From Ancylobacter sonchi (GTDB lineage: Bacteria; Pseudomonadota; Alphaproteobacteria; Rhizobiales; Xanthobacteraceae), in assembly GCF_018390695.1 (NCBI RefSeq), contig NZ_JAHBGF010000015.1, forward strand, positions 1 to 64,000: DNA of 64,000 nucleotides, read 5' to 3'. Position numbers and translations under genes: made by a program. Below the pieces are notes generated by a model. It did no database searches and was not told the DNA's origin. It saw only the letters and a list, made by a program, of their open reading frames with translations. Below are positions 1 through 64,000 of the stretch, piece by piece; positions within the stretch are counted from its first letter, which is position 1, and every line of letters starts with the position of its first letter.

Positions 1-50
1 TCCTTCAGCACCGAGATGATCTGCTCCTCGCTGAAACGGCTGCGCCGCAT
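1..50 (-). mobile_element. IS3-family transposase OrfA, N-terminal fragment at window edge
   Basis: Read on the minus strand from the ATG at 50 to the window edge, the protein begins MRRSRFSEEQIISVLKE. This is the typical opening of OrfA of IS3-family elements, a helix-turn-helix protein that binds the element ends; it is joined to the OrfB integrase by programmed frameshifting. Only about 17 residues lie inside the window, so I cannot say whether the element is intact. The terminal inverted repeat should fall in roughly 50-140 but I could not define it. The element sits inside or beside the broken gene to its right. Confidence 0.75.
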
Positions 51-135
51 GGCCCTTCTCCTGATCGAAGGACCCAACTTATCCGTGGCAGAAATGCAGG
101 GGAGCACGTCAGCATCAGAAAATCGAAGAATCCTA

Positions 136-518
136 GTGATAGGATAATGGCCTGGTCGCTCGCCGTCGCGGATGATGGCAACGTTCCGGGCCGCGCGGGT
201 GGGTTCCTCTCCACGCTCAAACTTCTCGTCAAGCGTCCGCCGGACGATGCCGGGATCGGCGGCTTCAGCGTCGCGGACCTGCCGGGCCTCGTGGATCGCC
301 TTGCGGGTCAGGCCGAGGTCGGAAGCAGTAGGCTTGGCGCTCCCGTCTAAAACGCCTATCGCAGGGCGGCGGCCATCGCTCTGGCTCGCAATCTCGCCCC
401 GCTCCTGCGCGGCGTCGTATTCGTCGGCGAGCCGCCATTTCGCTTGCGCCTCGATATCGAGAGCGCCGGCCTGCGCGCGACGCGTGATGACGATGGAGCT
501 ATCCTGTGAACCGCCAAA
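136..518 (-). pseudogene. Broken gene fragment, plasmid/phage-associated conserved protein
   Basis: Translating the minus strand directly downstream of an in-frame TAA (519-521) gives a coherent protein stretch. It contains RLADEYDAAQERGEI, then DLGLTRKAIHEARQVRDAE and DPGIVRRTLDEKFERGEEP. I recognise this as the C-terminal half of a conserved hypothetical protein common on rhizobial plasmids and prophage-like islands. The N-terminal half is absent and no start codon precedes the fragment. The reading frame runs on into the IS3 fragment at 50. I read it as a gene truncated by rearrangement or by insertion of the IS. The function of the family is unknown to me. Confidence 0.55.
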
Positions 519-601
519 TTACTCAGATGATCACTCTGCCCCGTCCCCCCTAGGCGACGCCCACCTCTTTCAGCATCATAAGAGCAGCCTAGGGAATCAA
601 T

Positions 602-1264
602 ATGCCCATATCCACGACAATTGTTACTGCTGGTTCTGGTCCCACGATGGGACCACAGTTGGTCGGAATTGGCCGCTGCCCGCATTGCGGCATTGCCAAC
701 CCCTACTTCGTCAAGGTTTGGTCGAGTGACGGGCGAACCGCTCGCGCGGATGGTCAGCGCAGCTGGTACTGGGGTTGCTATAAATGCACTTCTTGCGGAA
801 GCATCGTCTCTGCTTATTCCGAAAAACTTCCTAACGAATTTATTATCCTAGACGTATTTCCTATTTCGAAATTGGCTCACGAAGACATACCACTGATAGC
901 AAGAACATTTCTTCAGCAAGCATACGATACACTTCACGCACCCGATGCCGCCGCAGTGATGGCAGGAAGTGCTGTCGATGCAATGCTAAAGGCAAAAGGT
1001 TTCACCGACGGCTCTCTATATACTCGCATTGATAGGGCACTTCAGGACAATGTCCTTACAAAAGGAATGGCCGATTGGGCACATAGCGTGCGTCTCGGCT
1101 CAAATCGTCCGAGACATGCTGACGCTGAAAAACCGCATGTCTCCGCCGCAGAAGCGCAGCAATCTGTTGATTTTGCCGAAGCCCTCGGCAACTTCCTTTT
1201 CGTCCTGACAGCTAGGATTGAACGCGGGATTGAGGCAGCAAAGACGGCCGAAGATAACACTTAA
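602..1264 (+). CDS. DUF4145 domain-containing protein with N-terminal zinc ribbon
   Basis: The 220-residue protein has a short zinc-ribbon at the N-terminus (C26-P-H-C29, then C59, C62, C65). It is followed by a helical DUF4145 domain at about 100-205, including the stretch LKAKGFTDGSLYTRI. DUF4145 proteins are often carried on mobile islands, sometimes next to restriction or other defence genes, but their biochemical role is not settled. The start is the ATG at 602 behind a weak purine-rich AGGGA. GC content is visibly lower than in the rest of the window, fitting its position inside the integrated element. The next gene starts 59 bases downstream in the same direction. Confidence 0.75.
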   Translation: MPISTTIVTAGSGPTMGPQLVGIGRCPHCGIANPYFVKVWSSDGRTARADGQRSWYWGCYKCTSCGSIVSAYSEKLPNEFIILDVFPISKLAHEDIPLIARTFLQQAYDTLHAPDAAAVMAGSAVDAMLKAKGFTDGSLYTRIDRALQDNVLTKGMADWAHSVRLGSNRPRHADAEKPHVSAAEAQQSVDFAEALGNFLFVLTARIERGIEAAKTAEDNT

Positions 1265-1323
1265 CCGCGTCGGCGAAGCGCCGCTTTCTTGGGCGCTTCA
1301 CACTCTCCGGAAGCACCTGATCC

Positions 1324-2178
1324 GTGGCTGTTGGCGACCCAAAAAAGCATCATTTTGTTCCCCAGATGCTGCTGCGACGGTTCGCGGATAGCGACGAACG
1401 GCTCTTCCACTATACCCGGCACAGGCCAGAGGTATGTCAGGTACATATTTCTTCGGCTTTCTTCCGCAACCACCTGTATGCAATGCCACCGGTCGATGGA
1501 GAACGTGACGTCACTCTTGAAAGGCAGTTTGCGGAACTGGAAAGCATTGTCGCACCTCTTCTCGATGAACTCCAAGCGCCCATCCTGACGGGCCAATACC
1601 CGAAGCTGAATCAAAATGCGCGCGAAGCCTTGTGCCTGTTCTTCTATCAGCAGTGGCGGCGGGTTCCCGACTTTCATGATGAGATCATGGGCATGGATGG
1701 TTGCGTTGCTGCCATTAGAGATGCCATCTCCCAGTTTGAAGTCGACTACCGGCCACTTTCTCCTGCCGAACGTGAAACGCTCCTAAATGCAGAAGCGACT
1801 AGACATTTCCGGCAGCGTGCGCGTGTTAACTCGTTGGGCTCCGCAAGCAAGAGGACGGTTGATGTTCTGTTCGATAAGGGACTCGTCTTCGGCCTGGCGC
1901 CACCGAGGAAATCTTTTATCATCGCTAGTCACCCCGTATTGAAAGTGATCCCATGGGGTGCATCAAACGAGTTAAATGATCCGAAGGTTGAGGCTTGGCT
2001 GCCAATCCACCCGAAGATCGTTATGGCCTTCGCTGGCACAAGGGATCGGCAAGCCGTCGTGCAGCTTCCTGACCGTGAAATCCGCCTTTATAATCTCGCG
2101 GTGGCGCGTCGTAGCACCGAATTCGCTTCAACATCACGCGAGCTTCTGGAATCAATTCGGCGCCATTGCCCTCGATAA
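1324..2178 (+). CDS. DUF4238 domain-containing protein
   Basis: The 284-residue product opens with VGDPKKHHFVPQMLLRRF. The KKHHFVPQ block near residues 7-14 is the signature start of the DUF4238 family. The family is widespread on genomic islands and occurs near antiphage genes, but no activity is established to my knowledge. Translation probably begins at the GTG at 1324, because that places the signature right at the N-terminus as in relatives. The gene lies between the DUF4145 and AlbA_2 genes, all on the plus strand with short gaps, so the three may be co-transcribed cargo of the element. Confidence 0.75.
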   Translation: MAVGDPKKHHFVPQMLLRRFADSDERLFHYTRHRPEVCQVHISSAFFRNHLYAMPPVDGERDVTLERQFAELESIVAPLLDELQAPILTGQYPKLNQNAREALCLFFYQQWRRVPDFHDEIMGMDGCVAAIRDAISQFEVDYRPLSPAERETLLNAEATRHFRQRARVNSLGSASKRTVDVLFDKGLVFGLAPPRKSFIIASHPVLKVIPWGASNELNDPKVEAWLPIHPKIVMAFAGTRDRQAVVQLPDREIRLYNLAVARRSTEFASTSRELLESIRRHCPR

Positions 2179-2221
2179 TTGGTTGAGACCTTAACTGTCT
2201 CCAAACAGGATCCAACTTTCG

Positions 2222-3364
2222 ATGATTGCGATGCGCCTGTCAGACGTGAAATTTTCGGATATTAAAGAATTAGTCGAACAGAAAGCACGTGAAAGCAGAA
2301 CACTTGAATTCAAACGCGAACTATCTATAGCGAAAGATAGCGATAAAAAAGAGTTTCTTGCCGACATTTCGTCCTTTGCTAACACGAACGGCGGAGACAT
2401 AATATACGGAATAACTGAGATAGATGGAGAAGCGATAGAACTTGCGAGCCTCGACGTCGCGGATAGAGATGCCAAGTCGTTACAGATAGAGCAGATTGTA
2501 CGAGGTGGCTTGGAGCCCAAGTTACCGCAATTCGAGCATCGTTGGATCGAAGGAGAGGGCTCTACCATATTCTTGGTGCTGCGCGTTGGGCGCAGCTTCC
2601 TGGCTCCCCACCGGGTCACGGTCAGCGATCATGCCAAGTTCTACGCTCGGCACGGAGCAGGAAAGTACGCCATGGATGTCAGTGAGCTTCGATTAGCTTT
2701 CGCCACCTCCGAGGCGATTAGCGAACGCATGCAACGCTTCTGTGAGCAGCGGCGGCGCCTCGTCGCTGACAATATCGCGGTGGTACCGATGAGATCGGGG
2801 GCAAAGATGGTGTGCCATTTTCTGCCACTATCAGCTTTTGGGCTACCAACCCAGATAGATCTGAAGAAAGCCAGCCGGCATCTTTTTCCACCAACGAGGA
2901 CAACCGGCTTCAACTCACGTCCGACCATCGATGGCTTAGCATGCTATGGAGGCGCAGAAGGTCACAGTGAATCAATATTTTCGTACTCTCTGGCCTTTCG
3001 ATCCGGAATACTAGAAGCCGTGGAAGTCGTGGGATCGGAATCTCAGAACGGACGCATGGTAATTGATGCATCATATACTGAAGAGAACATTGAACGGTGC
3101 CTTCGTATGTACGCCAAAATATCTAAGGAATGCGAAATAGGTGGCCCGGTATATCTTTCACTCAGCTTTATGGGAACCACCAATTATTCCCTTTACGTTC
3201 ATCACTGGGACGAGCAGCGCGCAGTACCATCGGTCCATCGCCCCGAATTAATTCTCCCCATTGTCGAGATTGAGGACATGAATGTCGACGCGACCACGGC
3301 CTTGAAGTCAACATTCGAGTTGGTATTCAACGCCTTCGGTCGGACACGTCCGACCGACAAATAG
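2222..3364 (+). CDS. AlbA_2 (Schlafen-type) putative DNA-binding protein
   Basis: The 380-residue protein has an AlbA_2 domain at about residues 12-160. The characteristic parts are TLEFKRELS near 28-36 and the block SFANTNGGDIIYGI at 51-64. AlbA_2 is related to the core of eukaryotic Schlafen proteins and is usually annotated as nucleic-acid binding; several bacterial defence proteins carry it. The rest (160-380) matches nothing I recognise. A second ATG lies three codons in and I cannot decide between them. Base composition is AT-richer than the chromosomal genes to the right. It converges with the integrase gene across a 167-base repeat-rich gap. Confidence 0.75.
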   Translation: MIAMRLSDVKFSDIKELVEQKARESRTLEFKRELSIAKDSDKKEFLADISSFANTNGGDIIYGITEIDGEAIELASLDVADRDAKSLQIEQIVRGGLEPKLPQFEHRWIEGEGSTIFLVLRVGRSFLAPHRVTVSDHAKFYARHGAGKYAMDVSELRLAFATSEAISERMQRFCEQRRRLVADNIAVVPMRSGAKMVCHFLPLSAFGLPTQIDLKKASRHLFPPTRTTGFNSRPTIDGLACYGGAEGHSESIFSYSLAFRSGILEAVEVVGSESQNGRMVIDASYTEENIERCLRMYAKISKECEIGGPVYLSLSFMGTTNYSLYVHHWDEQRAVPSVHRPELILPIVEIEDMNVDATTALKSTFELVFNAFGRTRPTDK

Positions 3365-3391
3365 CGCGTTTTCAGCATGCCAGACCAGTTT

Positions 3392-3503
3392 GTTCCCCTT
3401 GTTCCCCAGCCTACTCTGACTTGGGGAACAAGCCGGGGAACACCGAAAATCGTTGATACAGAACGGTTTGGCGAACCTGTTCCCCTTGTTCCCCACGTTC
3501 CCC
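3392..3503. repeat. Array of GTTCCCC heptamers with internal stem-loop
   Basis: Between the convergent AlbA_2 and integrase genes the heptamer GTTCCCC occurs five times (3392, 3401, 3479, 3488, 3497). The copies fall in two groups with an exact 9-base period. Two inverted copies, GGGGAAC, lie between the groups at 3423 and 3435. The arm CTTGTTCCCCA (3398-3408) pairs perfectly with 3422-3432 to form an 11-bp stem with a 13-base loop. The array could be integrase arm-type binding sites, a bidirectional terminator, or both. Confidence 0.7.
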
Positions 3504-3531
3504 ACCGAAACGATGTAGCCGAGAACGAAAA

Positions 3532-4779
3532 TCATTCTCCCGCGCGCGCCATATGCGCGAGGATGGCGTCAGACACCTTGTCGGCAGCGGCGACCAGAAC
3601 GCTATCGAGATGGTGGACGTATCGACTGGTGACGGTCGCGGCGGCATGACCGAGCAGCGCGGCGATGGTGCTTTCCGAGAACCCCAGGTCGCCAGCTGTG
3701 GAAGCATAGCTGTGCCGAAGGGTGTGAGCCGTGACACCCGCGAGGCCCGCCCGTTCAACGATGCGGGCGAGGCCGGCCGGAAGGGCGCCATAGAACTCCG
3801 CACCGCCGCGTGCCGCCGGCAGGACATAGGGGCAACCCGGCCGCTTTGTCATGTCCGCCAGCATATCGAATACGGCTCGGCCGGTGGGCCGCACGCTAGC
3901 ACCTTCCTTGGTGTCCTCCAGCCGCAGGCATTGCCCAGCCTCATCGACCTCAGACCATTTGAGCTTGGCAATCTCTCCGATGCGGCAGCCCGTCAGCGCG
4001 AGCAGCTTGACACCAGCGATCGCCTGTTCGATTTCCGTCTCGCTCGCGGCCTGGCGCAGCGCCTCTCCGAGCTTGCCGTATTCTGTGGGCGTCAGGCGTC
4101 GCTCCCGCCTCTTGTCGGCCGGGCGCTTCACGCCAGTGGCGGGATTGGTGTCAATTACCCCTTCCGACAGGGCGTAGCTGAGGATACCGCCGAGCAGGCC
4201 GGCCGTCCTGGCGGCCGTGCCGGCGCCCCCCTCTACAATGATCCTGCTGCGCGCTCTGCCGGTCTTCTGATCCACGGCGGTCTTTCCGGCCGCAACGTCG
4301 CGGATGAATTTAGCGATGTCGGACTTCGACAAATCGCGGACCAGCTTCTTGCCGAGTAGCGGCGTGATGTGAGCAGCGATCCTGCCGCGATCAACGTAGA
4401 GGGTAGTCGCCTTCTTTGCCCGCCCCCGCTTTCCCATGATCAGCCCGCGCTCGGCAGCCGCGAGATAGTTGTCACAAAGCTCCGAGACGGTGAGCGAATT
4501 GCGACGTGTCGTGTGCTCAAGTGCCGGATCTTCGCCCCGTACGGTCTCGCCCATGGTGGCAATAGCGAGCTTGCGGGCCTCCTCCGTGGTGATCTTGCCG
4601 TGCCGGCCGATCGTCATCCGTCGCCGGACACCGTCGGCGTTCCGATAATCGACGAAGTATGTCCGCCGGCCGGTGGGATGAATATAGACCCCGAAGCCAG
4701 GCAGATCGCTGCACCAGAGGGTGAACTGACGCTCGCGAGGCGCCGCGGTATCGACGATGGATTTGGTGAGCTTAGGCAC
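3532..4779 (-). CDS. Tyrosine-type integrase of the integrated element
   Basis: The 415-residue site-specific recombinase has a DUF4102 arm-binding N-terminus (residues 1-90), a SAM-like core-binding domain (about 95-215) and a C-terminal catalytic domain. The catalytic residues are visible: R266 in TGCRIGEI, K291, H352-x-x-R355 in HTLRHS, H378 in LLGH and the nucleophile Y387 in TSRYVHH. Integrases of this P4/XerC-like kind insert elements into the 3' end of tRNA genes. That fits the tRNA-Arg 3' fragment 176 bases upstream of its start. It reads away from that att site, towards the cargo. The gene looks intact, so excision may still be possible. Confidence 0.95.
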   Translation of the reverse strand: MPKLTKSIVDTAAPRERQFTLWCSDLPGFGVYIHPTGRRTYFVDYRNADGVRRRMTIGRHGKITTEEARKLAIATMGETVRGEDPALEHTTRRNSLTVSELCDNYLAAAERGLIMGKRGRAKKATTLYVDRGRIAAHITPLLGKKLVRDLSKSDIAKFIRDVAAGKTAVDQKTGRARSRIIVEGGAGTAARTAGLLGGILSYALSEGVIDTNPATGVKRPADKRRERRLTPTEYGKLGEALRQAASETEIEQAIAGVKLLALTGCRIGEIAKLKWSEVDEAGQCLRLEDTKEGASVRPTGRAVFDMLADMTKRPGCPYVLPAARGGAEFYGALPAGLARIVERAGLAGVTAHTLRHSYASTAGDLGFSESTIAALLGHAAATVTSRYVHHLDSVLVAAADKVSDAILAHMARAGE

Positions 4780-4932
4780 GTGGCGACCTTTGCCTTACAG
4801 AAAAAACTCACCAAATACTCACCACGAAATGCCCATCTCGGGAATATGCTCGCCATTTCGGGCGATCAGAACAAAGAATGAAAATCGTTTATTTTCATGA
4901 GCTTATATCTGCGAAGAAATCTCCGGCGATGA

Positions 4933-4946
4933 CGGGAAATTTCCCG
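4933..4946. other. Perfect 14-bp palindrome next to the att core
   Basis: The sequence CGGGAAATTTCCCG is a perfect inverted repeat ending nine bases before the tRNA-like att core. It lies upstream of the integrase gene. Possible roles are an operator of the integrase promoter or a binding site for a recombination directionality factor. Position alone suggests this. Confidence 0.5.
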
Positions 4947-4954
4947 ACCGAAAT

Positions 4955-5000
4955 CCTCCGAAGGCAAAGGTCGCACGTTCGAATCGTGCCGGGTGCGCCA
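4955..5000 (+). other. Attachment core: 3' part of tRNA-Arg(CCG)
   Basis: From 4956 to 5000 the sequence matches tRNA positions 32-76: anticodon loop CTCCGAA (anticodon CCG), the 3' anticodon stem, variable loop, a perfect T stem GCACG/CGTGC around TTCGAAT, a 3' acceptor strand and CCA. The 5' half of a tRNA is missing: 4951-4954 do not continue the anticodon stem. This is the pattern left when an element integrates in the anticodon loop and carries a replacement 3' end. The tRNA reads rightwards, so the element lies to the left and the intact tRNA-Arg should be at its far end, outside this window. Confidence 0.85.
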
Positions 5001-5513
5001 AATTTCCTAATGAAATCAATATATTAAGCGGTTACACACCCCTTCCGAATCTCAGTGACCTCTGCCCGCGGAAGCAATGCCTCGCTTTGTATGCGCGACG
5101 GAAAAGGGACGCCGGACGCGTTCCTGCGGGATTCGGGAACGCTCCGGAGCCATTCCTGGCGAAAGCATTCCGGCTTGAGACATAGCCAATCCATCTAGCG
5201 CTGCGCACGGAGGCAACTCTCATCGTGACTGGTGCACATCAATTTCCGACAGGTGTCCGCAAGAGCTCTTGTCCGCAGGTGACCCATTGCAGATGTCGGC
5301 TAGGTCCGTTCCTCATGGGTTGGCATGCGCGGCATGCCGGTTTACCCACGCCCGACGAGCCGCCGGTGTAGGAGGCGCACACGCTGCATTAGCCTTGGCG
5401 CAACGAAAAGGCGTTCAGTCTCGCGGTTGATTGTCGAGCAACGAATCGCCAAGGTGAGCGTTGTCTAACGATGGGCAACATGGCACATCGCTCAAATTTG
5501 GAAGGTATCGTCG
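5001..5513. other. Intergenic region without recognised gene
   Basis: No convincing coding sequence, RNA gene or repeat was seen in these 513 bases, which begin immediately after the attachment core. The only pattern noted is a short inverted repeat, GCATGC-GCG-GCATGC, near 5323-5337. Base composition is intermediate, and both strands are broken by stops. Confidence 0.5.
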
Positions 5514-5948
5514 ATGAAAATCTTGTCGGTACTAAGGGTTGGGCTCCTCGCATTGGCAGCGCTCATCGGCGCCGTATCGATGGCGAGCGCCGCTGACGGC
5601 TCAATCAGCATCCGTATCTTGAAGGCCGGGTTCGTGGTCGGCGGATCAGCCGGAGACGGCGTGCTGACGTTTCAGGGCCGCAAGTATCCGCTCTCCGTCG
5701 GGGGGCTGAGTTATGGCTTCACCTTCGGCGCTTCAGAGACACGACTTCATGGACGGGTCAAAAATATTCGACGTCCGTCTGACGTTTCTGGGGTCTATGC
5801 CCAGGGCGGTGCTGGCGCCGCGCTCGGAAAGGGGGCGCAAGTCGTCATCCTAACGAACCAGAACGGCGCCGTTTTGGAGCTAAGCGGCGAGCAAAAGGGC
5901 GTAATCGTCAGCCTTGATTTGAGCGGACTTGCTTTGTCGCTGAAGTGA
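5514..5948 (+). CDS. Small exported protein, possibly EipA/DUF1134-like
   Basis: The 144-residue protein has a clear Sec signal peptide: K2, a hydrophobic stretch at 5-25 and a probable cleavage after A26 in the ASA-AD context. The mature part is rich in beta-prone residues and glycine. Its end, with LTNQNGAVLEL and GVIVSLDLSGL, recalls the C-terminus of the DUF1134/EipA family of periplasmic proteins from alphaproteobacteria. That likeness is weak and based on reading only. The start has an AAGGT purine stretch nine bases upstream. It stands alone between the att site and an AT-rich gap. Confidence 0.6.
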   Translation: MKILSVLRVGLLALAALIGAVSMASAADGSISIRILKAGFVVGGSAGDGVLTFQGRKYPLSVGGLSYGFTFGASETRLHGRVKNIRRPSDVSGVYAQGGAGAALGKGAQVVILTNQNGAVLELSGEQKGVIVSLDLSGLALSLK

Positions 5949-6089
5949 GGAATTCCGCGGAGTATCGGCGCCCGCGATGAACGTCGCCCACGCGCTCATC
6001 AGCCCCGGCGGCATCGCCCGCCGGTTCGGCTTTCATGAGCGCGCGCTGCGCCTGATGGCGAGAAATACCGGCGCGAGCAGGTAACCGCC

Positions 6090-6132
6090 CACCGCGACGA
6101 TCTGCTTTTCCGTGAAGCGACCGCGCCTTGTG
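6090..6132 (-). pseudogene. Possible relic of an IS3 OrfA N-terminus
   Basis: On the minus strand one frame reads RRGRFTEKQIVAV, which resembles the start of IS3-family OrfA (compare the fragment at 1-50). No start codon precedes it and the similarity stops after 13 residues. It may be a decayed transposase end, or chance. The rest of the gap 5949-6400 shows no gene; it becomes AT-rich after 6230. Confidence 0.3.
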
Positions 6133-6323
6133 GCCCAGTCCTCTCAATGGACCAGGACGCGCGTCAAACTGGGATATCTCACGCGGGCGACATCACAAGC
6201 ATGGATGAATCTACCGGATTTTGCACGCCCATCAGCGAACCTTCACGAAATCCATCGATATGAGAATGATATAATTTCAATGCTCCGCATAGACAAAGAA
6301 AAAAATAATAACTTAAAGCAATG

Positions 6324-6353
6324 ATGAATTGGATCTATATAGATCCAATTCAT
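6324..6353. terminator. Perfect 30-bp palindrome downstream of mdoH
   Basis: ATGAATTGGATCTAT is followed directly by its exact reverse complement, making a 30-bp perfect palindrome in AT-rich DNA. It lies 48 bases past the end of mdoH on the minus strand, and a T-rich run follows about 13-30 bases later in that direction. It could fold as a transcription terminator, although the spacing of the T-run is unusual. A palindromic operator is the alternative. Confidence 0.55.
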
Positions 6354-6400
6354 AAATTTTCAAAATTCAACGCCAGCGCATCCTCCAGAATTTTTAACTT

Positions 6401-8248
6401 CTACGGCGCCAGGTTCTTCGGAGGACCGCCCATTGCGAATGCGTAACGCTGGGCATCGAGCAAGACCAGGCTCGATGTAGGCAGGACCTCTTCCGGCGTT
6501 GAACACAAACCCCACCAGCTCAGTCGACGCCCAACGGCTTGTTCGGAGGTCAGTACTGCGAAGGGCACCGCGCCGAGGAGACTGACCAGCAATGGCCAGG
6601 CCCAGATGAGTGCGAGTGGCGCGAAGGCGTAGAGGACACCGCCGATCAGCACTCCCGACAGGAGTTGTGGCCACAACCCGCCGAAGGCGGTGCGCCACGA
6701 CAACCGCTTGGCGTCACGCGCCTGAGCCTCCCATTTCACCGTCCGGCCGAAGACAATGCCGACCATGAAGATCGCGATCCTGAAGGCGATCACGGGGCCG
6801 AGCAGCACGGAAAACAGAAACTCGAGCAATGCTCCGCCAATCAGCCTGCCCGTACCGCCATAGCGCTGCCGTTCCCCGGGGCGCAGCAGCACGTCGAGAA
6901 GGCCGGCGATTTTCGGGGCAAGGCTCATGAGGAAGGTGAGAATGAACAGCGTCAGCCCAAGCCCGGTGGGGAACGGCACGTCGGTCGACTCGGGGTCGAA
7001 TACCTTCAGTGTCGCAAGGATCATGAACAGGGCCCAGGCGAACGCACCGACATACATCAGGATCGCCCAGGCGATCTGAATGCGGCTCATCGGCTTGAGG
7101 CCAGGCATGGCGAGCAGGCGCCAGTACTGCATGTTGCCCTGGCACCAGCGCAGGTCGCGCCGTGTGAACTCGGCCAGATGCGGCGGGTTCTCCTCGTAGC
7201 TGTCGGTCTCCTCCGGCAGCACGCGAACCTCATAGCCGGCGCGGCGCATCAACACCGCCTCGATCTGGTCGTGAGAGAGCACATGGCCGGCGAGCGGGCC
7301 CTTGCCCGGCAATGTGGGAAGCTCGCAGAAGGCCTTGAACGGCGCGATGCGGATCACCGCATTGTGCCCCCAATAGGGACCGCAATCCCCTGCCCACCAC
7401 GAAGCACCCATAGTGTAGGATCGCATGCCGTGGCGCATGCCGAACTGGAAAATGCGCGCGAACGGCGAAGCAGCCGGCATGCCGACCACCAAGCTCTGCA
7501 GGATGCCGAGCATGGGGTTCGCCTGCATGATACGCACCATGCGCAGCAGGCTCGCCGCGCCGAGAAAACTATCGGCGTCGAGCACCAGCATCAGATCGTG
7601 GTCATCGCCCCAACGGTCGAGGAAATCGCGGATATTGCCGGCCTTGAACCCGACATTGTCGTTCCGGCGGCGATAATGGATCCTCGCCGAGAGGCCGAGC
7701 TCGCCGCGCCACGCCTGGAAGACGACTTCCTCGGCCAAGGCAATGTCAGCCTCGGTGGTATCGGACAGCACGAACCAACGGAAGTGATCGCCCATGCCGG
7801 TGGGTTCAAGATCCGCGTACATGGCCCGCAGGCGGGCGAAGGCCCGTTCGGGATCCTCGTTGCGCAACACCATCACCACCGCCACCCGCGTGACGATCGG
7901 GGCGGTGTCGGGGGCTTTTCCCGCATAGGGATAGACCGATCGTCGGGCGTCGCCCGGTCCATGGAGCAGCCACAGGCCGATCACTGCGTTCCAGAATCCG
8001 AGGATGGCCCATGGCGTCGAGAGGCAGAAGGCCAGAAGCAGCAATCCGTCCAGAAATGTGAAGCCGCCATGCGCGAGAAGATAGGCGAACAGCGCGACCA
8101 GCCCCGCATAGGTCCCGACATTGAGCATCAGGACCAGCACCCGGCGGCGGCGCAACTGGCGCAGCGACTGCACGCCCGTCGGGGTTCGCCCTTCCACGGG
8201 GTCGGCGGTCGCGAGGATGCCCTGTGCGGTCGTTTCGTCCAGTCCCAT
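6401..8248 (-). CDS. mdoH: Glucans biosynthesis glucosyltransferase H
   Basis: The 615-residue inner-membrane protein is a family-2 glycosyltransferase that polymerises the glucose backbone of osmoregulated periplasmic glucans and exports it across the inner membrane. Two membrane segments lie near 38-60 and 66-95. The cytoplasmic catalytic part runs from about 120 to 380, with the DAD metal motif at 224-226, the acceptor-site HD of SHDQIEA near 326 and the QGNMQYW form of the QxxRW motif at 370-376. Further membrane helices follow to the end. It is shorter at its N-terminus than the E. coli protein (about 850 residues). The usual partner opgG is not adjacent in this window. Confidence 0.93.
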   Translation of the reverse strand: MGLDETTAQGILATADPVEGRTPTGVQSLRQLRRRRVLVLMLNVGTYAGLVALFAYLLAHGGFTFLDGLLLLAFCLSTPWAILGFWNAVIGLWLLHGPGDARRSVYPYAGKAPDTAPIVTRVAVVMVLRNEDPERAFARLRAMYADLEPTGMGDHFRWFVLSDTTEADIALAEEVVFQAWRGELGLSARIHYRRRNDNVGFKAGNIRDFLDRWGDDHDLMLVLDADSFLGAASLLRMVRIMQANPMLGILQSLVVGMPAASPFARIFQFGMRHGMRSYTMGASWWAGDCGPYWGHNAVIRIAPFKAFCELPTLPGKGPLAGHVLSHDQIEAVLMRRAGYEVRVLPEETDSYEENPPHLAEFTRRDLRWCQGNMQYWRLLAMPGLKPMSRIQIAWAILMYVGAFAWALFMILATLKVFDPESTDVPFPTGLGLTLFILTFLMSLAPKIAGLLDVLLRPGERQRYGGTGRLIGGALLEFLFSVLLGPVIAFRIAIFMVGIVFGRTVKWEAQARDAKRLSWRTAFGGLWPQLLSGVLIGGVLYAFAPLALIWAWPLLVSLLGAVPFAVLTSEQAVGRRLSWWGLCSTPEEVLPTSSLVLLDAQRYAFAMGGPPKNLAP

Positions 8249-8395
8249 GGCGTTGCCCTACCCCGTGCCGCCCACGCGCTCCGTGACGCACACCTCGGCT
8301 TGTCGCAGCCTGAGCTGAGCGGTTCACGCTTTTTGGATCAAAGAGCAGCTCGATGCTGTTAAGGAAATCGTGAAGCGACGAGAAATGCCTCGAAC

Positions 8396-9382
8396 ATGTC
8401 GAACCAGCCTCAGGAATCCACTCGGCAACTCTGGTGCGTGGCGCCGAAGTGCTACGAATTAAGGCATGCCCCGCTCGGCAAGCGGCATGCCGACATGCTG
8501 GCCGTGCGGGCGATCGCCTCCTGCATCAGCCGCGGCACGGAGCGTCTGGTGCTGAACGGCTCCGTTCCCGTGAGCGAGCATCAGCGCATGCGCGCGCCGT
8601 TGCAGAAGGGCGAGTTTCCCTTTCCGGTGCAGTATGGCTACCAGAGCGTGGGAATAGTGGAGGCCGGCCCCGACGAATGGCTGGGCCGCGCCGTCTTCGC
8701 CCTTCATCCGCATCAGGATCGCTATCTCCTGCCAATCTCGTCGGCACTGCCGGTGCCTGACGGCGTGCCTCCCGAGCGCGCGACGCTGGCGGCCAACATG
8801 GAGACCGCACTCAATGCGATGTGGGATGCCGGCGCCGGCCCCGGCGACCGCATCACGATCGTCGGCGGCGGGGTCGTCGGCCTGTTGCTGACGGCCCTCG
8901 CCGCGGCCCTGCCGGGCGCGGATGTCACTCTGGTGGATGTGCGACCGGATCGGGCGGAACTCGCCAAAAGCTTCGGTGCGGCGTTCGCCCGGCCCGGCGC
9001 CGTCGGCGACGACGCCGACCTCGTCTTCCATGCCAGCGCAAGCGCTGCCGGCCTGAAGACGGCGCTTGCTGCGGGCGGTTTCGAGGCGAAGATCGTCGAA
9101 GTGAGCTGGTATGGCGACCAAGCTCCACCGGTTCCTCTGGGAGAGAGTTTTCACAGCCGCCGCCTCCAGCTGATCGGCTCGCAGGTCGGTTCCGTATCTC
9201 CCTTGCGGCGGCCGCGCTGGTCGTCCGCACGACGGCTCGCCAAGGCTCTCGCCCTGCTGGATGATGCGCGCTTCGACCAACTGGTCACGCATGTCGTTCC
9301 GTTCGCGCAGGCACCGGCGCGGCTGCCGCAACTGCTGGCCGAAGGGGAGGACGCCTTGGCAATCCTGCTCGATTATCGATGA
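8396..9382 (+). CDS. BchC-like medium-chain dehydrogenase
   Basis: The 328-residue protein belongs to the medium-chain dehydrogenase superfamily. CISRGTERL near 43-51 and the segment ALHPHQDRY near 103 recall bacteriochlorophyllide dehydrogenase BchC and its uncharacterised relatives. A Rossmann nucleotide-binding motif (VGGGVVGLL) is at about 156-164, followed by the acidic D of VTLVDVRP. The GHE zinc motif of classical alcohol dehydrogenases is not visible, so metal use is doubtful. It is the first gene of a plus-strand set of four; the next gene starts nine bases after its stop. With a pterin-synthase-like protein, a glycosyltransferase and a methyltransferase downstream, a role in making a modified small molecule is likely. 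The substrate is unknown. Confidence 0.8.
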   Translation: MSNQPQESTRQLWCVAPKCYELRHAPLGKRHADMLAVRAIASCISRGTERLVLNGSVPVSEHQRMRAPLQKGEFPFPVQYGYQSVGIVEAGPDEWLGRAVFALHPHQDRYLLPISSALPVPDGVPPERATLAANMETALNAMWDAGAGPGDRITIVGGGVVGLLLTALAAALPGADVTLVDVRPDRAELAKSFGAAFARPGAVGDDADLVFHASASAAGLKTALAAGGFEAKIVEVSWYGDQAPPVPLGESFHSRRLQLIGSQVGSVSPLRRPRWSSARRLAKALALLDDARFDQLVTHVVPFAQAPARLPQLLAEGEDALAILLDYR

Positions 9383-9391
9383 AGGGACACC

Positions 9392-9793
9392 ATGTACTGC
9401 GTTGAGGTCCGCGATCGCATCATGATCGCTCATTCTCTGCCCGATCCGTTCTTCGGTCCGGCTCAGGGCCTGCATGGCGCGACCTTCGTGGTCGATGTCG
9501 CTTTCTTTCGCGAGGATCTGACCGACAAGAACGTCGTCGTGGACATCGGCGCCGCTCTCGACGTCCTTCGCACGACGCTGAAGCCGCTCGCCTATCAGAA
9601 CCTGGACACGCTGCCGGATTTCGCGGGGCGGCTCACCACGACCGAATTCCTCGCCCGGTACATCTTCGATACGGTGGCCAAAGCCGCCCGCTCGGGTGCG
9701 CTGGGCGAGGATCGACGCGGACTCTCGAAGATCCGGGTCACGCTCCACGAGACCGATCTCGCGCGCGCCAGCTACGAAGGCAGCCCCGGTTGA
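9392..9793 (+). CDS. PTPS/QueD-like protein with altered active site
   Basis: The 133-residue protein has the fold signature of 6-pyruvoyl-tetrahydropterin synthase/6-carboxytetrahydropterin synthase (T-fold). H14 (IAHSLP) and H28 (LHGATF) match two of the zinc-binding histidines. The third, normally in HGH, is A30. No cysteine stands in the usual catalytic position before H28. The Asp-His pair of the LDHxNL motif is replaced by A67-Y68 in LAYQNLD. D51 and the late glutamate of LHETDLARASY are kept. It therefore probably does not perform the ordinary PTPS or QueD reaction, and may bind or transform a pterin-like compound differently. The glycosyltransferase begins ten bases after its stop. 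Confidence 0.85.
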   Translation: MYCVEVRDRIMIAHSLPDPFFGPAQGLHGATFVVDVAFFREDLTDKNVVVDIGAALDVLRTTLKPLAYQNLDTLPDFAGRLTTTEFLARYIFDTVAKAARSGALGEDRRGLSKIRVTLHETDLARASYEGSPG

Positions 9794-9803
9794 GGAGCGG
9801 CGC

Positions 9804-10847
9804 GTGAGCGGTTTCGCCTTCGCCATTCCGGGCGACATCGACCTCGCCACCGGCGGCTATGGCTATGACCGGCGGGTGATCGCCGAGTGCGGCCGCGCAG
9901 GATGCACTGTGACGCATCTCGCCTTGCCGGACACATTTCCTTTTCCGTCCCCGGAGGACCTCGCGCGGAGCGAGGAACGGCTGAAGGCTCTCCCGGCGGG
10001 GCAGCCACTGCTGATCGACGGGCTGGCGATGGGGGCGCTGCCGGCGTCGCTGCTGCGGGGGCTCGATCGTCCGATCGCGGCACTCGTCCACCATCCGCTA
10101 GCCCTCGAGACCGGCCTCGACAACGGACAGCAGGCACGGCTCATGACCAGCGAACGCGCAGCGCTCTCGATCGCATCGGTCGTCATCGTCACCAGCCCGG
10201 CAACCGCCCGCCTGCTGGAGCGGGACCTCGGTATCGGACGCGACCGGATCGTCGTCGCGGTGCCGGGCAACGACCCCTGTCCGCGTGCCCGCGGAACCGG
10301 CGCCCCGATGCGCCTGCTGAGCGTCGGCGCGGTGATCCCTCGCAAGGCCCATGGCATACTCGTCGACGCACTCGCCCGGCTGGCGGCACTCGACTGGAGC
10401 TGCCGCATTGTCGGTTCCACCGACCGTGACGCGGACGAGGTGCATGCACTGCGTCGCCGGATCGAAACGCACGGGCTTGAAGGCCGCATCACGCTGACGG
10501 GCGCGGTCTCCGAAGGGGCACTCGCGCTGGAATTCGACGCTGCCGATCTTTTCGTCTCGGCCTCGCTCTTCGAAGGCTACGGCATGAGCCTGACCGAAGC
10601 ACTCGCACGCGGGCTCCCCATCGTGGCGACCCGCACCGGCGCGATCCCGGAGACGGTGCCGCCTGAAGCGTCGCTGCTGGCTCCTCCCAACGATGCGGCA
10701 GGCCTCGCCGAGGGCATACGCCTTCTGCATGATCCGGATCGGCGACACGCGATGGCTGAGGCCGCCTGGCGGCGGGCGGAGACGCTGCCGCGCTGGCCAC
10801 GGACCGCCACGACCATCATGGCCACCATGCAGGAGATCGCCCGATGA
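9804..10847 (+). CDS. GT4-family glycosyltransferase
   Basis: The 347-residue protein is a GT-B fold glycosyltransferase. The C-terminal nucleotide-sugar domain has VGAVIPRKAHGILVDAL (about 176-192) and the retaining-enzyme E-x7-E motif, E257-GYGMSLT-E265, followed by RGLPIVATRTGAIPE. The N-terminal part is short. I chose the GTG at 9804, which has GAGGAG seven bases upstream and avoids overlap with the previous gene; the frame stays open further upstream. Its stop overlaps the next start (ATGA at 10844-10847), so translation of the two is coupled. The context suggests it glycosylates a pterin-like or other cofactor-like small molecule rather than a cell-wall polymer; this is inference. Confidence 0.88.
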   Translation: MSGFAFAIPGDIDLATGGYGYDRRVIAECGRAGCTVTHLALPDTFPFPSPEDLARSEERLKALPAGQPLLIDGLAMGALPASLLRGLDRPIAALVHHPLALETGLDNGQQARLMTSERAALSIASVVIVTSPATARLLERDLGIGRDRIVVAVPGNDPCPRARGTGAPMRLLSVGAVIPRKAHGILVDALARLAALDWSCRIVGSTDRDADEVHALRRRIETHGLEGRITLTGAVSEGALALEFDAADLFVSASLFEGYGMSLTEALARGLPIVATRTGAIPETVPPEASLLAPPNDAAGLAEGIRLLHDPDRRHAMAEAAWRRAETLPRWPRTATTIMATMQEIAR

Positions 10848-11680
10848 GCAGCTTCGATGCTGACTGGCTGGCGATGCGCGAGCCGGTCGACCATGCGTCC
10901 CGGAATAGCGAACTCGCCGCAAAGGTCCGCGACCATTTCGCGGGGCGCTCGTCCCTCACCGTCGTCGATCTCGGGTGCGGCACAGGCTCGAACCTGCGCG
11001 CACTGGCACCCTCGCTACCATCCCTTCAGCACTGGCATCTGATCGACGGCGATTCCGGCCTGCTGACGCAGGCACGAGACCGTCTCGCCGGCTGGGCCGA
11101 CAGTGCCAGCCCGGCCGCCGAGGGCGTCCGGTTGCACAAGGACGGACGCCGGATCGACGTCAGCTTCGAATGCGCCGACCTCAACATTCGCGATCTTGAG
11201 TTCAGCGATATCGGCGGCGAACTGGTGACGGCGGCGGCGCTGTTCGACCTCGTGTCGCGCGATTGGCTGCAGCGGCTCGTCGCCGGTTTGGCAAGACGGG
11301 GCGTCCCCCTCTACTCCGTGCTGAATTATGACGGCGCGGCCCGATGGCAGCCCGAGGCGCCCCTCGACATGTGCGTGGTCGCGGCGTTCAACCGCCACCA
11401 GCGCACGGACAAGGGATTCGGGCCGGCGCTGGGACCGACGGCCAGCGAAGCGCTGGCAAAACTGCTGTCGCAGCACGGTTATTCCACATGCAGAGGCGAC
11501 AGCCCCTGGCAGCTTGCGACACGAGAAGCTGGCCTGATTGCTGCCCTTGCCGACGGCTTTGCCCGGGCTGCTGCCGAGATCGAACCGGAAGCGCGGGACG
11601 CCTTTGCGCAATGGGCTGTGGCACGAAGCAAGGCCGCGGCAGCGACGATCGGACACCAGGACGTCTTCGCGACGGCCTGA
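10844..11680 (+). CDS. Class I SAM-dependent methyltransferase
   Basis: The 278-residue protein carries the SAM-binding motif I, VVDLGCGTGSN, at 40-50. An acidic motif II follows at about 68-72 (LIDGDSG), and CADLNIRD near 111-118 is in motif III position. The acceptor is unknown. Its start overlaps the glycosyltransferase stop, which ties it firmly to that gene, so it probably methylates the same product or its precursor. It converges with the cytochrome b561 gene 19 bases further on, leaving little room for a terminator. Confidence 0.88.
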   Translation: MSSFDADWLAMREPVDHASRNSELAAKVRDHFAGRSSLTVVDLGCGTGSNLRALAPSLPSLQHWHLIDGDSGLLTQARDRLAGWADSASPAAEGVRLHKDGRRIDVSFECADLNIRDLEFSDIGGELVTAAALFDLVSRDWLQRLVAGLARRGVPLYSVLNYDGAARWQPEAPLDMCVVAAFNRHQRTDKGFGPALGPTASEALAKLLSQHGYSTCRGDSPWQLATREAGLIAALADGFARAAAEIEPEARDAFAQWAVARSKAAAATIGHQDVFATA

Positions 11681-11699
11681 TCACGCGGTTACGCCGCCT

Positions 11700-12275
11700 T
11701 CAACGCAGCGGCCACATCCGCCGCAGGACGCCGTCACGCCGGATGAAGCGATGGTAGAGCGCCGCAGCGATATGAACCGCCGCGAGAAGTCCCAAGGTCT
11801 GCGCCAGCAGGCCATGAACGCCCAGAATGCGGTTCGCCAGCGCCTGATCGGCCGGAAGGATGGATGGGAGATCGAACAACCCGAAGACATCAAGCGCGGG
11901 ATAGGCCGAGATTCCAGCCCAGCCCAGCAGCGGTACGACAAGCAGCAGCATATAGAGCACGACATGGACTGCGTGCGAGACGATGCGCTCCAGCGCCGTG
12001 AGAGTCGCCACCGGCGGCGGCGCGCCGCGCCGAAGTCTCACCAGCACACGCAGCAAGATCAGCCAAAGCACGAAAAAGCCGAGCAATTTGTGCAGGCTGT
12101 AGAGCGAGCCTGTCTCAGCGTCGAAATTGGTCGCCTCGCCACGCGCGACCATGTACAGCCCCAGCGGAATCTGACACACGACAAAGCCTGCGATGACCCA
12201 GTGCAGCATCCGCGCGGCAAAGCTGTAGCGGGCGAGTTCGGCGGGTGGCGCGCCGCCCCTCTCAGAGAACGACAT
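11700..12275 (-). CDS. Cytochrome b561-type membrane protein
   Basis: The 191-residue protein is predicted to cross the membrane four times (about 22-42, 58-80, 101-122, 152-175) and to bind two b-type haems. Candidate axial histidines are H25 (MLHW), H62 (SLHKL), H101/H104 (SHAVH), H154, H168 and H175. The family transfers electrons from the quinone pool or a small reductant to a partner enzyme. It lies 18 bases downstream of the RibD-like reductase on the same strand, so the pair may be an operon. It may supply electrons to an oxidation step of the neighbouring pathway, or it may be an independent superoxide/quinol cytochrome. Confidence 0.88.
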   Translation of the reverse strand: MSFSERGGAPPAELARYSFAARMLHWVIAGFVVCQIPLGLYMVARGEATNFDAETGSLYSLHKLLGFFVLWLILLRVLVRLRRGAPPPVATLTALERIVSHAVHVVLYMLLLVVPLLGWAGISAYPALDVFGLFDLPSILPADQALANRILGVHGLLAQTLGLLAAVHIAAALYHRFIRRDGVLRRMWPLR

Positions 12276-12293
12276 CCGTCCTTCCCCCCTCGA

Positions 12294-13028
12294 TCACGTA
12301 TGCAGGTCGCAATCGTAGAGAATATTGCCGTCATCGAGAAGATAACTCTGAGCGCGCGGTCTCAGTGCTTCATCGAGTTCGTCGATGGGCTTGAGGTTTA
12401 GGCCCGGCCGCCCCGATCCCAGAATGATCGGAGCGAGGCAAATATGTATCCGGTTCACCAGCCTGGCATCGATGAACCGCGAGATCGTCGAGGAGCCGCC
12501 TTCGATCAGGATGATCCGATGACCGCGCGCAGCTAGTGCCGCAATCAGACGGGCCGGCTCGAAAATGTCGGGGTCATGGTCGGTGCCGATGCGTTCAACC
12601 TCGTCCGGCCATCCCTGCATGTTCTCCGAAAACACGATGCGGTCACAACCATCCGCCCGCAGCCATTTGGACCCGCGCGAGGAACGACCCGTGCGATCGA
12701 TCACGGCCCGCGCCGGACTGCGCCCCGGAACCCGCCGCGTGGTGAGTTGCGGGTCGTCGGCGATGATCGTGCCGACGCCGACGACAACCACGTCGGCAAG
12801 CGCGCGCAATCGATGCAGATGATCCATGCCGGAGCAACCGTTGATGTCCCGCGATTTCCCCGTCGGCGTGGCAATCCGCCCGTCGAGCGATTGCCCCAAC
12901 TGGGCAATGACGAACGGCGATGCCCGATGCTGCCGAAGCGGTTCAAAGAGGGCGGAAAGCGGATCGATCGGCATTTCGCGACGATTCAAGGGGAGCTCCC
13001 GCGCATGGTTGTTCGGGTCTCGGCGCAT
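12294..13028 (-). CDS. RibD C-terminal-type pyrimidine reductase
   Basis: The reductase domain is complete: QLGQSLDGRIATPTGKS, the adjacent GMDHLHRLRALADVVVVGVG, DDPQLTTR, and the C-terminal LIEGGSSTISRF with APIILGSG. This matches the NADPH-dependent reductase half of RibD. The N-terminal deaminase half of bifunctional RibD is absent. Such stand-alone RibD_C/DHFR-fold proteins reduce riboflavin-pathway intermediates or act in other pathways. The start is taken at the ATG at 13028 (244 residues); a second ATG at 12974 would give 226. The frame remains open upstream to 13388, but that part belongs to a DUF2063 relic. Next to the PTPS-like gene set it supports a pteridine- or flavin-related product. 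Confidence 0.85.
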   Translation of the reverse strand: MRRDPNNHARELPLNRREMPIDPLSALFEPLRQHRASPFVIAQLGQSLDGRIATPTGKSRDINGCSGMDHLHRLRALADVVVVGVGTIIADDPQLTTRRVPGRSPARAVIDRTGRSSRGSKWLRADGCDRIVFSENMQGWPDEVERIGTDHDPDIFEPARLIAALAARGHRIILIEGGSSTISRFIDARLVNRIHICLAPIILGSGRPGLNLKPIDELDEALRPRAQSYLLDDGNILYDCDLHT

Positions 13029-13178
13029 GCGGTCTACCCCCGGACTGTGCTGTTCGAGCGAGGCACACCTATTACATAGGTCTGAACCTTCGGAATGGTG
13101 CAATGGGAGAGGTCTTGAATGACCGGCAGCGTGAGAGCGGGCAGCGGCCTCTCGCGCCTGTTCGGCCGCCCGCCCCCG

Positions 13179-13528
13179 ACCGGACGGCCAGAAGACGGCG
13201 GCGATGGAGATGCGGGCGATCCGTGCAGTCAGGTCGTGCGGGATACTATCGAGATCAAAGCTCTCGGCGTCGGCGACCGCGGCAAGCGCGGCTTCGCCCA
13301 ATGGCGTGCCTTGCGACCACGCGAAGAGAAACGCCACGTCGCCGGAGCGAAGCCGATACACATCGACGGTCGAGCGAGGGCGCACCACGAGGACGCCCTC
13401 ACCCTTCCACGTACGATCGGCCCCAGCTCAATCCCGCCGGCCTTCGTCTCCCAAATGGTCGCCGTAGGACAGGCCGAGCGCAGCACGCAGAAGGACGGGT
13501 GGAGACCCCGAGCCTTGAGCTCGGCTGA
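13179..13528 (-). pseudogene. Frameshifted DUF2063 (HvfC/BufC-type) gene remnant
   Basis: Two minus-strand frames together give the C-terminal half of a DUF2063 protein. One frame (about 13433-13504) reads GLHPSFCVLRSACPTATIWE, the family's LHPS...LRS...IW motif. The other (13406 down to 13179) reads GVLVVRPRSTVDVYRL, then FLFAWSQGTPLGEAA and FDLDSIPHDLTARI. The shift lies between 13433 and 13406. In the family this part follows an N-terminal putative DNA-binding domain, usually in operons with DUF692 and DoxX proteins; I could not find those here. The second frame runs into the RibD-like gene without a stop. Nothing else recognisable occupies 13029-13178 or 13529-13824. Confidence 0.7.
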
Positions 13529-13824
13529 CAAGTCCCCCCGCCATTCTGCTGACGATTCGGGCGAGCGGCACAATCGGCCGCAGAGCCCGCCCATAACAAA
13601 TGGCCGGCTTCGGTCACTACCTGTTCAGTCCCGGCATCGGTTGATCCGAGGTTCGGCAGCAGCAAGAACAGGACGGCGTATCGCGGCCGCCGCTGCCTGA
13701 TGAGCCTTTCCCTGGGCAGCACGTAGGGAGACTTATCGGCACCCGATTTCCGTGAGCAGCAGTCCCAAGACGGTGAAGGCTCCGGGATCCCCAAACCTGC
13801 TGCGTGACGGACAGGCCGGCTACC

Positions 13825-14679
13825 TCAACCCGCCTTCCTCCACCCCACCACGCTCTGTCGCTGCTCGCCGAGGCCCTCGATGCCGAGGGTCATCACATCC
13901 CCCTCCTTCAAATAGACGGGAGGCTTCATACCCAGCGCGACGCCGGGCGGCGTGCCGGTAGTGATGATGTCGCCCGGATCGAGCCGAATGAACTCCGACA
14001 CATAGGCGATGACCGTCGCGATATCGAAGATCATGGTGGAAGTGGAGCCCGTCTGCCGGCGACGGCCATTGACGTCGAGCCACATGGACAGCTTCTGGAC
14101 ATCGCCAATCTCCTCCGGGGTCACCAGCCAGGGACCGAGCGGCCCGAAGGTCGGGGCGCTCTTGCCCTTCACCCACTGGCCATTGCGCTCGATCTGGAAT
14201 TCGCGCTCGGATACATCGTTGCAGATGCAGAAGCCCGCGACATGCCGCAGGGCCTCGGACCGGGCTATGCAGGAACCGCCGGCGCCGATCACGATGGCGA
14301 TCTCGACCTCCCAGTCGAGCTTGGTCGAGCCGCGCGGCAGCATCACGTCGTCATCCGGCCCGACGATGCAATTGGGCGCCTTGCTGAAGATCACCGGCTC
14401 GGACGGGATTTCCGCGCCGGTCTCGGCCGCGTGATCGGCATAGTTCAGGCCGATCGCGATGAAGTTGCCGGGGCGGCCGACCGGCGCGCCCAGGCGCGGC
14501 GTGCCGGGCACCAGAGGCAGTTCCTCGACCGGAATGGCGGCGATGCGGGCCAGGGAGGCCGGCAGCAGCGCGTCGCCGGCCAGATCGGGCACGATCCCGC
14601 CGAGATCACGGATCTTACCGGCGGCCTCGTAGAGACCCGGCCTCTCCTGGCCGGCGTCTCCGAAACGCACGAGTTTCAT
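13825..14679 (-). CDS. Fumarylacetoacetate hydrolase-family protein
   Basis: The 284-residue protein is a complete FAH-superfamily enzyme, which cleaves C-C or C-O bonds in diketo or ureido acids with a divalent metal. Seen are the substrate loop IGLNYADHAAETG (about 77-89), the metal-binding region DWEVEIAIVIG near 121-131, NDVSEREFQ near 154, and the C-terminal ITTGTPPGVALGM. Length and motifs match the 2,4-diketo-3-deoxy-fuconate/rhamnonate hydrolase and ureidoglycolate lyase-like branch. Placed last behind a CUT2 transporter, and near a lactonase-like amidohydrolase (26257-27153), it may cleave a diketo acid at the end of the pathway. The exact substrate is not readable. Confidence 0.88.
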   Translation of the reverse strand: MKLVRFGDAGQERPGLYEAAGKIRDLGGIVPDLAGDALLPASLARIAAIPVEELPLVPGTPRLGAPVGRPGNFIAIGLNYADHAAETGAEIPSEPVIFSKAPNCIVGPDDDVMLPRGSTKLDWEVEIAIVIGAGGSCIARSEALRHVAGFCICNDVSEREFQIERNGQWVKGKSAPTFGPLGPWLVTPEEIGDVQKLSMWLDVNGRRRQTGSTSTMIFDIATVIAYVSEFIRLDPGDIITTGTPPGVALGMKPPVYLKEGDVMTLGIEGLGEQRQSVVGWRKAG

Positions 14680-14773
14680 GGATGGCTTCTCACGACAGGC
14701 GGCATGAACACGGCTCCCCGGGGGCCGCCACCGCCCGCGTAGCCCGATGACGTTTCCGGCCGAGGCCGGAGCG

Positions 14774-15706
14774 TCATACCCATTTCAGAATGCGGTCGAG
14801 CAGCAGGAAGGCGAGCAGCGTCGAGCCCAGAATGATCTGCCGGCCGGCCTCGGCCATCTGCAGCGCCGTCAGCAGGCTGATGAGCACCGTCATGATCACC
14901 GCGGCGCAGACCACGCCGAGATAGGGCGCCCGCCCACCTTCGAGAGCCACGCCGCCAATGGCGGCGACCACCACGCTGGTCAGGACATAGGCGTTGCCCA
15001 GCCCGAGGAAGGCCTGGCTGACATAGCCGGTGAGCAGCGCTCCCGACAGGCCGGCGATGCCTCCGCTGAGCGCATAGGCCAGCCCCCGGAAGAAGCGCGT
15101 ATTCGTGCCGCTGAGATAGGCCGTCACGGGATTGGAACCCGTCGCGCGCAGGCGCACCCCCCAGAACGAGTGCAGGAACCACAGCGCCGCCACCGTCAGC
15201 GCGCCCCAGACGATCAGGATGTTCGGCACGCCGGCACTCGTCAGCGCGGCGATGCTGACAAGGGCGGGGCTCGCGGCGATCGCCGGATGCAGCTGCGACA
15301 CCGCGAGAACGAGGCCGCCATCGATCACGCTCGCACTGGCCAGCGTCGCCACCAGCGGCGGGACGCCGAGCCCGGCGATGCCGAGACCATTCAAGGAGCC
15401 GGCAAGCAGCCCCGCGGCGGTGGCGACGAGGATGGCCGCCGCCGTATTGCCGTCGGTCAGCGCCAGCGTCGACGTGCCGACGAAGGCGCCCAGCGTGGCC
15501 ACCGCACCGACCGAGAGATCCAGCCCCTGTCCGCCGGTTGCGATCACCACGGTCTGGCACAGGCCGAACAGGCCGAGGAAAGCCGCGATTTTCAGCTGGT
15601 TGGCGATCTGGGCGGAGCCGATGAAGCCCGGCAGGACCATCTGGCCGATGGCGAAGAGCGCCAGCAGCACGCCGATCAGCATGGGAATCCGTACCGTCGA
15701 TTTCAT
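14774..15706 (-). CDS. CUT2 sugar-type ABC transporter permease (RbsC-like)
   Basis: The 310-residue inner-membrane permease has about eight to ten hydrophobic helices. It carries the family motif GQGLDLSVGAVATLG near 59-73 and the late GGVALEGGRAPYLGV coupling region. I chose the ATG at 15706 (MKSTVRIP) over a TTG at 15742 that would overlap the previous gene; GGGAC lies nine bases upstream. It pairs with the second permease 15739-16680 to form the heteromeric channel of the importer. Confidence 0.92.
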   Translation of the reverse strand: MKSTVRIPMLIGVLLALFAIGQMVLPGFIGSAQIANQLKIAAFLGLFGLCQTVVIATGGQGLDLSVGAVATLGAFVGTSTLALTDGNTAAAILVATAAGLLAGSLNGLGIAGLGVPPLVATLASASVIDGGLVLAVSQLHPAIAASPALVSIAALTSAGVPNILIVWGALTVAALWFLHSFWGVRLRATGSNPVTAYLSGTNTRFFRGLAYALSGGIAGLSGALLTGYVSQAFLGLGNAYVLTSVVVAAIGGVALEGGRAPYLGVVCAAVIMTVLISLLTALQMAEAGRQIILGSTLLAFLLLDRILKWV

Positions 15707-15738
15707 AGGGTTGTCCCATATGGCAGCAGGCCGCGACC

Positions 15739-16680
15739 TCAACGGGCCGTGCGCTGCTCGAAGACGATGAAGCCGAGCGCGCCGACGACGATCAGACCCT
15801 TGGTGAATTCCTGCCAGGAACTGGGAATCCCGGCGAAATAGATGACATTGCCGATCACCCCGAGCACGACGGCGCCCAGAAGCGCGCCCCAGGGCGACCC
15901 TTTCCCGCCTCGCAGCGATATGCCGCCGATGACGCAGGCGGCGATCGAGCCCAGGGTGTAGCTCTGCGCCAGCCGCGCATCCCCCGACAGGGTCTGCGCG
16001 GAAATCGCGACCGCCGAGAGGAAGACGAAGAACCAGGCCAGGAGATAGGCGCCGAGCCGGACCCGGATGAGCGAGATGCCGGCCTGGAAGACGGCAGCCG
16101 GACTAGATCCCGTCACGACGATCCAACGCCCGACGCGATGCCGGCTGACCAGCATCCACAGGGCCATGGCGCCGGCAATGACCAGCAGCGGGACGGGCAC
16201 CCCGGCCACCGTTGCGTAATAGGCGTCGCCGATGGCCTCGCCGACGGCGCCGCCGGGCTGGGGCATGATCGCCAGCGCGCCGCCGAACCACAGCGCGCTG
16301 GTCGCGAAGGTGGCGATGAGCGAGGGAAGCCCGAGCACCGCGACCAGCACGCCATTGGTCGCGCCGAGCAGGAGCGCCACACCCAGCGTGGCGGCCAGCT
16401 GGCCGGGCACGCCGCCGAGGCTGTACGGCGCGAAGCTGGCGAGCAGGCAGTTCAACAGCGACACGCCCGCCCCCATCGACAGGTCGAGCTCCCGGTTCAG
16501 GATCACGATGGCCTGCGCGACCGACACCAGGATGAGCGGGGCGAGCGAGGCGAGATTGCTGGCGATCGACGACGCGTCGAAAAAGCTGGGCTGGAGCCAG
16601 GCATTGACCGCGACGATGACGGCCGACATGCCGAGCACGGGAACGAGGCCGTTCTGCTTCAACGAGGTCGCGGGCGTCAT
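15739..16680 (-). CDS. CUT2 sugar-type ABC transporter permease (RbsC-like)
   Basis: The 313-residue membrane protein is the first of two permeases in this importer. It shows the conserved ILNRELDLSMGAGVSLLN segment near 61-78 and the GGISLRGGKGSPWGA motif near 255-269 that contacts the ATPase. Its start overlaps the stop of the ATP-binding gene by four bases (ATGA type), showing translational coupling. Having two different permeases, like AraH/RbsC pairs of autoinducer-2 or rhamnose importers, is a variant of the CUT2 class. Confidence 0.92.
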   Translation of the reverse strand: MTPATSLKQNGLVPVLGMSAVIVAVNAWLQPSFFDASSIASNLASLAPLILVSVAQAIVILNRELDLSMGAGVSLLNCLLASFAPYSLGGVPGQLAATLGVALLLGATNGVLVAVLGLPSLIATFATSALWFGGALAIMPQPGGAVGEAIGDAYYATVAGVPVPLLVIAGAMALWMLVSRHRVGRWIVVTGSSPAAVFQAGISLIRVRLGAYLLAWFFVFLSAVAISAQTLSGDARLAQSYTLGSIAACVIGGISLRGGKGSPWGALLGAVVLGVIGNVIYFAGIPSSWQEFTKGLIVVGALGFIVFEQRTAR

Positions 16681-18272
16681 GACACGACGTCCATGGCGGG
16701 CTGGCCGAAGGAGGCCGCGGCGATGCGGTCCTCGTTCATCGCAGCGCCCGCAAGATCTGCAGTAATCCTCCCCTCATACATGACGAGAATGCGGCTGCAG
16801 TGCAGCAGCAGCTCGTGCACGTCCGAGGCGTAGACGATCGCCGCCCGGTCCGCCGCCACGAGATCCTGCACCAGTTCGTAGATTTCCGTCCGCGCATGGA
16901 TGTCGACGCCCTTGGTCGGGTCGCTGAGCAGGATGACGTCGAAGGGAATCGACAGCCATTTGCCGACGACGATCTTCTGCTGGTTGCCGCCAGACAGCGT
17001 ATCGACCGCCTGCCGGGGCCCCCGGGTCTTGATGGAGAGACGCTCGATGGTCGTCCGCACGAAAGCCGCCAGGGCTCGCGGCGGCAGCCGCCAGGGCCGG
17101 CGGTCGGCCGCAACGGCGACATAGCCGAGATTCGAACCCACATCGCCGTCGACGAACAGGCCCTGCCGATGCCGGTCGTTCGGCACCAGACAGATTCCCC
17201 GGCGGATCATGTCGCGCGGGCAGCGCGGCCTGACCTCGGTGCCGCCGACGCGGAGCGTCCCCTGCTCGAAGGGGCGGCACGCCGCGATCGCCTCGAGGAG
17301 CTCCTCCTGCCCCTGTCCCTGCAGGCCGGCGATCCCGAGCACCTCGCCCCGGCGTAGCGTCAGGCTGGCGCCACGGACAGCCGTCCCGCTCGTCAGCCCC
17401 GACACCTCCAGGAGCGCCTCCCCGACGACCGGGTCCCCGACGGCAGATTCCCCGAGGGTCTGGCCCGGCGCCGTTCGCTCGCGCACCTCCCGGTCGCCGG
17501 ACATCAGTTGCAGGATGCGCGGCACGTCGAGGCGGCCGCGGGTCGACCAGGAGCCGGCATGGTGGCCGTTCCGCAGCACGACGATGCGGCCGCAGAGCTC
17601 CTCGACCTCATGCAGCCGGTGCGAGATGAAGATGATGCCGACACCCTCCGCGGTGAGGCGGCGCACCGACGTGAACAGGGCGGCGACCTCCGGCCCGGTC
17701 ATCGCGGCCGACGGCTCGTCGAGTATGAGCAGGCGGGGCTTGCGCGACACCGCGCGGGCGATCTCCACCCATTGCTGGCCGGCAGCCGTGAGGCTGCCGG
17801 CCAGGGCGTCGGGATCGACGCGGGCGCCGAGCCACGACAGGATGTCGATGGCGTCGCGACGGGCCCGGCGGCGGTCGATGAAGCCGCCTGTCGTGCAGAT
17901 CTCCGCCCCCAGGAACAGGCTTTCCCACACCGGCAGATGCGGCGGGAGGCTGGGGTGCTGATGGGCGATCACCACGCCCAGTCCGGCGGCGACGCGTGGC
18001 GACGCCCGGGTCAAGGCCCGCCCGGCGATGAGCACGCGCCCCTGATCGGCCCGCGTCTCGCCGGCAATGATGCGCGACAGGGTCGACTTGCCCGACCCGT
18101 TGGCGCCGAGCAGACCGAGAACCTCGCCGGACCGCAATTCGAGGTCGATGCCTTCGAGGGCGACGATGCCGGCGAACCGCTTGCCGACCCCCTTGAGGTC
18201 GAGGATGGGCACTGACGCCACCCCCTCCTCGACCCCGGCAATGCGCTCGGCTGACGTCATCGAGAGCGCCAC
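16677..18272 (-). CDS. CUT2 sugar-type ABC transporter ATP-binding protein (RbsA-like)
   Basis: The 531-residue protein has two tandem ABC modules, as in RbsA/MglA. The first has Walker A GANGSGKST near 55-63 and Walker B LLILDEPSAAM near 178. In the second the Walker A position reads GLQGQGQEEL, the degenerate form usual for this class, with signature LSGGNQQKIV near 440 and ILLSDPTKGVD. It energises uptake through the two downstream permeases. The start is either the GTG at 18272 or the ATG at 18260; the substrate-binding gene ends four bases upstream, so the genes form one operon. Confidence 0.93.
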   Translation of the reverse strand: MALSMTSAERIAGVEEGVASVPILDLKGVGKRFAGIVALEGIDLELRSGEVLGLLGANGSGKSTLSRIIAGETRADQGRVLIAGRALTRASPRVAAGLGVVIAHQHPSLPPHLPVWESLFLGAEICTTGGFIDRRRARRDAIDILSWLGARVDPDALAGSLTAAGQQWVEIARAVSRKPRLLILDEPSAAMTGPEVAALFTSVRRLTAEGVGIIFISHRLHEVEELCGRIVVLRNGHHAGSWSTRGRLDVPRILQLMSGDREVRERTAPGQTLGESAVGDPVVGEALLEVSGLTSGTAVRGASLTLRRGEVLGIAGLQGQGQEELLEAIAACRPFEQGTLRVGGTEVRPRCPRDMIRRGICLVPNDRHRQGLFVDGDVGSNLGYVAVAADRRPWRLPPRALAAFVRTTIERLSIKTRGPRQAVDTLSGGNQQKIVVGKWLSIPFDVILLSDPTKGVDIHARTEIYELVQDLVAADRAAIVYASDVHELLLHCSRILVMYEGRITADLAGAAMNEDRIAAASFGQPAMDVVS

Positions 18273-18275
18273 GGG

Positions 18276-19322
18276 CTACTCGAAAAACGCGTCGAGCTGG
18301 GGCTCGGAAAACCATTCCGAGAGATAATAGCTGTCCGGCCGGTCCTTCATGCTGTCGAGGATCGTGACGAGGTTGTCGCGCGTGACCTCGAGCTTGATCG
18401 GATAGAAGATCGTGTTCTCGGGGACCGCCTTCAGCTTGCGGCCATTGGCGAGCCTCACGGCGATGCCGATGGCGTTGCGGCTGATGTCCGGCGGGTTCGG
18501 CCGGGCGAACGCCTTCATGTCGGTGCCGCCGTCGAGCTCCTGCTTCCAGGCCAGCAGGAAAGCCTTCTGCGCCTCCGCGGTCATGACCGGAATCGGCCGG
18601 CGGGCGTTCTGGAACGCCCGCAACACGCCGAGCCCCATCGAATCCTCGACGAAGGCCCCGTCGATCTGGGGCTGCGCCGCGATCACCGTCGCCATGACGC
18701 TCTGCGCCTTGGCATGGTCCCAATCGCCGTAGCCGCTCCACACCACCTCGATGCCGGGATATTGCTTGAAGGTATCCAGCGCCGCCTGCCGCCGGGCCTC
18801 CGCCGCCGGGTGGCCGGCGATACCGTTCACCACCACCACCTTGCCCTTGCCGCCCAGCGTCTTGGCGATCCACTGGGCATAGGCCTGGCCGAAGGCGTAG
18901 TGATCGACGGTGACGTTGATGGCGTAGGGATTGGTCACACGCTGATCGAACGACACCACGGGTATCTCGGCCCGCTTCGCCTCGTTGATGGCGCCGTTCA
19001 GCGCGGTGGCGGAATTCGCGTTCACCGTGATCACCGCGACCTTGGCCCGGATCATGTTGCGCAGATCCTGGATCTGCTGGCCGACATCGCCGCCCGCCTG
19101 CTGGACGACCAGATCCTTGGCCAGCCCCTCGGCCTTGTAAGTGCCGAACTGCTCCTGCGCGCCGGAGATCATCTGCCGGCGCCAGTCATGAGCGAAGTAC
19201 CCGATCGAGAAGCCGATCGTGGCATCCCCGCCTTTCGCGTGGGCCGCCGGCACGGCGACATTCCCGATGGCCGACGAAGCCGCCCCGGCCGCGACAAGAG
19301 ACATGAAGTCCCGTCTGTTCAT
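18276..19322 (-). CDS. CUT2 ABC transporter substrate-binding protein
   Basis: The 348-residue periplasmic binding protein has the Peripla_BP_4 fold, with VITVNANSATALNGAINEA, IPVVSFDQRV and the repeated Rossmann-like halves typical of ribose/rhamnose-type receptors. The N-terminus MNRRDFMSLVAAGAASSAIG has a twin arginine followed by a hydrophobic stretch and may use Tat export. I chose the ATG at 19322 because GGAGG lies six bases upstream; an upstream extension in frame lacks a ribosome site. The ligand cannot be read. The conserved D in FDQRV suggests a sugar or sugar-like polyol. Confidence 0.9.
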   Translation of the reverse strand: MNRRDFMSLVAAGAASSAIGNVAVPAAHAKGGDATIGFSIGYFAHDWRRQMISGAQEQFGTYKAEGLAKDLVVQQAGGDVGQQIQDLRNMIRAKVAVITVNANSATALNGAINEAKRAEIPVVSFDQRVTNPYAINVTVDHYAFGQAYAQWIAKTLGGKGKVVVVNGIAGHPAAEARRQAALDTFKQYPGIEVVWSGYGDWDHAKAQSVMATVIAAQPQIDGAFVEDSMGLGVLRAFQNARRPIPVMTAEAQKAFLLAWKQELDGGTDMKAFARPNPPDISRNAIGIAVRLANGRKLKAVPENTIFYPIKLEVTRDNLVTILDSMKDRPDSYYLSEWFSEPQLDAFFE

Positions 19323-19463
19323 CACTTCCTCCCACCAAATATTATGATTGTTCACATCAGAATATTTACTGGGATGATTGGCAATATAGAGCCACAATGT
19401 TTCAGACATTCCGATAAGAACAATGATTATTACGCATTATATTAGTGAATTATATTACACAGA
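19323..19463 (-). promoter_or_regulatory. AT-rich promoter region of the CUT2 transporter operon
   Basis: This 141-base gap between coxE-like and substrate-binding genes is far AT-richer than its surroundings, as expected of a promoter for the leftward operon. At 19461-19475 the sequence AGATCATGCATGCGT reaches into the last codons of the upstream gene; exactly the same 15 bases occur at 43556-43570 ahead of the second CUT2 operon. Confidence 0.55.
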
Positions 19464-20624
19464 TCATGCATGCGTACATTTCTCGGCCGACTTCTCCCGT
19501 CCCCAGATCTTCGAGGCACGTTCGGCGGGAACCCGCCAGTTCAGGAGGAACGGCATCAGCACCGAGCCGGACGAGCCGTCGACCAGATCGTCGAGGAAAG
19601 GCAGCACAGCCTGCATGGCCCGGGTGCGCGGTCGGTAGCGGGGATCGGCCACCAGCGGGCTGGCCCAGCTGAAACGCCAGGCGAGGCGCGACAGCCGCGC
19701 GACTGCCTGGACGAAGACGGCGGGATCTCCCCGTTCCAGGCCATCGGAGACCACGAGGATCGCGGCGCCCCTGGCGAGGCCGGCGAAGCGCGGCACCGAC
19801 AGGAAGCGCGCCAGGCAGGGACCGATCTGCGTTCCGCCCTCCCAATCCGCCACAGCGGCGGCGGCATTCGCGAGCGCCACCGCCTCGTCGCGGCACCGCA
19901 GGTTCGACGTGATCCGGCTGAGACGGGTGGCGAAGGTGAAGACCTCAGCCTCCGGCGCCCGCTGCACGATGATGTGAGCCAGCCGGAGATAGTCGTCGCT
20001 CGCGGTCCTCATCGAGCCGGACACATCGATCAGCAGGAGCAGCCGCCGGGGCCGCGCCGGCGCGAGCGCCATCAGCGGATGGGGAATGTCGCCGTCATGG
20101 CGCAGGATCTGCCGCAGGGAGCGCCGGAGATGAACGGCAGAGCCCTTCGACGAGGGCCTCAGCCGGAACGACTTCCGCAGCGGGAGACGCCCGGCAAGCC
20201 GGCCGCCGAACCGGCGCAGCTCCTCGTCGGGAGCGAGCGGGGCGATGGTCTTCTCCTGCAGCAGATCCGCCGCCGAGGCCCGATCGCCGGCAACGTCCTC
20301 CTCGTCGCGCTCCGGCGCCGACGCCTCCGTCTCACCTTCCTCTTCCCGCTCGGTCTCCCCGCTCGCGGTTACCGCGCCGGAACCGTGAAAGAAGGCGCGG
20401 AACAACTCGTCGAAGTCGGCGCGACGCTCAGGATGCGGCGAAAACGACGCGACGGCGGCCTGATAGACGTCGCGGATCCCCCCCGGGCCCAGCAGGACAA
20501 GGCTCCGGAGGAAGGTCTCGGTCTGCTCGGGAGCGACGGCGAAGCCGTTGTCGCGCAGCATCCGGCCAAAGGCCACCATCATGACGGCGATCGGTGGCAG
20601 GCCGCCGATCGGCATCACGCACAC
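19464..20624 (-). CDS. VWA-domain protein, CoxE-like
   Basis: The 386-residue protein has a C-terminal von Willebrand A domain whose MIDAS metal site begins LLLIDVSGSM near 190-200. The N-terminal part (FGRMLRDNGF, PEQTETFLRSL) matches the CoxE family. CoxE works with a MoxR-type ATPase (CoxD) in maturing molybdenum hydroxylases of the CO-dehydrogenase type. Here it follows the MoxR gene with a 10-base overlap, and the whole set follows molybdenum hydroxylase subunit genes. An acidic linker at about 85-110 separates the two parts. It ends the operon. Confidence 0.85.
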   Translation of the reverse strand: MCVMPIGGLPPIAVMMVAFGRMLRDNGFAVAPEQTETFLRSLVLLGPGGIRDVYQAAVASFSPHPERRADFDELFRAFFHGSGAVTASGETEREEEGETEASAPERDEEDVAGDRASAADLLQEKTIAPLAPDEELRRFGGRLAGRLPLRKSFRLRPSSKGSAVHLRRSLRQILRHDGDIPHPLMALAPARPRRLLLLIDVSGSMRTASDDYLRLAHIIVQRAPEAEVFTFATRLSRITSNLRCRDEAVALANAAAAVADWEGGTQIGPCLARFLSVPRFAGLARGAAILVVSDGLERGDPAVFVQAVARLSRLAWRFSWASPLVADPRYRPRTRAMQAVLPFLDDLVDGSSGSVLMPFLLNWRVPAERASKIWGREKSAEKCTHA

Positions 20625-21487
20625 GCCTCGGCCAGCAGGCCGTCGAGATCGTCGCGCAGGTCCGAGAGGTCCTCCTCATCCTTGATCGCCGCGCCCACCG
20701 CCCGCCGGAAAGCCAGCGGCCAGTCGCCACTGCCATTCTCGAGCAGCGTGGCCGCGCGCGCCCATTCGACCGCTTCGGCAATGCCCGGTGGCTTGGCCAG
20801 CGGCCGGCGGCGCAGCGCCGCCACCGAACGCGCGACGGCCCTCGCCACCGCCCGACTGACGTCCCCCGCCCGCGCCCGGATGATCGCCGCCTCCCGCTCC
20901 GGCTCGGGATAGGGGATCCAGTGATACAGGCAGCGGCGGCGCAGCGCTTCGTGCAGCGACCGCGTCCGGTTCGACGTCAGAATGACCGGGGGCTTCTCTC
21001 GGGCGGCGATAGTGCCCACTTCCGGGATCGAGATCTGGAAGTCCGACAGGAACTCGAGCAGAAACGCCTCGAACTCATGGTCCGAGCGGTCGATCTCGTC
21101 GATCAGCAGCACGCAGCTCTGCGGCGCGCGGATCGCCTTGAGCAGCGGTCGCTCGATGAGATAGGTCTCGCTATAGAGATCCGGCGCATGTCCTTCGGCT
21201 TCCCGCAGCGCCAGCAATTGCCGTGGGTAGTTCCATTCGTAGAGCGCGTGGGCCGCGTCGATGCCCTCATAGCATTGCAGGCGAACCAGCGGACGCCCGA
21301 GCAGCGTCGCCAGCGTCTTGGCGGCTTCGGTCTTGCCGACGCCCGGCGCCCCCTCCAGCAGCAACGGCTTGCCGAGCTGCAGGCTGAGGAAGATGGCGAT
21401 CGCCAGCCCCTCATCGGACAGATAGCCGGTCTCGGCGAAGCGCGCCTCGACGAGAGCGGGCGAGGAGAGGCTGGGATAGCTTTCCAT
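20615..21487 (-). CDS. MoxR-family AAA ATPase, CoxD-like
   Basis: The 290-residue AAA+ protein has Walker A GAPGVGKT at 46-53, Walker B CVLLIDEID near 125-133 and sensor 1 VILTSNRTR near 170. In carboxydotrophs the equivalent CoxD helps assemble the [CuSMoO2] site of CO dehydrogenase; related ATPases serve other xanthine-oxidase-type enzymes. It starts nine bases after the split large-subunit gene and overlaps the CoxE-like gene, so it is part of the same operon and likely an activator of that enzyme. Confidence 0.9.
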   Translation of the reverse strand: MESYPSLSSPALVEARFAETGYLSDEGLAIAIFLSLQLGKPLLLEGAPGVGKTEAAKTLATLLGRPLVRLQCYEGIDAAHALYEWNYPRQLLALREAEGHAPDLYSETYLIERPLLKAIRAPQSCVLLIDEIDRSDHEFEAFLLEFLSDFQISIPEVGTIAAREKPPVILTSNRTRSLHEALRRRCLYHWIPYPEPEREAAIIRARAGDVSRAVARAVARSVAALRRRPLAKPPGIAEAVEWARAATLLENGSGDWPLAFRRAVGAAIKDEEDLSDLRDDLDGLLAEACA

Positions 21488-21496
21488 CGCCCTGCG

Positions 21497-22498
21497 TCAG
21501 GCTTCGAGCCCGCGCAGGGCGCGCAGGATCTTCTCGGGGGTGAAAGGCATGGTGTCGATCCGCACGCCCACCGCGTCGAAAATCGCATTGGCGATGGCCG
21601 GTATCGGCGCATTGGCGCACATTTCGCCGGGCCCCTTGCCCCCATAGGGGCCATCGGGGGCGGGGCGTTCCAGCACCACCACTTCCGTCCTCGGCAGGTT
21701 TCCGGGACCCGGCATCAGGTATTCGTTGAAGTCGACGCCCCTGTGGTCGCGCTGCGGGTAATAGGGCTCCGTGGTCTCGTAGATCGCATGGCTGATCCCC
21801 ATCCACGCGCCGCCGACCAGTTGCTGCTCGACCATTCGGGGATTGAGCGCGCGGCCGATCTCATAGACGTTCTTCAGCGAGATCACGTCGACCTCGCCGG
21901 TTTCCACGTCCACCTCCACTTCCGCGACCGTGCAGGCATGGGCGTAGCAGGTGGCCGGCTTCATCGCACCGTCGACCGGCGAGGGATATGAACGCGGCAC
22001 CAGGAACATGCCGCGACCGGAAATCGACCGCCCCTTCTGGAAATGCGCGGCGAGCGCGGTATCGGTGACGGAGACCGCCTTCGCCGGGGCGCCCACCACA
22101 TGGATGTTGCCGGCGCCATCGGTCTCCAGATCGTCGGTGCTGACCTCCAGCATCTCGGCCGCCACCTCGAGCATCACGCCGCGCGCCTCCCTGGCGGCGG
22201 CAATCACCGCATTGCCGGCGCGATGGGTTCCCCGCGAGGCGAACGTGCCCATGCAATGGGGTCCGGTGTCGGAATCGGCCGTGTCGACCACGACGCGCTC
22301 GGAGGGCACGCCGAGTGTCTCGGCGCAGATCTGCCGCAAGATCTGCTTCATGCCCTGGCCGAGATCGACGCTCGACACCGTCACCATGAAATTGCCGGTC
22401 GGCGTCGAATGAACCAGCGCCTGTGTGGGGTCGCCGCCGAGATTCATGCCGGTGGGATAGTTGACGGCGGCCACGCCCCGCCCGCGCTTCCTGGTCAA
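21497..22498 (-). CDS. Molybdenum hydroxylase large subunit, C-terminal half (split gene)
   Basis: The 333-residue product is the second molybdopterin-binding part (MoCoBD_2) of xanthine dehydrogenase/CO dehydrogenase-type large subunits. Seen are SSVDLGQGMKQILRQI, SDTGPHCMGTFASRGTHRAG and the C-terminal GGKGPGEMCANAPIPAIANA, which holds the likely active-site glutamate. I place its start at the TTG at 22498: GAGGAGG lies five to eleven bases upstream, and the TTGA overlaps the stop of the N-terminal half gene. Together with that gene it makes 790 residues, the normal full length. The split therefore looks like two translationally coupled genes, as known for nicotinate dehydrogenase of Eubacterium barkeri. 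A genuine frameshift or a sequencing error cannot be excluded. Confidence 0.85.
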   Translation of the reverse strand: MTRKRGRGVAAVNYPTGMNLGGDPTQALVHSTPTGNFMVTVSSVDLGQGMKQILRQICAETLGVPSERVVVDTADSDTGPHCMGTFASRGTHRAGNAVIAAAREARGVMLEVAAEMLEVSTDDLETDGAGNIHVVGAPAKAVSVTDTALAAHFQKGRSISGRGMFLVPRSYPSPVDGAMKPATCYAHACTVAEVEVDVETGEVDVISLKNVYEIGRALNPRMVEQQLVGGAWMGISHAIYETTEPYYPQRDHRGVDFNEYLMPGPGNLPRTEVVVLERPAPDGPYGGKGPGEMCANAPIPAIANAIFDAVGVRIDTMPFTPEKILRALRGLEA

Positions 22499-23868
22499 GG
22501 CTGCCTCCTCGGTTCGCGCGACGACATCGCCATGCAGCGGGGATCGACCGGCCAATCGGCCCACTCAGCCGCCTCCTGCATACATTCGATCAGCGCCGCG
22601 CCTTCGGTGGGTTGGTGATGGGCCTTCATGTCGCCGTCGCGATAGGCGTTGACGAAGCGGAACTCCAACGGATCCATGCCGATCAGCCGGGCCAGCTTGT
22701 CCATCTGCACTTCGAGCGCGAAATCGCCGATCGTCACGCCGAAGCCGCGCATGGCGCTGGACGGGGTCCGGTTGGTGTAGACGCAGTAGCAGTCGATGCG
22801 CACGTTCGGGATGGTATAGGGGCCGGGAAAATGGGCGGCAGCCTTCTGGGTTCCGTAGGGCGTGTGCCGTGAATAGGCGCCGGAATCGACGTAGCAGCGC
22901 ACCTGACGGGCGACGATCCGGCCGTCCTTCATCACCCCGTCCTTGAGATAGATCCGTTCCGCGGCGCGCGGCGAGGAGATCTGCATCTCCTCGTAGCGGT
23001 TGTAGATGTAGGAGACTGGCCGGCCGGTGAGCATCGACGCCAGAATGGCGATCGGCTCGGTGGTGCAGTCCACCTTGCCGCCGAAGCCACCGCCCGCCGT
23101 GCCACCCACGAAATGCAGCTGCTGGCCGGGGACCTGCAGGATCACCGAGCTGTTGTCGAGCGTGAAGAAGACCGCCTGCGTGCCGGTGTAGCAGGTGAAG
23201 CGGTTGTTCTGGTCGGGCACGACGACGCAGCCGGTGGTCTCGGTCGGCGCCTGCTCGATCGGCGAGGCCTGATAACGCTGCTCCAGAATGAAGTCCGCCT
23301 CGGCAAAACCCTTCTCGACATCGCCAAGGATGACCTTGCGGCTCTCGCCGCTGTCGTAGCGATAATAGTTCTGCCCGTGATACTCGTTGACCAGTGGAGC
23401 GCCCGGCTTGAGCGCCTCCTCGACGTCGAACACCGCCGGCAACTCTTCATAGGCGATCTGCACCAGCTGGGCCGCCTCATAGGCCGCGCGCTCGCTGTCC
23501 GCCACGATGCAGACGATCGGCTCGCCCTGCCAGCGCACCTTGTCGAAGGCCAGCACCGGCTCGTCCTCCGGGCCGATATTGATCAAGCTGAGCACGGTGT
23601 AGACGTTGTGCGGCACGTCCCTGGCGGTGATCACCCGGCGAACGCCGGGGTGGCGTTCCGCCCGGCTGGCATCGATGCCGAGAATGCGCGCATGGTGATG
23701 CGGGCTGCGGACCATGCGGATATGCAGCAGTCCGGGGATCGCGCGATCCGCATAGAACGGCGTGATGCCCTTCACATGGCCGAGCGCATCGGAGCGCTGG
23801 CGGCTCTGCCCGATCTCCTTGAGATCGTCATTGCGCTCATCAGCGAAGTACTTCTTGCGGATTTCCAT
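22495..23868 (-). CDS. Molybdenum hydroxylase large subunit, N-terminal half (split gene)
   Basis: The 457-residue protein carries the a/b hammerhead domain (about 15-135: HVKGITPFYADRAIPGLLH, HHHARILGIDAS) and the first molybdopterin-binding domain (150-440). The latter includes the GGTAGGGFGGKVDCTTEP loop and SSAMRGFGVTIGDFALE. It ends with PVDPRCMAMSS and a short tail before TGA, where ordinary large subunits continue. The start overlaps the stop of the iron-sulfur subunit gene (ATGA). The enzyme type hydroxylates N-heterocycles, aldehydes or purines with water as oxygen donor. The substrate cannot be read, but the glycine-rich loop lacks the Cys of true CO dehydrogenases. Confidence 0.88.
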   Translation of the reverse strand: MEIRKKYFADERNDDLKEIGQSRQRSDALGHVKGITPFYADRAIPGLLHIRMVRSPHHHARILGIDASRAERHPGVRRVITARDVPHNVYTVLSLINIGPEDEPVLAFDKVRWQGEPIVCIVADSERAAYEAAQLVQIAYEELPAVFDVEEALKPGAPLVNEYHGQNYYRYDSGESRKVILGDVEKGFAEADFILEQRYQASPIEQAPTETTGCVVVPDQNNRFTCYTGTQAVFFTLDNSSVILQVPGQQLHFVGGTAGGGFGGKVDCTTEPIAILASMLTGRPVSYIYNRYEEMQISSPRAAERIYLKDGVMKDGRIVARQVRCYVDSGAYSRHTPYGTQKAAAHFPGPYTIPNVRIDCYCVYTNRTPSSAMRGFGVTIGDFALEVQMDKLARLIGMDPLEFRFVNAYRDGDMKAHHQPTEGAALIECMQEAAEWADWPVDPRCMAMSSREPRRQP

Positions 23869-24359
23869 CAGGCGGCTCCCGGTCCGCTCGCGCTCATCAC
23901 CTGGGCCGCCGACAGCACGGCCTGGATGATCGGCTCATAGCCCGTGCAGCGGCAGATATTGCCGCTCAGGGCCTCGACCACATCCTCACGGCTGGGACGT
24001 GGATTGGTCAGGAACAGGGCCTTGGCGGCCATCAGCATGCCCGGCGTGCAAAAGCCGCACTGCGCCGCGAAATGCTCCATAACGGCGTGCTGCAAGGGAT
24101 GCAGCTGGCCATGGGCCGCCAGCCCGGCCACGGTCTCGACGTCCGCCCCGTCGCAGTCCTCGGCCAGCGTGATGCAGGACAGGCGGGGAGCCCCGTCCAC
24201 CAGCACCGTGCAGGTGCCGCAGGTGCCCTGCAGGCAGCCGGACTTGGCCGTCAGGTCGCCCGTCTTGTCACGCAGGAGCCGCAGCAGCGTGGCGCCGCTG
24301 TCGACGAACTCGGCCCGCTCCTCGCCGTTCAGAATGAAGTGCAGTGGAATTTTCGCCAT
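23868..24359 (-). CDS. Molybdenum hydroxylase [2Fe-2S] subunit
   Basis: The 163-residue protein holds two [2Fe-2S] clusters. The plant-ferredoxin-type cluster uses C42, C47, C50 and C62 (GCLQGTCGTC). The second cluster uses C101, C104, C136 and C138 (CGFCTPG and CRCTGY). It passes electrons from the molybdenum site to FAD in heterotrimeric xanthine-oxidase-family enzymes. Length and spacing are standard (CoxS/CutS/XdhC type). It lies three bases after the FAD-subunit gene and overlaps the large-subunit start. Confidence 0.95.
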   Translation of the reverse strand: MAKIPLHFILNGEERAEFVDSGATLLRLLRDKTGDLTAKSGCLQGTCGTCTVLVDGAPRLSCITLAEDCDGADVETVAGLAAHGQLHPLQHAVMEHFAAQCGFCTPGMLMAAKALFLTNPRPSREDVVEALSGNICRCTGYEPIIQAVLSAAQVMSASGPGAA

Positions 24360-24362
24360 GGT

Positions 24363-25187
24363 TCACCCGTCGATTTCAGGCAGGAGCAGGCGGCGCAGAT
24401 GCACCGGCAGCACGGCTTGCCGGTACCAGGCGCTGGCGATGGCATCGCTCGGCGGCGTGGTACCTTCCGTCACGTGGGGCTCGAGCCGGTCCAGGGTGGC
24501 GGTGATGAGTTGCTCGCCAATCAGCGCCCGCTCGAACGAGCTCGCACGGATCGGCGTGCCGGCCATCGCGCCGAACGCGATCCGGGCCGCGCCGACCCGC
24601 CCGGCGTCACGCGCGATGACGGCGGCGATGGAGACAATGGCCGCGCCCTTCGGCTTCACCCGGCTGGCCTTCACAAATCTGAATGTGCCCGCTTCGGGCC
24701 GGGTGAAGGCGACCGATGTCACGATCAGGCCTGCGGGGAGGCTGTCGCGCCGGGCGAAGAACTCCGCCAATGGCCATTCCTCCACCCCAACGGCACCGTG
24801 AACGGTGACGACGGCACCCAGCGCGAGCAGCGCGACGCCGAAATCGCCATAGGGGCTGGCCGCGAACAGGTTGCCGCCCACCGTGGCAGCGGAGCGGATG
24901 GCCGGTCCGCCGACAATCCTCGCCGCAGGGGCGAGCCATTGCAGGCCGGGATGCCCGAGAAGCTGCGCCATGGTGACCAGCGCGCCAAGACGAATTCGCC
25001 CATCCGCCTCGTCGATCCGCTTCATTTCCGGATCGCAGACACGAACATAGGTCGTGACCGCAGCATCTCCCTCGTTGACGCGACGCACGAGAAGCGTCCC
25101 CCCGCCGACAACACACGCTCCAGCCTCCTCCGTCAGGAACGATGTGGCGGCGGATACCTTCTCAAATCTCCTGTAGGAAAGACCCAT
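24363..25187 (-). CDS. Molybdenum hydroxylase FAD-binding subunit
   Basis: The 274-residue protein is the FAD subunit (CoxM/CutM type). FAD-contact motifs are VVGGGTLLVRR near 26-36 (a variant of AGG(Q/T)SL) and the TVGGNLFAASPYGD block near 101-114. The CO_deh_flav_C domain forms the last 100 residues. I chose the ATG at 25187 because GAGGA stands six bases upstream; two ATGs further upstream are worse placed. It is the first gene of the leftward operon and is divergent from the AraC regulator across about 205 bases. Confidence 0.92.
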   Translation of the reverse strand: MGLSYRRFEKVSAATSFLTEEAGACVVGGGTLLVRRVNEGDAAVTTYVRVCDPEMKRIDEADGRIRLGALVTMAQLLGHPGLQWLAPAARIVGGPAIRSAATVGGNLFAASPYGDFGVALLALGAVVTVHGAVGVEEWPLAEFFARRDSLPAGLIVTSVAFTRPEAGTFRFVKASRVKPKGAAIVSIAAVIARDAGRVGAARIAFGAMAGTPIRASSFERALIGEQLITATLDRLEPHVTEGTTPPSDAIASAWYRQAVLPVHLRRLLLPEIDG

Positions 25188-25392
25188 GAACATTCCTCTT
25201 GGCCTGTTCTTTTGACCGCCCGGGTCGGGCGGCACTCGACCGCAACGCTATTCTTGCGGAGATCGAGTGGGTCTGCTTATCGCCCGATCTACTTTTGGAG
25301 GCGCCGGACATTCCCGTCCTGCCGGCGCGCCGTCCGTCCGTGCTAGCTTCGAATGCGCATAAAGAGCGGCAAAGCCGCCAGCCGAGGAGGAA

Positions 25393-26277
25393 ATGATGTC
25401 CAAGCTTCATCGTGTTCATGATGGGGATTTCGGCTCCGTGTCCGTGCTGGAGCTGACGGGAGAGCTGGTGCCCCACGTGCATTCCAGCGTGAATCTCAGC
25501 TTCTGGCTGGCGGGGGCCCCGGCTCCGCTGAGCCTCAATGGCCGGGCGATCGGACATGACGCGGAGACCGCCGCCGTCATTAATGCCTTCGTGCCGCACT
25601 GCCTGAAGGTCGAGAGCGCCGCCCAGACGCATACCCTGTCGTTCTATCTCGACCCCGACTGGCTCGCCCACCATCTGCCGGCCGGCACGCCCGCCGGCTT
25701 CACCGACCTGAAGCTGCCGATCTCGCCGGCCCTGCGCGATGAACTGCAGGCGCTGGCCGACATGCTGATCAACGAGAGCTGCGACCCCTACGAGATCGAC
25801 TGCGCCATTCTGGTGTTCCTGAAGAGAGCCCTCGCAGCCTGTCAGGTCGAGGACGCCGAGGCCGCGATCCGGGAGCGCCGGGCGAAGGACTTCCGGCTGC
25901 GCAAGGCCGTCGCCCTGATGCGCGAGAACATGTCGCGTGGCCTCGACATGGAGGAGGTGGCGCGCGCCGCTGGCCTCTCGCGCCCGCATCTGTTCTCGCT
26001 GTTCCGCGACCAGCTCGACCTCACGCCGGGGGTGTTCTGGAATTCGCTGCGCCTGGAGGAGGCCGTCAACCAGATGCGGGCATCCGAAGACAATCTGACG
26101 TCGATCGCCAGCAGCCTCGGCTTCACCGCGCAATGCAACTTCACGCGGTTCTTCCGCCAGCACACCGGCGTGACGCCCAGTGACTACCGGGGGGCGCTGC
26201 CCGGCGGGCCGGAAATCCGGCACGCCCGGGGACGGCATTGGGCGGGATGCGCGGATTCAGCCTTCCAGACGGTATAG
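25393..26277 (+). CDS. AraC-family transcriptional regulator
   Basis: The 294-residue protein has an N-terminal cupin-like sensor half (about 1-130, with HVHSSVNLSFWL) and a C-terminal AraC DNA-binding domain (about 175-275) with two helix-turn-helix units: MEEVARAAGLSRPHLFSLFR and LTSIASSLGFTAQCNFTRFF. It stands divergent from the molybdenum hydroxylase operon and convergent with the amidohydrolase gene, whose 3' end it overlaps by 21 bases. It is the obvious candidate activator for this catabolic region. Either of two consecutive ATGs (25393, 25396) may start it, behind GAGGAGG. Confidence 0.92.
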   Translation: MMSKLHRVHDGDFGSVSVLELTGELVPHVHSSVNLSFWLAGAPAPLSLNGRAIGHDAETAAVINAFVPHCLKVESAAQTHTLSFYLDPDWLAHHLPAGTPAGFTDLKLPISPALRDELQALADMLINESCDPYEIDCAILVFLKRALAACQVEDAEAAIRERRAKDFRLRKAVALMRENMSRGLDMEEVARAAGLSRPHLFSLFRDQLDLTPGVFWNSLRLEEAVNQMRASEDNLTSIASSLGFTAQCNFTRFFRQHTGVTPSDYRGALPGGPEIRHARGRHWAGCADSAFQTV

Positions 26278-27153
26278 CCGCGCGGCGGTGTCGAACAGGA
26301 TACCCTGCTGGTCTCGGAGCGGCAGATGCGCGACGGCGCGCCGGATGTTCTCGGCCAGCGTGCCGTAGTCGCTCCAGAGCTTCTCAATGGGGAAATTCGA
26401 GCCCCAGACGCAGCGCTCTGCCCCGAAAAGGTCGACCGTGTCGCTGACGATCGGCTGGATATCACCGAGCGTCGCGCGATGGATGAAGGTCCCGAGCCCG
26501 GACAGCTTCACATAGACATTCGGATTGTCGGCCAGCTGCCGCATGCCCCGGCGCCAGGCGTCGCGGCCCTGCTCGCTCGCATCTTCCGGCATGCCTGCAT
26601 GTTCGAGCACGAAGGTCGTCGAGGGGAACGCCCTGGCGAGCGCCGCGCCATCCGCCATTTGCGACGTGAAGATCTGCAACTCGAACAGCAGCCCTCTCGG
26701 CGCCAGGCCGGCCAATCCCTGCCGCCAGGCCGGCTCGGCGATCAGATCTGGACGGGCAGCGAACCGGTATTGCGGGTTTTCATGCCAGTGCACCTGCTGG
26801 CGTATGCCGCGTAGCGCCGGACTGTCCTGCATGGCGTCCAGCTTCGCTGGCAGGCTTGCATCCGTCATGTCCGCGAAGCCGACGATGGCGTGCGGCCAGC
26901 CATGGGTGTGCGTGATCGACTGGACCCACTCGACCTCCTCCACGGCCCGCGCCGGATCCCAATTGGTCTGCACATAGACCGAGGCGACGATGCCGGCGTC
27001 GCGGATGTCGTCGAGATACTCGCCGATCAGGTAGTCCCGACGTATCGGCTCGTATTCGCCGAATATTCTCGGAACCATCGGTCCATTCAGCCAGGGCTGG
27101 TCCGCTCGTCTCCAGACATGATGATGGGCATCGATAATATCTATCCTGGACAT
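26257..27153 (-). CDS. Amidohydrolase-family lactonase-like hydrolase
   Basis: The 298-residue TIM-barrel hydrolase starts with IDAHHHVWRRADQPWL, the metal-binding HxH of the COG3618 group, which includes L-fuconolactonase, L-rhamnono-lactonase and 2-pyrone-4,6-dicarboxylate lactonase. Further signs are VYVQTNWD near 60, FVLEHAGMPED near 170 and CVWGSNFPIEKL near 256, the last Asp/Ser pair position of the barrel. With a CUT2 transporter and a FAH-family hydrolase nearby, a non-phosphorylating sugar-acid route would fit, though the molybdenum hydroxylase is not a usual part of one. The gene reads towards the AraC regulator and overlaps its end. Confidence 0.85.
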   Translation of the reverse strand: MSRIDIIDAHHHVWRRADQPWLNGPMVPRIFGEYEPIRRDYLIGEYLDDIRDAGIVASVYVQTNWDPARAVEEVEWVQSITHTHGWPHAIVGFADMTDASLPAKLDAMQDSPALRGIRQQVHWHENPQYRFAARPDLIAEPAWRQGLAGLAPRGLLFELQIFTSQMADGAALARAFPSTTFVLEHAGMPEDASEQGRDAWRRGMRQLADNPNVYVKLSGLGTFIHRATLGDIQPIVSDTVDLFGAERCVWGSNFPIEKLWSDYGTLAENIRRAVAHLPLRDQQGILFDTAARLYRLEG

Positions 27154-27319
27154 GACGCGTCTCTCTGAACAACTACCGTAGAACAGATACCGCGTCTTCG
27201 CGCATCGACTAACAGTCGACGGTCACTGTCGTCCACCTGAAGCCTGTTAATCAGACGTGACGATAAGCGACCGGGCCGCAAGCCGGTAAGTTGCATCCGT
27301 TGACCGGCCGAGCCCGGCA

Positions 27320-27347
27320 GGCGGCTGGCGGCTGGCGGCTGGCGGCT
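27320..27347. repeat. Four tandem GGCGGCT heptamers
   Basis: GGCGGCT is repeated exactly four times in the gap between the amidohydrolase start and the EthD gene, about 70 bases upstream of the latter. It is not coding in any supported gene. Copy number may vary between strains by slippage. Confidence 0.9.
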
Positions 27348-27417
27348 GCATGTCGGCGCACATGGATCCGTGCTGCCATTGAAGCTTAGGCGACCCATCG
27401 CGCGAAAGGAATGAGGA

Positions 27418-27726
27418 ATGATCAAAGTATTGTCGATGATGAAGCGCAAAGAAGGAATGAGCCTCGACGAATTCCGGCATTGGCTCACCGAGGAGCATTC
27501 GAAGCTGTCGCAGGCGATACCCGGCCTCGACAAATTCATCGTCAACATCGCCAAGACCGACTCGCCCGACAACCCCTTCGATTCTGTCAACGAACTGTAT
27601 TTCGCCGACGAGGCGGCGATGCAGGCGGCGTTCGGCTCCGATGCCGGGAAGGCTTCGGGGGAAGACGCGTTGGCCCATATTTCCGGGCGCTCCCGCCTGA
27701 TCACCATCGAGTACAGGTTAAAGTGA
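27418..27726 (+). CDS. EthD domain-containing protein
   Basis: The 102-residue protein is a dimeric alpha-beta barrel of the EthD family, seen in MIKVLSMMKRKEGMSLDEFR and HWLTEEHSKLSQAIPG. EthD members are small proteins near ring-opening or monooxygenase systems, some with dehydratase or stabilising roles. AAGGAATGAGGA precedes the ATG. It stands alone, divergent from the amidohydrolase, and probably belongs to the same catabolic region. Confidence 0.9.
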   Translation: MIKVLSMMKRKEGMSLDEFRHWLTEEHSKLSQAIPGLDKFIVNIAKTDSPDNPFDSVNELYFADEAAMQAAFGSDAGKASGEDALAHISGRSRLITIEYRLK

Positions 27727-27733
27727 ATTGCCC

Positions 27734-27765
27734 TGACGACCCGATACCATAGTGTCGGGTCGTCA
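27734..27765 (+). terminator. Stem-loop after the EthD gene
   Basis: TGACGACCCGA (27734-27744) pairs perfectly with TCGGGTCGTCA (27755-27765) across a 10-base loop, eight bases after the EthD stop. No T-run follows, so it may be a weak or factor-assisted terminator. The remaining bases to 27960 show no gene. Confidence 0.6.
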
Positions 27766-27960
27766 ATCGGCCGAACAACGCTTTCCTAAAACGACGGCTA
27801 AATAGTTGACTTGGTTCCCCAATCTACTACGGCCTATGGGGAAGCCTCAGTTTCACTGACCCAAACCCATGAGGGGATCGCGGAAGCCGACATTCGCCGT
27901 AAGGGCCGGGAATGTCTGTTTTCCGGCAGAGTGCTGACATCAGCTCCTGGCGCGAACGCG

Positions 27961-28482
27961 CTACAAGGCCGCTTCCTCATTTGGCGCCGATGTGCCGGCC
28001 GCTGCGAGCAGCACCGCCTCGAGTTCCCGATCGAGAGAGAGGCCGACCTGCAGGACGTCATCGTTCCCGAACTGGCCAAACAGTGATGACGGCCGATCAT
28101 ATTCGAAGAGCACCTCGCCGCCTTCTGTCTCATACAGCGCGACGCGCAGCGGCGCGTAGAGAGCCGCGCCGAGGTGGTGGCGGGTCATTTTCGAAGCGGT
28201 GATCGGATTACCGATCTCGTACTGGACCGCGTTCTTCCTGCCTCCCGCGATCGCGAGCAGCGCTCCGTGGTCGCGTTCGAGGAAGATGAAAAGCTTGGGA
28301 CCATGCGCCTCATGCTCGTCGATGGCGGCCCGGTCGCCGCGGCTCAGCAAGGCGACGATGTTCGCATCCAGCTCCGGCACGGCCGCTGCCAGCGCCGCGC
28401 GCACCTCGGCGAATGGCCGCGCGCAGGCGATGCGGACATGTTCGACGGCGATCTGCCGCGACGTGGTTCGGGGGAGTGTCAT
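27961..28482 (-). CDS. DUF302 domain-containing protein
   Basis: The 173-residue protein contains a DUF302 domain (about 20-155), seen as SARPFAEVRAALAAAVP-like N-terminal helix, then GPKLFIFLERDHGALLAI and the late ETEGGEVLFEYDRPSS. DUF302 proteins are small, often dimeric, and of unknown role, commonly near redox genes. I chose the ATG at 28482 with AAGGAG seven bases upstream; an upstream in-frame ATG at 28527 lacks a site. It is the last of a leftward set: dehydrogenase, alpha/beta hydrolase, unknown protein, DUF302. Confidence 0.85.
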   Translation of the reverse strand: MTLPRTTSRQIAVEHVRIACARPFAEVRAALAAAVPELDANIVALLSRGDRAAIDEHEAHGPKLFIFLERDHGALLAIAGGRKNAVQYEIGNPITASKMTRHHLGAALYAPLRVALYETEGGEVLFEYDRPSSLFGQFGNDDVLQVGLSLDRELEAVLLAAAGTSAPNEEAAL

Positions 28483-28543
28483 CAGTGGCTCCTTCCTGCA
28501 GGTTGGCCGCGTCGCGCGCCCGTTCATGGCGCGCGACCCTTCC

Positions 28544-29263
28544 TCACGCGAGGCGGTAATCGGTGATATCGACGCCGACGATCAGCGGCTCCGGCGCCGG
28601 CGTGTTGTCCGGTTGCCTTGGGAAGACTCTGAAGCCGGAAGGCAACAGGATGCCTTCGACGTCGACGTGAGGCAGGAGATAGCGCGCCGCCGCGTTGTTG
28701 CCCTGGATCTCCACCTCGTAGTCGTGGCGACGGATCAGGCCGTCCGGTCCGACATAGAGGGTCTGCTCCCGGCTATGGGTCGCGATGGTCGCGGGGAAGC
28801 TCACGCGCAGCCGCCGCCAGACCTCCCCCTTTTCCGACCAGGGCGCAATCTCCTCGGCTACCACGCCCGGCTGGGCGAGGATGAAGGGCGAGGTCAGATA
28901 GGTCCACATCGTATAGCCCGCGAAATAGGCGAGCTGCGGGTTGCTCCAATGGGTCTCCATCGCGAAGCCGGCGAAGCTCGCGCGCGGCTGCTCCAGCCTC
29001 TCGACGACGGCACCGTCAGGCGTCTCGATGCTCACCTCATCCGGCGTGAAACGCGAACGGTTCGCCGTTGGATGGAAGGGCCAGTGCGACACCTCCTCCT
29101 TGCGGAGGTCCACCCGGACATTGGCATGGGCGAGGACGTCGGGCTTGCCCTTCAGGTCCCAGAGAATGCCGAACTGGTGAAGCCGGGCCGTCAGGACGGA
29201 AAACCGGCGGAAGCGTTCGAGGCCGCCATGGGCCTCGATCACCTGCTGTTGGAGATCGTGCAT
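28544..29263 (-). CDS. Uncharacterised protein, paralogue A
   Basis: The 239-residue protein has no domain I can name. It is clearly homologous along its length to the product of 31619-32338. Shared blocks are EAHGGLxRxRxF at the start, RSRFTPxxVxxE, LxQPRASFAG, QLAYFAGxxMWTYL, FPAxIATHS, QTLY, RHDYxVEIxGN and the end RxFxRQPD. No signal peptide or membrane segment is visible. The start is the ATG at 29263. It follows the alpha/beta hydrolase with an 11-base gap. The family is typically next to dehydrogenases or AraC/GlxA regulators here, but its role is unknown. Confidence 0.8.
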   Translation of the reverse strand: MHDLQQQVIEAHGGLERFRRFSVLTARLHQFGILWDLKGKPDVLAHANVRVDLRKEEVSHWPFHPTANRSRFTPDEVSIETPDGAVVERLEQPRASFAGFAMETHWSNPQLAYFAGYTMWTYLTSPFILAQPGVVAEEIAPWSEKGEVWRRLRVSFPATIATHSREQTLYVGPDGLIRRHDYEVEIQGNNAAARYLLPHVDVEGILLPSGFRVFPRQPDNTPAPEPLIVGVDITDYRLA

Positions 29264-29274
29264 GTGTCGGTCCC

Positions 29275-30099
29275 TCACGCGTCCAGGAAGATGCGGCAAT
29301 GGGCGACGAACCTCTCCGGGTACTGGAACAGCGCACCATGACCGGAGTCGGGGTAGAGGATGAGCTCGGCGTTCGGTATCGCCTTGAACATGTTGTAGGC
29401 GTTGATGCTGGGAAACATGGTGTCGTCGCTGCCATGCACGATCAGCGCGGGCTGCCGGATGGAGCGCAGCGTCGCCTCGTCCTCTTCCTCGCGCGCGCAC
29501 CATCCGATGATCGCCTTCGCCTGCGGCTCGCTGACGTCGTCGCCGCTCTCCGGATCGCGCTCCTGCTTACGGGCCGTTGCGCGGGCGACGAAGGCGCGGC
29601 CGGCGCGCTGGCTCATCTCGGAGGGTGTGAAGAACAGCGGCAGCCGCACATCCGGCGCGCCTTGGGCGAAAGCGTCCTCGACGACGGCCATCAGATGCTC
29701 CTCGCCACCGCGAGGCGCCGCGCCGGCGATGATGAGCTTCCCGATCAGATCGGGCTGCTGCACGGCGAGGAGCTGGGCCAGCATGCCGCCGAGGGAGAAG
29801 CCGAGCAGATCGACCCGCGCGAGACCGAGACCCCGGATGAAGGTCCCGGCATCGGCCGCCATCTGCTCCACCGTGTCGGGCGTCCGGCCGGTCGAGGAAC
29901 CCACGCCGAGATTGTCGAAGACGACGACCGGGCGGGTCTGTGCAAGAGCGTTCACCACAGCCGGATCCCAAGCATCCATCGTGCCGGTGAAATGCTGGAG
30001 CAGGACGAGCGGCGTTCCGGTCGCGGGCCCGAGGCGTCGGAACGCGAAGCGCACATCGTCGATGCCGAGGAATTCGGTCTTTGCGGTTTCAAGTGACAT
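29275..30099 (-). CDS. Alpha/beta hydrolase
   Basis: The 274-residue protein is a standard alpha/beta-fold hydrolase. The nucleophile S102 sits in GFSLGG at 100-105, the acid is the D of HGSDDTMFP near 220, and the catalytic histidine is in PDSGHGALF near 251. The oxyanion region is LLQHFTGTMDAWD near 33-45. Substrates of this group range from esters to epoxides and haloalkanes. It sits 60 bases downstream of the alcohol dehydrogenase gene and just upstream of the paralogue-A gene, suggesting one transcript. Confidence 0.9.
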   Translation of the reverse strand: MSLETAKTEFLGIDDVRFAFRRLGPATGTPLVLLQHFTGTMDAWDPAVVNALAQTRPVVVFDNLGVGSSTGRTPDTVEQMAADAGTFIRGLGLARVDLLGFSLGGMLAQLLAVQQPDLIGKLIIAGAAPRGGEEHLMAVVEDAFAQGAPDVRLPLFFTPSEMSQRAGRAFVARATARKQERDPESGDDVSEPQAKAIIGWCAREEEDEATLRSIRQPALIVHGSDDTMFPSINAYNMFKAIPNAELILYPDSGHGALFQYPERFVAHCRIFLDA

Positions 30100-30159
30100 G
30101 ATCGGTCCTTCGCGAGCCGGATGGCTCGACGTGATGACAGGTTAGGAGGTATGCGCGGG

Positions 30160-31179
30160 TCACATGGTCAGGACGATGCGGAAGCGGGCCTGGCCCGACA
30201 TCATCTTCCGATAGGCTTCAGGAGCCTGTTCCAGCGGCATGGTCTCGATCATGGCGGCGACGCCGGCGAGCGAGCTGAAGCGCAGCGTGTCATCGGCCGT
30301 CGCCGGGTCGCCGGTCAGCGCCCCCTCGATGGATCGCCCGCCGAACAGCAGGTCCGCCGTCGACACCTCGACCGGCTCGGGGCTCGCCCCCAGCGCGATA
30401 ATCCGGCCGCGCGGCCGGAGCCCCTTCACCGCCTCCGCGACCACCGTGCCGCCGGACGCCGTCGCGACCACGAGATGGGCACCGCCCAGCTTCTGCAGCG
30501 CCTCGGCGATCGCGACAGTCGAGCTGTCGACATAGTGATGGGCGCCGAGCTTTTCCGCGAGCCCTCCCTTGTCCGGCCCACGGCCGATGGCGACGACCTC
30601 GAAGCCCATGCGTCGCGCGAACTGCACCGCGAGGTGCCCCAGCCCGCCAATGCCGATAATGGCGACGAGATCGCCGGCTCGGGCCGGCGAATTGCGCGGG
30701 GCGCTGAACGTGGTGAGACCGGCGCAGAGCAGCGGCGCGGCATCCTCGGATGAGAGGCCGTCGGGAACCGATACCAAGCCGCTGGCCCGCGCCAGCATGT
30801 ATTGCGCGTAGCCGCCATCATGGTGGACACCGGTGAACTCCTGGTTCCGGCAATTGACGAGGTCGCCCCTGCGGCACTCGTCGCAATGGCCGCAGCTCCC
30901 GCCGAGAAAACCAACGCCGACGCGCTGCCCGAGCGTCCAGCCCTCGACATGGTCTCCGATCGCATCGATCACGCCTACCGCCTCATGGCCGGGCACGCGC
31001 GGCCAGTCGATCGGAAACGCGCCCTCGACCGTCCCGGCGTCGGAATGGCAGACGCCGCAGGCCTGAACGCGCAGCCGTACCTGCCCGCTTGCCGGGGCGG
31101 CGAGCGGCTTGCGCGTCAATTCGAGCCGGCCCGGCGCGACGGCCTGAACGGCGAGGTAGGTGTCCGACTGGCTCGACAT
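30160..31179 (-). CDS. Zinc-dependent alcohol dehydrogenase
   Basis: The 339-residue medium-chain dehydrogenase has all zinc elements: catalytic C44 (ACGVCHSD) and H65-E66 (GHEAVG), and the four structural cysteines C96, C99, C102 and C110. NAD(P)-binding GIGGLGHLAVQ is near 178-188. It resembles AdhP-type alcohol dehydrogenases. I chose the ATG at 31179, which has GGGAG six bases upstream; the frame is open to 31530 but that part is not protein-like. It is the first gene of the leftward set. Confidence 0.92.
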   Translation of the reverse strand: MSSQSDTYLAVQAVAPGRLELTRKPLAAPASGQVRLRVQACGVCHSDAGTVEGAFPIDWPRVPGHEAVGVIDAIGDHVEGWTLGQRVGVGFLGGSCGHCDECRRGDLVNCRNQEFTGVHHDGGYAQYMLARASGLVSVPDGLSSEDAAPLLCAGLTTFSAPRNSPARAGDLVAIIGIGGLGHLAVQFARRMGFEVVAIGRGPDKGGLAEKLGAHHYVDSSTVAIAEALQKLGGAHLVVATASGGTVVAEAVKGLRPRGRIIALGASPEPVEVSTADLLFGGRSIEGALTGDPATADDTLRFSSLAGVAAMIETMPLEQAPEAYRKMMSGQARFRIVLTM

Positions 31180-31618
31180 GGGAGCTCCCGCGATTGCGAA
31201 CAGGGGGATGATCGATGAGGTGCCATCGGAAACCGGAGGCGCCTGACACGTCCGATTGAACATCACCGCCGCGCCGTGACGAAGGTCAGCAAAGCCATGT
31301 TTCCGGCCATCCTGTCGAGAATGCAGGTCGGATTGAAAAGCGGTCATTCCCGAAATCGATCGTTCAAGTCGCCGGGCGTCCCACCTCCTTTCAGAAGATC
31401 CTCGGCCCTTCCGCCCGCCAGTTCTGAACCTCTTTGCCTTCTTCACTTGGCGAGCCAGGAAGAAGACCGGGAATGACGCGGCCCGGCAGCCGCGTTCCAT
31501 GCAAGCCGCACCGAACGCGGCCTGAAACAAGGCATCTATGTCGTTCAGTACCGCCCCGGGCGCCGCCTAGGCTTCCTCCACGCCGCCCGCCATTCCGTGG
31601 GCCCAGCAGGAGAGCAGC
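31180..31618. other. Divergent intergenic region without recognised gene
   Basis: These 439 bases separate the divergent alcohol dehydrogenase and paralogue-B genes. I see no RNA gene or repeat. It must hold both promoters; an AGGAGAGC ribosome site precedes the ATG at 31619. Confidence 0.5.
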
Positions 31619-32338
31619 ATGACCCGGCTTAAGGACCTTGCTATCGAGGCACATGGCGGCCTCCAGCGCTGGCGGCAGTTCGACAAGGTTTCCGCCGACC
31701 TCGTCCAGGGCGGCGTGCTGTGGGCACTGAAGGGACAGCCCCACACTCTGGCGGGGACCACCGTGACGGTTGGCCTCAAGGGCGAATGGGCGTCGCACGC
31801 ACCATTCGGGGGCGCTGGCCGGCGTTCGCGCTTCACTCCCGGCCGGGTTGCTCTCGAGGCGGACGACGGCACCGTACTCGACGAACTTCTCCAGCCCCGG
31901 GCAAGCTTTGCGGGGCACACGCTGCAGACGCCCTGGAGCGAGCTGCAGCTCGCCTATTTCGCCGGCTGCGCCATGTGGACCTATCTCAACATGCCGTTCG
32001 TGCTGGCGTGGCCGGGCGTGGAGACCGAGGAACTCGAGCCCTGGCAGACCGAGGAGGGCGACTGGCGTCGTCTCGCGGTGCGGTTCCCGGCGAACATCGC
32101 GACGCACAGCGCGGTGCAGACGCTCTATTTCGACGGCGACGGGCTGCTCAAGCGTCACGACTACGATGTCGAAATCGCCGGCAACACGCCCGGCGCTCAC
32201 CTCATCTCGGACTATGAGGAGGTGTCCGGCATCAAGTTCCCTACCAGAAGGCGCATCTTCGCCCGGCAGCCCGACGGCAGCTTCAGCCGGGAACCGCTGG
32301 TGGTCTCGATCGACCTGTCCAACATCCGCCTCGGCTAG
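31619..32338 (+). CDS. Uncharacterised protein, paralogue B
   Basis: The 239-residue protein is the same length as, and homologous to, the product of 28544-29263 (see shared blocks there), with perhaps half of the residues identical by eye. It lacks a signal peptide and membrane segments. AGGAGAGC lies upstream of the ATG. It converges with the first GlxA-type regulator nine bases after its stop. Duplication of the family on both sides of the dehydrogenase suggests a linked role, possibly in handling a reactive small molecule, but no activity can be assigned. Confidence 0.8.
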   Translation: MTRLKDLAIEAHGGLQRWRQFDKVSADLVQGGVLWALKGQPHTLAGTTVTVGLKGEWASHAPFGGAGRRSRFTPGRVALEADDGTVLDELLQPRASFAGHTLQTPWSELQLAYFAGCAMWTYLNMPFVLAWPGVETEELEPWQTEEGDWRRLAVRFPANIATHSAVQTLYFDGDGLLKRHDYDVEIAGNTPGAHLISDYEEVSGIKFPTRRRIFARQPDGSFSREPLVVSIDLSNIRLG

Positions 32339-32347
32339 CCGGGCGGC

Positions 32348-33289
32348 CTAGAGCGCGGCGACAGGCCCGGCTTCGCTGCGGATCGCCCTCGGCACCTCGC
32401 CGAGCACCCGAAGGAAGGACAGCCGCATGCGTTCCCGGTTCGCGAAGCCCACTTCGCGGGCGATTACCTCGATGGGCAGCCGACTCTGCTCCAGCATCAG
32501 CCGCGCGGCCTCCACCCGCAGCGCCTCGACGGCCTTGGCCGGCGTCGTGCCGGTCTCCGTCCGGAACAGGCGGCTGAATTGGCGCGGGCTCAGGCAGGCG
32601 ACATCGGCCAGATCCTCGATCGTCAGCTCGTTGGCGAGATTCTGACGCGCATGGTTGAGCGCCGCCTGGATCCGATCCTCCTGCGGGCTGAGATCCAGCA
32701 GGGTGGAGTGCTGGGACTGCCCGCCCGAGCGGCGATGATACATCACCATGCCCTTGGCGACCGAGCGTGCCACCTCGGCACCATGGTCACGTTCGATCAT
32801 GCCGACGACGAGATCGGTGCCGGCCGTCATGCCGGCCGACGTCCAGATCGGACCATCGGCGATGAAGATCTTGTCCATGTCGACACGGCAGCTGGGAAAG
32901 CGGTCCCGCAGGGCCTGCGCATAGCGCCAATGGGTGGTGGCGCGCCGGCCATTCAGCAGGCCGGCATCGCCCAGCACGAACGAGCCGAGGCAGATGGCGG
33001 CGACGCGCCGGGTGTCGCGGGCAGCGGCACGCAGGAGCCGGATCAGCCCCGGCGACGAGGTCGGTATCTCCAGCCCCGCCGCGACGAGCAGCGTGTCATA
33101 GGCGCCGGTGTCGAAGGCATCCGTCATCACCTGCATGCCGGACGAGGCGGCGACCAGCCCACCTTGCTCCGACAGCACCCGAACGTCGTACAGCTTCCGG
33201 CCCGCCTGCTTGTTGGCGATGTCGAAAGCCGCCACCGCGCCGAAGCAGATCGGTTGGAACTCCGGGCACAGGACCAGACCGACTTTCAT
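32348..33289 (-). CDS. GlxA-family transcriptional regulator (DJ-1/PfpI plus AraC)
   Basis: The 313-residue protein joins an N-terminal DJ-1/PfpI-like domain (about 1-165; elbow cysteine in AICLGSFVLGDAGLL, then GRRATTHW) to a C-terminal AraC DNA-binding domain (about 210-305; IEDLADVACLSPRQFSRLF). GlxA regulators respond to small metabolites such as glycine betaine in some species. I chose the ATG at 33289 with GGAGAGGA just upstream. A second, closely related regulator is encoded at 35959-36921, on the other side of two enzymes. Confidence 0.9.
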   Translation of the reverse strand: MKVGLVLCPEFQPICFGAVAAFDIANKQAGRKLYDVRVLSEQGGLVAASSGMQVMTDAFDTGAYDTLLVAAGLEIPTSSPGLIRLLRAAARDTRRVAAICLGSFVLGDAGLLNGRRATTHWRYAQALRDRFPSCRVDMDKIFIADGPIWTSAGMTAGTDLVVGMIERDHGAEVARSVAKGMVMYHRRSGGQSQHSTLLDLSPQEDRIQAALNHARQNLANELTIEDLADVACLSPRQFSRLFRTETGTTPAKAVEALRVEAARLMLEQSRLPIEVIAREVGFANRERMRLSFLRVLGEVPRAIRSEAGPVAAL

Positions 33290-33616
33290 GCTTCCTCTCC
33301 GGAGTGGCTCACCGCGAATGTGGGGGCCCACGGCCCATCTGCAATCGCGTGGCCGGAATGATGGCATCTACGTCCTGTCGGACCGAGGCATCCCGCTGCT
33401 ACCGCATACATCGTGATCGCCGTCATCGGCAGGTGCCGACCCTCGCCCGCCCTTGGTGTTCGCTATCCAACCTTGCGGGGCGTCACCGCCACAGCGGCTT
33501 CGACGCGCCGACCTCCCTCTCTACCGGGATATCGGCCGTCGCCCCCAATTCCTCGGTCGACCTACCCCGCCCGACGCCAGGCGGCCCCGCATCCAAGGAC
33601 GTTCAAGGCACGTGAG
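33290..33616. other. Divergent intergenic region without recognised gene
   Basis: No gene or RNA was seen in these 327 bases between the GlxA-type regulator and the exported royal-jelly-family protein. The frame of the latter is open across much of it, but the proline/arginine-rich translation looks non-coding. Confidence 0.5.
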
Positions 33617-34714
33617 ATGAACTGGATAACCACGCTTTCGGCCGCCACGATGATCCTTACCTCCGGCACGGCGATATCGGGAGCCGCGGCGGCCCCGATC
33701 GACATCGAGATCGCCGCCGAAAGCCACGACATGATCTGGAACGCCGTCGCGGTGGACCATGGCCGCGTCTTCGTGGCGGGCCCGCGCTGGACCGGCTCGA
33801 AAGGCCCCTCACTCGCCCTCATCGACGGGCATGGGATCGCCCGGCCCTATCCGTCGCCGCAATGGAACGGCTGGACGCCGGGCGTCGCCAACGGCACGAC
33901 CTTCGTCAACGTGAACGCCATACATCTCGACGGCAAGGGTGGGCTCTGGGCGGTAGATACCGGCTCGCCGGAATTCGGCGGCGACCCGCTGCCGGGCGCC
34001 GCCAAGCTGGTCCGCCTCGACCTCGCCACCGATGCGGTCGACCGGGTGATTCCGCTCGGGCCGACGGCGGCGCTTGCCGGCAGCTATATCGACGACATCC
34101 GCTTCAACGGCGACCATGCCTACCTCACCGATGCCGGCAGGCCGGGGCTGATCGTGCTCGACCTGCGTGACGGCTCCACGCGCCGGGTTCTGGAGGGCCA
34201 CGGGTCGGTAACGGCACGCCCGGACCGGGACATCTTCCTCGACGGCCAGCCCTTGACGGGTCCCGACGGCAAGCCCCTTCACGTCCATAGCGATCCGCTT
34301 GAAGTCTCGCCGGACGGCAAATGGCTTCATTACGGACCGCTGGAGGGGCCGTGGTCGCGCATCGAGACACGCTTTCTGGACGATGCCTCGCTATCGCCGG
34401 ACGAGCTCGCCGAAAAGGTCGAGCCCTGGGCCAACCTGCCGCCGGTCGGCGGCACGGTGATGGATTCGAACGGCGATCTCTACTTCACCGATCTCGCCGC
34501 CAATGCCCTTCGCAAACGCGCGGCGGACGGCACGGTGACGACGCTGCTCGTCTCGCCGGAACTGCACTGGGTCGATGCCCCTTTCATCGATACCGACCAC
34601 GTCTTGTGGCTGCCGGTGCCGCAGATCGATCGCGCGGCCATGTTCAACGGCGGCACTTCGCAGATTCGCTGGCCCATCAGGCTGTTCCGCCTGCCGCTCG
34701 GCGCCCGGCCGTGA
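33617..34714 (+). CDS. Exported major royal jelly-family (Yellow-like) protein
   Basis: The 365-residue protein has a Sec signal peptide (about 1-26, ending SGAAAAP) and a six-bladed beta-propeller of the MRJP/Yellow family: PSPQWNGWTPG, GLWAVDTGSPEFGG, YIDDIRFNGDHAYLTDAG, GGTVMDSNGDLYFTDL. Bacterial members are periplasmic or secreted and of unknown function; some related propellers are lactonases. The start is the ATG at 33617, with GGCACGTGAG upstream. It is followed 46 bases later by a quinone-oxidoreductase-type gene. Confidence 0.88.
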   Translation: MNWITTLSAATMILTSGTAISGAAAAPIDIEIAAESHDMIWNAVAVDHGRVFVAGPRWTGSKGPSLALIDGHGIARPYPSPQWNGWTPGVANGTTFVNVNAIHLDGKGGLWAVDTGSPEFGGDPLPGAAKLVRLDLATDAVDRVIPLGPTAALAGSYIDDIRFNGDHAYLTDAGRPGLIVLDLRDGSTRRVLEGHGSVTARPDRDIFLDGQPLTGPDGKPLHVHSDPLEVSPDGKWLHYGPLEGPWSRIETRFLDDASLSPDELAEKVEPWANLPPVGGTVMDSNGDLYFTDLAANALRKRAADGTVTTLLVSPELHWVDAPFIDTDHVLWLPVPQIDRAAMFNGGTSQIRWPIRLFRLPLGARP

Positions 34715-34760
34715 GCGCAACCCGGCCCTCCGGCCGATCCACAATCCTCAGGAGATCAAG

Positions 34761-35774
34761 ATGAAAGCAATCGGCTATCAGCAGCCCGGCCCCATCGATC
34801 GCGAGTCCGCGCTGATCGACATCGAGCTGGAACGCCCGAAGGCAACGGGACGCGACCTTCTGGTCGAAGTCCGGGCCATCTCGGTCAATCCGGTCGACAC
34901 CAAGGTACGACTCGGCGCCGCGGCGCCGGCCGGCGAGTGGAAAGTGCTCGGCTGGGACGCCGTCGGACGCGTGGCGGAAATCGGCGAGGCGGTGAGCGCC
35001 TTCAAGCCGGGCGATGAGGTCTACTATGCCGGCTCCATCGCCCGCGCCGGCGCCAACAGCCAGTTCCACCTCGTCGACGAACGCATCGTCGGTCGCAAGC
35101 CGGCTTCATTGTCCCACGCCGAAGCCGCCGCGCTGCCACTCACGGCGATCACCGCCTGGGAGATGCTGTTCGACCGCCTCGATATCCGCAGGCCGGTGCC
35201 GGGTGCCGCCAACGCGATCCTCATCATCGGCGGCGCCGGTGGCGTCGGCTCGATCGCCATCCAGCTGGTGCGGGCGCTGACCGACGTGACGGTCATCGCC
35301 ACCGCGTCGCGGCCGGAGACCCAGAGCTGGGTGAAGGAACTCGGGGCTCACCACGTCGTCGACCACGGCAAGCCTCTCGCCGAGCAGGTGGCGGCACTCG
35401 GCATCGGCGCGCCGGCCTTTGTGTTCTCGACGACCGAAACCCACCGGCACTTCAAGGAAATCGTCGAGCTGATCGCGCCCCAGGGGCGGTTCGGGCTGAT
35501 CGACGACCCGGAGACGCTCGATGTCATGTCTTTCAAGCGCAAGGCGGTGTCGACGCATTGGGAGTTCATGTTCACCCGCTCGCTTTTCCAGACGGCCGAC
35601 ATGGCCGAGCAGGGCAAGCTGCTCGACGCGGTGGCTCAGCTGGTCGACGAGGGGAATATCCGTACGACGGTGACGGAGATCCTCCACCCCATCAATGCCG
35701 AGAACCTCGCGAAGGCCCACGCATGGCTCGAAAGCGGCAGGGCCAAGGGCAAGATCGTCCTCGAGGGCTTCTGA
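34761..35774 (+). CDS. Zinc-free quinone oxidoreductase-type dehydrogenase
   Basis: The 337-residue medium-chain reductase resembles zinc-independent NADPH:quinone/2-alkenal reductases: VSVNPVDTKVR-type N-terminal motif (here ISVNPVDTKVR), GWDAVGRV, the AALPLTAITAWEMLFDRL segment and the cofactor motif IIGGAGGVGSIAIQLV near 155-170. No zinc ligands are visible. AGGAG lies seven bases before the ATG. Such enzymes reduce reactive enals and quinones. It sits between the MRJP-like gene and the second GlxA regulator, all on the plus strand. Confidence 0.9.
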   Translation: MKAIGYQQPGPIDRESALIDIELERPKATGRDLLVEVRAISVNPVDTKVRLGAAAPAGEWKVLGWDAVGRVAEIGEAVSAFKPGDEVYYAGSIARAGANSQFHLVDERIVGRKPASLSHAEAAALPLTAITAWEMLFDRLDIRRPVPGAANAILIIGGAGGVGSIAIQLVRALTDVTVIATASRPETQSWVKELGAHHVVDHGKPLAEQVAALGIGAPAFVFSTTETHRHFKEIVELIAPQGRFGLIDDPETLDVMSFKRKAVSTHWEFMFTRSLFQTADMAEQGKLLDAVAQLVDEGNIRTTVTEILHPINAENLAKAHAWLESGRAKGKIVLEGF

Positions 35775-35958
35775 CGGCTCCCTGCACGGTGCGACCGCCG
35801 TGCAGGGCTCCCTCTCCACAAGGCGCGCCATGCCTCGGCATGTCGTGCCCTCCGCGCTCGACCGTCCCCGCAGGTCACTCCTCTGCGACGGATTTGCGTT
35901 CCACCGCGGCGCGTGGAACGAAGGAGCGGTACGGACCGAGGACCAGATCGAAGCAATC

Positions 35959-36921
35959 ATGCGTAAGCTTATCAGTATCGGGCTGCTGGTCGCCGAGGGG
36001 TTCCAGGTCATGGGGCTCGCGGCACTCTCGGCGTTCGAAATGGCCAACCGCGTGCTGGAATATCCCGGCTACGACGTCCACGTCATCTCCGAGCACGGCG
36101 GGCCGGTACGCAACTCCCTCGGATTTGCGATCGAGACCAAGCCGTTTCCCGCAAGCTTCCACGACACCACGGTGACGATCGGCTCACTGGCGATGGGACC
36201 GACATCGCCCGGGCATCTCGATTATCTGAACCGGGCCGTCGGACGCTCCCGCCGGATCGCGGGCGTCTGTACCGGCGCCTTCGCGCTGGCGGAAGCCGGC
36301 CTGCTGAACGGACGGCGGGCGACCACGCACTGGGCGCATGCCGCCCGCCTTCAGGCCGAGTTTCCCGCGATCCGGGTCGATGCCGACCGCATCTTCATCA
36401 ACGATGGCGGGTTCTGGACCTCCGCCGGCATGAGTGCGGCCATGGACATGGCGCTGGCACTTGTGGAGGACGATTTCGGCCAGGAGATCGCGCGCACGAC
36501 GGCGCGCCGCATGGTGCTTTATCTCCGTCGTCCCGGCGGCCAGTCCCAGTTCTCGACCCTGGTGGAAGTCGAGCCGAAGACGGACCGGATTCGTCGGGTG
36601 CTGGCCTACGCGAAGGAAAATCTGGCGAAGGACCTCTCGATCGAGGAACTCGCGCAATGCGCCAATCTCAGCGTCCGCCAGTTCAGCCGGCTATTCCGCA
36701 ACGAGACCGGGCAGACGCCCGCAAAGGTGATAGAGACGCTCCGCCTCGAAGCGGCCCGCCTGCTCATGGAGGAAGGGCGCTTTCCACTCGACGAGATCGC
36801 GCAGATCACCGGATTTGCCGACCGCGAACGTATGCGCCGCGCCTTCGTGCGCTCGTTCGGCCAATCCCCGCAGGTCGTCCGTCGCCGCATCGTCCAGGAC
36901 CGCCAGACCAGCTTCGCCTGA
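35959..36921 (+). CDS. GlxA-family transcriptional regulator (DJ-1/PfpI plus AraC)
   Basis: The 320-residue protein has the same layout as the one at 32348-33289: DJ-1/PfpI half with GVCTGAFALAEAGLL and GRRATTHWAHA, then an AraC half with IEELAQCANLSVRQFSRLF and ITGFADRERMRRAF. The two are paralogues. The ATG at 35959 fits the family's N-terminus (a basic residue, then ISIGLLVAEGFQ). The frame is open further upstream but is not protein-like. It probably controls the neighbouring dehydrogenase genes. Confidence 0.9.
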   Translation: MRKLISIGLLVAEGFQVMGLAALSAFEMANRVLEYPGYDVHVISEHGGPVRNSLGFAIETKPFPASFHDTTVTIGSLAMGPTSPGHLDYLNRAVGRSRRIAGVCTGAFALAEAGLLNGRRATTHWAHAARLQAEFPAIRVDADRIFINDGGFWTSAGMSAAMDMALALVEDDFGQEIARTTARRMVLYLRRPGGQSQFSTLVEVEPKTDRIRRVLAYAKENLAKDLSIEELAQCANLSVRQFSRLFRNETGQTPAKVIETLRLEAARLLMEEGRFPLDEIAQITGFADRERMRRAFVRSFGQSPQVVRRRIVQDRQTSFA

Positions 36922-36991
36922 AAGCGCGCCATGAGCCCCCATTCGGGGCGAGCGACCGACATTCGCACGGCATCGAGACCAGCGGACAGGC

Positions 36992-37351
36992 CTACTCGCC
37001 CAGGCAGCGTATCAGTGCCTCGGCGAGGATCGGCTTGCGCAGCAGGCAGGCCGCACCGCCGGCCATCGCACGGCGGCGCACCGTCTCGTCGCCGAGAGCC
37101 GTCATAACGATGATATGCATGGTCGGGTGACGCACGCGAATAATTGCCTGAAGTTCCAGTCCGCTCATCCCCGGCATGTTCACGTCCGTGAGCAGGTGCG
37201 AGATTTCATCCTGCGGGGCGGACTCCAGAAATGCCTCCGCCGAAGCGTAGGAATGGGTCTTGTAGCCAAGAGACTGAAGGAATGACGTCGTAGCGTCGAG
37301 GAATGCTTCGTCGTCATCGACGATCGCTACGGATCTCGGTTTGACCGTCAC
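36992..37351 (-). CDS. Single-domain response regulator (receiver only)
   Basis: The protein is a stand-alone CheY-like receiver of about 119 residues. The acidic pocket D12-D13-D14, the phosphoacceptor D56 (LLTDVNMPGMSGLEL), the T of VMTALGD and the K of RKPI are all present. No output domain follows. I place the start at the GTG at 37351, behind GGGAG; the frame is open to 37453. Receiver-only proteins act as phosphate relays or through partners. It may be phosphorylated by the transporter-kinase encoded at 38449-40950, or be an inhibitor of the FixJ-like regulator upstream. Confidence 0.85.
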   Translation of the reverse strand: MTVKPRSVAIVDDDEAFLDATTSFLQSLGYKTHSYASAEAFLESAPQDEISHLLTDVNMPGMSGLELQAIIRVRHPTMHIIVMTALGDETVRRRAMAGGAACLLRKPILAEALIRCLGE

Positions 37352-37490
37352 GGCCAACGCTCCCGGGCCTTGAGAATATTTCCTCCCACTAAATGGAGCA
37401 GCAGCCGACAGCTGGTAACTATACGATAGTTTACGGCACAATAATACCTTCACCAGGACACTCCCCGAGGCGGGCGTGCATGGGTGCCGC

Positions 37491-38135
37491 CTAGGCGTCT
37501 GACGCCACCCTGATGAGCTCCGCCTTGCGAACGAGATCCGCCACGGATGTCGCCTTCATCTTTCGCATGACATTGCCCCGGTGAATTTTTACGGTGATTT
37601 CGCTCACGCCGAGTTCGTGGGCGATCTGCTTGTTGAGAAGGCCCGCCACCACGAGGCGCATCACCTCCACCTCACGGGGCGTGAGGGTGGCCGAAAGCTC
37701 GACGATCCCCACGGTCGCCGCCTTTTCGGCCCGCCGGGCGGTGTCCCGCTCGATGGCCACCGTCACCGCGTCCAGCATTTCCTGGTCGCGGAACGGCTTG
37801 GTGAGAAAGTCCGTGGCGCCGGCCTTCATCGCCCGCACGGACATCGGGATGTCCCCATAGCCGGTCATGAAGATGATCGGCATGCGATTGCCCATCGCGT
37901 TCAACTTGGTCTGAAGATCGAGGCCACTCGCCCCCGGCAGGCGCACATCGAGGACGAGGCAGCCCGGACGATCCGGCAGTTGCGCCTCCAGCAGCTCAGT
38001 CGTGGAACTGAACGCCATCGCCTCCAGCCCCACCGAGTCGAAGATATCGGAAAGGCCATGGCGAATGCCCTCGTCATCGTCGACGACGAGAACGAGAGGG
38101 GTCTGGTTGGGCGCTGGGGTCGTCGGCTTTTTCAT
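37491..38135 (-). CDS. FixJ-family response regulator (receiver plus LuxR HTH)
   Basis: The 214-residue protein has a receiver (12-130; D19-D20-D21, phosphoacceptor D63 in VLDVRLPGASG, T91, K113) and a LuxR-type helix-turn-helix (150-206; LTPREVEVMRLVVAGLLNKQ, SEITVKIHRGNV). This is the FixJ/TodT/NodW layout. It is divergent from the transporter-histidine kinase fusion gene across 313 bases, the typical arrangement of a cognate pair. Upstream GGGCGG lies before the ATG. Confidence 0.93.
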   Translation of the reverse strand: MKKPTTPAPNQTPLVLVVDDDEGIRHGLSDIFDSVGLEAMAFSSTTELLEAQLPDRPGCLVLDVRLPGASGLDLQTKLNAMGNRMPIIFMTGYGDIPMSVRAMKAGATDFLTKPFRDQEMLDAVTVAIERDTARRAEKAATVGIVELSATLTPREVEVMRLVVAGLLNKQIAHELGVSEITVKIHRGNVMRKMKATSVADLVRKAELIRVASDA

Positions 38136-38448
38136 GGGCGGGACCAGTGTGACCGGCCACCCTTACGCCGCCCCCACAAAACGCGCCATGTTTATTTTAG
38201 ATCAAGCCAAGGACATTTCTGCAATAAATAAAGGTCAAAGCGCTCAATTTCGGACATATAGACATCTAATTCAGACATATCCAAAATACATGATCAGTAG
38301 ACGTCGTGGATCGATACCGATAGACAACGGAATATCTGCGCGATCTGGAGCCTCCCGCCGTGCGTTTCGATCACTCCACCGGAGACCACGGACCGGTACC
38401 TCGCAAGCACACGAGCATCCCGCTCCGCGCCAGCACTATCGGCGCGGC
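38136..38448. promoter_or_regulatory. Divergent promoter region of regulator and transporter-kinase
   Basis: These 313 bases between the divergent fixJ-like and transporter-kinase genes are AT-rich around 38190-38290, unlike their surroundings, and must contain both promoters. Half-site-like AGATCAAG and AGGTCAAAG are visible but no full palindrome. The kinase frame is open across the region but no better start was found than the ATG at 38449. Confidence 0.5.
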
Positions 38449-40950
38449 ATGAGCAGCGCCGGACCGGGAGGCTCCCGCCAGAAGTCGGCGCGCGTGCTGT
38501 TCGCCAGCTTGGTCGGCACGGCGGTGGAGTTCTACGACTTCTACATCTATGCCACGGCGGCGAGCCTGATCTTTGGACCGCTGTTCTTCCCGGCATCCGT
38601 GCCCTCGATGGAACTGATCGGCGCCTATGCGAGCTTCGGCATCGCGTTCATCGCGCGGCCGCTCGGAGGCGCGGTGTTCGGCCATTTCGGCGACCGTATC
38701 GGCCGCAAGACGACATTGGTGGCTTCGCTTCTGCTGATGGGCGGCTCGACCGCCGCCATCGGCCTGCTGCCCACCTACGAACTGGTGGGATGGCTGGCGC
38801 CGCTGCTGCTGTGCCTGCTGCGTTTCGGCCAGGGGTTGGCGCTCGGCGGCGAATGGACGGGCGCGACGCTGCTTGCCCTGGAGAACGCCCCGCCCGGCTG
38901 GCGCGCCCGCTACGCGATGTTCGCACCGCTTGGCGCCCCGATCGGCTTCATCATCGCCAACGGGCTGTTTCTCATCCTCACCCTGGTCCTCTCGGTCGAG
39001 GAGTTTCGCGACTGGGGCTGGCGGGTGCCCTTCCTCGCCAGCATCCCCCTGATCTGGATCGGCCTGTGGGTTAGGCTCAATCTGGTGGAGACCATGGAGT
39101 TCGCCGCGGCTCTCGCCGAGGCGCCGCCCCCGCGCGTCCCGCTTCTGGAACTGCTGCGCACCCACCCGCACCAGGTCGTTGCCGGCACGTTCGGCGTCGT
39201 CGCGTGTTTTTCGCTCTACTACACGGCGACCGCCTTCGCCCTCGGCTACGGTACGTCCGTCCTCGGCTATCCGCGCTCGGCCTTCCTGCTCATCGAGCTC
39301 GGGGCCATTCTTTTCATGGGCGCCAGCATCGTGCTGGCAAGCTGGCTATCGGATCGCTTCAGTCCCGAGAACATCCTGATCGTCGGCTGCGCCGGGACCA
39401 TTCTCTCCGGCATCCTGCTGTCGCCCATGATGGGCAGCGGCTCGCTCACGATCGTCTTCCTGTTCCTGTCCTTCTCATTATTCGTCATGGGGTTCGTCAA
39501 CGGCCCTCTCGCCGCGTGGCTACCCGAGCTGTTTCCTCCGCGGATCCGCTATTCCGGCACCTCGGTGGCGTTCAATTTCGGCGGCATCATTGGCGGCGCC
39601 TTCTCGCCGTTGATTTCGCAGGCGCTGGCGGAAGGAAGCGGGCTTGCCGCGGTCGGCTTCTATCTCGCCATCACCGGCGGCCTCAGCCTGATCGCGTTCG
39701 ACTTCAGCGCGCGCAAGCGCACACTCGGGGCGCTGGCCCAGAGCGAGAGCCGATACCGGTCGCTGTTCGAGCAGGCACATGTTTCGCTCTGCGAAATGGA
39801 TCTCACCGATCTGAAGGAGGCGCTGGAGGCGCCGAGCGGCCGCACAGGCAGCGGGCGCGATATGCCTCGCGAGAGAACGTCCCTCGATAAACTCGCCGAG
39901 CTCGTGCACCTTGTCGATGTGAACGAAGCGACGGCGCGGCTTCTGGCCAGCCCAACCCGCGCTTCGGTGCTCGGGCCCATCGAGCGCTTCCTGATCAACT
40001 CCGACATGCTGCTGGAGCCGCTCGTGGCGGCGATCCGCAATCGATCGGGCCATGTGGAGACCCAGATCCGGTTGCGCGCACTCGACGGGCGCGAACTCAC
40101 GGTCATGCTGGTGATGACCTTGCCGGACGACGATGCGTCGTTCCGCCGGGTGAGCGGCGCCATGCTCGACATCACCGAACGCGAGGCGGCGCGCGAGGCA
40201 TTGGCCGCCGCCCAGCAGGAACTGGCGCGGGTCGGGCGCATCTCCACCGTCGGGGCGATCTCCGCCTCCATCGCGCATGAGCTGAACCAGCCGATCGGCG
40301 CCATGGTGATGAGCGTGCAGGCCTGTGTCCGCTGGCTTCAGCGCGACCCACCCGACCTGGACGCCGCGACCCGCGCCGCCGAACGAGCGGTGAAGGACGG
40401 CGTGCGGGCCAGCGACATCATACAGCGCACCCGCGAGCAACTGAGGCAAGCGCGTCGGCAACCCGAGCCGGTCGATCTGCGGAAAGTGGCCGAAGAAGCG
40501 GTCAGCCTGCTCGACCGCGAACTGCTCGCGACCGGCACGCGGGTGCGGCTCGACCTCGGATCGGACGATGCGGCGGTCGTTGCCGATCGCGTGGAGCTGC
40601 AGCAGGTGATCATCAATCTGATGACCAATGGCATGCACGCAATGGGCGAGACCGCGGAAGACGCGCGCCAGCTCGAGATAAGCCTCCGCGCCGAGGGGCA
40701 GGACCTGCTGCTTCTGTCGGTGCGCGACCACGGCAGCGGCATCGTCCCGGAAAATCTTTCGAAGCTGTTCAATCCCTTCTTCACGACCAAGCGCGAAGGA
40801 ATGGGCATCGGCCTCGCCATCTGCCGCACCATCGTCGAGGCCTGCGGGGGCTCGCTGCTGGGCCGAAACGGCGAGAAGGGGGGCGCGGTCTTCGAGGTCC
40901 GGCTGCCGACCGCGCAGGCGCATGACGCGGAGGGGCTGGCGGCCGAATAG
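38449..40950 (+). CDS. MHS-family MFS transporter fused to PAS-histidine kinase
   Basis: The 833-residue protein begins with a complete 12-helix MFS transporter of the metabolite:H+ symporter family (about 15-420). Signs are VEFYDFYIYATAASLIF, the loop 2-3 motif GDRIGRK at 81-87, FGQGLALGGEWTGA and LFPPRIRYSG. Then comes a PAS-like sensor segment (432-580) and a histidine kinase core. The core has H610 in SIAHELNQPIGAM, the N box IINLMTNGMHAM near 721-732, D760-HGSG and the G box GMGIGLAI at 784-791. It therefore looks like a membrane protein that may sense, and perhaps carry, an organic solute and signal to the divergent FixJ-type regulator. The ATG at 38449 gives the usual transporter N-terminus. 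Confidence 0.92.
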   Translation: MSSAGPGGSRQKSARVLFASLVGTAVEFYDFYIYATAASLIFGPLFFPASVPSMELIGAYASFGIAFIARPLGGAVFGHFGDRIGRKTTLVASLLLMGGSTAAIGLLPTYELVGWLAPLLLCLLRFGQGLALGGEWTGATLLALENAPPGWRARYAMFAPLGAPIGFIIANGLFLILTLVLSVEEFRDWGWRVPFLASIPLIWIGLWVRLNLVETMEFAAALAEAPPPRVPLLELLRTHPHQVVAGTFGVVACFSLYYTATAFALGYGTSVLGYPRSAFLLIELGAILFMGASIVLASWLSDRFSPENILIVGCAGTILSGILLSPMMGSGSLTIVFLFLSFSLFVMGFVNGPLAAWLPELFPPRIRYSGTSVAFNFGGIIGGAFSPLISQALAEGSGLAAVGFYLAITGGLSLIAFDFSARKRTLGALAQSESRYRSLFEQAHVSLCEMDLTDLKEALEAPSGRTGSGRDMPRERTSLDKLAELVHLVDVNEATARLLASPTRASVLGPIERFLINSDMLLEPLVAAIRNRSGHVETQIRLRALDGRELTVMLVMTLPDDDASFRRVSGAMLDITEREAAREALAAAQQELARVGRISTVGAISASIAHELNQPIGAMVMSVQACVRWLQRDPPDLDAATRAAERAVKDGVRASDIIQRTREQLRQARRQPEPVDLRKVAEEAVSLLDRELLATGTRVRLDLGSDDAAVVADRVELQQVIINLMTNGMHAMGETAEDARQLEISLRAEGQDLLLLSVRDHGSGIVPENLSKLFNPFFTTKREGMGIGLAICRTIVEACGGSLLGRNGEKGGAVFEVRLPTAQAHDAEGLAAE

Positions 40951-41138
40951 GTCGCCAGCGCGACAGAGCGCCCCACGCGATCTCCGCCGCGCGCCCCTCC
41001 TGCCGTGCGTTACCGTAAGGCATCGGCGAGTAGCGCCCATCCACTACCCATACAATCGTATAGGTTATCTCGCCACGCCGGATGACTGTTCCGGCAGGAA
41101 TAGATCGCGCACAATCTCGTCACATAGAAATTCTCCAA

Positions 41139-41156
41139 CATCGAGAATATTCGATG
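41139..41156. promoter_or_regulatory. Inverted repeat CATCGA-N6-TCGATG
   Basis: CATCGA and TCGATG flank six AT-rich bases. The same half-sites recur at 41224-41243, 86 bases away centre to centre. Both lie upstream of the AhpD-like/DUF417 operon in the 332-base gap 40951-41282, which has no other recognised feature. They look like paired operator sites. Confidence 0.5.
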
Positions 41157-41223
41157 ACGAATTTTCTATAGAGACCGCCGAAAAATTATTTCATCAACAA
41201 GCCATTCGCCGCGCGACAAGCAA

Positions 41224-41243
41224 CATCGACAATATATTCGATG
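41224..41243. promoter_or_regulatory. Inverted repeat CATCGA-N8-TCGATG
   Basis: The second copy of the half-site pair, here with eight AT-rich bases between, ends 39 bases before the ATG of the AhpD-like gene. That is promoter position. The spacer differs by two bases from the first copy, which argues against strict conservation. Confidence 0.45.
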
Positions 41244-41282
41244 CGCTGCGCGCATGTCATGAGTGCAATCCGGAGACGAGAC

Positions 41283-41630
41283 ATGAGCATGATGGACTGG
41301 AACGACTACCGTCAGCAGGTGCTGGCGGGCGTCGGCGACATGGGAAAGCTGAGCCCCGACACGGTGAGAGGCTATGTCCAGCTCGGCGGCGCCGGCGGCA
41401 AGACCGGCCACCTGGACGCCAAGACGCGCGAACTCATCGCGCTGGCGTGCGCCGTCACCCTTCGCTGCGACGGCTGCATAACCGTCCATAGCGAACAGGC
41501 CCACAAGCTCGGCGCGACGCGCGAAGAGATCGCCGAAGCGCTTGGCGTCGCCATCGCGCTGAATGCCGGCGCCGCGCTCGTCTATTCCACCCGCACCCTC
41601 GACGCCCTCGCGGCGCTCGTCGACATCTGA
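41283..41630 (+). CDS. Carboxymuconolactone decarboxylase-family (AhpD-like) protein
   Basis: The 115-residue protein has the AhpD-type active-site pattern: E50, C62 and C65 (CDGC), and H69. Spacing matches alkylhydroperoxidase AhpD, where the two cysteines reduce peroxides or relay thiol redox. GGAGACGAG precedes the ATG at 41283; an upstream in-frame ATG at 41241 is less well placed. The DUF417 gene starts nine bases after its stop, so they form an operon, probably for oxidative or electrophile stress. Confidence 0.9.
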   Translation: MSMMDWNDYRQQVLAGVGDMGKLSPDTVRGYVQLGGAGGKTGHLDAKTRELIALACAVTLRCDGCITVHSEQAHKLGATREEIAEALGVAIALNAGAALVYSTRTLDALAALVDI

Positions 41631-41639
41631 GAGGCGGAC

Positions 41640-42278
41640 ATGGAACAGCTCTATCTGCGCGGCCTCAGGATCGTTGCGGCGCCCCTGTCGTTCAGGATCG
41701 GTATCGCCGGCATGAAGATCGCGATCGCGATCATCTTCCTCTGGATAGGAGCGCTCAAATTCGTGCCCTACGAAGCGGACAGCATCACCCCCTTCGTCGC
41801 GAACAGTCCCTTCATGTCGTTCTTCTACGACGACCCGAAGGACTACAAGTCGCACCTCACCCGCGAAGGCGAGCTCGATCCGGCGAAGCGGGCCTGGCAG
41901 GTGTCGAACAATAGCTATGGCTTTGCGCGAGGGCTCGGCACGCTCGAACTGCTCATCGGCGGCATGACGCTGATCGGCCTCTGGAACCGGAAGATCGGCC
42001 TCGTCGGTACTTTTCTCGCCTTCGGTACTCCCTTCATCACGCTATCGTTCCTGGTGACGACGCCGGAAGCCTGGGTCCCCGCCCTTGGCGATGCCGAGCA
42101 TGGATTCCCCTATCTGTCGGGGGCCGGACGATTGGTGCTAAAGGATGTCGCCCTGCTCGCCGGCGCCTGGCTGGTGCTCGTCGCCACGGCCCGTGAACTG
42201 CTCGAAGCCCAGCGGGGATCGCAAACCTATGGCCAGCCCAATCGAGTACAGCTGTCCACGAAAACGGCCGGCTCGTGA
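41640..42278 (+). CDS. DUF417 (YkgB/RclC-like) inner membrane protein
   Basis: The 212-residue protein has four hydrophobic segments (about 22-45, 97-120, 125-145, 172-192). It carries the family sequences IFLWIGALKFVPYEADSI and ITPFVANSPFMSFFY. In E. coli the relative RclC is induced by reactive chlorine species. A pairing with an AhpD-like thiol protein supports a redox stress role. The start is the ATG at 41640, with GAGGCGG just upstream. Confidence 0.9.
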   Translation: MEQLYLRGLRIVAAPLSFRIGIAGMKIAIAIIFLWIGALKFVPYEADSITPFVANSPFMSFFYDDPKDYKSHLTREGELDPAKRAWQVSNNSYGFARGLGTLELLIGGMTLIGLWNRKIGLVGTFLAFGTPFITLSFLVTTPEAWVPALGDAEHGFPYLSGAGRLVLKDVALLAGAWLVLVATARELLEAQRGSQTYGQPNRVQLSTKTAGS

Positions 42279-42316
42279 TGGAGCTGCGCTTCTCTAGATT
42301 TTATGCGTAGAGGAAC

Positions 42317-42353
42317 GTGACGGGTGAGCCGAATGCGAAACGTCATCCGTCAC
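42317..42353 (+). terminator. Stem-loop after the DUF417 gene
   Basis: GTGACGGGTGA pairs with TCATCCGTCAC (one G-T pair) across a 15-base loop, 38 bases past the DUF417 stop. There is no T-run. It probably ends the short operon. No gene was recognised in 42279-42554. Confidence 0.55.
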
Positions 42354-42380
42354 GACTGACGCTACCCGACCTCGGCCCCT

Positions 42381-42408
42381 AGGCGCTTAGGCGCTTAGGC
42401 GCTTAGGC
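42381..42408. repeat. Tandem AGGCGCTT octamers
   Basis: AGGCGCTT is repeated three times followed by AGGC, in the gap between the DUF417 operon and the LysR gene. No function is evident. Confidence 0.9.
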
Positions 42409-42554
42409 AACGGACGCACAACGCATTGATCCATATGCAGATGGAACTATGGCGCTTGGCAAAACCCGCATGTTTTTCCCGCGCCCGCTGTTTGACGGGA
42501 AGCCGCAGGTCGTGATCGCGGCTGCGGCGGGCGCAAGCAAGACGGCTAAGCATC

Positions 42555-43529
42555 TCATTCGGCGGAGGCGATGAAGTTGTACCTGCGCAAGGCTATCGCC
42601 TCGTCGAGAAGCCATGACCGAGCAAGCTGCACACGCGGATCGTCCATCCGCGACTCATGGATGAGCAGGTAGTATTCGCCCGCGCTCGTGATCTCGCTCA
42701 AATAGGGAATGCAGAGCCCCCGCGCGCTCTCGTCCTGCGCCAGCAGGATATCCGGCACCAGCGCGACCCCACGCCCCTGCCGGGCCGCGTCGAGCGCCAT
42801 GAAGAAATGCCCGAACTGCAGGTGCGGATCGGCCTCCGCCTCGTAGCGCACACCATTGGCCCGCAGCCAGTCCGGCCAAGCATAGCGCCGCGTGGTGGTG
42901 TGTATCAGCGGATAGGCGAGGAGGTCGGCCGCCGCTCGCACCTCATTCGTCAGCAACGCTGGCGCACATACCGGCACGAGCCGGTCAGGAAACAATTCGT
43001 CGGCGTGTACGCCGTCCCAGCGAGTGACCATCGGCAACTCGATGCGCGGCTGGGAGCGCTCGTAGCGCCGGCCCGGCAGGCGGCCGACCCGGATAGCGAC
43101 ATCGGCGTCGTGGGCAAGGAGATCCGCCGCTTCGATCGAGGAAACGATACGCGCCTCGATCTCGGGATGGCGGGCGACCAGCAGATGCAGCCGGGGCATG
43201 AGCCAGACCGTGGCGATCGTCGGCAGCGCGCTGATGGTGATGGCGGGATCGCTGCGCCGGCGCGTCAGCCGCAATGCGGCGCGCTCCAACTCGTCGAAGA
43301 TTCCCTCGACCACGCGATAGAACTGCTCGCCCTCGGCGGTGAGCTCGATACGCCGCGTGTGGCGGACGAACAGGTCCTGGCCCAGCTCGATCTCGAGTTC
43401 CTTCACCTGCCGGCTGACCGCCCCCTGAGTGAGGTGAAGCTCGTCCGCCGCCCGGGTGAAGGAGAGATGGCGCGCCGCGGCCTCGAACCCCTTCAGCGCA
43501 TTCAAAGGTGGCAGTCGCCTCTTTCTCAT
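42555..43529 (-). CDS. LysR-family transcriptional regulator (GcvA-like)
   Basis: The 324-residue regulator has the winged helix-turn-helix at 6-65 (LNALKGFEAAARHLSFTRAA, HLTQGAVSRQVKELE) and a substrate-binding domain at about 95-300 with ISALPTIATVWLMPRL, the usual GcvA-like start. It is divergent from the second CUT2 operon and separated from it by 158 bases with repeat motifs, the standard layout for a LysR regulator and its target. The inducer is unknown; it is probably the imported compound or its product. Confidence 0.93.
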   Translation of the reverse strand: MRKRRLPPLNALKGFEAAARHLSFTRAADELHLTQGAVSRQVKELEIELGQDLFVRHTRRIELTAEGEQFYRVVEGIFDELERAALRLTRRRSDPAITISALPTIATVWLMPRLHLLVARHPEIEARIVSSIEAADLLAHDADVAIRVGRLPGRRYERSQPRIELPMVTRWDGVHADELFPDRLVPVCAPALLTNEVRAAADLLAYPLIHTTTRRYAWPDWLRANGVRYEAEADPHLQFGHFFMALDAARQGRGVALVPDILLAQDESARGLCIPYLSEITSAGEYYLLIHESRMDDPRVQLARSWLLDEAIALRRYNFIASAE

Positions 43530-43541
43530 ACACCACCTCCG

Positions 43542-43570
43542 TCATGCATGAGCCTAGATCATGCATGCGT
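43542..43570. promoter_or_regulatory. Direct repeat TCATGCATG, candidate regulator site
   Basis: TCATGCATG occurs at 43542-43550 and 43559-43567, 17 bases apart, between the LysR start (43529) and the CUT2 operon start (43688). The right copy lies within AGATCATGCATGCGT, which is found identically at 19461-19475 upstream of the other CUT2 operon. LysR binding near its own start is the simplest reading. Confidence 0.5.
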
Positions 43571-43687
43571 GCCGAACAAATCGTTTGTGACAGGTCCTGC
43601 CGCTCGGCATCGTAGCGGCATCTGATTTCCACCGCTCAACACCGTCGTCCACTCATCCCGAACGTCAGCGTCCGGGCGAGGATTCCC

Positions 43688-45193
43688 ATGCCTTTATCCG
43701 ATGAAGCGCTCGTCGCCACCGGCATCGCCAAGACCTATGGGGCGACCTGTGCGTTGCGCGATGCACGGCTCGTCCTAAGACAGGGCCGGGTGCATGCCCT
43801 GCTCGGCGAGAACGGCGCGGGCAAGTCGACGCTCGTCAAGATCCTCGTCGGCGCGGTGACGCCCGATGCCGGCCATGTCGAGCTCGCCGGAGTTCCGACG
43901 ACCTTCGGCTCGGTGACGCAGGCGCTCCGCTCGGGCATCGTGCCGATCCATCAGCATCTCAGCCTGTTTCCGGAACTTAGCGTCCACGAAAACCTCTCGG
44001 CTTTCGCCCTTGCCGGCAGCGGCGGGTTCCTGGCACGTAAGCGTCTGGTCGATCCCCCCCGGGCGCGGGCCTGGCTCGACGAGGTCGGCCTCAATGTCGA
44101 CCTCACAACCCCGCTTGCGGCGCTGTCGCTTGGCGAGCGCCAGCTGGTCGAGGTGGCGCGCGCGCTCAGCCTCGATTGCCGCGTGCTGGTACTCGATGAG
44201 CCGACCGCCACCCTCAACGCCAGCGAGGCCGACCGGCTGTTCACCGTGGTTCGCCGGCTTTGCGCCACGGGTACGGCGGCCTTGTTCATCTCCCATCGCT
44301 TCGACGAGATCGAGGCGCTCGCTGACGATGTCACCGTCTTGCGCGACGGCCGCACAGTGATCGACGCCGCGCCGATCGGCCGTCACAGCCGTGAGGAACT
44401 GACCCACGCCATGCTCGGCGCGGGTGTCGAGGCGCCGCCGGAGCGCAGGTGCGTACGGACTGATCCGGTATTGGTCGGTCGCGGCTTCGCCGCCCGGCGC
44501 GACGCACGAAGCGACATCAGCGTCACCGTCCACGCTGGCGAGGTCGTCGGGCTTGCCGGCCTGATCGGCTCCGGCGCGCTCGCCCTTGCCGCATGGCTGG
44601 CCGGCGCACAGTCCGGGGCTGGAGGGCTTTCCGTGGCGGGGCAAGCCTTCGCGTCCGGCGATCGCAAGCGCGCGGCCGCACTCGGCATCGCCTACGTGCC
44701 GGCCGATCGTCACGTCGAGGGCCTGTTCGCCCCGCTGTCGGCGCGCCGCAACGTCTCCGTCTCCGCGCTCGGCACGCTCGCGCGTCTCGGCTGGCTGCGC
44801 AGATCCGAAGAGGCGGAACGGATCGATCCTCTGATACGCCGGCTCAAGCTGCATCCATCGCAGCCCGACGCGGAAGCCGCGACGTTCAGCGGCGGCAACC
44901 AGCAGAAACTGCTCATCGGCCGCGGCCTCGCCCTGCCGGGCCTGAAGGCGATGGTCCTCCTGGAGCCGACGCGCGGCGTCGATCTAGCCGCACGCGGCAT
45001 CATCCACGATGCCATCCGCGAAGCCGCGGCGGCGGGCGTGGCGGTCCTGGTCGCCACCAGCGACCTCGACGAGCTCATGGTGCTCGCCCATCGCTATCTG
45101 GTGATGCGCGACCATCTCCTCGCCGCAGAACTGCCGGGCGACGCCCCGCGCGCGGCGCTGCTGTCGGCACTGTCCGGGAGCCTCGCGGCATGA
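43688..45193 (+). CDS. CUT2 sugar-type ABC transporter ATP-binding protein (RbsA-like)
   Basis: The 501-residue protein has two ABC modules: Walker A GENGAGKST near 39-47, ABC signature LSLGERQLVEVARAL, Walker B VLVLDEPTATL near 172, and in the second module SGGNQQKLLIGRGLA with LLEPTRGVDLAARG near 422-435. The second Walker A is degenerate (GLIGSGALAL) as in RbsA. It is the first gene of the operon and its stop overlaps the start of the first permease (ATGA). Confidence 0.93.
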   Translation: MPLSDEALVATGIAKTYGATCALRDARLVLRQGRVHALLGENGAGKSTLVKILVGAVTPDAGHVELAGVPTTFGSVTQALRSGIVPIHQHLSLFPELSVHENLSAFALAGSGGFLARKRLVDPPRARAWLDEVGLNVDLTTPLAALSLGERQLVEVARALSLDCRVLVLDEPTATLNASEADRLFTVVRRLCATGTAALFISHRFDEIEALADDVTVLRDGRTVIDAAPIGRHSREELTHAMLGAGVEAPPERRCVRTDPVLVGRGFAARRDARSDISVTVHAGEVVGLAGLIGSGALALAAWLAGAQSGAGGLSVAGQAFASGDRKRAAALGIAYVPADRHVEGLFAPLSARRNVSVSALGTLARLGWLRRSEEAERIDPLIRRLKLHPSQPDAEAATFSGGNQQKLLIGRGLALPGLKAMVLLEPTRGVDLAARGIIHDAIREAAAAGVAVLVATSDLDELMVLAHRYLVMRDHLLAAELPGDAPRAALLSALSGSLAA

Positions 45194-46173
45194 TGACCAA
45201 GCGTCTATTCGACCTCCCCTCATCCCTGCGGCTGTCTCGCCCGCCGACGGTGGCGGTGGTCTGCCTCGGCCTGTTCCTGATGTGCTGCCTGCTGGTGCCG
45301 CGTTTCGCCAGCTTCGGCAATCTGGAGAACGTCCTGCGCGTCGCGGCGATCCTCTGCATCGTCGCCTGCGGGCAGGCGATCGTCATCATTCTCGGCGGCA
45401 TCGAATTCTCGTTTGGCGCCTCCGCCGCACTGGCCAGCGTGGTGACGGTGATGGTGCTGCCCGCCACCGGGCCGGTCGCCGGTCTGGCGGTGGGAGGCGC
45501 CACCGTCATCGGCATCGGCATGGTGAATGGCTGGCTGGTTGGACGCATGGGGCTGCCGCCGGTCATCGTGACCCTCGGCACGCTGATGATGGCCTCCGGC
45601 ATCGCCGCCTGGCTGGTCGGCGGCCTGCCCCTGGATGCGCCGCCCTCCGCCGCCTTCTCCTGGCCGGCGCGCGGGCGCGTCCTCGGCATCCCCGTCCCGA
45701 TCCTCGCAGCCCTGCTCGCCTGCGGCGTGCTGCATGTGCTGCTGGCCTACGGGCGGATCGGCCGGCTCTGGTACCATGTCGGCGCCAATCCGCTGGCCGC
45801 GCGGCTCGCGGGGATCGATGTCGCCCGCGTCACCCTTCTCGGCTATGCGGCGGCCGGTGCCTTCTGCGCCGTCGGGGCCATCATCCTGACCAGCCGCGTG
45901 GCCTCCGGCCAGCCGGCTCTCGCACCGAACCTGCCCTTCGAGACCATCGCGGCTTGCGCCATCGGCGGCCTGCCGCTGTCGGGGGGGCGTGGACACGTCC
46001 TGCAGGTCGTGTCCGGCGTACTCACCGTGGCCATGCTCAACAATGCGGTGGTGCTGCTCAACCTGCCAGTGGCGTGGCAACTGGTGCTGCTCGGCCTTGC
46101 CGTGCTGGTCGCCGTCGGCCTGCAGAAGGACTGGACCGTGCTGAAGCGCCTCGCCCGGAGGGCCGCGCGATGA
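45190..46173 (+). CDS. CUT2 sugar-type ABC transporter permease
   Basis: The 327-residue membrane protein shows the family motifs GQAIVIILGGIEFSFGASAA near 57-76 and CAIGGLPLSGGRGHVLQV near 257-274. Translation starts at the ATG at 45190, overlapping the ATPase stop, and ends in an ATGA overlap with the second permease. As in the first CUT2 system of this window there are two distinct permeases. Confidence 0.92.
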   Translation: MMTKRLFDLPSSLRLSRPPTVAVVCLGLFLMCCLLVPRFASFGNLENVLRVAAILCIVACGQAIVIILGGIEFSFGASAALASVVTVMVLPATGPVAGLAVGGATVIGIGMVNGWLVGRMGLPPVIVTLGTLMMASGIAAWLVGGLPLDAPPSAAFSWPARGRVLGIPVPILAALLACGVLHVLLAYGRIGRLWYHVGANPLAARLAGIDVARVTLLGYAAAGAFCAVGAIILTSRVASGQPALAPNLPFETIAACAIGGLPLSGGRGHVLQVVSGVLTVAMLNNAVVLLNLPVAWQLVLLGLAVLVAVGLQKDWTVLKRLARRAAR

Positions 46174-47147
46174 GGCATCTCACGGAAGGCGGCGCCCGCT
46201 TCCTCGTTGCGCCGGCCTCGATCCTGGCGGCCGTGGTGCTGTTCGGCCTCGCGACGCCCGGCTTCCTGACGTTCGACAACGCGCTCAGCATCGCCGGCCA
46301 GATCTGGATCCTTGCCTTGCTGGCGGTCGGACAGATGTTCGCCATCACCGTGCGCGGCTTCGACATCTCGGTCGGAGCGGTCGCCGCGCTGTCGGGGACG
46401 GTGGGGGCGATGGCGGCGAACGCCTTCGGACTGCCGGCGCTGCTTCTCGCCGTGCCTGTCGGCCTTGCCTGCGGAACGGTGAATGGATGGCTGGTGGGCC
46501 ACGCCCGTTTCCAACCCATCATTGCCACGCTGGGCACGCTGCTGGCAGTGAAGGGCCTCGCGCTTCTCGTCACCGGCGACGGACAGGCGGTGCCCATCGA
46601 GGCGGCGGAGACGGCGGGTCTCGCCTTCGATGCGGTGCTCGGCCTGCCGCTGCTGGGCTGGGTCGCGCTCGCCTGCATCGGCGGCGCCCATGTCGTGCTG
46701 CGCCATCTGGCCCTTGGCCGACGCCTCCTGATGCTCGGCTCGAACCCCGAGGCGCTGGCGCTGCTGGGTGGGGCCTCCTGGCGCATCGAGATGAGCGCCT
46801 ACCAGCTCTGCGGCGCCTTTGCCGGACTTGCCGGTGCGCTGATGGCAGCCCGCGCCGGCGCCGGCCTGCCGACCGAAGGCGCGGGCATGGAGCTGCAGTC
46901 CATCGCCGCGGCGGTCATCGGCGGCACCGCCCTGGCCGGCGCTCGCGCCAATGCGTGGGCAGTGCTGGCCGGCGCGGCCTTCGTCCAGGTGGTGCTCACC
47001 GGGCTCAACCTGTCCGGCGTTTCGCCCTTCTTCGCCCAGATCGCCGTCGGCGCCGTGATCATCGCTTCCGGGCTGATGGATACGGGCCTGCGCTTCCTGC
47101 TTTCCCGGTTTTCCAGGACCTGCCAACCGAAAGGGACGTTCCGATGA
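46170..47147 (+). CDS. CUT2 sugar-type ABC transporter permease
   Basis: The 325-residue membrane protein has FAITVRGFDISVGAVAALSG near 56-75 and AAVIGGTALAGARANAWAV near 250-268. It overlaps both neighbours by ATGA junctions. Substrate passage is shared with the preceding permease. Confidence 0.92.
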   Translation: MRHLTEGGARFLVAPASILAAVVLFGLATPGFLTFDNALSIAGQIWILALLAVGQMFAITVRGFDISVGAVAALSGTVGAMAANAFGLPALLLAVPVGLACGTVNGWLVGHARFQPIIATLGTLLAVKGLALLVTGDGQAVPIEAAETAGLAFDAVLGLPLLGWVALACIGGAHVVLRHLALGRRLLMLGSNPEALALLGGASWRIEMSAYQLCGAFAGLAGALMAARAGAGLPTEGAGMELQSIAAAVIGGTALAGARANAWAVLAGAAFVQVVLTGLNLSGVSPFFAQIAVGAVIIASGLMDTGLRFLLSRFSRTCQPKGTFR

Positions 47148-48097
47148 ACCTGTTCCGTGCCGCCTCCTTCGCCACCCTCCTCCTCTCCACGACCGTCGCG
47201 CCGGCCGTCGCCGCCGAACCGGTCATCGGGGTCTCCGTCCCGAACCTCGGCTCGTCCTTCTGGATTTCCGTGCTGTACGGCGTCGACACCGCCGCCAAGG
47301 CCGACAAGGCGAAGCTCGTCACGCTCAGCGCCGGCGGCGATGCCAATTCGAGCCAGCAGATTTCGCAGATCCAGGACCTGATTCAGCGCAAGGTCGATGC
47401 CATAATCGTCGGCGCCACCAATGGCGACGCGGTGAAGGCGATCGTCGAGCGGGCTGTGGCCGCCGGCATTCCGGTGGTCGGCATCTCATCGCCGCCCAAT
47501 ACCGGCAAGCTCGCCGCCGTGGTCAGCGCCGACCATTACGACATGGGCAAACTCCAGGCCGAGTGCCTGGCGAAGGCCATCGGCGGTAAGGGCGAAGTGG
47601 CGATGATGGCCGGCCCCAGCGGCCAGGCCTGGTCGGACCTGCGCGCGCAGGGCTTCAGGGACACCCTCGCCAAGGTGGCTCCCGGCGTGACGATCGTCGC
47701 GGAGTCGCGCCTCGCCGACAACCGCAACGCGGCGCTGACCACGACCGATGACTGGATCCAGCGCTTCCCGGGCCTCGCCGGCGTCTACAGCGCCACCGAC
47801 GACATGGCGGCGGGCGTGGCTTCGGCGCTCAAGAGCGCCGGCAAGACATCCGTGAAGGTGTCGGCGTCCAACCTGTCGCCGACGGCCCAGCAGATGCTCA
47901 AGGACGGCGATCTCGCCTGCACCTCGATCCAGCAGATCGTCGCGCAGGGCAAGGCGGCACTCGACCAGGCGATGGCGGCCGCGACGAAGGGCAAGGTGGA
48001 AGCGAAGGTGGTGACGCCCGCCGTGCTTGTCACGCCGGACAATGTCGGCAGCATCGATCTCAGCCTTGTCGTCGCCCCGGCCGATTACCGGCCCTGA
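47144..48097 (+). CDS. CUT2 ABC transporter substrate-binding protein
   Basis: The 317-residue protein has a Sec signal peptide (1-23, ending PAVAA) and the Peripla_BP_4 fold: GVSVPNLGSSFWISVLYG, DAIIVGATNGDAVKAIVERA, IPVVGISSPPN and GVYSATDDMAAGVASALK. Compared with true ribose/galactose receptors, the usual FD after VV is replaced by GISS, so the ligand may not be a simple sugar; this agrees with the nitrogen-related enzymes downstream. The start overlaps the permease stop (ATGA). Confidence 0.92.
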   Translation: MNLFRAASFATLLLSTTVAPAVAAEPVIGVSVPNLGSSFWISVLYGVDTAAKADKAKLVTLSAGGDANSSQQISQIQDLIQRKVDAIIVGATNGDAVKAIVERAVAAGIPVVGISSPPNTGKLAAVVSADHYDMGKLQAECLAKAIGGKGEVAMMAGPSGQAWSDLRAQGFRDTLAKVAPGVTIVAESRLADNRNAALTTTDDWIQRFPGLAGVYSATDDMAAGVASALKSAGKTSVKVSASNLSPTAQQMLKDGDLACTSIQQIVAQGKAALDQAMAAATKGKVEAKVVTPAVLVTPDNVGSIDLSLVVAPADYRP

Positions 48098-48115
48098 CGC
48101 CCCCGGGAGAACTCC

Positions 48116-49024
48116 ATGCTGCCGTCTCATAACCGCTTCGCCTATTCGCCCATCACTGCCCGGCCCGACTTCTCCTGGCCGGGCGGCAAGCGCCTCGCCG
48201 TCTATGTCGCGCTGTGCGTGGAGCATTTTTCCTACGGCTCCGGGCTCGGTCTCGCCTATTCACCGGGCCTCAGCCATCCCAATTCCTACAATTGGGGCTG
48301 GCGTGAATATGGCAACCGCGTCGGGGGCTGGCGGCTTATCGAGCTGTTCGAGGAGTACGGCCTGCCGCTGACCGTGTTGCTCAACAGCGCCTGCTACGAT
48401 CACTGTCCGGAACTCGTCGCCGCTCATCGCCGACGCGGCGACGAGATCGTCGCCCATGGCCGCACGAATTCCGAGCATCAAAACGGCATGGACGAGGCGA
48501 CCGAGCGCGCACTTATCGCCGAGGTGACGGCCCGCATCGGCAAGGAGGAAGGCACGCCCCCCGCCGGCTGGATGAGCCCAGGCGCCCATCCCAGCGCGCG
48601 CACCGAGGACCTGCTGGCGCAGGCCGGCTACGGCTACACGCTGGACTGGCCGATCGACGACCAGCCGGTATGGATGAAGACCGCTGGCGGCCCGCTGCTC
48701 GCCATGCCCTATCCGCACGAGGTCAACGACGTGCCGATGGTGGTGCTGCACGACGGCACCGCCTCGGCCTTCGCCGACATGGCGATCGACAATCTGGAGG
48801 AGATGTTGACCCAGTCCGAGGGCCAGTCCCTCGTCTACGGCATCACCATCCACACTTTCATCGTCGGCCAGCCCTTCCGCCTCCGGCAGTTCCGCCGGGT
48901 GATGGAAGCGCTTGCCCGCCATCGCGACCGCATCTGGTTCACCACCGCCGGGGCCTGTGCGCAGCACTACACGTCGCTGTTCCCGGCACCCGACGATCTT
49001 TCCACGCAAGGCACGCAGTCATGA
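48116..49024 (+). CDS. NodB-type polysaccharide deacetylase-family hydrolase (PuuE-like)
   Basis: The 302-residue protein is a NodB-homology carbohydrate-esterase-4 relative of the branch that holds allantoinase PuuE and amide hydrolases. It has the branch-specific NWGWREYGNRVGGWRLIELF near 61-80, and the metal histidines in AHGRTNSEHQNGMDE near 117-131. Length matches this branch. Members hydrolyse amide or N-acyl bonds, in rings or chains. Its stop overlaps the aspartate dehydrogenase start. With the amidase at the operon end it suggests the imported compound has two amide-type bonds. Confidence 0.88.
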   Translation: MLPSHNRFAYSPITARPDFSWPGGKRLAVYVALCVEHFSYGSGLGLAYSPGLSHPNSYNWGWREYGNRVGGWRLIELFEEYGLPLTVLLNSACYDHCPELVAAHRRRGDEIVAHGRTNSEHQNGMDEATERALIAEVTARIGKEEGTPPAGWMSPGAHPSARTEDLLAQAGYGYTLDWPIDDQPVWMKTAGGPLLAMPYPHEVNDVPMVVLHDGTASAFADMAIDNLEEMLTQSEGQSLVYGITIHTFIVGQPFRLRQFRRVMEALARHRDRIWFTTAGACAQHYTSLFPAPDDLSTQGTQS

Positions 49025-49881
49025 GTTCCCCCTCCTCCAAGCCGGCGCCCGCGCCGGTCTCGCCGGCCCATCACAGGGGCGTCTTTCGCGTCGCTATCGC
49101 CGGGCTCGGCGCCGTCGGCCTGCGCGTGGCGCGGGCCCTCGACAAGGGTCTGCCCGGCTGCGAGCTCGTCGCTGTCTCCGCCAATGACCGCGCCCGCGCG
49201 GCCGAACGCCTCGCGGATATGCGGCGCCCGGTGCCCGTGGTCGCGGTTGAGGAACTGGAGGCCCTTGCCGACATCGTCGTCGAATGCGCGCCAGCGGCAT
49301 TGCTACCCGCCATCGCCGAACCTTTCCTCAGGGCCGGCAAGACGGTGATCGTGCTCTCCTCCGGAGCGATCCTTGCGCATCACGAACTCGTCGAGCTGGC
49401 CCGCATCCATGGCGGGCAGATCGTGGTGCCGACGGGTGCTCTGCTGGGGCTCGATGCCGTGACAGCGGCCGCGGAGGGAGACATCCGCTCGGTGCGCATG
49501 GTCACCCGCAAGCCGGTCAAGGGGCTGGTGGGCGCGCCCTATCTGGTCGAGCGCGACATCGCCATCGACGACATCACCGAGCCGCTGCGCGTCTTCGACG
49601 GCACCCCGCGTGAGGCGGCCATCGGCTTTCCCGCCAACCTCAATGTCGCGGTGGCGCTGGCGCTGGCCGGCATCGGGCCAGACCGCACCCGGCTGGAGAT
49701 CTGGGCCGATCCCGCGCTCACCCGCAACACCCACACCATCGAGGTCGACGCGGATTCGGCGAGCTTCTCGATGTCGATAGCCAACATCCCCACCGACAAC
49801 CCCAAGACCGGGCGCATCACCGCCCTCTCGGTCATTTCCTACCTGCGCAAGCTGAACGCGCCGCTGCGGGTCGGATCGTAG
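49021..49881 (+). CDS. nadX: L-aspartate dehydrogenase-like protein
   Basis: The 286-residue protein has an N-terminal NAD(P) motif VAIAGLGAVGLRVARALD near 24-41. Its C-terminal DUF108 aspartate dehydrogenase domain includes NLNVAVALALAGIGPDRTR, IWADPALTRNTHTIE and NPKTGRITALSVI. NadX oxidises L-aspartate to iminoaspartate/oxaloacetate and ammonia. In NAD synthesis it normally stands next to nadA/nadC. Here it lies in a transporter operon with hydrolases, so catabolic deamination of aspartate or a relative is more likely. The gene symbol reflects family, not proven role. Confidence 0.85.
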   Translation: MSSPSSKPAPAPVSPAHHRGVFRVAIAGLGAVGLRVARALDKGLPGCELVAVSANDRARAAERLADMRRPVPVVAVEELEALADIVVECAPAALLPAIAEPFLRAGKTVIVLSSGAILAHHELVELARIHGGQIVVPTGALLGLDAVTAAAEGDIRSVRMVTRKPVKGLVGAPYLVERDIAIDDITEPLRVFDGTPREAAIGFPANLNVAVALALAGIGPDRTRLEIWADPALTRNTHTIEVDADSASFSMSIANIPTDNPKTGRITALSVISYLRKLNAPLRVGS

Positions 49882-49893
49882 AAAGTCGCTCCC

Positions 49894-50679
49894 ATGGATC
49901 TGGAACTGAACGGACGCACGGCGCTGGTGCTCGGCGCCGGCGGCGGGCTCGGCCGCGCCATCGCCCGCACGCTGGCGGCGGAAGGTGCGAGGGTCGCCCT
50001 TGCCGACATCGACGCTGAGGCGCTGAAGATCACGCAGGCCGAACTCGACGCGCTGGGAGCGGCGACACTGCCGCTTACCTGGAACCTCGCCGACCTAGAC
50101 GCATGCGAGGGTCACGTCGCGGCGATCGAGGCGGCGCTGGGACCGGTAGATATCCTCGTCAACAATACCGGTGGGCCGCCGCCGAGCACCGGCCACGGCG
50201 TTGCGCCGGCGATCTGGGAAGCGCAGTTCCGCGCCATGGTGCTGTCGGTGATCCATCTCACCGATCGCGTGCTGCCGGCCATGCGGGCGCGCAAATGGGG
50301 ACGGATCGTCACCTCCACCTCCTCGGGTGTGGTAGCGCCGATTCCCAATCTCGGCGTTTCCAACGCGCTGCGCTCCACCCTGGTCGGCTGGTCCAAGACG
50401 CTGGCGCGGGAAGTGGCGGCCGACGGCGTCACCGCCAACGTCATCCTGCCCGGGCGCATCGCCACCGCCCGCATCGCTTTCCTCGACGAGCAGAAGGCGA
50501 AGCGGGAGGGACGGACCGTCGAGACCGTCATCGCCGAAAGCACGAGCTCCATCCCCGCAGGGCGCTATGGCACGCCCGAGGAATATGCCGACGCCGTCGC
50601 TTTTCTCGCCAGCGCCCGTGCCAGCTACATCACCGGCTCGGTGATCCGCGTGGACGGCGGCTACCTGCCCAACATCTGA
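49894..50679 (+). CDS. SDR-family oxidoreductase lacking the YxxxK motif
   Basis: The 261-residue protein has a normal SDR cofactor site (LVLGAGGGLGRAI at 11-23, NNTGG at 90-94) and the serine region STSSG at 141-145. Where YxxxK should stand it reads PNLGVSNALR, with L153 at the tyrosine and N157 at the lysine position. A branch of FabG-like SDRs with this SNALR sequence exists, and its chemistry is poorly known. The rest of the fold (GRIATARIAFL, GSVIRVDGGYLPN) is intact. It follows the aspartate dehydrogenase by 12 bases. Confidence 0.9.
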   Translation: MDLELNGRTALVLGAGGGLGRAIARTLAAEGARVALADIDAEALKITQAELDALGAATLPLTWNLADLDACEGHVAAIEAALGPVDILVNNTGGPPPSTGHGVAPAIWEAQFRAMVLSVIHLTDRVLPAMRARKWGRIVTSTSSGVVAPIPNLGVSNALRSTLVGWSKTLAREVAADGVTANVILPGRIATARIAFLDEQKAKREGRTVETVIAESTSSIPAGRYGTPEEYADAVAFLASARASYITGSVIRVDGGYLPNI

Positions 50680-50696
50680 TTCAGGGAGACACCCTC

Positions 50697-51398
50697 ATGA
50701 CCGCCACGGACAGCGCGCCGGCCTTCACGCCGGAGCAGAAGGCCGACATCCGCCGCCGCTATCTCGCCGTCGACACATCGAACGTCGCCGACGTGCTCGA
50801 CACGCTCGGCTTCATGAACCAGAGCCTCGCCGCCGACTTCGTGCCCTATCCTGCCGACAAGAACCGCATCGCCGGCTGGGCCTACACGATCCGCGGCCAG
50901 AAGACCCCCTACCCGCTCGGCGGCGACGCCGAGAAGATGAAGGCCTGTCACGGCGTCGGCCCGGACGAGATCACCGTGTGGAGCGGCGACGGCGAGGGCG
51001 TCTGCTATTTCGGCGAGCTCATCGCGCTCGGCATGAAGGAACGCGGCTGCGTCGGTGCGGTGATCGATGGCGGCATCCGCGACATTCGCTGGATCGGCGA
51101 GCATGGTTTCCCGGTCTTCGCGCGCTACCGCACGCCGACCCAGTCGATCGGCCGCTGGAAGGTCAATGCCTGGCAGGTGCCGGTTGTCATGCGCGGCGCC
51201 ACCAGCCGCACCGTCGAGGTGACACCGGGTGACTTCCTGCTCGGCGACGAGGACGGCGTGATCGTCATCCCCGCCGGTGTGGTCGAGGCCGTGCTCGTCG
51301 AGGCCGAGCGTCTCACCCGCACCGAGGTCGCCATCCGCGCCGAACTGGCCAATGGCCTCTCGCTCGCCGATGCGCTGGCGAAGTACGGTCACGTCTGA
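50697..51398 (+). CDS. RraA-like / HMG aldolase-family protein
   Basis: The 233-residue protein belongs to the RraA family: STSNVADVLDTLG-like opening (here DTSNVADVLDTLG), the metal- and substrate-site motif GAVIDGGIRDIRW near 121-133, and PGDFLLGDEDGVIVIP. Family enzymes are class II aldolases (4-hydroxy-4-methyl-2-oxoglutarate aldolase) and decarboxylate oxaloacetate. Oxaloacetate is what the aspartate dehydrogenase upstream would yield, so conversion to pyruvate is a consistent next step. GGGAGAC lies before the ATG at 50697. Confidence 0.88.
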   Translation: MTATDSAPAFTPEQKADIRRRYLAVDTSNVADVLDTLGFMNQSLAADFVPYPADKNRIAGWAYTIRGQKTPYPLGGDAEKMKACHGVGPDEITVWSGDGEGVCYFGELIALGMKERGCVGAVIDGGIRDIRWIGEHGFPVFARYRTPTQSIGRWKVNAWQVPVVMRGATSRTVEVTPGDFLLGDEDGVIVIPAGVVEAVLVEAERLTRTEVAIRAELANGLSLADALAKYGHV

Positions 51399-51468
51399 CA
51401 CACAGAAGACCGCCCTCGGTCGGCGCGCACGACGTCGGCCGAGCGCCTCCCAGCCACCGGAGCCGTCC

Positions 51469-52806
51469 ATGCCCGAGACCCTCGATGACCTCGCCGCCGA
51501 TCTGGCCGCCGGCCGGACCGATTCCGTCCGACTGGTCGAGGGCGCGCTCGAGCGGGCGCGGGCCTCCGAGGCCGTTTTCATCATGCTCATGCCGGAATCG
51601 GCGCTCGCGGAAGCCCATGCCGCTCGCCGGCGATGGGCGGACGGGCGACCGCTCAGTCGCCATGACGGCATTCCGATCGCGTGGAAGGACCTGTTCGACA
51701 TCGCCGGCACCCGGACCAGCGCCGGCTCGCGTACCCGCGACGCGGCCGAGCCCGCGAAGGTGGACGCACCGGTGGTCGCGGCGACACGGCGCCTCGGCTT
51801 CATTCCGATTGGCAAGACCAATCTCAGCGAGTTCGCCTTTTCCGGCCTCGGCGCCAATCCGCATTTCGGCACGCCGACAGCGGGTTTTCCGGGGGTCGAG
51901 CCACGCATGCCGGGTGGTTCGTCCTGCGGCTCGGCCGTCGCGGTCCAGCGCGGGATCGTCCCCGTGGCGATCGGTACCGACACGGCCGGCTCGGTGCGGG
52001 TGCCCGCCGCCTTCACCGGCTGCGTCGGCTACAAGTCCTCGCAGGCGCGCTATGACATGGCGGGCGTGTTTCCTCTGGCGAGGAGCCTCGACAGCCTCGG
52101 TCCGCTCGCCGGCTCCATGGCCGATTGCATGACGATGGACGCCGCGATGCGCGGCCTTGCGGCACCCACGCCGCGTCCCGCTCCGGCAGAACTCATTGTC
52201 GACGACGCCCTGCTGGACGGCCCTGCCGTCACCGCGCCGGTCCGCACCCATTTTGACGAAGTGCTCGCGCGATTGTCCCGCCATGTTCCGATCCGTCGCC
52301 AGCGGATCGACGCCTGGCATCGTGCCCGCGACGCCATCGCTGCCCTTGGCTGGCTCGGCGCCTATGAGGCGCGGCAACTGCACCTCGACGTGCTGACCGG
52401 CCCGCAGCGGGCACTGATCGACACGCGGGTGGCAAGCCGTCTCGACGGCGCTGCCCGCATATCCGCGGAGGTGGCCGCCGAACTCGTCGCGATCCGCGCG
52501 CGGGAGATGCAGCGCCTGCGCACGGAACTCGGCGACGCTGTGCTGATCCTGCCGACCGTCAAGCACCTACCGCCGCCGCTGGCGCCGTTGGAGGCCGATC
52601 CCGCGCGCTTCGCCGAGGTGAATGTGGCGACCCTGGCGCTGACGATGATCGCAAGCTTCCTGGACATGCCAAGCGTGGCTCTTCCGACCGGATGGACGCC
52701 GGACGGACTGCCACTATCGACCCAGCTCTGCGCGGTGTCGGGAGCCGACGACCGACTGCTCACGCAGGCGATCTGGGCCGAGCAGATTTTGCCCGGCCGC
52801 TCATGA
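51469..52806 (+). CDS. Amidase (amidase signature family)
   Basis: The 445-residue enzyme has the Ser-cisSer-Lys triad: K73 in AWKDLFDIAG, the serine pair at 151-152 in GGSSCGSA, and the nucleophile S175 in GTDTAGSVRVPA. It resembles AtzE/GatA-like amidases that hydrolyse carboxamides, ureas or biuret-type compounds. The ATG at 51469 gives the family length. It lies 70 bases after the RraA-like gene and is probably the last gene of the operon, which ends before the oppositely oriented autotransporter. Confidence 0.92.
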   Translation: MPETLDDLAADLAAGRTDSVRLVEGALERARASEAVFIMLMPESALAEAHAARRRWADGRPLSRHDGIPIAWKDLFDIAGTRTSAGSRTRDAAEPAKVDAPVVAATRRLGFIPIGKTNLSEFAFSGLGANPHFGTPTAGFPGVEPRMPGGSSCGSAVAVQRGIVPVAIGTDTAGSVRVPAAFTGCVGYKSSQARYDMAGVFPLARSLDSLGPLAGSMADCMTMDAAMRGLAAPTPRPAPAELIVDDALLDGPAVTAPVRTHFDEVLARLSRHVPIRRQRIDAWHRARDAIAALGWLGAYEARQLHLDVLTGPQRALIDTRVASRLDGAARISAEVAAELVAIRAREMQRLRTELGDAVLILPTVKHLPPPLAPLEADPARFAEVNVATLALTMIASFLDMPSVALPTGWTPDGLPLSTQLCAVSGADDRLLTQAIWAEQILPGRS

Positions 52807-52988
52807 CTGGAGCCCCTGGAGACCGCCTGACATGAATCGCTTCTCTCGCGGGAAAGAGGCCATGCCCATCAATACCCACCTCGCGACATCAACCCATAAT
52901 GTGGGCGGCATCGCCTGTGCCGGGTCGTCCCGGAAGCCGACATCGTCACCAACCGGGAAGCCAGTTCCCGAGTGTCGCCCTCGACCGG

Positions 52989-55928
52989 TCAGAAGCGCCA
53001 CGTCAGGTTCGCCTGCACGGCGTTGACGGTGACGTTGTCGGCGAACTGGCCGACATAGGACAGGCCGATCCGCGCCTGTTCGCTGAGGCTCAGATCCGCA
53101 CCGATCTCGACCAACGCGGTGTTTTCGGCGAGCGGCACGCCGGCCACGGTGAAATTGGCACCGGGCGCGCTGAGGAAAGCCATCTGCGCCTCCGGCGTGA
53201 TATCGCCAAAGGCATACTGCCAGGCGACCGAGGCATGGGGCTCCAGCACCTTGCCGGCGGAAAGCTCCATCGCCGTCGCGACCCGCAGGCCGAGCGAGGA
53301 ATAGCCAACGCCCATCGAGCCGGCGGAGCCCGTCAGGCCGGCGGACGCACCGGTCTCGATGAAGTCGTCGGTCGAGACATGGACATAGGCGAGGCCGGCA
53401 AACGGCTCGATCGCCAGCTTCTGGACGGCGAAGCCGTAGCCGATCTCGCCGAAGATCTGCGTGGTGCCGCCGTCATAATCGGCCGTCGCCTGCTCGCTAT
53501 AGCCGGGATAGGCGATGGTGCGCTCGGTATCGATCCAGTTGAAGGCGTAGCTGGCCCCGACGCGCAGGTTCCACGGGCCGGAGCGGGTACCGGCATAGAG
53601 CGCCAGCACCAGGCTGTCGGCGTCCGACGAGCTGGCGAGCGCATCGACGTCGGCGCTGGAATGCGTGTAGCCCAGCGCGGCGCCGAGCAACCAGTCGCCG
53701 ACCTTGACGTCGGCGCCGGACAGGATGCCGCCGATAGTCTCGTCGACATTGGAGGTCGAGGCGCCGCCATCATATTCGGCCCAGCCGCCGAAGCCCTGCG
53801 CCCAGATGGTGCCGTTGAAGCTCGGCTGGATCGCCGCCGGCGCCTTGGTCGGGAACGGCACGCCGGAGGCGGTCGGCGCGGCGTAGGCGAGAGCCGGCCC
53901 GCCATAGCCCAGCGCAGAAGTCGGCCCGGACTGGCCGGCATAGGCGCCCTGTCGCAGACGGCCGAGCACGGCCTGCCGGCTGTAGAGGCTGTCGCCGACC
54001 AGAACCGAGCTTTCGCTGGCATAGGCCTCGCCGGACAAGGCGCTCAGCGCCGCCGGCAGTTGGTCGGAGGTGAGGTCGTAGAGCGGCGCCAGCGCACCCG
54101 GCAGGCTGGTCAGCAGGCCGTTGGTGGTGGCGTTGATGATGCCGTCGATGGCAGAGCCCACCGCCTGCTGGTTCGGCGTGATGTTCGCCAGCCCGGCGAG
54201 ATCGGCGGCCGCGCTCATCGTCACGGTGTTCGGCTGATAGTTCAGGCTGACGTCGAACAGCGCCGGCAGGCCGTCGGTAACGAAGTTGTCGAACGTGCCG
54301 GTGATGCCCTGCGTCGCGGCGATCAGCGTGGTGGTCGGCGCGAAGCTCGTAGTCTGGAAGGAGGCCTGCAGCGTGCCGGCGAGCCGAGCCGTGCCGGTCA
54401 CCTCGAACACGTCGGTGCCGGTGTCGGTCACGCGCGCCGCATAGGTGCCGGCCGATGTCTGCACGAAGGTGCCGCTGAACAGGTGGGTGATCGACGGCCC
54501 GGTGCCACTGACGCCGAGCCAACCGCTGTTCTCGAACCGCTTGGCCGCACCCCCTGTCATGGCCAGACGGCCGTCGATGATGCCCATATTGACGATCTGC
54601 GTGCCGTAGGCGTCGAGCCCGGTGCGCAGGGCGTCGGCGACGAAGGCGGTGTGCAGCGTGCCGTAATTGACGAAGGTGCCGTAGAGCCCGTGCAGTTCCA
54701 CCGCCGCGCCGGCAATGCCGCTGGCGGTGATCGTGCCGGTGCTGGTGTTGGTCAGCACGCCATAAGTCTCGCCGCGCATGCCGACGCCGCCATTGCCGGT
54801 GACCGCGACGGTGCCGCTGTTGATGATGTCGTCGCCCTTGCGGCCGGAGAGCACCGCGTCGTTCTCGGCGCTGGATGTCAGCGTGCCGGTGTTGCGGATC
54901 GGGTTGTAGATGCCGGGAATGGTGGCGAGATAGCCGTTGATGCCGTTCTCGTCGACATAGATGCCGACGACATTATCGCCATAGGCGGAGTTCGAAGACA
55001 CCACCGCGCCGGGGATCTCGATCTCGTACCAGGTGGCGATGCCCAGCGCGTCGACATGCATCACCGCCGGATGCACCGTGCCGTCGGCGGTCACCCAGTT
55101 GGCGACGAGGTTGTATTCCCCGGACCGGCCACCGCTGGTGATGCCCTCGAAATGCGTCGCCACCGCACCGGGATGGTCGTAGGTGGTGTAAGTGCCGGTG
55201 GCCAGATCGTAGATGTAGCCGTGCTCGGCATGGATACCGTCGCCGACTTTTATCTGCCCGTAGCCGCCGGCGATCTTGTCGCCATAGATGCCATAGGCGG
55301 TGGTGCTGATGGCGCCGGGAATATTGTTGGTGGTGTAGGTGCCGGTATCGATGTCGTAGATGAAGGCGTTGCCGGTCGCGAGCCTGGTGTCATAATTGCC
55401 GATCACCCTGTTGCCGAAGGTGCTGTGCGCGATGGTGTAGAGCGTGTCCTCACCCGGATAGATCAAGGTGGTGATCTGCTGCCCCGGCGCCTGCGCGGCA
55501 TCGTAGAGATAGCTCAGGTCATAGGGGGCCGAGGCGGCGGTCTGGTAGCTGCCGACCACGCGCAGGATGCCGCCCGGATTGCCGAAATTCGGGCCATAGG
55601 GCGAGGAGCCGATGGCGCCCGGAAAATTCGCGCCGTTGGCGCTGGCCTCCGGCATCGCCGACCAAGTCTGCGTCGCGATGTTGTAATAGAGGCCACCGGT
55701 CTCGCCGGCACCGGGAATGGTGTAGTTGCCGACGATGTTGTCGCCGCGAATGCCGGTGAGGAAGGTGCCGTACGATCCAAAATTCAGCGTCTGGTAGGTG
55801 GTCGGTGTCGGGGGGAGGAGAATATCTGCCTGCGCCGCCTGCGCGAGGCCGCCAACCCCCAGACTGAACGCAACGAGCCCCTGCGCGCGTGCCCGCGACA
55901 CGCCGTGTGAAACCGACCGAATTTTCAT
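52989..55928 (-). CDS. Autotransporter with outer-membrane beta-barrel
   Basis: The 979-residue protein has a signal peptide (1-36, ending QAAQA), a passenger, and a C-terminal autotransporter beta-barrel of about 280 residues ending in the typical aromatic residue (NLTWRF). The passenger's first 350 residues contain repeats built on GxxGDxIxGxY, such as GIRGDNIVGNYTIPG, GIYGDKIAGGYG and AYGDNVVGIYVDENG. The rest is a beta-helix-like series (NTGTLTSSAEND, NSGTVAVTGNGG). It is probably exposed on or released from the cell surface. An alternative ATG four codons upstream (55940) exists. It stands alone. Confidence 0.9.
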   Translation of the reverse strand: MKIRSVSHGVSRARAQGLVAFSLGVGGLAQAAQADILLPPTPTTYQTLNFGSYGTFLTGIRGDNIVGNYTIPGAGETGGLYYNIATQTWSAMPEASANGANFPGAIGSSPYGPNFGNPGGILRVVGSYQTAASAPYDLSYLYDAAQAPGQQITTLIYPGEDTLYTIAHSTFGNRVIGNYDTRLATGNAFIYDIDTGTYTTNNIPGAISTTAYGIYGDKIAGGYGQIKVGDGIHAEHGYIYDLATGTYTTYDHPGAVATHFEGITSGGRSGEYNLVANWVTADGTVHPAVMHVDALGIATWYEIEIPGAVVSSNSAYGDNVVGIYVDENGINGYLATIPGIYNPIRNTGTLTSSAENDAVLSGRKGDDIINSGTVAVTGNGGVGMRGETYGVLTNTSTGTITASGIAGAAVELHGLYGTFVNYGTLHTAFVADALRTGLDAYGTQIVNMGIIDGRLAMTGGAAKRFENSGWLGVSGTGPSITHLFSGTFVQTSAGTYAARVTDTGTDVFEVTGTARLAGTLQASFQTTSFAPTTTLIAATQGITGTFDNFVTDGLPALFDVSLNYQPNTVTMSAAADLAGLANITPNQQAVGSAIDGIINATTNGLLTSLPGALAPLYDLTSDQLPAALSALSGEAYASESSVLVGDSLYSRQAVLGRLRQGAYAGQSGPTSALGYGGPALAYAAPTASGVPFPTKAPAAIQPSFNGTIWAQGFGGWAEYDGGASTSNVDETIGGILSGADVKVGDWLLGAALGYTHSSADVDALASSSDADSLVLALYAGTRSGPWNLRVGASYAFNWIDTERTIAYPGYSEQATADYDGGTTQIFGEIGYGFAVQKLAIEPFAGLAYVHVSTDDFIETGASAGLTGSAGSMGVGYSSLGLRVATAMELSAGKVLEPHASVAWQYAFGDITPEAQMAFLSAPGANFTVAGVPLAENTALVEIGADLSLSEQARIGLSYVGQFADNVTVNAVQANLTWRF

Positions 55929-56749
55929 GCCACGCCCCATGACCCCGACATGGAGTCGGGGGGAACGTTACCTTCCGATATCGCTGATAGCGATGGCGTT
56001 TTTCGGTTGCGTTCCAAGGAGACGTCCCGCTGCGCCCATCGTTCGAGCGATCGCATTCCGGTGCGCACGAGCATTCGATGTCGTCCATCACCACGGCAGG
56101 ACAGCGAGCCTCGATCTCACCCGCTGAATTCAAGGATCATGGCTGTCTGCCTTCGGATCGGCAAAACGGCGCGGCAAGGCAAGTCCCGCGCAGACTGCGC
56201 TCTGGCTCTAGTGCGCCCTAGCTGTGGAGAAGCCGCCTTCCTTCGCCCTGAAGGTCGAGGATGTTGCCGCCATTCTCCAGAATGGTCTGGTGAATACGTT
56301 GAAGTATCTGCCGCCACGATTACACGCGCGGCATGTCCAGTTCCACCATGGCGGCATCGATCGGAGGGGCGTTCCTGACAATCGTCGAAAGTCATCTGCG
56401 TGACATTGTCGACAAACGTCTCCCCACCGCGATCAATGGCACTATCACCGGCCGTCGCCACCTTGCCTGCGAAACGATTCCCAAAATCATCCTGAAATAT
56501 ACGCAGCCGGGTGCCGTGCCGTTCCGACAACAGATGGCCCTCGGCATCAAGAAACGAGCGTCCGACAGGAGCGGGACCCGCTCCGTCAGCCCGCGCGGAC
56601 GGGTGGCCGTCACTGACCGCGCAGCATCGGCCGAGCGTTCATTCCCGTGCTTCCTACAGGGATTCCAATCCTGCCTCCCGGACCGCGAAACGGTTGCGCC
56701 GTCCCGGCGCGAAGCGCATAAGCGCGGCACGACAGTTTGGAGAAATTCC
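55929..56749. other. Long intergenic region without recognised gene
   Basis: In the 821 bases between the divergent autotransporter and ilvD genes I found no supported gene. Open frames on both strands give arginine/alanine-rich translations without family features. A small inverted repeat, ATCGCT-GAT-AGCGAT, sits near 55979-55993. The segment 56330-56560 is slightly less GC-rich and could be the remains of something, but I cannot name it. Confidence 0.5.
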
Positions 56750-58582
56750 ATGCCCGCCTACCGTTCCCGTACCACCACCCACGGCCGCAACATGGCCGGT
56801 GCGCGCGGCCTCTGGCGCGCCACCGGCATGAAGGACGACGATTTCGGCAAGCCGATCATCGCGGTGGTCAACTCGTTCACCCAGTTCGTACCGGGCCATG
56901 TCCACCTGAAGGACCTCGGCCAGTTGGTGGCGCGCGAGATCGAGGCGGCGGGCGGCGTCGCCAAGGAATTCAACACCATCGCGGTCGATGACGGCATCGC
57001 CATGGGCCATGACGGCATGCTCTACTCGCTGCCGTCGCGCGAGCTCATCGCCGACAGCGTGGAATACATGGTCAACGCGCACTGCGCCGACGCCATGGTG
57101 TGCATCTCCAACTGCGACAAGATCACGCCAGGCATGCTGATGGCGTCGCTGCGCCTCAACATCCCCACCGTCTTCGTCTCCGGCGGCCCGATGGAGGCCG
57201 GCAAGGTGGTACTGGGCGGCAAGACCAAGGCGCTCGACCTCGTCGACGCCATGGTGGCCGCCGCCGACGATCGCATCGCCGACGAGGACGTCAAGGCGAT
57301 CGAGCGCTCGGCCTGCCCGACCTGTGGCTCCTGCTCGGGCATGTTCACCGCCAATTCCATGAACTGCCTCACCGAGGCGCTCGGCCTCTCGCTGCCCGGC
57401 AATGGCTCGACGCTGGCGACCCATGCCGACCGCAAGCGGCTGTTCGTCGAGGCCGGCCATCTCGTGGTCGACCTCGCCCGCCGCTATTACGAGGACGAGG
57501 ATGCCGGCGTGCTGCCGCGCGCCATCGCCTCGTTCGCCGCGTTCGAGAACGCCATGACGCTGGACATCGCCATGGGCGGCTCCACCAATACGGTGCTGCA
57601 CCTGCTCGCCGCCGCCCATGAGGGCGAGGTGCCCTTCACCATGGCCGACATCGACCGGCTGTCGCGCCGGGTTCCGGTGCTGTGCAAGGTCGCCCCTGCG
57701 GTCGGCGACGTGCACATGGAAGATGTGCACCATGCCGGCGGCATCATGGGCATTCTCGGCGAACTGGATCGCGCGGGGCTTCTCGATACCTCGGTCGGCT
57801 CAGTCCATGCGCCGAACCTCAAGGCGGCTCTCGACCATTGGGACGTCAAGCGCAGCTCCAGCGAGGCGGTGCACGACTTCTACCGTGCCGGACCGGGCGG
57901 CGTTCCCACCCAGGTCGCCTTCAGCCAATCGGCGCGCTACGACGACGTCGACACCGACCGCGAGACGGGCGTGATCCGCAATGCCGAGCACGCCTTCTCC
58001 AAGGATGGCGGCCTCGCGGTGCTCTACGGCAACCTCGCCGAGGACGGCTGCATCGTGAAGACGGCCGGCGTCGACGAGTCGATCCTGAAGTTCACCGGCA
58101 CCGCAACCGTGTTCGAAAGCCAGGACGATGCGGTCTCCGCCATTCTCGGCAACCGGGTGAAGCCGGGCCAGATCGTGCTGATCCGCTACGAGGGACCGCG
58201 CGGCGGGCCGGGCATGCAGGAGATGCTGTACCCGACCAGCTACCTGAAGTCGAAGGGCCTCGGCAAACTGTGCGCGCTGGTCACCGACGGGCGGTTCTCG
58301 GGCGGCTCCTCAGGCCTGTCCATCGGCCATGTCTCGCCGGAAGCGGCCGAGGGCGGCACGATCGGCCTGGTGCGCGAAGGCGACACCATCGAGATCGACA
58401 TCCCCAACCGCCGCATCCACCTCGCGGTCGACGACGCCGAGCTTGCCGCCCGCCGCGAAGCGCAGGAGGCGAGCGGCTGGAAGCCGGCCGCGCCGCGCAA
58501 GCGCAACGTGACCACCGCTCTCAAGGCCTATGCCGCGCTCGCCACCAGCGCCGCCAAGGGCGCGGTCCGGCAGGTGCCGTGA
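56750..58582 (+). CDS. ilvD: Dihydroxy-acid dehydratase
   Basis: The 610-residue enzyme makes 2-oxo acids from dihydroxy acids in valine, leucine and isoleucine synthesis. Iron-sulfur cysteines are in SNCDKITPG near 122 and [13 protein letters not shown] near 190-202. Conserved blocks include [17 protein letters not shown] and the C-terminal [12 protein letters not shown] and [12 protein letters not shown]. Length is standard. GGAG seven bases upstream selects the ATG at 56750; the frame is open further upstream to 56333 without family features. It stands as a single gene. Confidence 0.97.
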
Positions 58583-58677
58583 GCGTCGACCGGGGCGGCG
58601 CGACCGTCACGGCGCGCGGCCCCTGAGGTTCGGCCCAGGCCGTCCCCTCCCCGCCGGCGGAGCGATACGGCGACAAA

Positions 58678-58703
58678 GGATGCCCGATGGAGATCGGGCA
58701 TCC
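58678..58703. terminator. Stem-loop between convergent ilvD and HlyD-like genes
   Basis: GGATGCCCGAT pairs perfectly with ATCGGGCATCC across a GGAG loop, 96 bases after ilvD and 79 bases from the end of the convergent HlyD-like gene. It is likely a bidirectional terminator, though neither side has a long T-run. Confidence 0.7.
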
Positions 58704-58781
58704 TGGAGACACCGGGTTATTCTCGCAGGCGGCTCCGCGCGGGCGGATGCACGCGGCAGGGATGACGGCGGCGGGGCTTTT

Positions 58782-60017
58782 TCAGTGCCCGCCGCTGAAC
58801 ACCAGCGTCTGGATCGGCAGGATCAGGGCCTGCAGGCGCAGCAGCAGCGCGTGGACCAGCGCCACCGTGTCCACCATGTGGAGATAGAACCAGGCCGCCG
58901 GGCCGAGCCCTCCGGCCGCCAGCCGATCATGGTTGCTGGAGTAGGCATTGGCGATGCAGCTCGATCCCGGCGGCACGTCATCGAGGCCGCCTTTGTAGAG
59001 CGGCTCGAGGGTGATGGTTAGCGTGCCCGGCTGCTGCACCTGCTGGGCGTCCAGCAGTTGCTCGCCGGCGCGGAACTGCCCGGCGGCGATGAAGTCCTGC
59101 ACGCTCGTCACCACCATCGGAATGATGACGAAGGGTTTGGAGATGCAGGTCGCCTCGGCCACCATGCCGGGCTTCATCACCTGCGCCTCGATCTGGCCGA
59201 AGCCGGCGATCAGCCGCTGGCGGCCGGTATCGTCGGGGATGAGCAGGCCGGCCGAGCGGATCATCGGGTTGACGAGGTCTCCCACCCGCAGGGTGAATTG
59301 CTCGACGCGCCCGTCCACCCCGGCGCGCACCACTGTCTTGGCGAGCGCCGTCTCAGCCTCGGCGAGCGCCGCCTCGGCACTGGCCTTCTGCGCCGGCAAC
59401 AGCGCGGTGAGGCGGGACTGCGCGCCTTCCCTGGCGGCCAGAGCCGCCGCCAGCGAACCCTCGCGGCCATCGACGACATTCTGCAGCCGCTCGATCTCGC
59501 GGCGCGTCACCACGTCGGCGTTGCGCGCGACCAGCTCCTGCTTGGTCTGCAATTCGTCACGGGCCTGCTGCAGCGATTCCGTGGCGGCAGTGATCTGCCC
59601 CTCGGCGGCGGCGACGTCCGACCGCGCCACCACCATCGCCGCATCGGTTTCCACGATGCGGCGGCGTGCGGTTTCAACCGCGGCCTGCTGCGCGCTGCTG
59701 TCGAGGCGGAGGATCGGCTCGCCTTTGGTGACGTGATCGCTCACGCCGACATAGACCTCCGCCACCCGGCCGATGGTTTCCGGCAGGATCGAGACGGTGC
59801 GGAAATAGGCGGTGACGTTGGTGGAGGAAGGATGGTTGTAGAAGATGATGGTGATCAGCGACACCGTCAGCATGAGGCAGGTGGTGATGCCCCAGCGCAG
59901 TTCGTACCAGACGGAATACAGCGTGATCTCATGGCCGAAGCGTTTGCCCTGGCCGTAGCGCCGATAGAGATAGTCCGGCAGCACCGTCAGCATCGAACAC
60001 AGAAACAGCTCGAGCAT
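58782..60017 (-). CDS. HlyD-family membrane fusion protein
   Basis: The 411-residue protein has an N-terminal transmembrane segment (about 43-60) and a periplasmic HlyD/EmrA-like adaptor. The biotinyl-lipoyl-like part is SILPETIGRVAEVYVGVSDH, then KGEPILRLD, a long coiled coil (about 105-225), and the return half AKTVVRAGVDGRVEQFTLRVG. The last 45 residues are again hydrophobic, which is unusual. No inner-membrane pump or outer-membrane channel is adjacent; only the small membrane protein at 60019-60429 precedes it, one base apart. Related adaptor/small-protein pairs exist, as in AaeA-like systems. Confidence 0.88.
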   Translation of the reverse strand: MLELFLCSMLTVLPDYLYRRYGQGKRFGHEITLYSVWYELRWGITTCLMLTVSLITIIFYNHPSSTNVTAYFRTVSILPETIGRVAEVYVGVSDHVTKGEPILRLDSSAQQAAVETARRRIVETDAAMVVARSDVAAAEGQITAATESLQQARDELQTKQELVARNADVVTRREIERLQNVVDGREGSLAAALAAREGAQSRLTALLPAQKASAEAALAEAETALAKTVVRAGVDGRVEQFTLRVGDLVNPMIRSAGLLIPDDTGRQRLIAGFGQIEAQVMKPGMVAEATCISKPFVIIPMVVTSVQDFIAAGQFRAGEQLLDAQQVQQPGTLTITLEPLYKGGLDDVPPGSSCIANAYSSNHDRLAAGGLGPAAWFYLHMVDTVALVHALLLRLQALILPIQTLVFSGGH

Positions 60018-60018
60018 C

Positions 60019-60429
60019 TCAGCCTCCCACCTGCGAGTGGGACGCGGTCGCGTGCGACTCGATGGCCGCTGGGGGATCGGGCGGCGGTGGCAGGTCGGCG
60101 AGCTTTTCCGACGCGCGCGCGATGCGGTTCAGCGGCGAGAGGAAATCCGGCAGGTCGACGAAGGCCAGCAGCAACGCCCCCACCCACAACACATGGGAGT
60201 GAGTGAACAGCGCCAGCAGGCACAGCACTGCGACGATCTCGAATTGCAGCTTCTGCCCCTTATGCGCCAGGCGCTCGGGCAGCGAATGTACGGTGAGGAA
60301 GAAGACGCCCGCCAGCAGTACCGCCCCGACGAGCGTCACGACCGCGATGATCATCAGCACGTCGGTACCGCCGGGGGCGGTGATGAAGAAGGGCAGGTGT
60401 TCGACGGCAGACGGGTGCGGCTCGGTCAT
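60019..60429 (-). CDS. Small membrane protein, partner of the HlyD-like protein
   Basis: The 136-residue protein has two or three hydrophobic helices (about 23-47, 64-92) and a proline-rich charged C-terminus. The name of the family is not known to me; similar small proteins sit before HlyD-like genes in other proteobacteria. The two genes are one base apart and surely co-translated. It may anchor or assist the adaptor. The ATG at 60429 has AAGAGTTGC upstream, a weak ribosome site. Confidence 0.8.
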   Translation of the reverse strand: MTEPHPSAVEHLPFFITAPGGTDVLMIIAVVTLVGAVLLAGVFFLTVHSLPERLAHKGQKLQFEIVAVLCLLALFTHSHVLWVGALLLAFVDLPDFLSPLNRIARASEKLADLPPPPDPPAAIESHATASHSQVGG

Positions 60430-60471
60430 GACGCAACTCTTTCACAAGGCCAGTTCGCCCCTTCTCCGGGC

Positions 60472-60509
60472 GCCGTACGCTTCCCGGCTTATACCGGGAA
60501 GCGTACGGC
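60472..60509. terminator. Strong 16-bp stem-loop between two leftward genes
   Basis: GCCGTACGCTTCCCGG pairs perfectly with its complement at 60494-60509 across the 6-base loop CTTATA. It lies 46 bases past the end of the 162-residue gene and 42 bases before the small membrane protein gene, both leftward. No T-run follows. It may end the upstream transcript, or stabilise the mRNA end. Confidence 0.7.
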
Positions 60510-60555
60510 ATCGGAACCTACCCACCGGACCCGGCGCCGGGATATTTCCCGCGGG

Positions 60556-61044
60556 CTATTTCCGGGTCCAGGTGAGGAAGAAGCCGACATCGCCCGGCAT
60601 GCCGTTCGGCCAGTCGACGATCATCGCCTTCAACCCGTAGCCCGCCGGCTTCAGCCGGTCGCGCCAGAGCTCGTAGGCCTGGCGCGGCCGCCCGGTCAGC
60701 GTGTCGGGCCAGCCCTCCAGCGTGTTGTTGATCGCCCGGCCGTGGTCGGTGCACAGCAGGTTCGGGAAGCGCATCACCATGATCTCGGTGTCGCCACGTT
60801 CGGCGGCGGCGCGCAGCTTCACCTGAAGGCGGCCGGAAATCTCCGCTAGCGCCTCCGGCGTCAACTCCATCGGCTCGGACAAGGTCTTGGCGAGCTGCTC
60901 GCGCGCCAGAGTGGCTTGGCCCATGGCGTCCACGACCTCCTTGGCATGCGCCATGGCGATCTTTTCCATGTAGTTCTGCAGATCCGCCGCCGACATGAAG
61001 GTCTCGTCGGCAAGGGCCGCATGCGTCTCGGTCGTGTCAGCCAT
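60556..61044 (-). CDS. Uncharacterised 162-residue protein
   Basis: I do not recognise a named domain. The N-terminal half (about 15-75) is helical and phasin-like in length (LQNYMEKIAMAHAKEVVDAM, AREQLAKTLSEPMELTPEAL). The C-terminal half holds DTEIMVMRFPNLLCTDHGRAI, PRQAYELWRDRLKPAG and ends GFFLTWTRK. GGGAGGAG before the ATG at 61044 is a strong ribosome site and fixes the start. It is divergent from the DUF3141 gene across 584 bases. No signal peptide is seen. A role in the same metabolic response as its divergent neighbour is possible. Confidence 0.8.
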   Translation of the reverse strand: MADTTETHAALADETFMSAADLQNYMEKIAMAHAKEVVDAMGQATLAREQLAKTLSEPMELTPEALAEISGRLQVKLRAAAERGDTEIMVMRFPNLLCTDHGRAINNTLEGWPDTLTGRPRQAYELWRDRLKPAGYGLKAMIVDWPNGMPGDVGFFLTWTRK

Positions 61045-61544
61045 GTTTCTCCTCCCTGCAGATGCGGCACGGCAGAATCCGGCGAGCGCCGCTAGGCCTC
61101 GGAACGCGCGTGGTCGTCGTCTCGGGCGGGACGTTTTTCGTCCCGCCGATTGTGGTGCCTGCGATTCTCGTGGCCGATACCGCTTCTCGTCCATAGGGCG
61201 GAGCACGGATCGACTTGGCTGAATTTTGAAGGGTAGGCTTTCAGCAGGACTGCCGCGACAGCGCTCGGGGCGGATCCCGACGCATGCCACGTCGCCATAT
61301 CGGCGGGCACGCGGCAAGCCGAGGCGTACCCGTCAAGATACACACGCCACGCGCGCCGCCTTTGGTCGGATATCCCATCTCGATGCATAGGACACCATTC
61401 CCGACGACTCTTGATCAAGCCCAGCGAGCCTTGATTGCTGGTACAATCCTGCCGGATTCTGCTCCATCGACGCGCCCGCCGCAAGAGCCGCTCCCGGAAA
61501 CCGCCACTTCTCACCCGATTACCGACCACGGCACATCGCCGCAG

Positions 61545-61560
61545 TTTGACACCCGTCAAA
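61545..61560 (+). promoter_or_regulatory. FNR/FixK-type box in class II promoter position
   Basis: TTTGACACCCGTCAAA is a perfect inverted repeat (six-base arms, four-base spacer) of the FNR/FixK kind. A -10-like GATACT at 61582-61587 would set transcription near 61594, putting the box centre exactly at -41.5, the class II activation position. The ATG of the DUF3141 gene follows at 61629. The remaining part of the gap 61045-61628 shows no gene. Confidence 0.65.
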
Positions 61561-61628
61561 TCGCCCCTCACTGTCATGGACGATACTTGGATCGCGGGTA
61601 GGGTCGAGCAGTTTTGGAGGAGTGCATC

Positions 61629-63848
61629 ATGCATAATGCTCCGAATATGGCTTCCGATGCCGGTGCCTATCTCGTCGACGCCGCGCAACGTTGGACGCTG
61701 TTCCTCGACGCCCTGCGCCAGCGCGGGCTGCAATATGAGCAGCACATGGCTGAGCCGGCACCGAACGTGCTGGACTACAAGGCGGAACTCATTTGGGACG
61801 GGCGCAGCCTCCCGCGCCCGGTCAATTACCTGCTCGCGCGGATCGTGCCGCCGGCCGACGTGAGGACCGACGACGCCAAGCGTCCCTTCGTCGTCGTCGA
61901 TCCGCGCGCCGGCCATGGCCCGGGCATTGGTGGCTTCAAGGCCGACAGCGAGATCGGCGTGGCGATGGCCGCTGGCCATCCCTGCTATTTCGTCGGCTTC
62001 CTGCCCGCTCCCATGCCCGGCCAGACCATCGAGGACATCGCCCGGGCCGAAGCCGTCTTCCTGGAACGGGTCGCCGCGCGCCACCCGCAGGCAGAGGGCA
62101 AGCCCTGTGTCATCGGCAACTGCCAGGCGGGCTGGGCGGTAATGATGCTGGCGGCGGTGCGTCCCGAGCTGTTCGGGCCGATCATCATCGCCGGCGCGCC
62201 GCTGTCCTATTGGGCGGGGGTGAAGGGCGTCAACCCGATGCGCTATTCCGGTGGCCTGCTCGGCGGCAGCTGGCTGACCGCGCTGACCAGCGACCTCGGC
62301 GCCGGCATCTTCGACGGTGCCTGGCTGGTGCAGAATTTCGAGAACCAGAACCCCGCCAACACGCTCTGGAGCAAGCAGTACAACCTGTATTCCAAGGTTG
62401 ATACCGAGGTGGAGCGCTATCTCGGCTTCGAGAAATGGTGGGGCGGCCACGTCACGCTGAACGCAGAGGAGATCCAGTTCATCGTCGATGAGCTGTTCAT
62501 CGGCAACCGGCTCGCCTGCGGCGAGATCAGTACCTCCGACGGCGTGCAGGTCGACCTGCGTAATATCCGCTCGCCGATCGTGGCGTTCTGCTCGCGCGGC
62601 GACAACATCACCCCGCCGCAGCAGGCGCTGGACTGGATCCTCGACCTCTATGACAGCGTCGACGAGATCCGCTCCTACGGCCAGACTATTGTCTATGCCG
62701 TGCATGACACGGTCGGCCATCTCGGCATCTTCGTTTCCGGCAGCGTCGCCAAGAAGGAGCACGAGGAGTTCGCCTCCAATATCGACTTCATCGACGTGCT
62801 GCCGCCCGGCCTCTACGAAGCGACGTTCACGCGGAAGTCGGACACCGATGCCGATCCCGAGCTGATCACCGGCGACTGGATCATGCGCTGCGAGGCCCGC
62901 GATCTCGACGATATCCGGGCGCTGGGTGGCAACGACCTCGCCGATGAGCGCAGCTTCGCCGCGGCGGCGCGGGTCTCCGAGATCAACCTGTCGCTCTACC
63001 GGGCGCTGGTTCAGCCCTTCGTGCGGGCGATGACCAATCCGGCCATGGCGGAGACCATGCGCAAGTTGCACCCGCTGCGGCTGTCCTACGAGATGTTCGG
63101 CTCGCAGAACCCCGCTCTCGGCTGGCTCGACGACGCGGTCGCCAAGGTGCGCGAGGACCGCCGTCCGGTCGCCGAGGACAATGCCTACCTCAAGGCGCAG
63201 GAACAGGTCTCGCGCCAGATCGTCGAAAGCCTCGACGGCTGGCGCAAGGCGATGGAGCATCAGGCCGAGCTGGTCTTTCGCACTGTCTACGGGTCGCCGG
63301 TGCTGCAAGCGGCGGTCGGCGTCGATTCCACCTCGTCCCGGCGCCCGCGCACCGCCAGCAAGAGCCTGTTGCATGCCGAACTCTTGGCGAAGAAGATCGA
63401 GGAGCTGCGCGCCGGCTTCGCCCGCGGCGGCGTCCTGGAGGCGGCGCTGCGCGCCCTGCTCTATGTGGGCAGCGCCCGTGGCGGCGCCGACGAGCGCGGC
63501 TTCCAGGCCATCAAGCAGTTGCGTCGCCAAGGCGGGCATGCCCGCAAGCTGACACTACCCCAGTTCAAGGCGCTGGTGCGTGAGCAGTTCTCGATGCTGC
63601 TCGCCGACCGCTCGGCCGCCCTGCAGGCGATTCCCGAACTGCTGCGCGCGGAGGACGCCGAGACCCGAGCCACCGCCTTCGCCCTGGTCGAACAGGTGCT
63701 GTCAGCCAGCGGCGCGCTCGAGGGCGAGACGTCGGCGCGCCTCGGCGAAGTGCGGCGGCTTTTCGGCCTCGATGCACCCACGCAGGACGAACCGGAACAG
63801 GAAAAGCCGCGCGGCAAGCTGACCGTCGCGGCACGACGCGGAGACTGA
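61629..63848 (+). CDS. DUF3141 domain-containing alpha/beta hydrolase (PhaC-related)
   Basis: The 739-residue protein is a DUF3141 member, distantly related to polyhydroxyalkanoate synthases. The first 360 residues are an alpha/beta hydrolase core with the lipase-like box GNCQAG at 163-168, where C165 stands at the nucleophile position as in PhaC, an Asp in FCSRGDNITPP near 321 and a His in VGHLGIFV near 364. The C-terminal half is helical. GGAGG eight bases before the ATG at 61629 fixes the start. It is followed by a phosphate acetyltransferase-type gene, a pairing seen in many alphaproteobacteria and often low-oxygen regulated. Confidence 0.9.
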   Translation: MHNAPNMASDAGAYLVDAAQRWTLFLDALRQRGLQYEQHMAEPAPNVLDYKAELIWDGRSLPRPVNYLLARIVPPADVRTDDAKRPFVVVDPRAGHGPGIGGFKADSEIGVAMAAGHPCYFVGFLPAPMPGQTIEDIARAEAVFLERVAARHPQAEGKPCVIGNCQAGWAVMMLAAVRPELFGPIIIAGAPLSYWAGVKGVNPMRYSGGLLGGSWLTALTSDLGAGIFDGAWLVQNFENQNPANTLWSKQYNLYSKVDTEVERYLGFEKWWGGHVTLNAEEIQFIVDELFIGNRLACGEISTSDGVQVDLRNIRSPIVAFCSRGDNITPPQQALDWILDLYDSVDEIRSYGQTIVYAVHDTVGHLGIFVSGSVAKKEHEEFASNIDFIDVLPPGLYEATFTRKSDTDADPELITGDWIMRCEARDLDDIRALGGNDLADERSFAAAARVSEINLSLYRALVQPFVRAMTNPAMAETMRKLHPLRLSYEMFGSQNPALGWLDDAVAKVREDRRPVAEDNAYLKAQEQVSRQIVESLDGWRKAMEHQAELVFRTVYGSPVLQAAVGVDSTSSRRPRTASKSLLHAELLAKKIEELRAGFARGGVLEAALRALLYVGSARGGADERGFQAIKQLRRQGGHARKLTLPQFKALVREQFSMLLADRSAALQAIPELLRAEDAETRATAFALVEQVLSASGALEGETSARLGEVRRLFGLDAPTQDEPEQEKPRGKLTVAARRGD

Positions 63849-63854
63849 CAGCGC

Positions 63855-64000
63855 ATGGCCGATACGCGGACACCGGCTCCCGACCCTTCGGCCCCGTCCA
63901 AATATGATCGGCTGATCGCCGCCGCGCGCGCCGAGACGGCGGCGGCAACCGCTGTCGCGCATCCCTGCGACGAGACTTCGCTGCGCGGGGCGCTGGAGGC
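63855..64000 (+). CDS. Phosphate acetyl/butyryltransferase-type protein, N-terminal part
   Basis: The first 48 residues lie in the window: after a variable start the sequence KYDRLIAAARAETAAATAVA and HPCDETSLRGALE is the typical N-terminus of Pta/Ptb-domain proteins, including the bifunctional enoyl-CoA hydratase/phosphate acetyltransferases of alphaproteobacteria. It begins six bases after the DUF3141 stop, so it is the next gene of that operon. An acetate kinase-type gene would be expected beyond the window. Confidence 0.85.
   Translation, partial: MADTRTPAPDPSAPSKYDRLIAAARAETAAATAVAHPCDETSLRGALE

Follow-up and report, generated by a model that had tools for sequence, protein, structure and literature searches.

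An MFS transporter fused to a histidine kinase in Ancylobacter sonchi, a probable solute-sensing kinase with a FixJ-type partner

The 64,000-nucleotide stretch of Ancylobacter sonchi DNA analysed here (the window) contains a single reading frame in which an MFS transporter is followed, on the same chain, by a PAS domain and a histidine kinase (Table 1). The locus raises the question of whether the joining of these two halves is genuine and, if so, whether the transporter part senses a solute, transports it, or does both.

A transporter and a histidine kinase in one frame

Searches of Pfam and NCBIfam matched the transporter half of the protein to MFS_1, Sugar_tr and TIGR00883. The HATPase_c domain scored above its Pfam cut-off and HisKA slightly below its own, and the PAS domain was also supported. 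The H, N and D/G boxes of the kinase half are invariant in 21 aligned fusion members (alignment A3, which like alignment A4 excludes L064, L066 and L041-L045). The domain order, transporter family and kinase proposed in a preliminary description of the locus are borne out by the domain searches and the catalytic boxes.

The last hydrophobic peak of the transporter stops at residue 417 and the first PAS strand is at residues 445-446, leaving a gap of about 27 residues in which the Pfam search found no family. The full-length AlphaFold2 model of the protein was poor (mean pLDDT 55), too poor to use for the MFS half or to show the coupling geometry, and residues 424-596 were subsequently modelled separately. 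A helix is predicted between the last hydrophobic peak and the PAS domain, with low confidence in the full-length model.

Table 1. Features of the fusion locus, in window coordinates
Feature	Coordinates	Strand	Basis or remark
MFS transporter-PAS-histidine kinase fusion, 833 aa	38449..40950	+	domain searches; full-length relatives
Transporter half, about residues 20-418, metabolite:H+ symporter-like	38506..39702	+	TIGR00883, MFS_1, conserved residues
PAS domain, about residues 445-575	39781..40173	+	a short predicted helix links it to the last hydrophobic helix
HisKA, phospho-acceptor helix, H610	40261..40434	+	
HATPase_c, N, D and G boxes	40585..40914	+	
FixJ-type response regulator	37491..38135	-	divergent from the fusion
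Receiver-only protein	36992..37351	-	start possibly 37453
Intergenic region between the divergent genes	38136..38448	.	probable regulatory region, judged solely from its position
DJ-1/PfpI-AraC (GlxA-type) regulator next to the receiver gene	35971..36921	+	start approximate; association inferred

The fusion is not confined to the window. An intact, single-frame version occurs in 25 of the 27 related loci (L041-L067), one of them 97% and the others 62-70% identical to the protein of the window; these loci are not independent, since they include the 97% copy and two sets of near copies (L044/L045 and L041/L048). A misassembled or misread joining of two genes has next to no chance of being the explanation, given the copy at 97% identity in a second assembly and the 25 unbroken loci: the genes of two relatives are split over frames, but nothing speaks for such an artefact at the fusion of the window itself. 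The transporter-kinase fusion in one frame is thus confirmed as genuine. The two split genes lie on complete chromosomes, in Chenggangzhangella methanolivorans (L064, 6846-9278) and 'Aliirhizobium' terrae (L066, 6826-9301), and may reflect either sequencing error or decay.

The fusion is rare and patchy in its distribution. One of 29 congeners searched carries it, namely Ancylobacter sp. Lp-2 (L046), the source of the 97% identical copy. Among 385 sampled members of the class (two candidates scored per genome), both halves were found only in the genome of the window, and eight others matched the MFS half alone. Nine of 297 sampled genomes of the order matched the kinase half, with the fusion again only in the window's genome, and in a sample of 297 genomes from the family to which Neorhizobium belongs (three candidates scored) only the centre genome has it. 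When residues 385-617 were used as the query in a sample of the same phylum, 6 of 249 genomes matched and the joint was present only in the window's own genome. A scan of a collection of genomes from 84,980 species, with two short patterns based on the joint and on the end of the MFS half, detected at least 22 loci, a lower bound because of the two-pattern design; they come mainly from Rhizobiaceae and Rhizobiales isolates, together with Azorhizobium, Chenggangzhangella and Ancylobacter. The entire fusion is also present in 5 of 21 matching plasmid records (four Rhizobium, one Agrobacterium) at 62-66% identity. The patchy spread and the plasmid copies suggest horizontal transfer.

The public annotation of four plasmid copies of about 850 residues (L041-L044) reads just 'MFS transporter', which hides the kinase half. 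In the genome of the window, which has 59 MFS_1 matches, the four others with the longest open frames (L077-L080) showed no kinase motif when read by eye; one of these resembles a transporter linked to acyltransferase and ligase parts, and the other three resemble transporters with an open frame extending upstream.

Receiver genes and the wider neighbourhood

A FixJ-type gene adjoins the fusion divergently in 26 of the 27 related loci, and a receiver-only gene lies near it in 26 of the 27 as well, so that both neighbouring receivers singled out by the preliminary description recur beside the fusion in other genomes. The exception for the FixJ-type gene is L064, where the sole match is about 5 kb away beside another kinase. 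In five loci (L041, L042, L048, L049 and L057) the receiver-only gene is encoded on the opposite strand, with a gene of the nucleotidyltransferase family after it. The regulator of the window scored 197.3 bits against a FixJ equivalog cut-off of 255 bits and is therefore called FixJ-type rather than FixJ itself; the fusion likewise remained below the FixL equivalog cut-off (168 versus 850 bits). A short AraC-type regulator is found in 23 of the 27 loci, not always adjacent, whereas the window has the larger DJ-1/AraC regulator beside its receiver gene; GlxA-type genes are present in 8 of the 27.

As a control, the FixJ, receiver, short AraC and GlxA queries were run against eight loci (excluding the 6-kb L070) that carry free-standing relatives of the MFS half, and none of the eight gave a match. 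A response regulator is annotated about 2 kb from one of these relatives (L075, Sphingomonas), and it gave no match to the receivers of the window at the cut-off used.

No binding motif common to the divergent promoter regions was found in 20 of 28 regions (the window and 19 loci). Between the FixJ-type gene and the fusion, one Rhizobium clade shares an ACCTA...TAGGT dyad, exact in L052, L053, L055, L058, L062 and L067 and with one change in L061. This dyad is a candidate autoregulatory site, and it was not found in the intergenic region of the window.

Genes near the 27 fused loci include short-chain dehydrogenase (SDR) genes (14 loci), MRJP-like and ADH/QOR genes (9 each), cytochrome c genes (7) and Mo-dehydrogenase genes (6), counts that include self-matches because nearly all queries came from four fused loci and the window. 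SDR genes also occur in three of the eight control loci. Several fused neighbourhoods hold oxidoreductases, with a weak control for enrichment. In the window, positions 33413-36921 encode a major-royal-jelly-like protein, a quinone-reductase-like dehydrogenase and the DJ-1/AraC regulator. Just downstream of the fusion, carboxymuconolactone-decarboxylase and DUF417 genes lie in tandem (41241-42278), genes with a possible connection to reactive-chlorine or electrophile stress. A link of the fusion itself to such stress remains a hunch, since DUF417 was found in none of the 27 related loci, including the 97% copy.

Origin of the two halves

In a tree of the MFS half with 61 rows, built after removal of repeats (L003, L045, L046 and L068-L073), broken copies (L064, L066) and identical segments, the 23 fused rows form one clade with support of 100/100. 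A quick tree of the kinase half with 41 rows placed 26 fused rows in one clade (SH-aLRT 99), with a long-branch warning for other rows; repeats, pieces shorter than 250 residues and pieces with a stop were dropped from this tree, and L095 is absent for such a reason. Because each half forms one clade in the sampled trees, a single fusion event is the simplest reading. The clade of fused MFS halves neighbours the free-standing transporters L033 and L034 from two genomes of the class (66-68% identical), and other nearby free-standing transporters, including those of the sphingomonads L074 (Novosphingobium) and L075, are 60-62% identical. These four MHS-like transporters differ from the fusion in having no kinase attached, with frames of 431-465 residues.

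The nearest non-fused kinases (L093-L101, nine loci from 8 of 297 genomes of the order) are 39-47% identical to the PAS-kinase part. Their systems resemble that of the fusion: all nine have a FixJ gene (56-66% identical), and seven have a lone receiver by the cut-off used, the other two having a second receiver that matches FixJ better. In contrast to the fusion, no MFS match was found in these nine loci, and the kinases carry a short membrane module instead. By reading, this hydrophobic module immediately precedes the PAS domain in L093, L094 and L097, and in the other six an extra PAS-like stretch, confirmed by Pfam for L098, lies between the two. The fusion and its FixJ gene diverge, whereas the kinase and FixJ genes of all nine sister loci are co-directional, so that the gene order changed too and a simple in-place sensor swap is unsupported. 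The simplest account would be that an entire transporter replaced a short sensor module in a single event, accompanied by rearrangement. Non-fused kinases of the sister type also occur within the fused loci L047, L064 and L066; the one in L047 (Azorhizobium, 2034-4811) is a second kinase near the fusion with three PAS_3 matches and no MFS.

The transporter half as a probable solute sensor

The TIGR00883 profile aligns over positions 1-396 of 400 to residues 23-410 of the fusion protein, with a score of 387.2 bits against a curated cut-off of 443.45. With a score below this cut-off, the transporter half is termed MHS-like and not assigned as a member; it is nearest to the metabolite:H+ symporters, and any transport by it may be proton-coupled. 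The preliminary description had hinted at dicarboxylates, betaines or shikimate as ligands. This hint found no support, as the scores of the ShiA, ProP and TcuC models were all far below their cut-offs and no gene of the neighbourhood points to these pathways.

Within the fusion protein, identity between the window and three members from other genera (L047, L049 and L055) is highest in the MFS half (77-82%), intermediate in the kinase core (60-67%) and lowest in the PAS domain (42-44%); the FixJ partner is 71-72% and the lone receiver 52-65% identical. The strongest constraint thus falls on the transporter, which would fit a role in recognising the cue, but helices in the membrane often show higher conservation than linkers do. 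Free-standing paralogues were considered as a rate control and rejected, since copies from other genera are 47-52% identical to each other and are not clear orthologues.

The 15 free-standing representatives share 113 invariant columns; 103 of these have the same invariant residue in the 23 fused rows, and the ten that depart are exchanges among small or aliphatic residues (for example, T247 is mostly replaced by Ala or Val). The MFS half has thus not decayed; it looks like a retained binding site, perhaps even a transporter that still works, adapted to a new function.

The fusion is likely to be a transporter-type sensor kinase, in which the MFS half would sense a solute and signal through the PAS domain and the kinase to the FixJ-type partner. 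It would probably allow the cell to detect a specific small molecule and turn on genes in response. In the proposed sequence of events, a transporter that may have taken the place of an older sensor would bind one conserved small solute at the membrane. By analogy with CbrA, this binding, or the rocking of the transporter cycle, may be relayed from the last transmembrane helix through the short helix to the PAS domain and the kinase. The kinase would then phosphorylate the divergently encoded FixJ-type regulator, its presumed partner, which would switch genes, probably nearby ones, and the receiver-only protein may also accept phosphate and thereby modulate or terminate the signal.

What the transporter half does within this sensor may take two forms. 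The chances are just short of even that the protein is a true transceptor, whose MFS half also imports the solute with protons while the kinase reads the transport state. CbrA, its SLC5 analogue, transports histidine (PMC7096432). In the fusion, all charged residues that are invariant among the free-standing representatives are retained in the 23 fused rows (including E27, D30, R70, D82, R125, E135, R192, E214, D302 and R367), although a conserved binding site by itself might give the same picture. A further argument against transport comes from P159, invariant in the free-standing set and alanine in all 23 fused rows, the most marked departure, and from 15 columns invariant in the fused rows with a residue absent from the 15 free-standing representatives. 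These same changes, three of which (columns 397, 401 and 404) lie in the last helix beside the joint, would fit a pure receptor that binds the solute and no longer transports it, as in UhpC. The loop motif and the charged residues, unchanged in the fused rows, count against this alternative, and we place it somewhat below even. In the UhpA-UhpB-UhpC system, an MFS protein likewise senses at the membrane and passes the signal to a kinase and a LuxR/FixJ-type regulator; unlike in the fusion, sensor and kinase are two distinct polypeptides, and the MFS protein belongs to another subfamily.

It is unlikely that the halves work apart, as a permease co-translated with a PAS kinase whose PAS domain senses, for example, a cytosolic ligand or redox state. 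PAS domains often sense, and redox-enzyme genes lie near several fused loci. The SLC5 and PAS domains of CbrA each bind histidine (PMC7096432). In the fusion, however, the PAS domain is the part that varies most, and in the sister kinases a related PAS domain follows a different membrane module.

As a transporter-type sensor kinase, the fusion resembles CbrA, CrbS and RpuS in having a secondary transporter at the N-terminus joined to PAS and histidine kinase domains. CbrA both transports histidine and is a kinase (PMC7096432), and in PMC13022988 it is called a rare transceptor, with STAC, a four-helix bundle, docked under the transporter. These proteins combine SLC5 with STAC, whereas the fusion has an MFS domain, the short gap before PAS and a FixJ-type partner; no N-terminal SLC5 domain was found in it with Pfam or NCBIfam, and the 27 or so residues of the gap are too few for a STAC bundle. 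We read the fusion as a sensor kinase of a different fold than CbrA and CrbS, and it looks like a second, separately invented version of transporter-kinase hybrids. Passages on transporter-kinases in a review (PMC7918813) and a research paper (PMC9100948) concern SLC5-type fusions, and the terms tried found no passage on transporter fusions in a census of signalling proteins (PMC1183210). All transporter-kinases met in our full-text literature search, which mostly covered papers outside subscription, were of the SLC5 type, and no described MFS-kinase fusion was recognised there, consistent with the earlier view of the locus as a less described type of sensor.

Tentatively, the fusion may represent a second, independently invented class of transceptors, in which a transport-competent MFS proton symporter replaced the plain sensor of a FixJ/receiver system in one fusion event that later spread between Rhizobiales families, partly on plasmids. 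If so, solute uptake and gene control would be united in one protein. As far as our search shows, the coupling of transporter motion to a kinase has been studied so far in SLC5-type proteins, and an MFS version would pose the same question in another fold. Since the sister kinases combine a related PAS-kinase and FixJ partner with a short membrane module, the membrane part could be swapped at a natural joint, and such module exchange would offer a direct test of whether it is binding or transport that is sensed.
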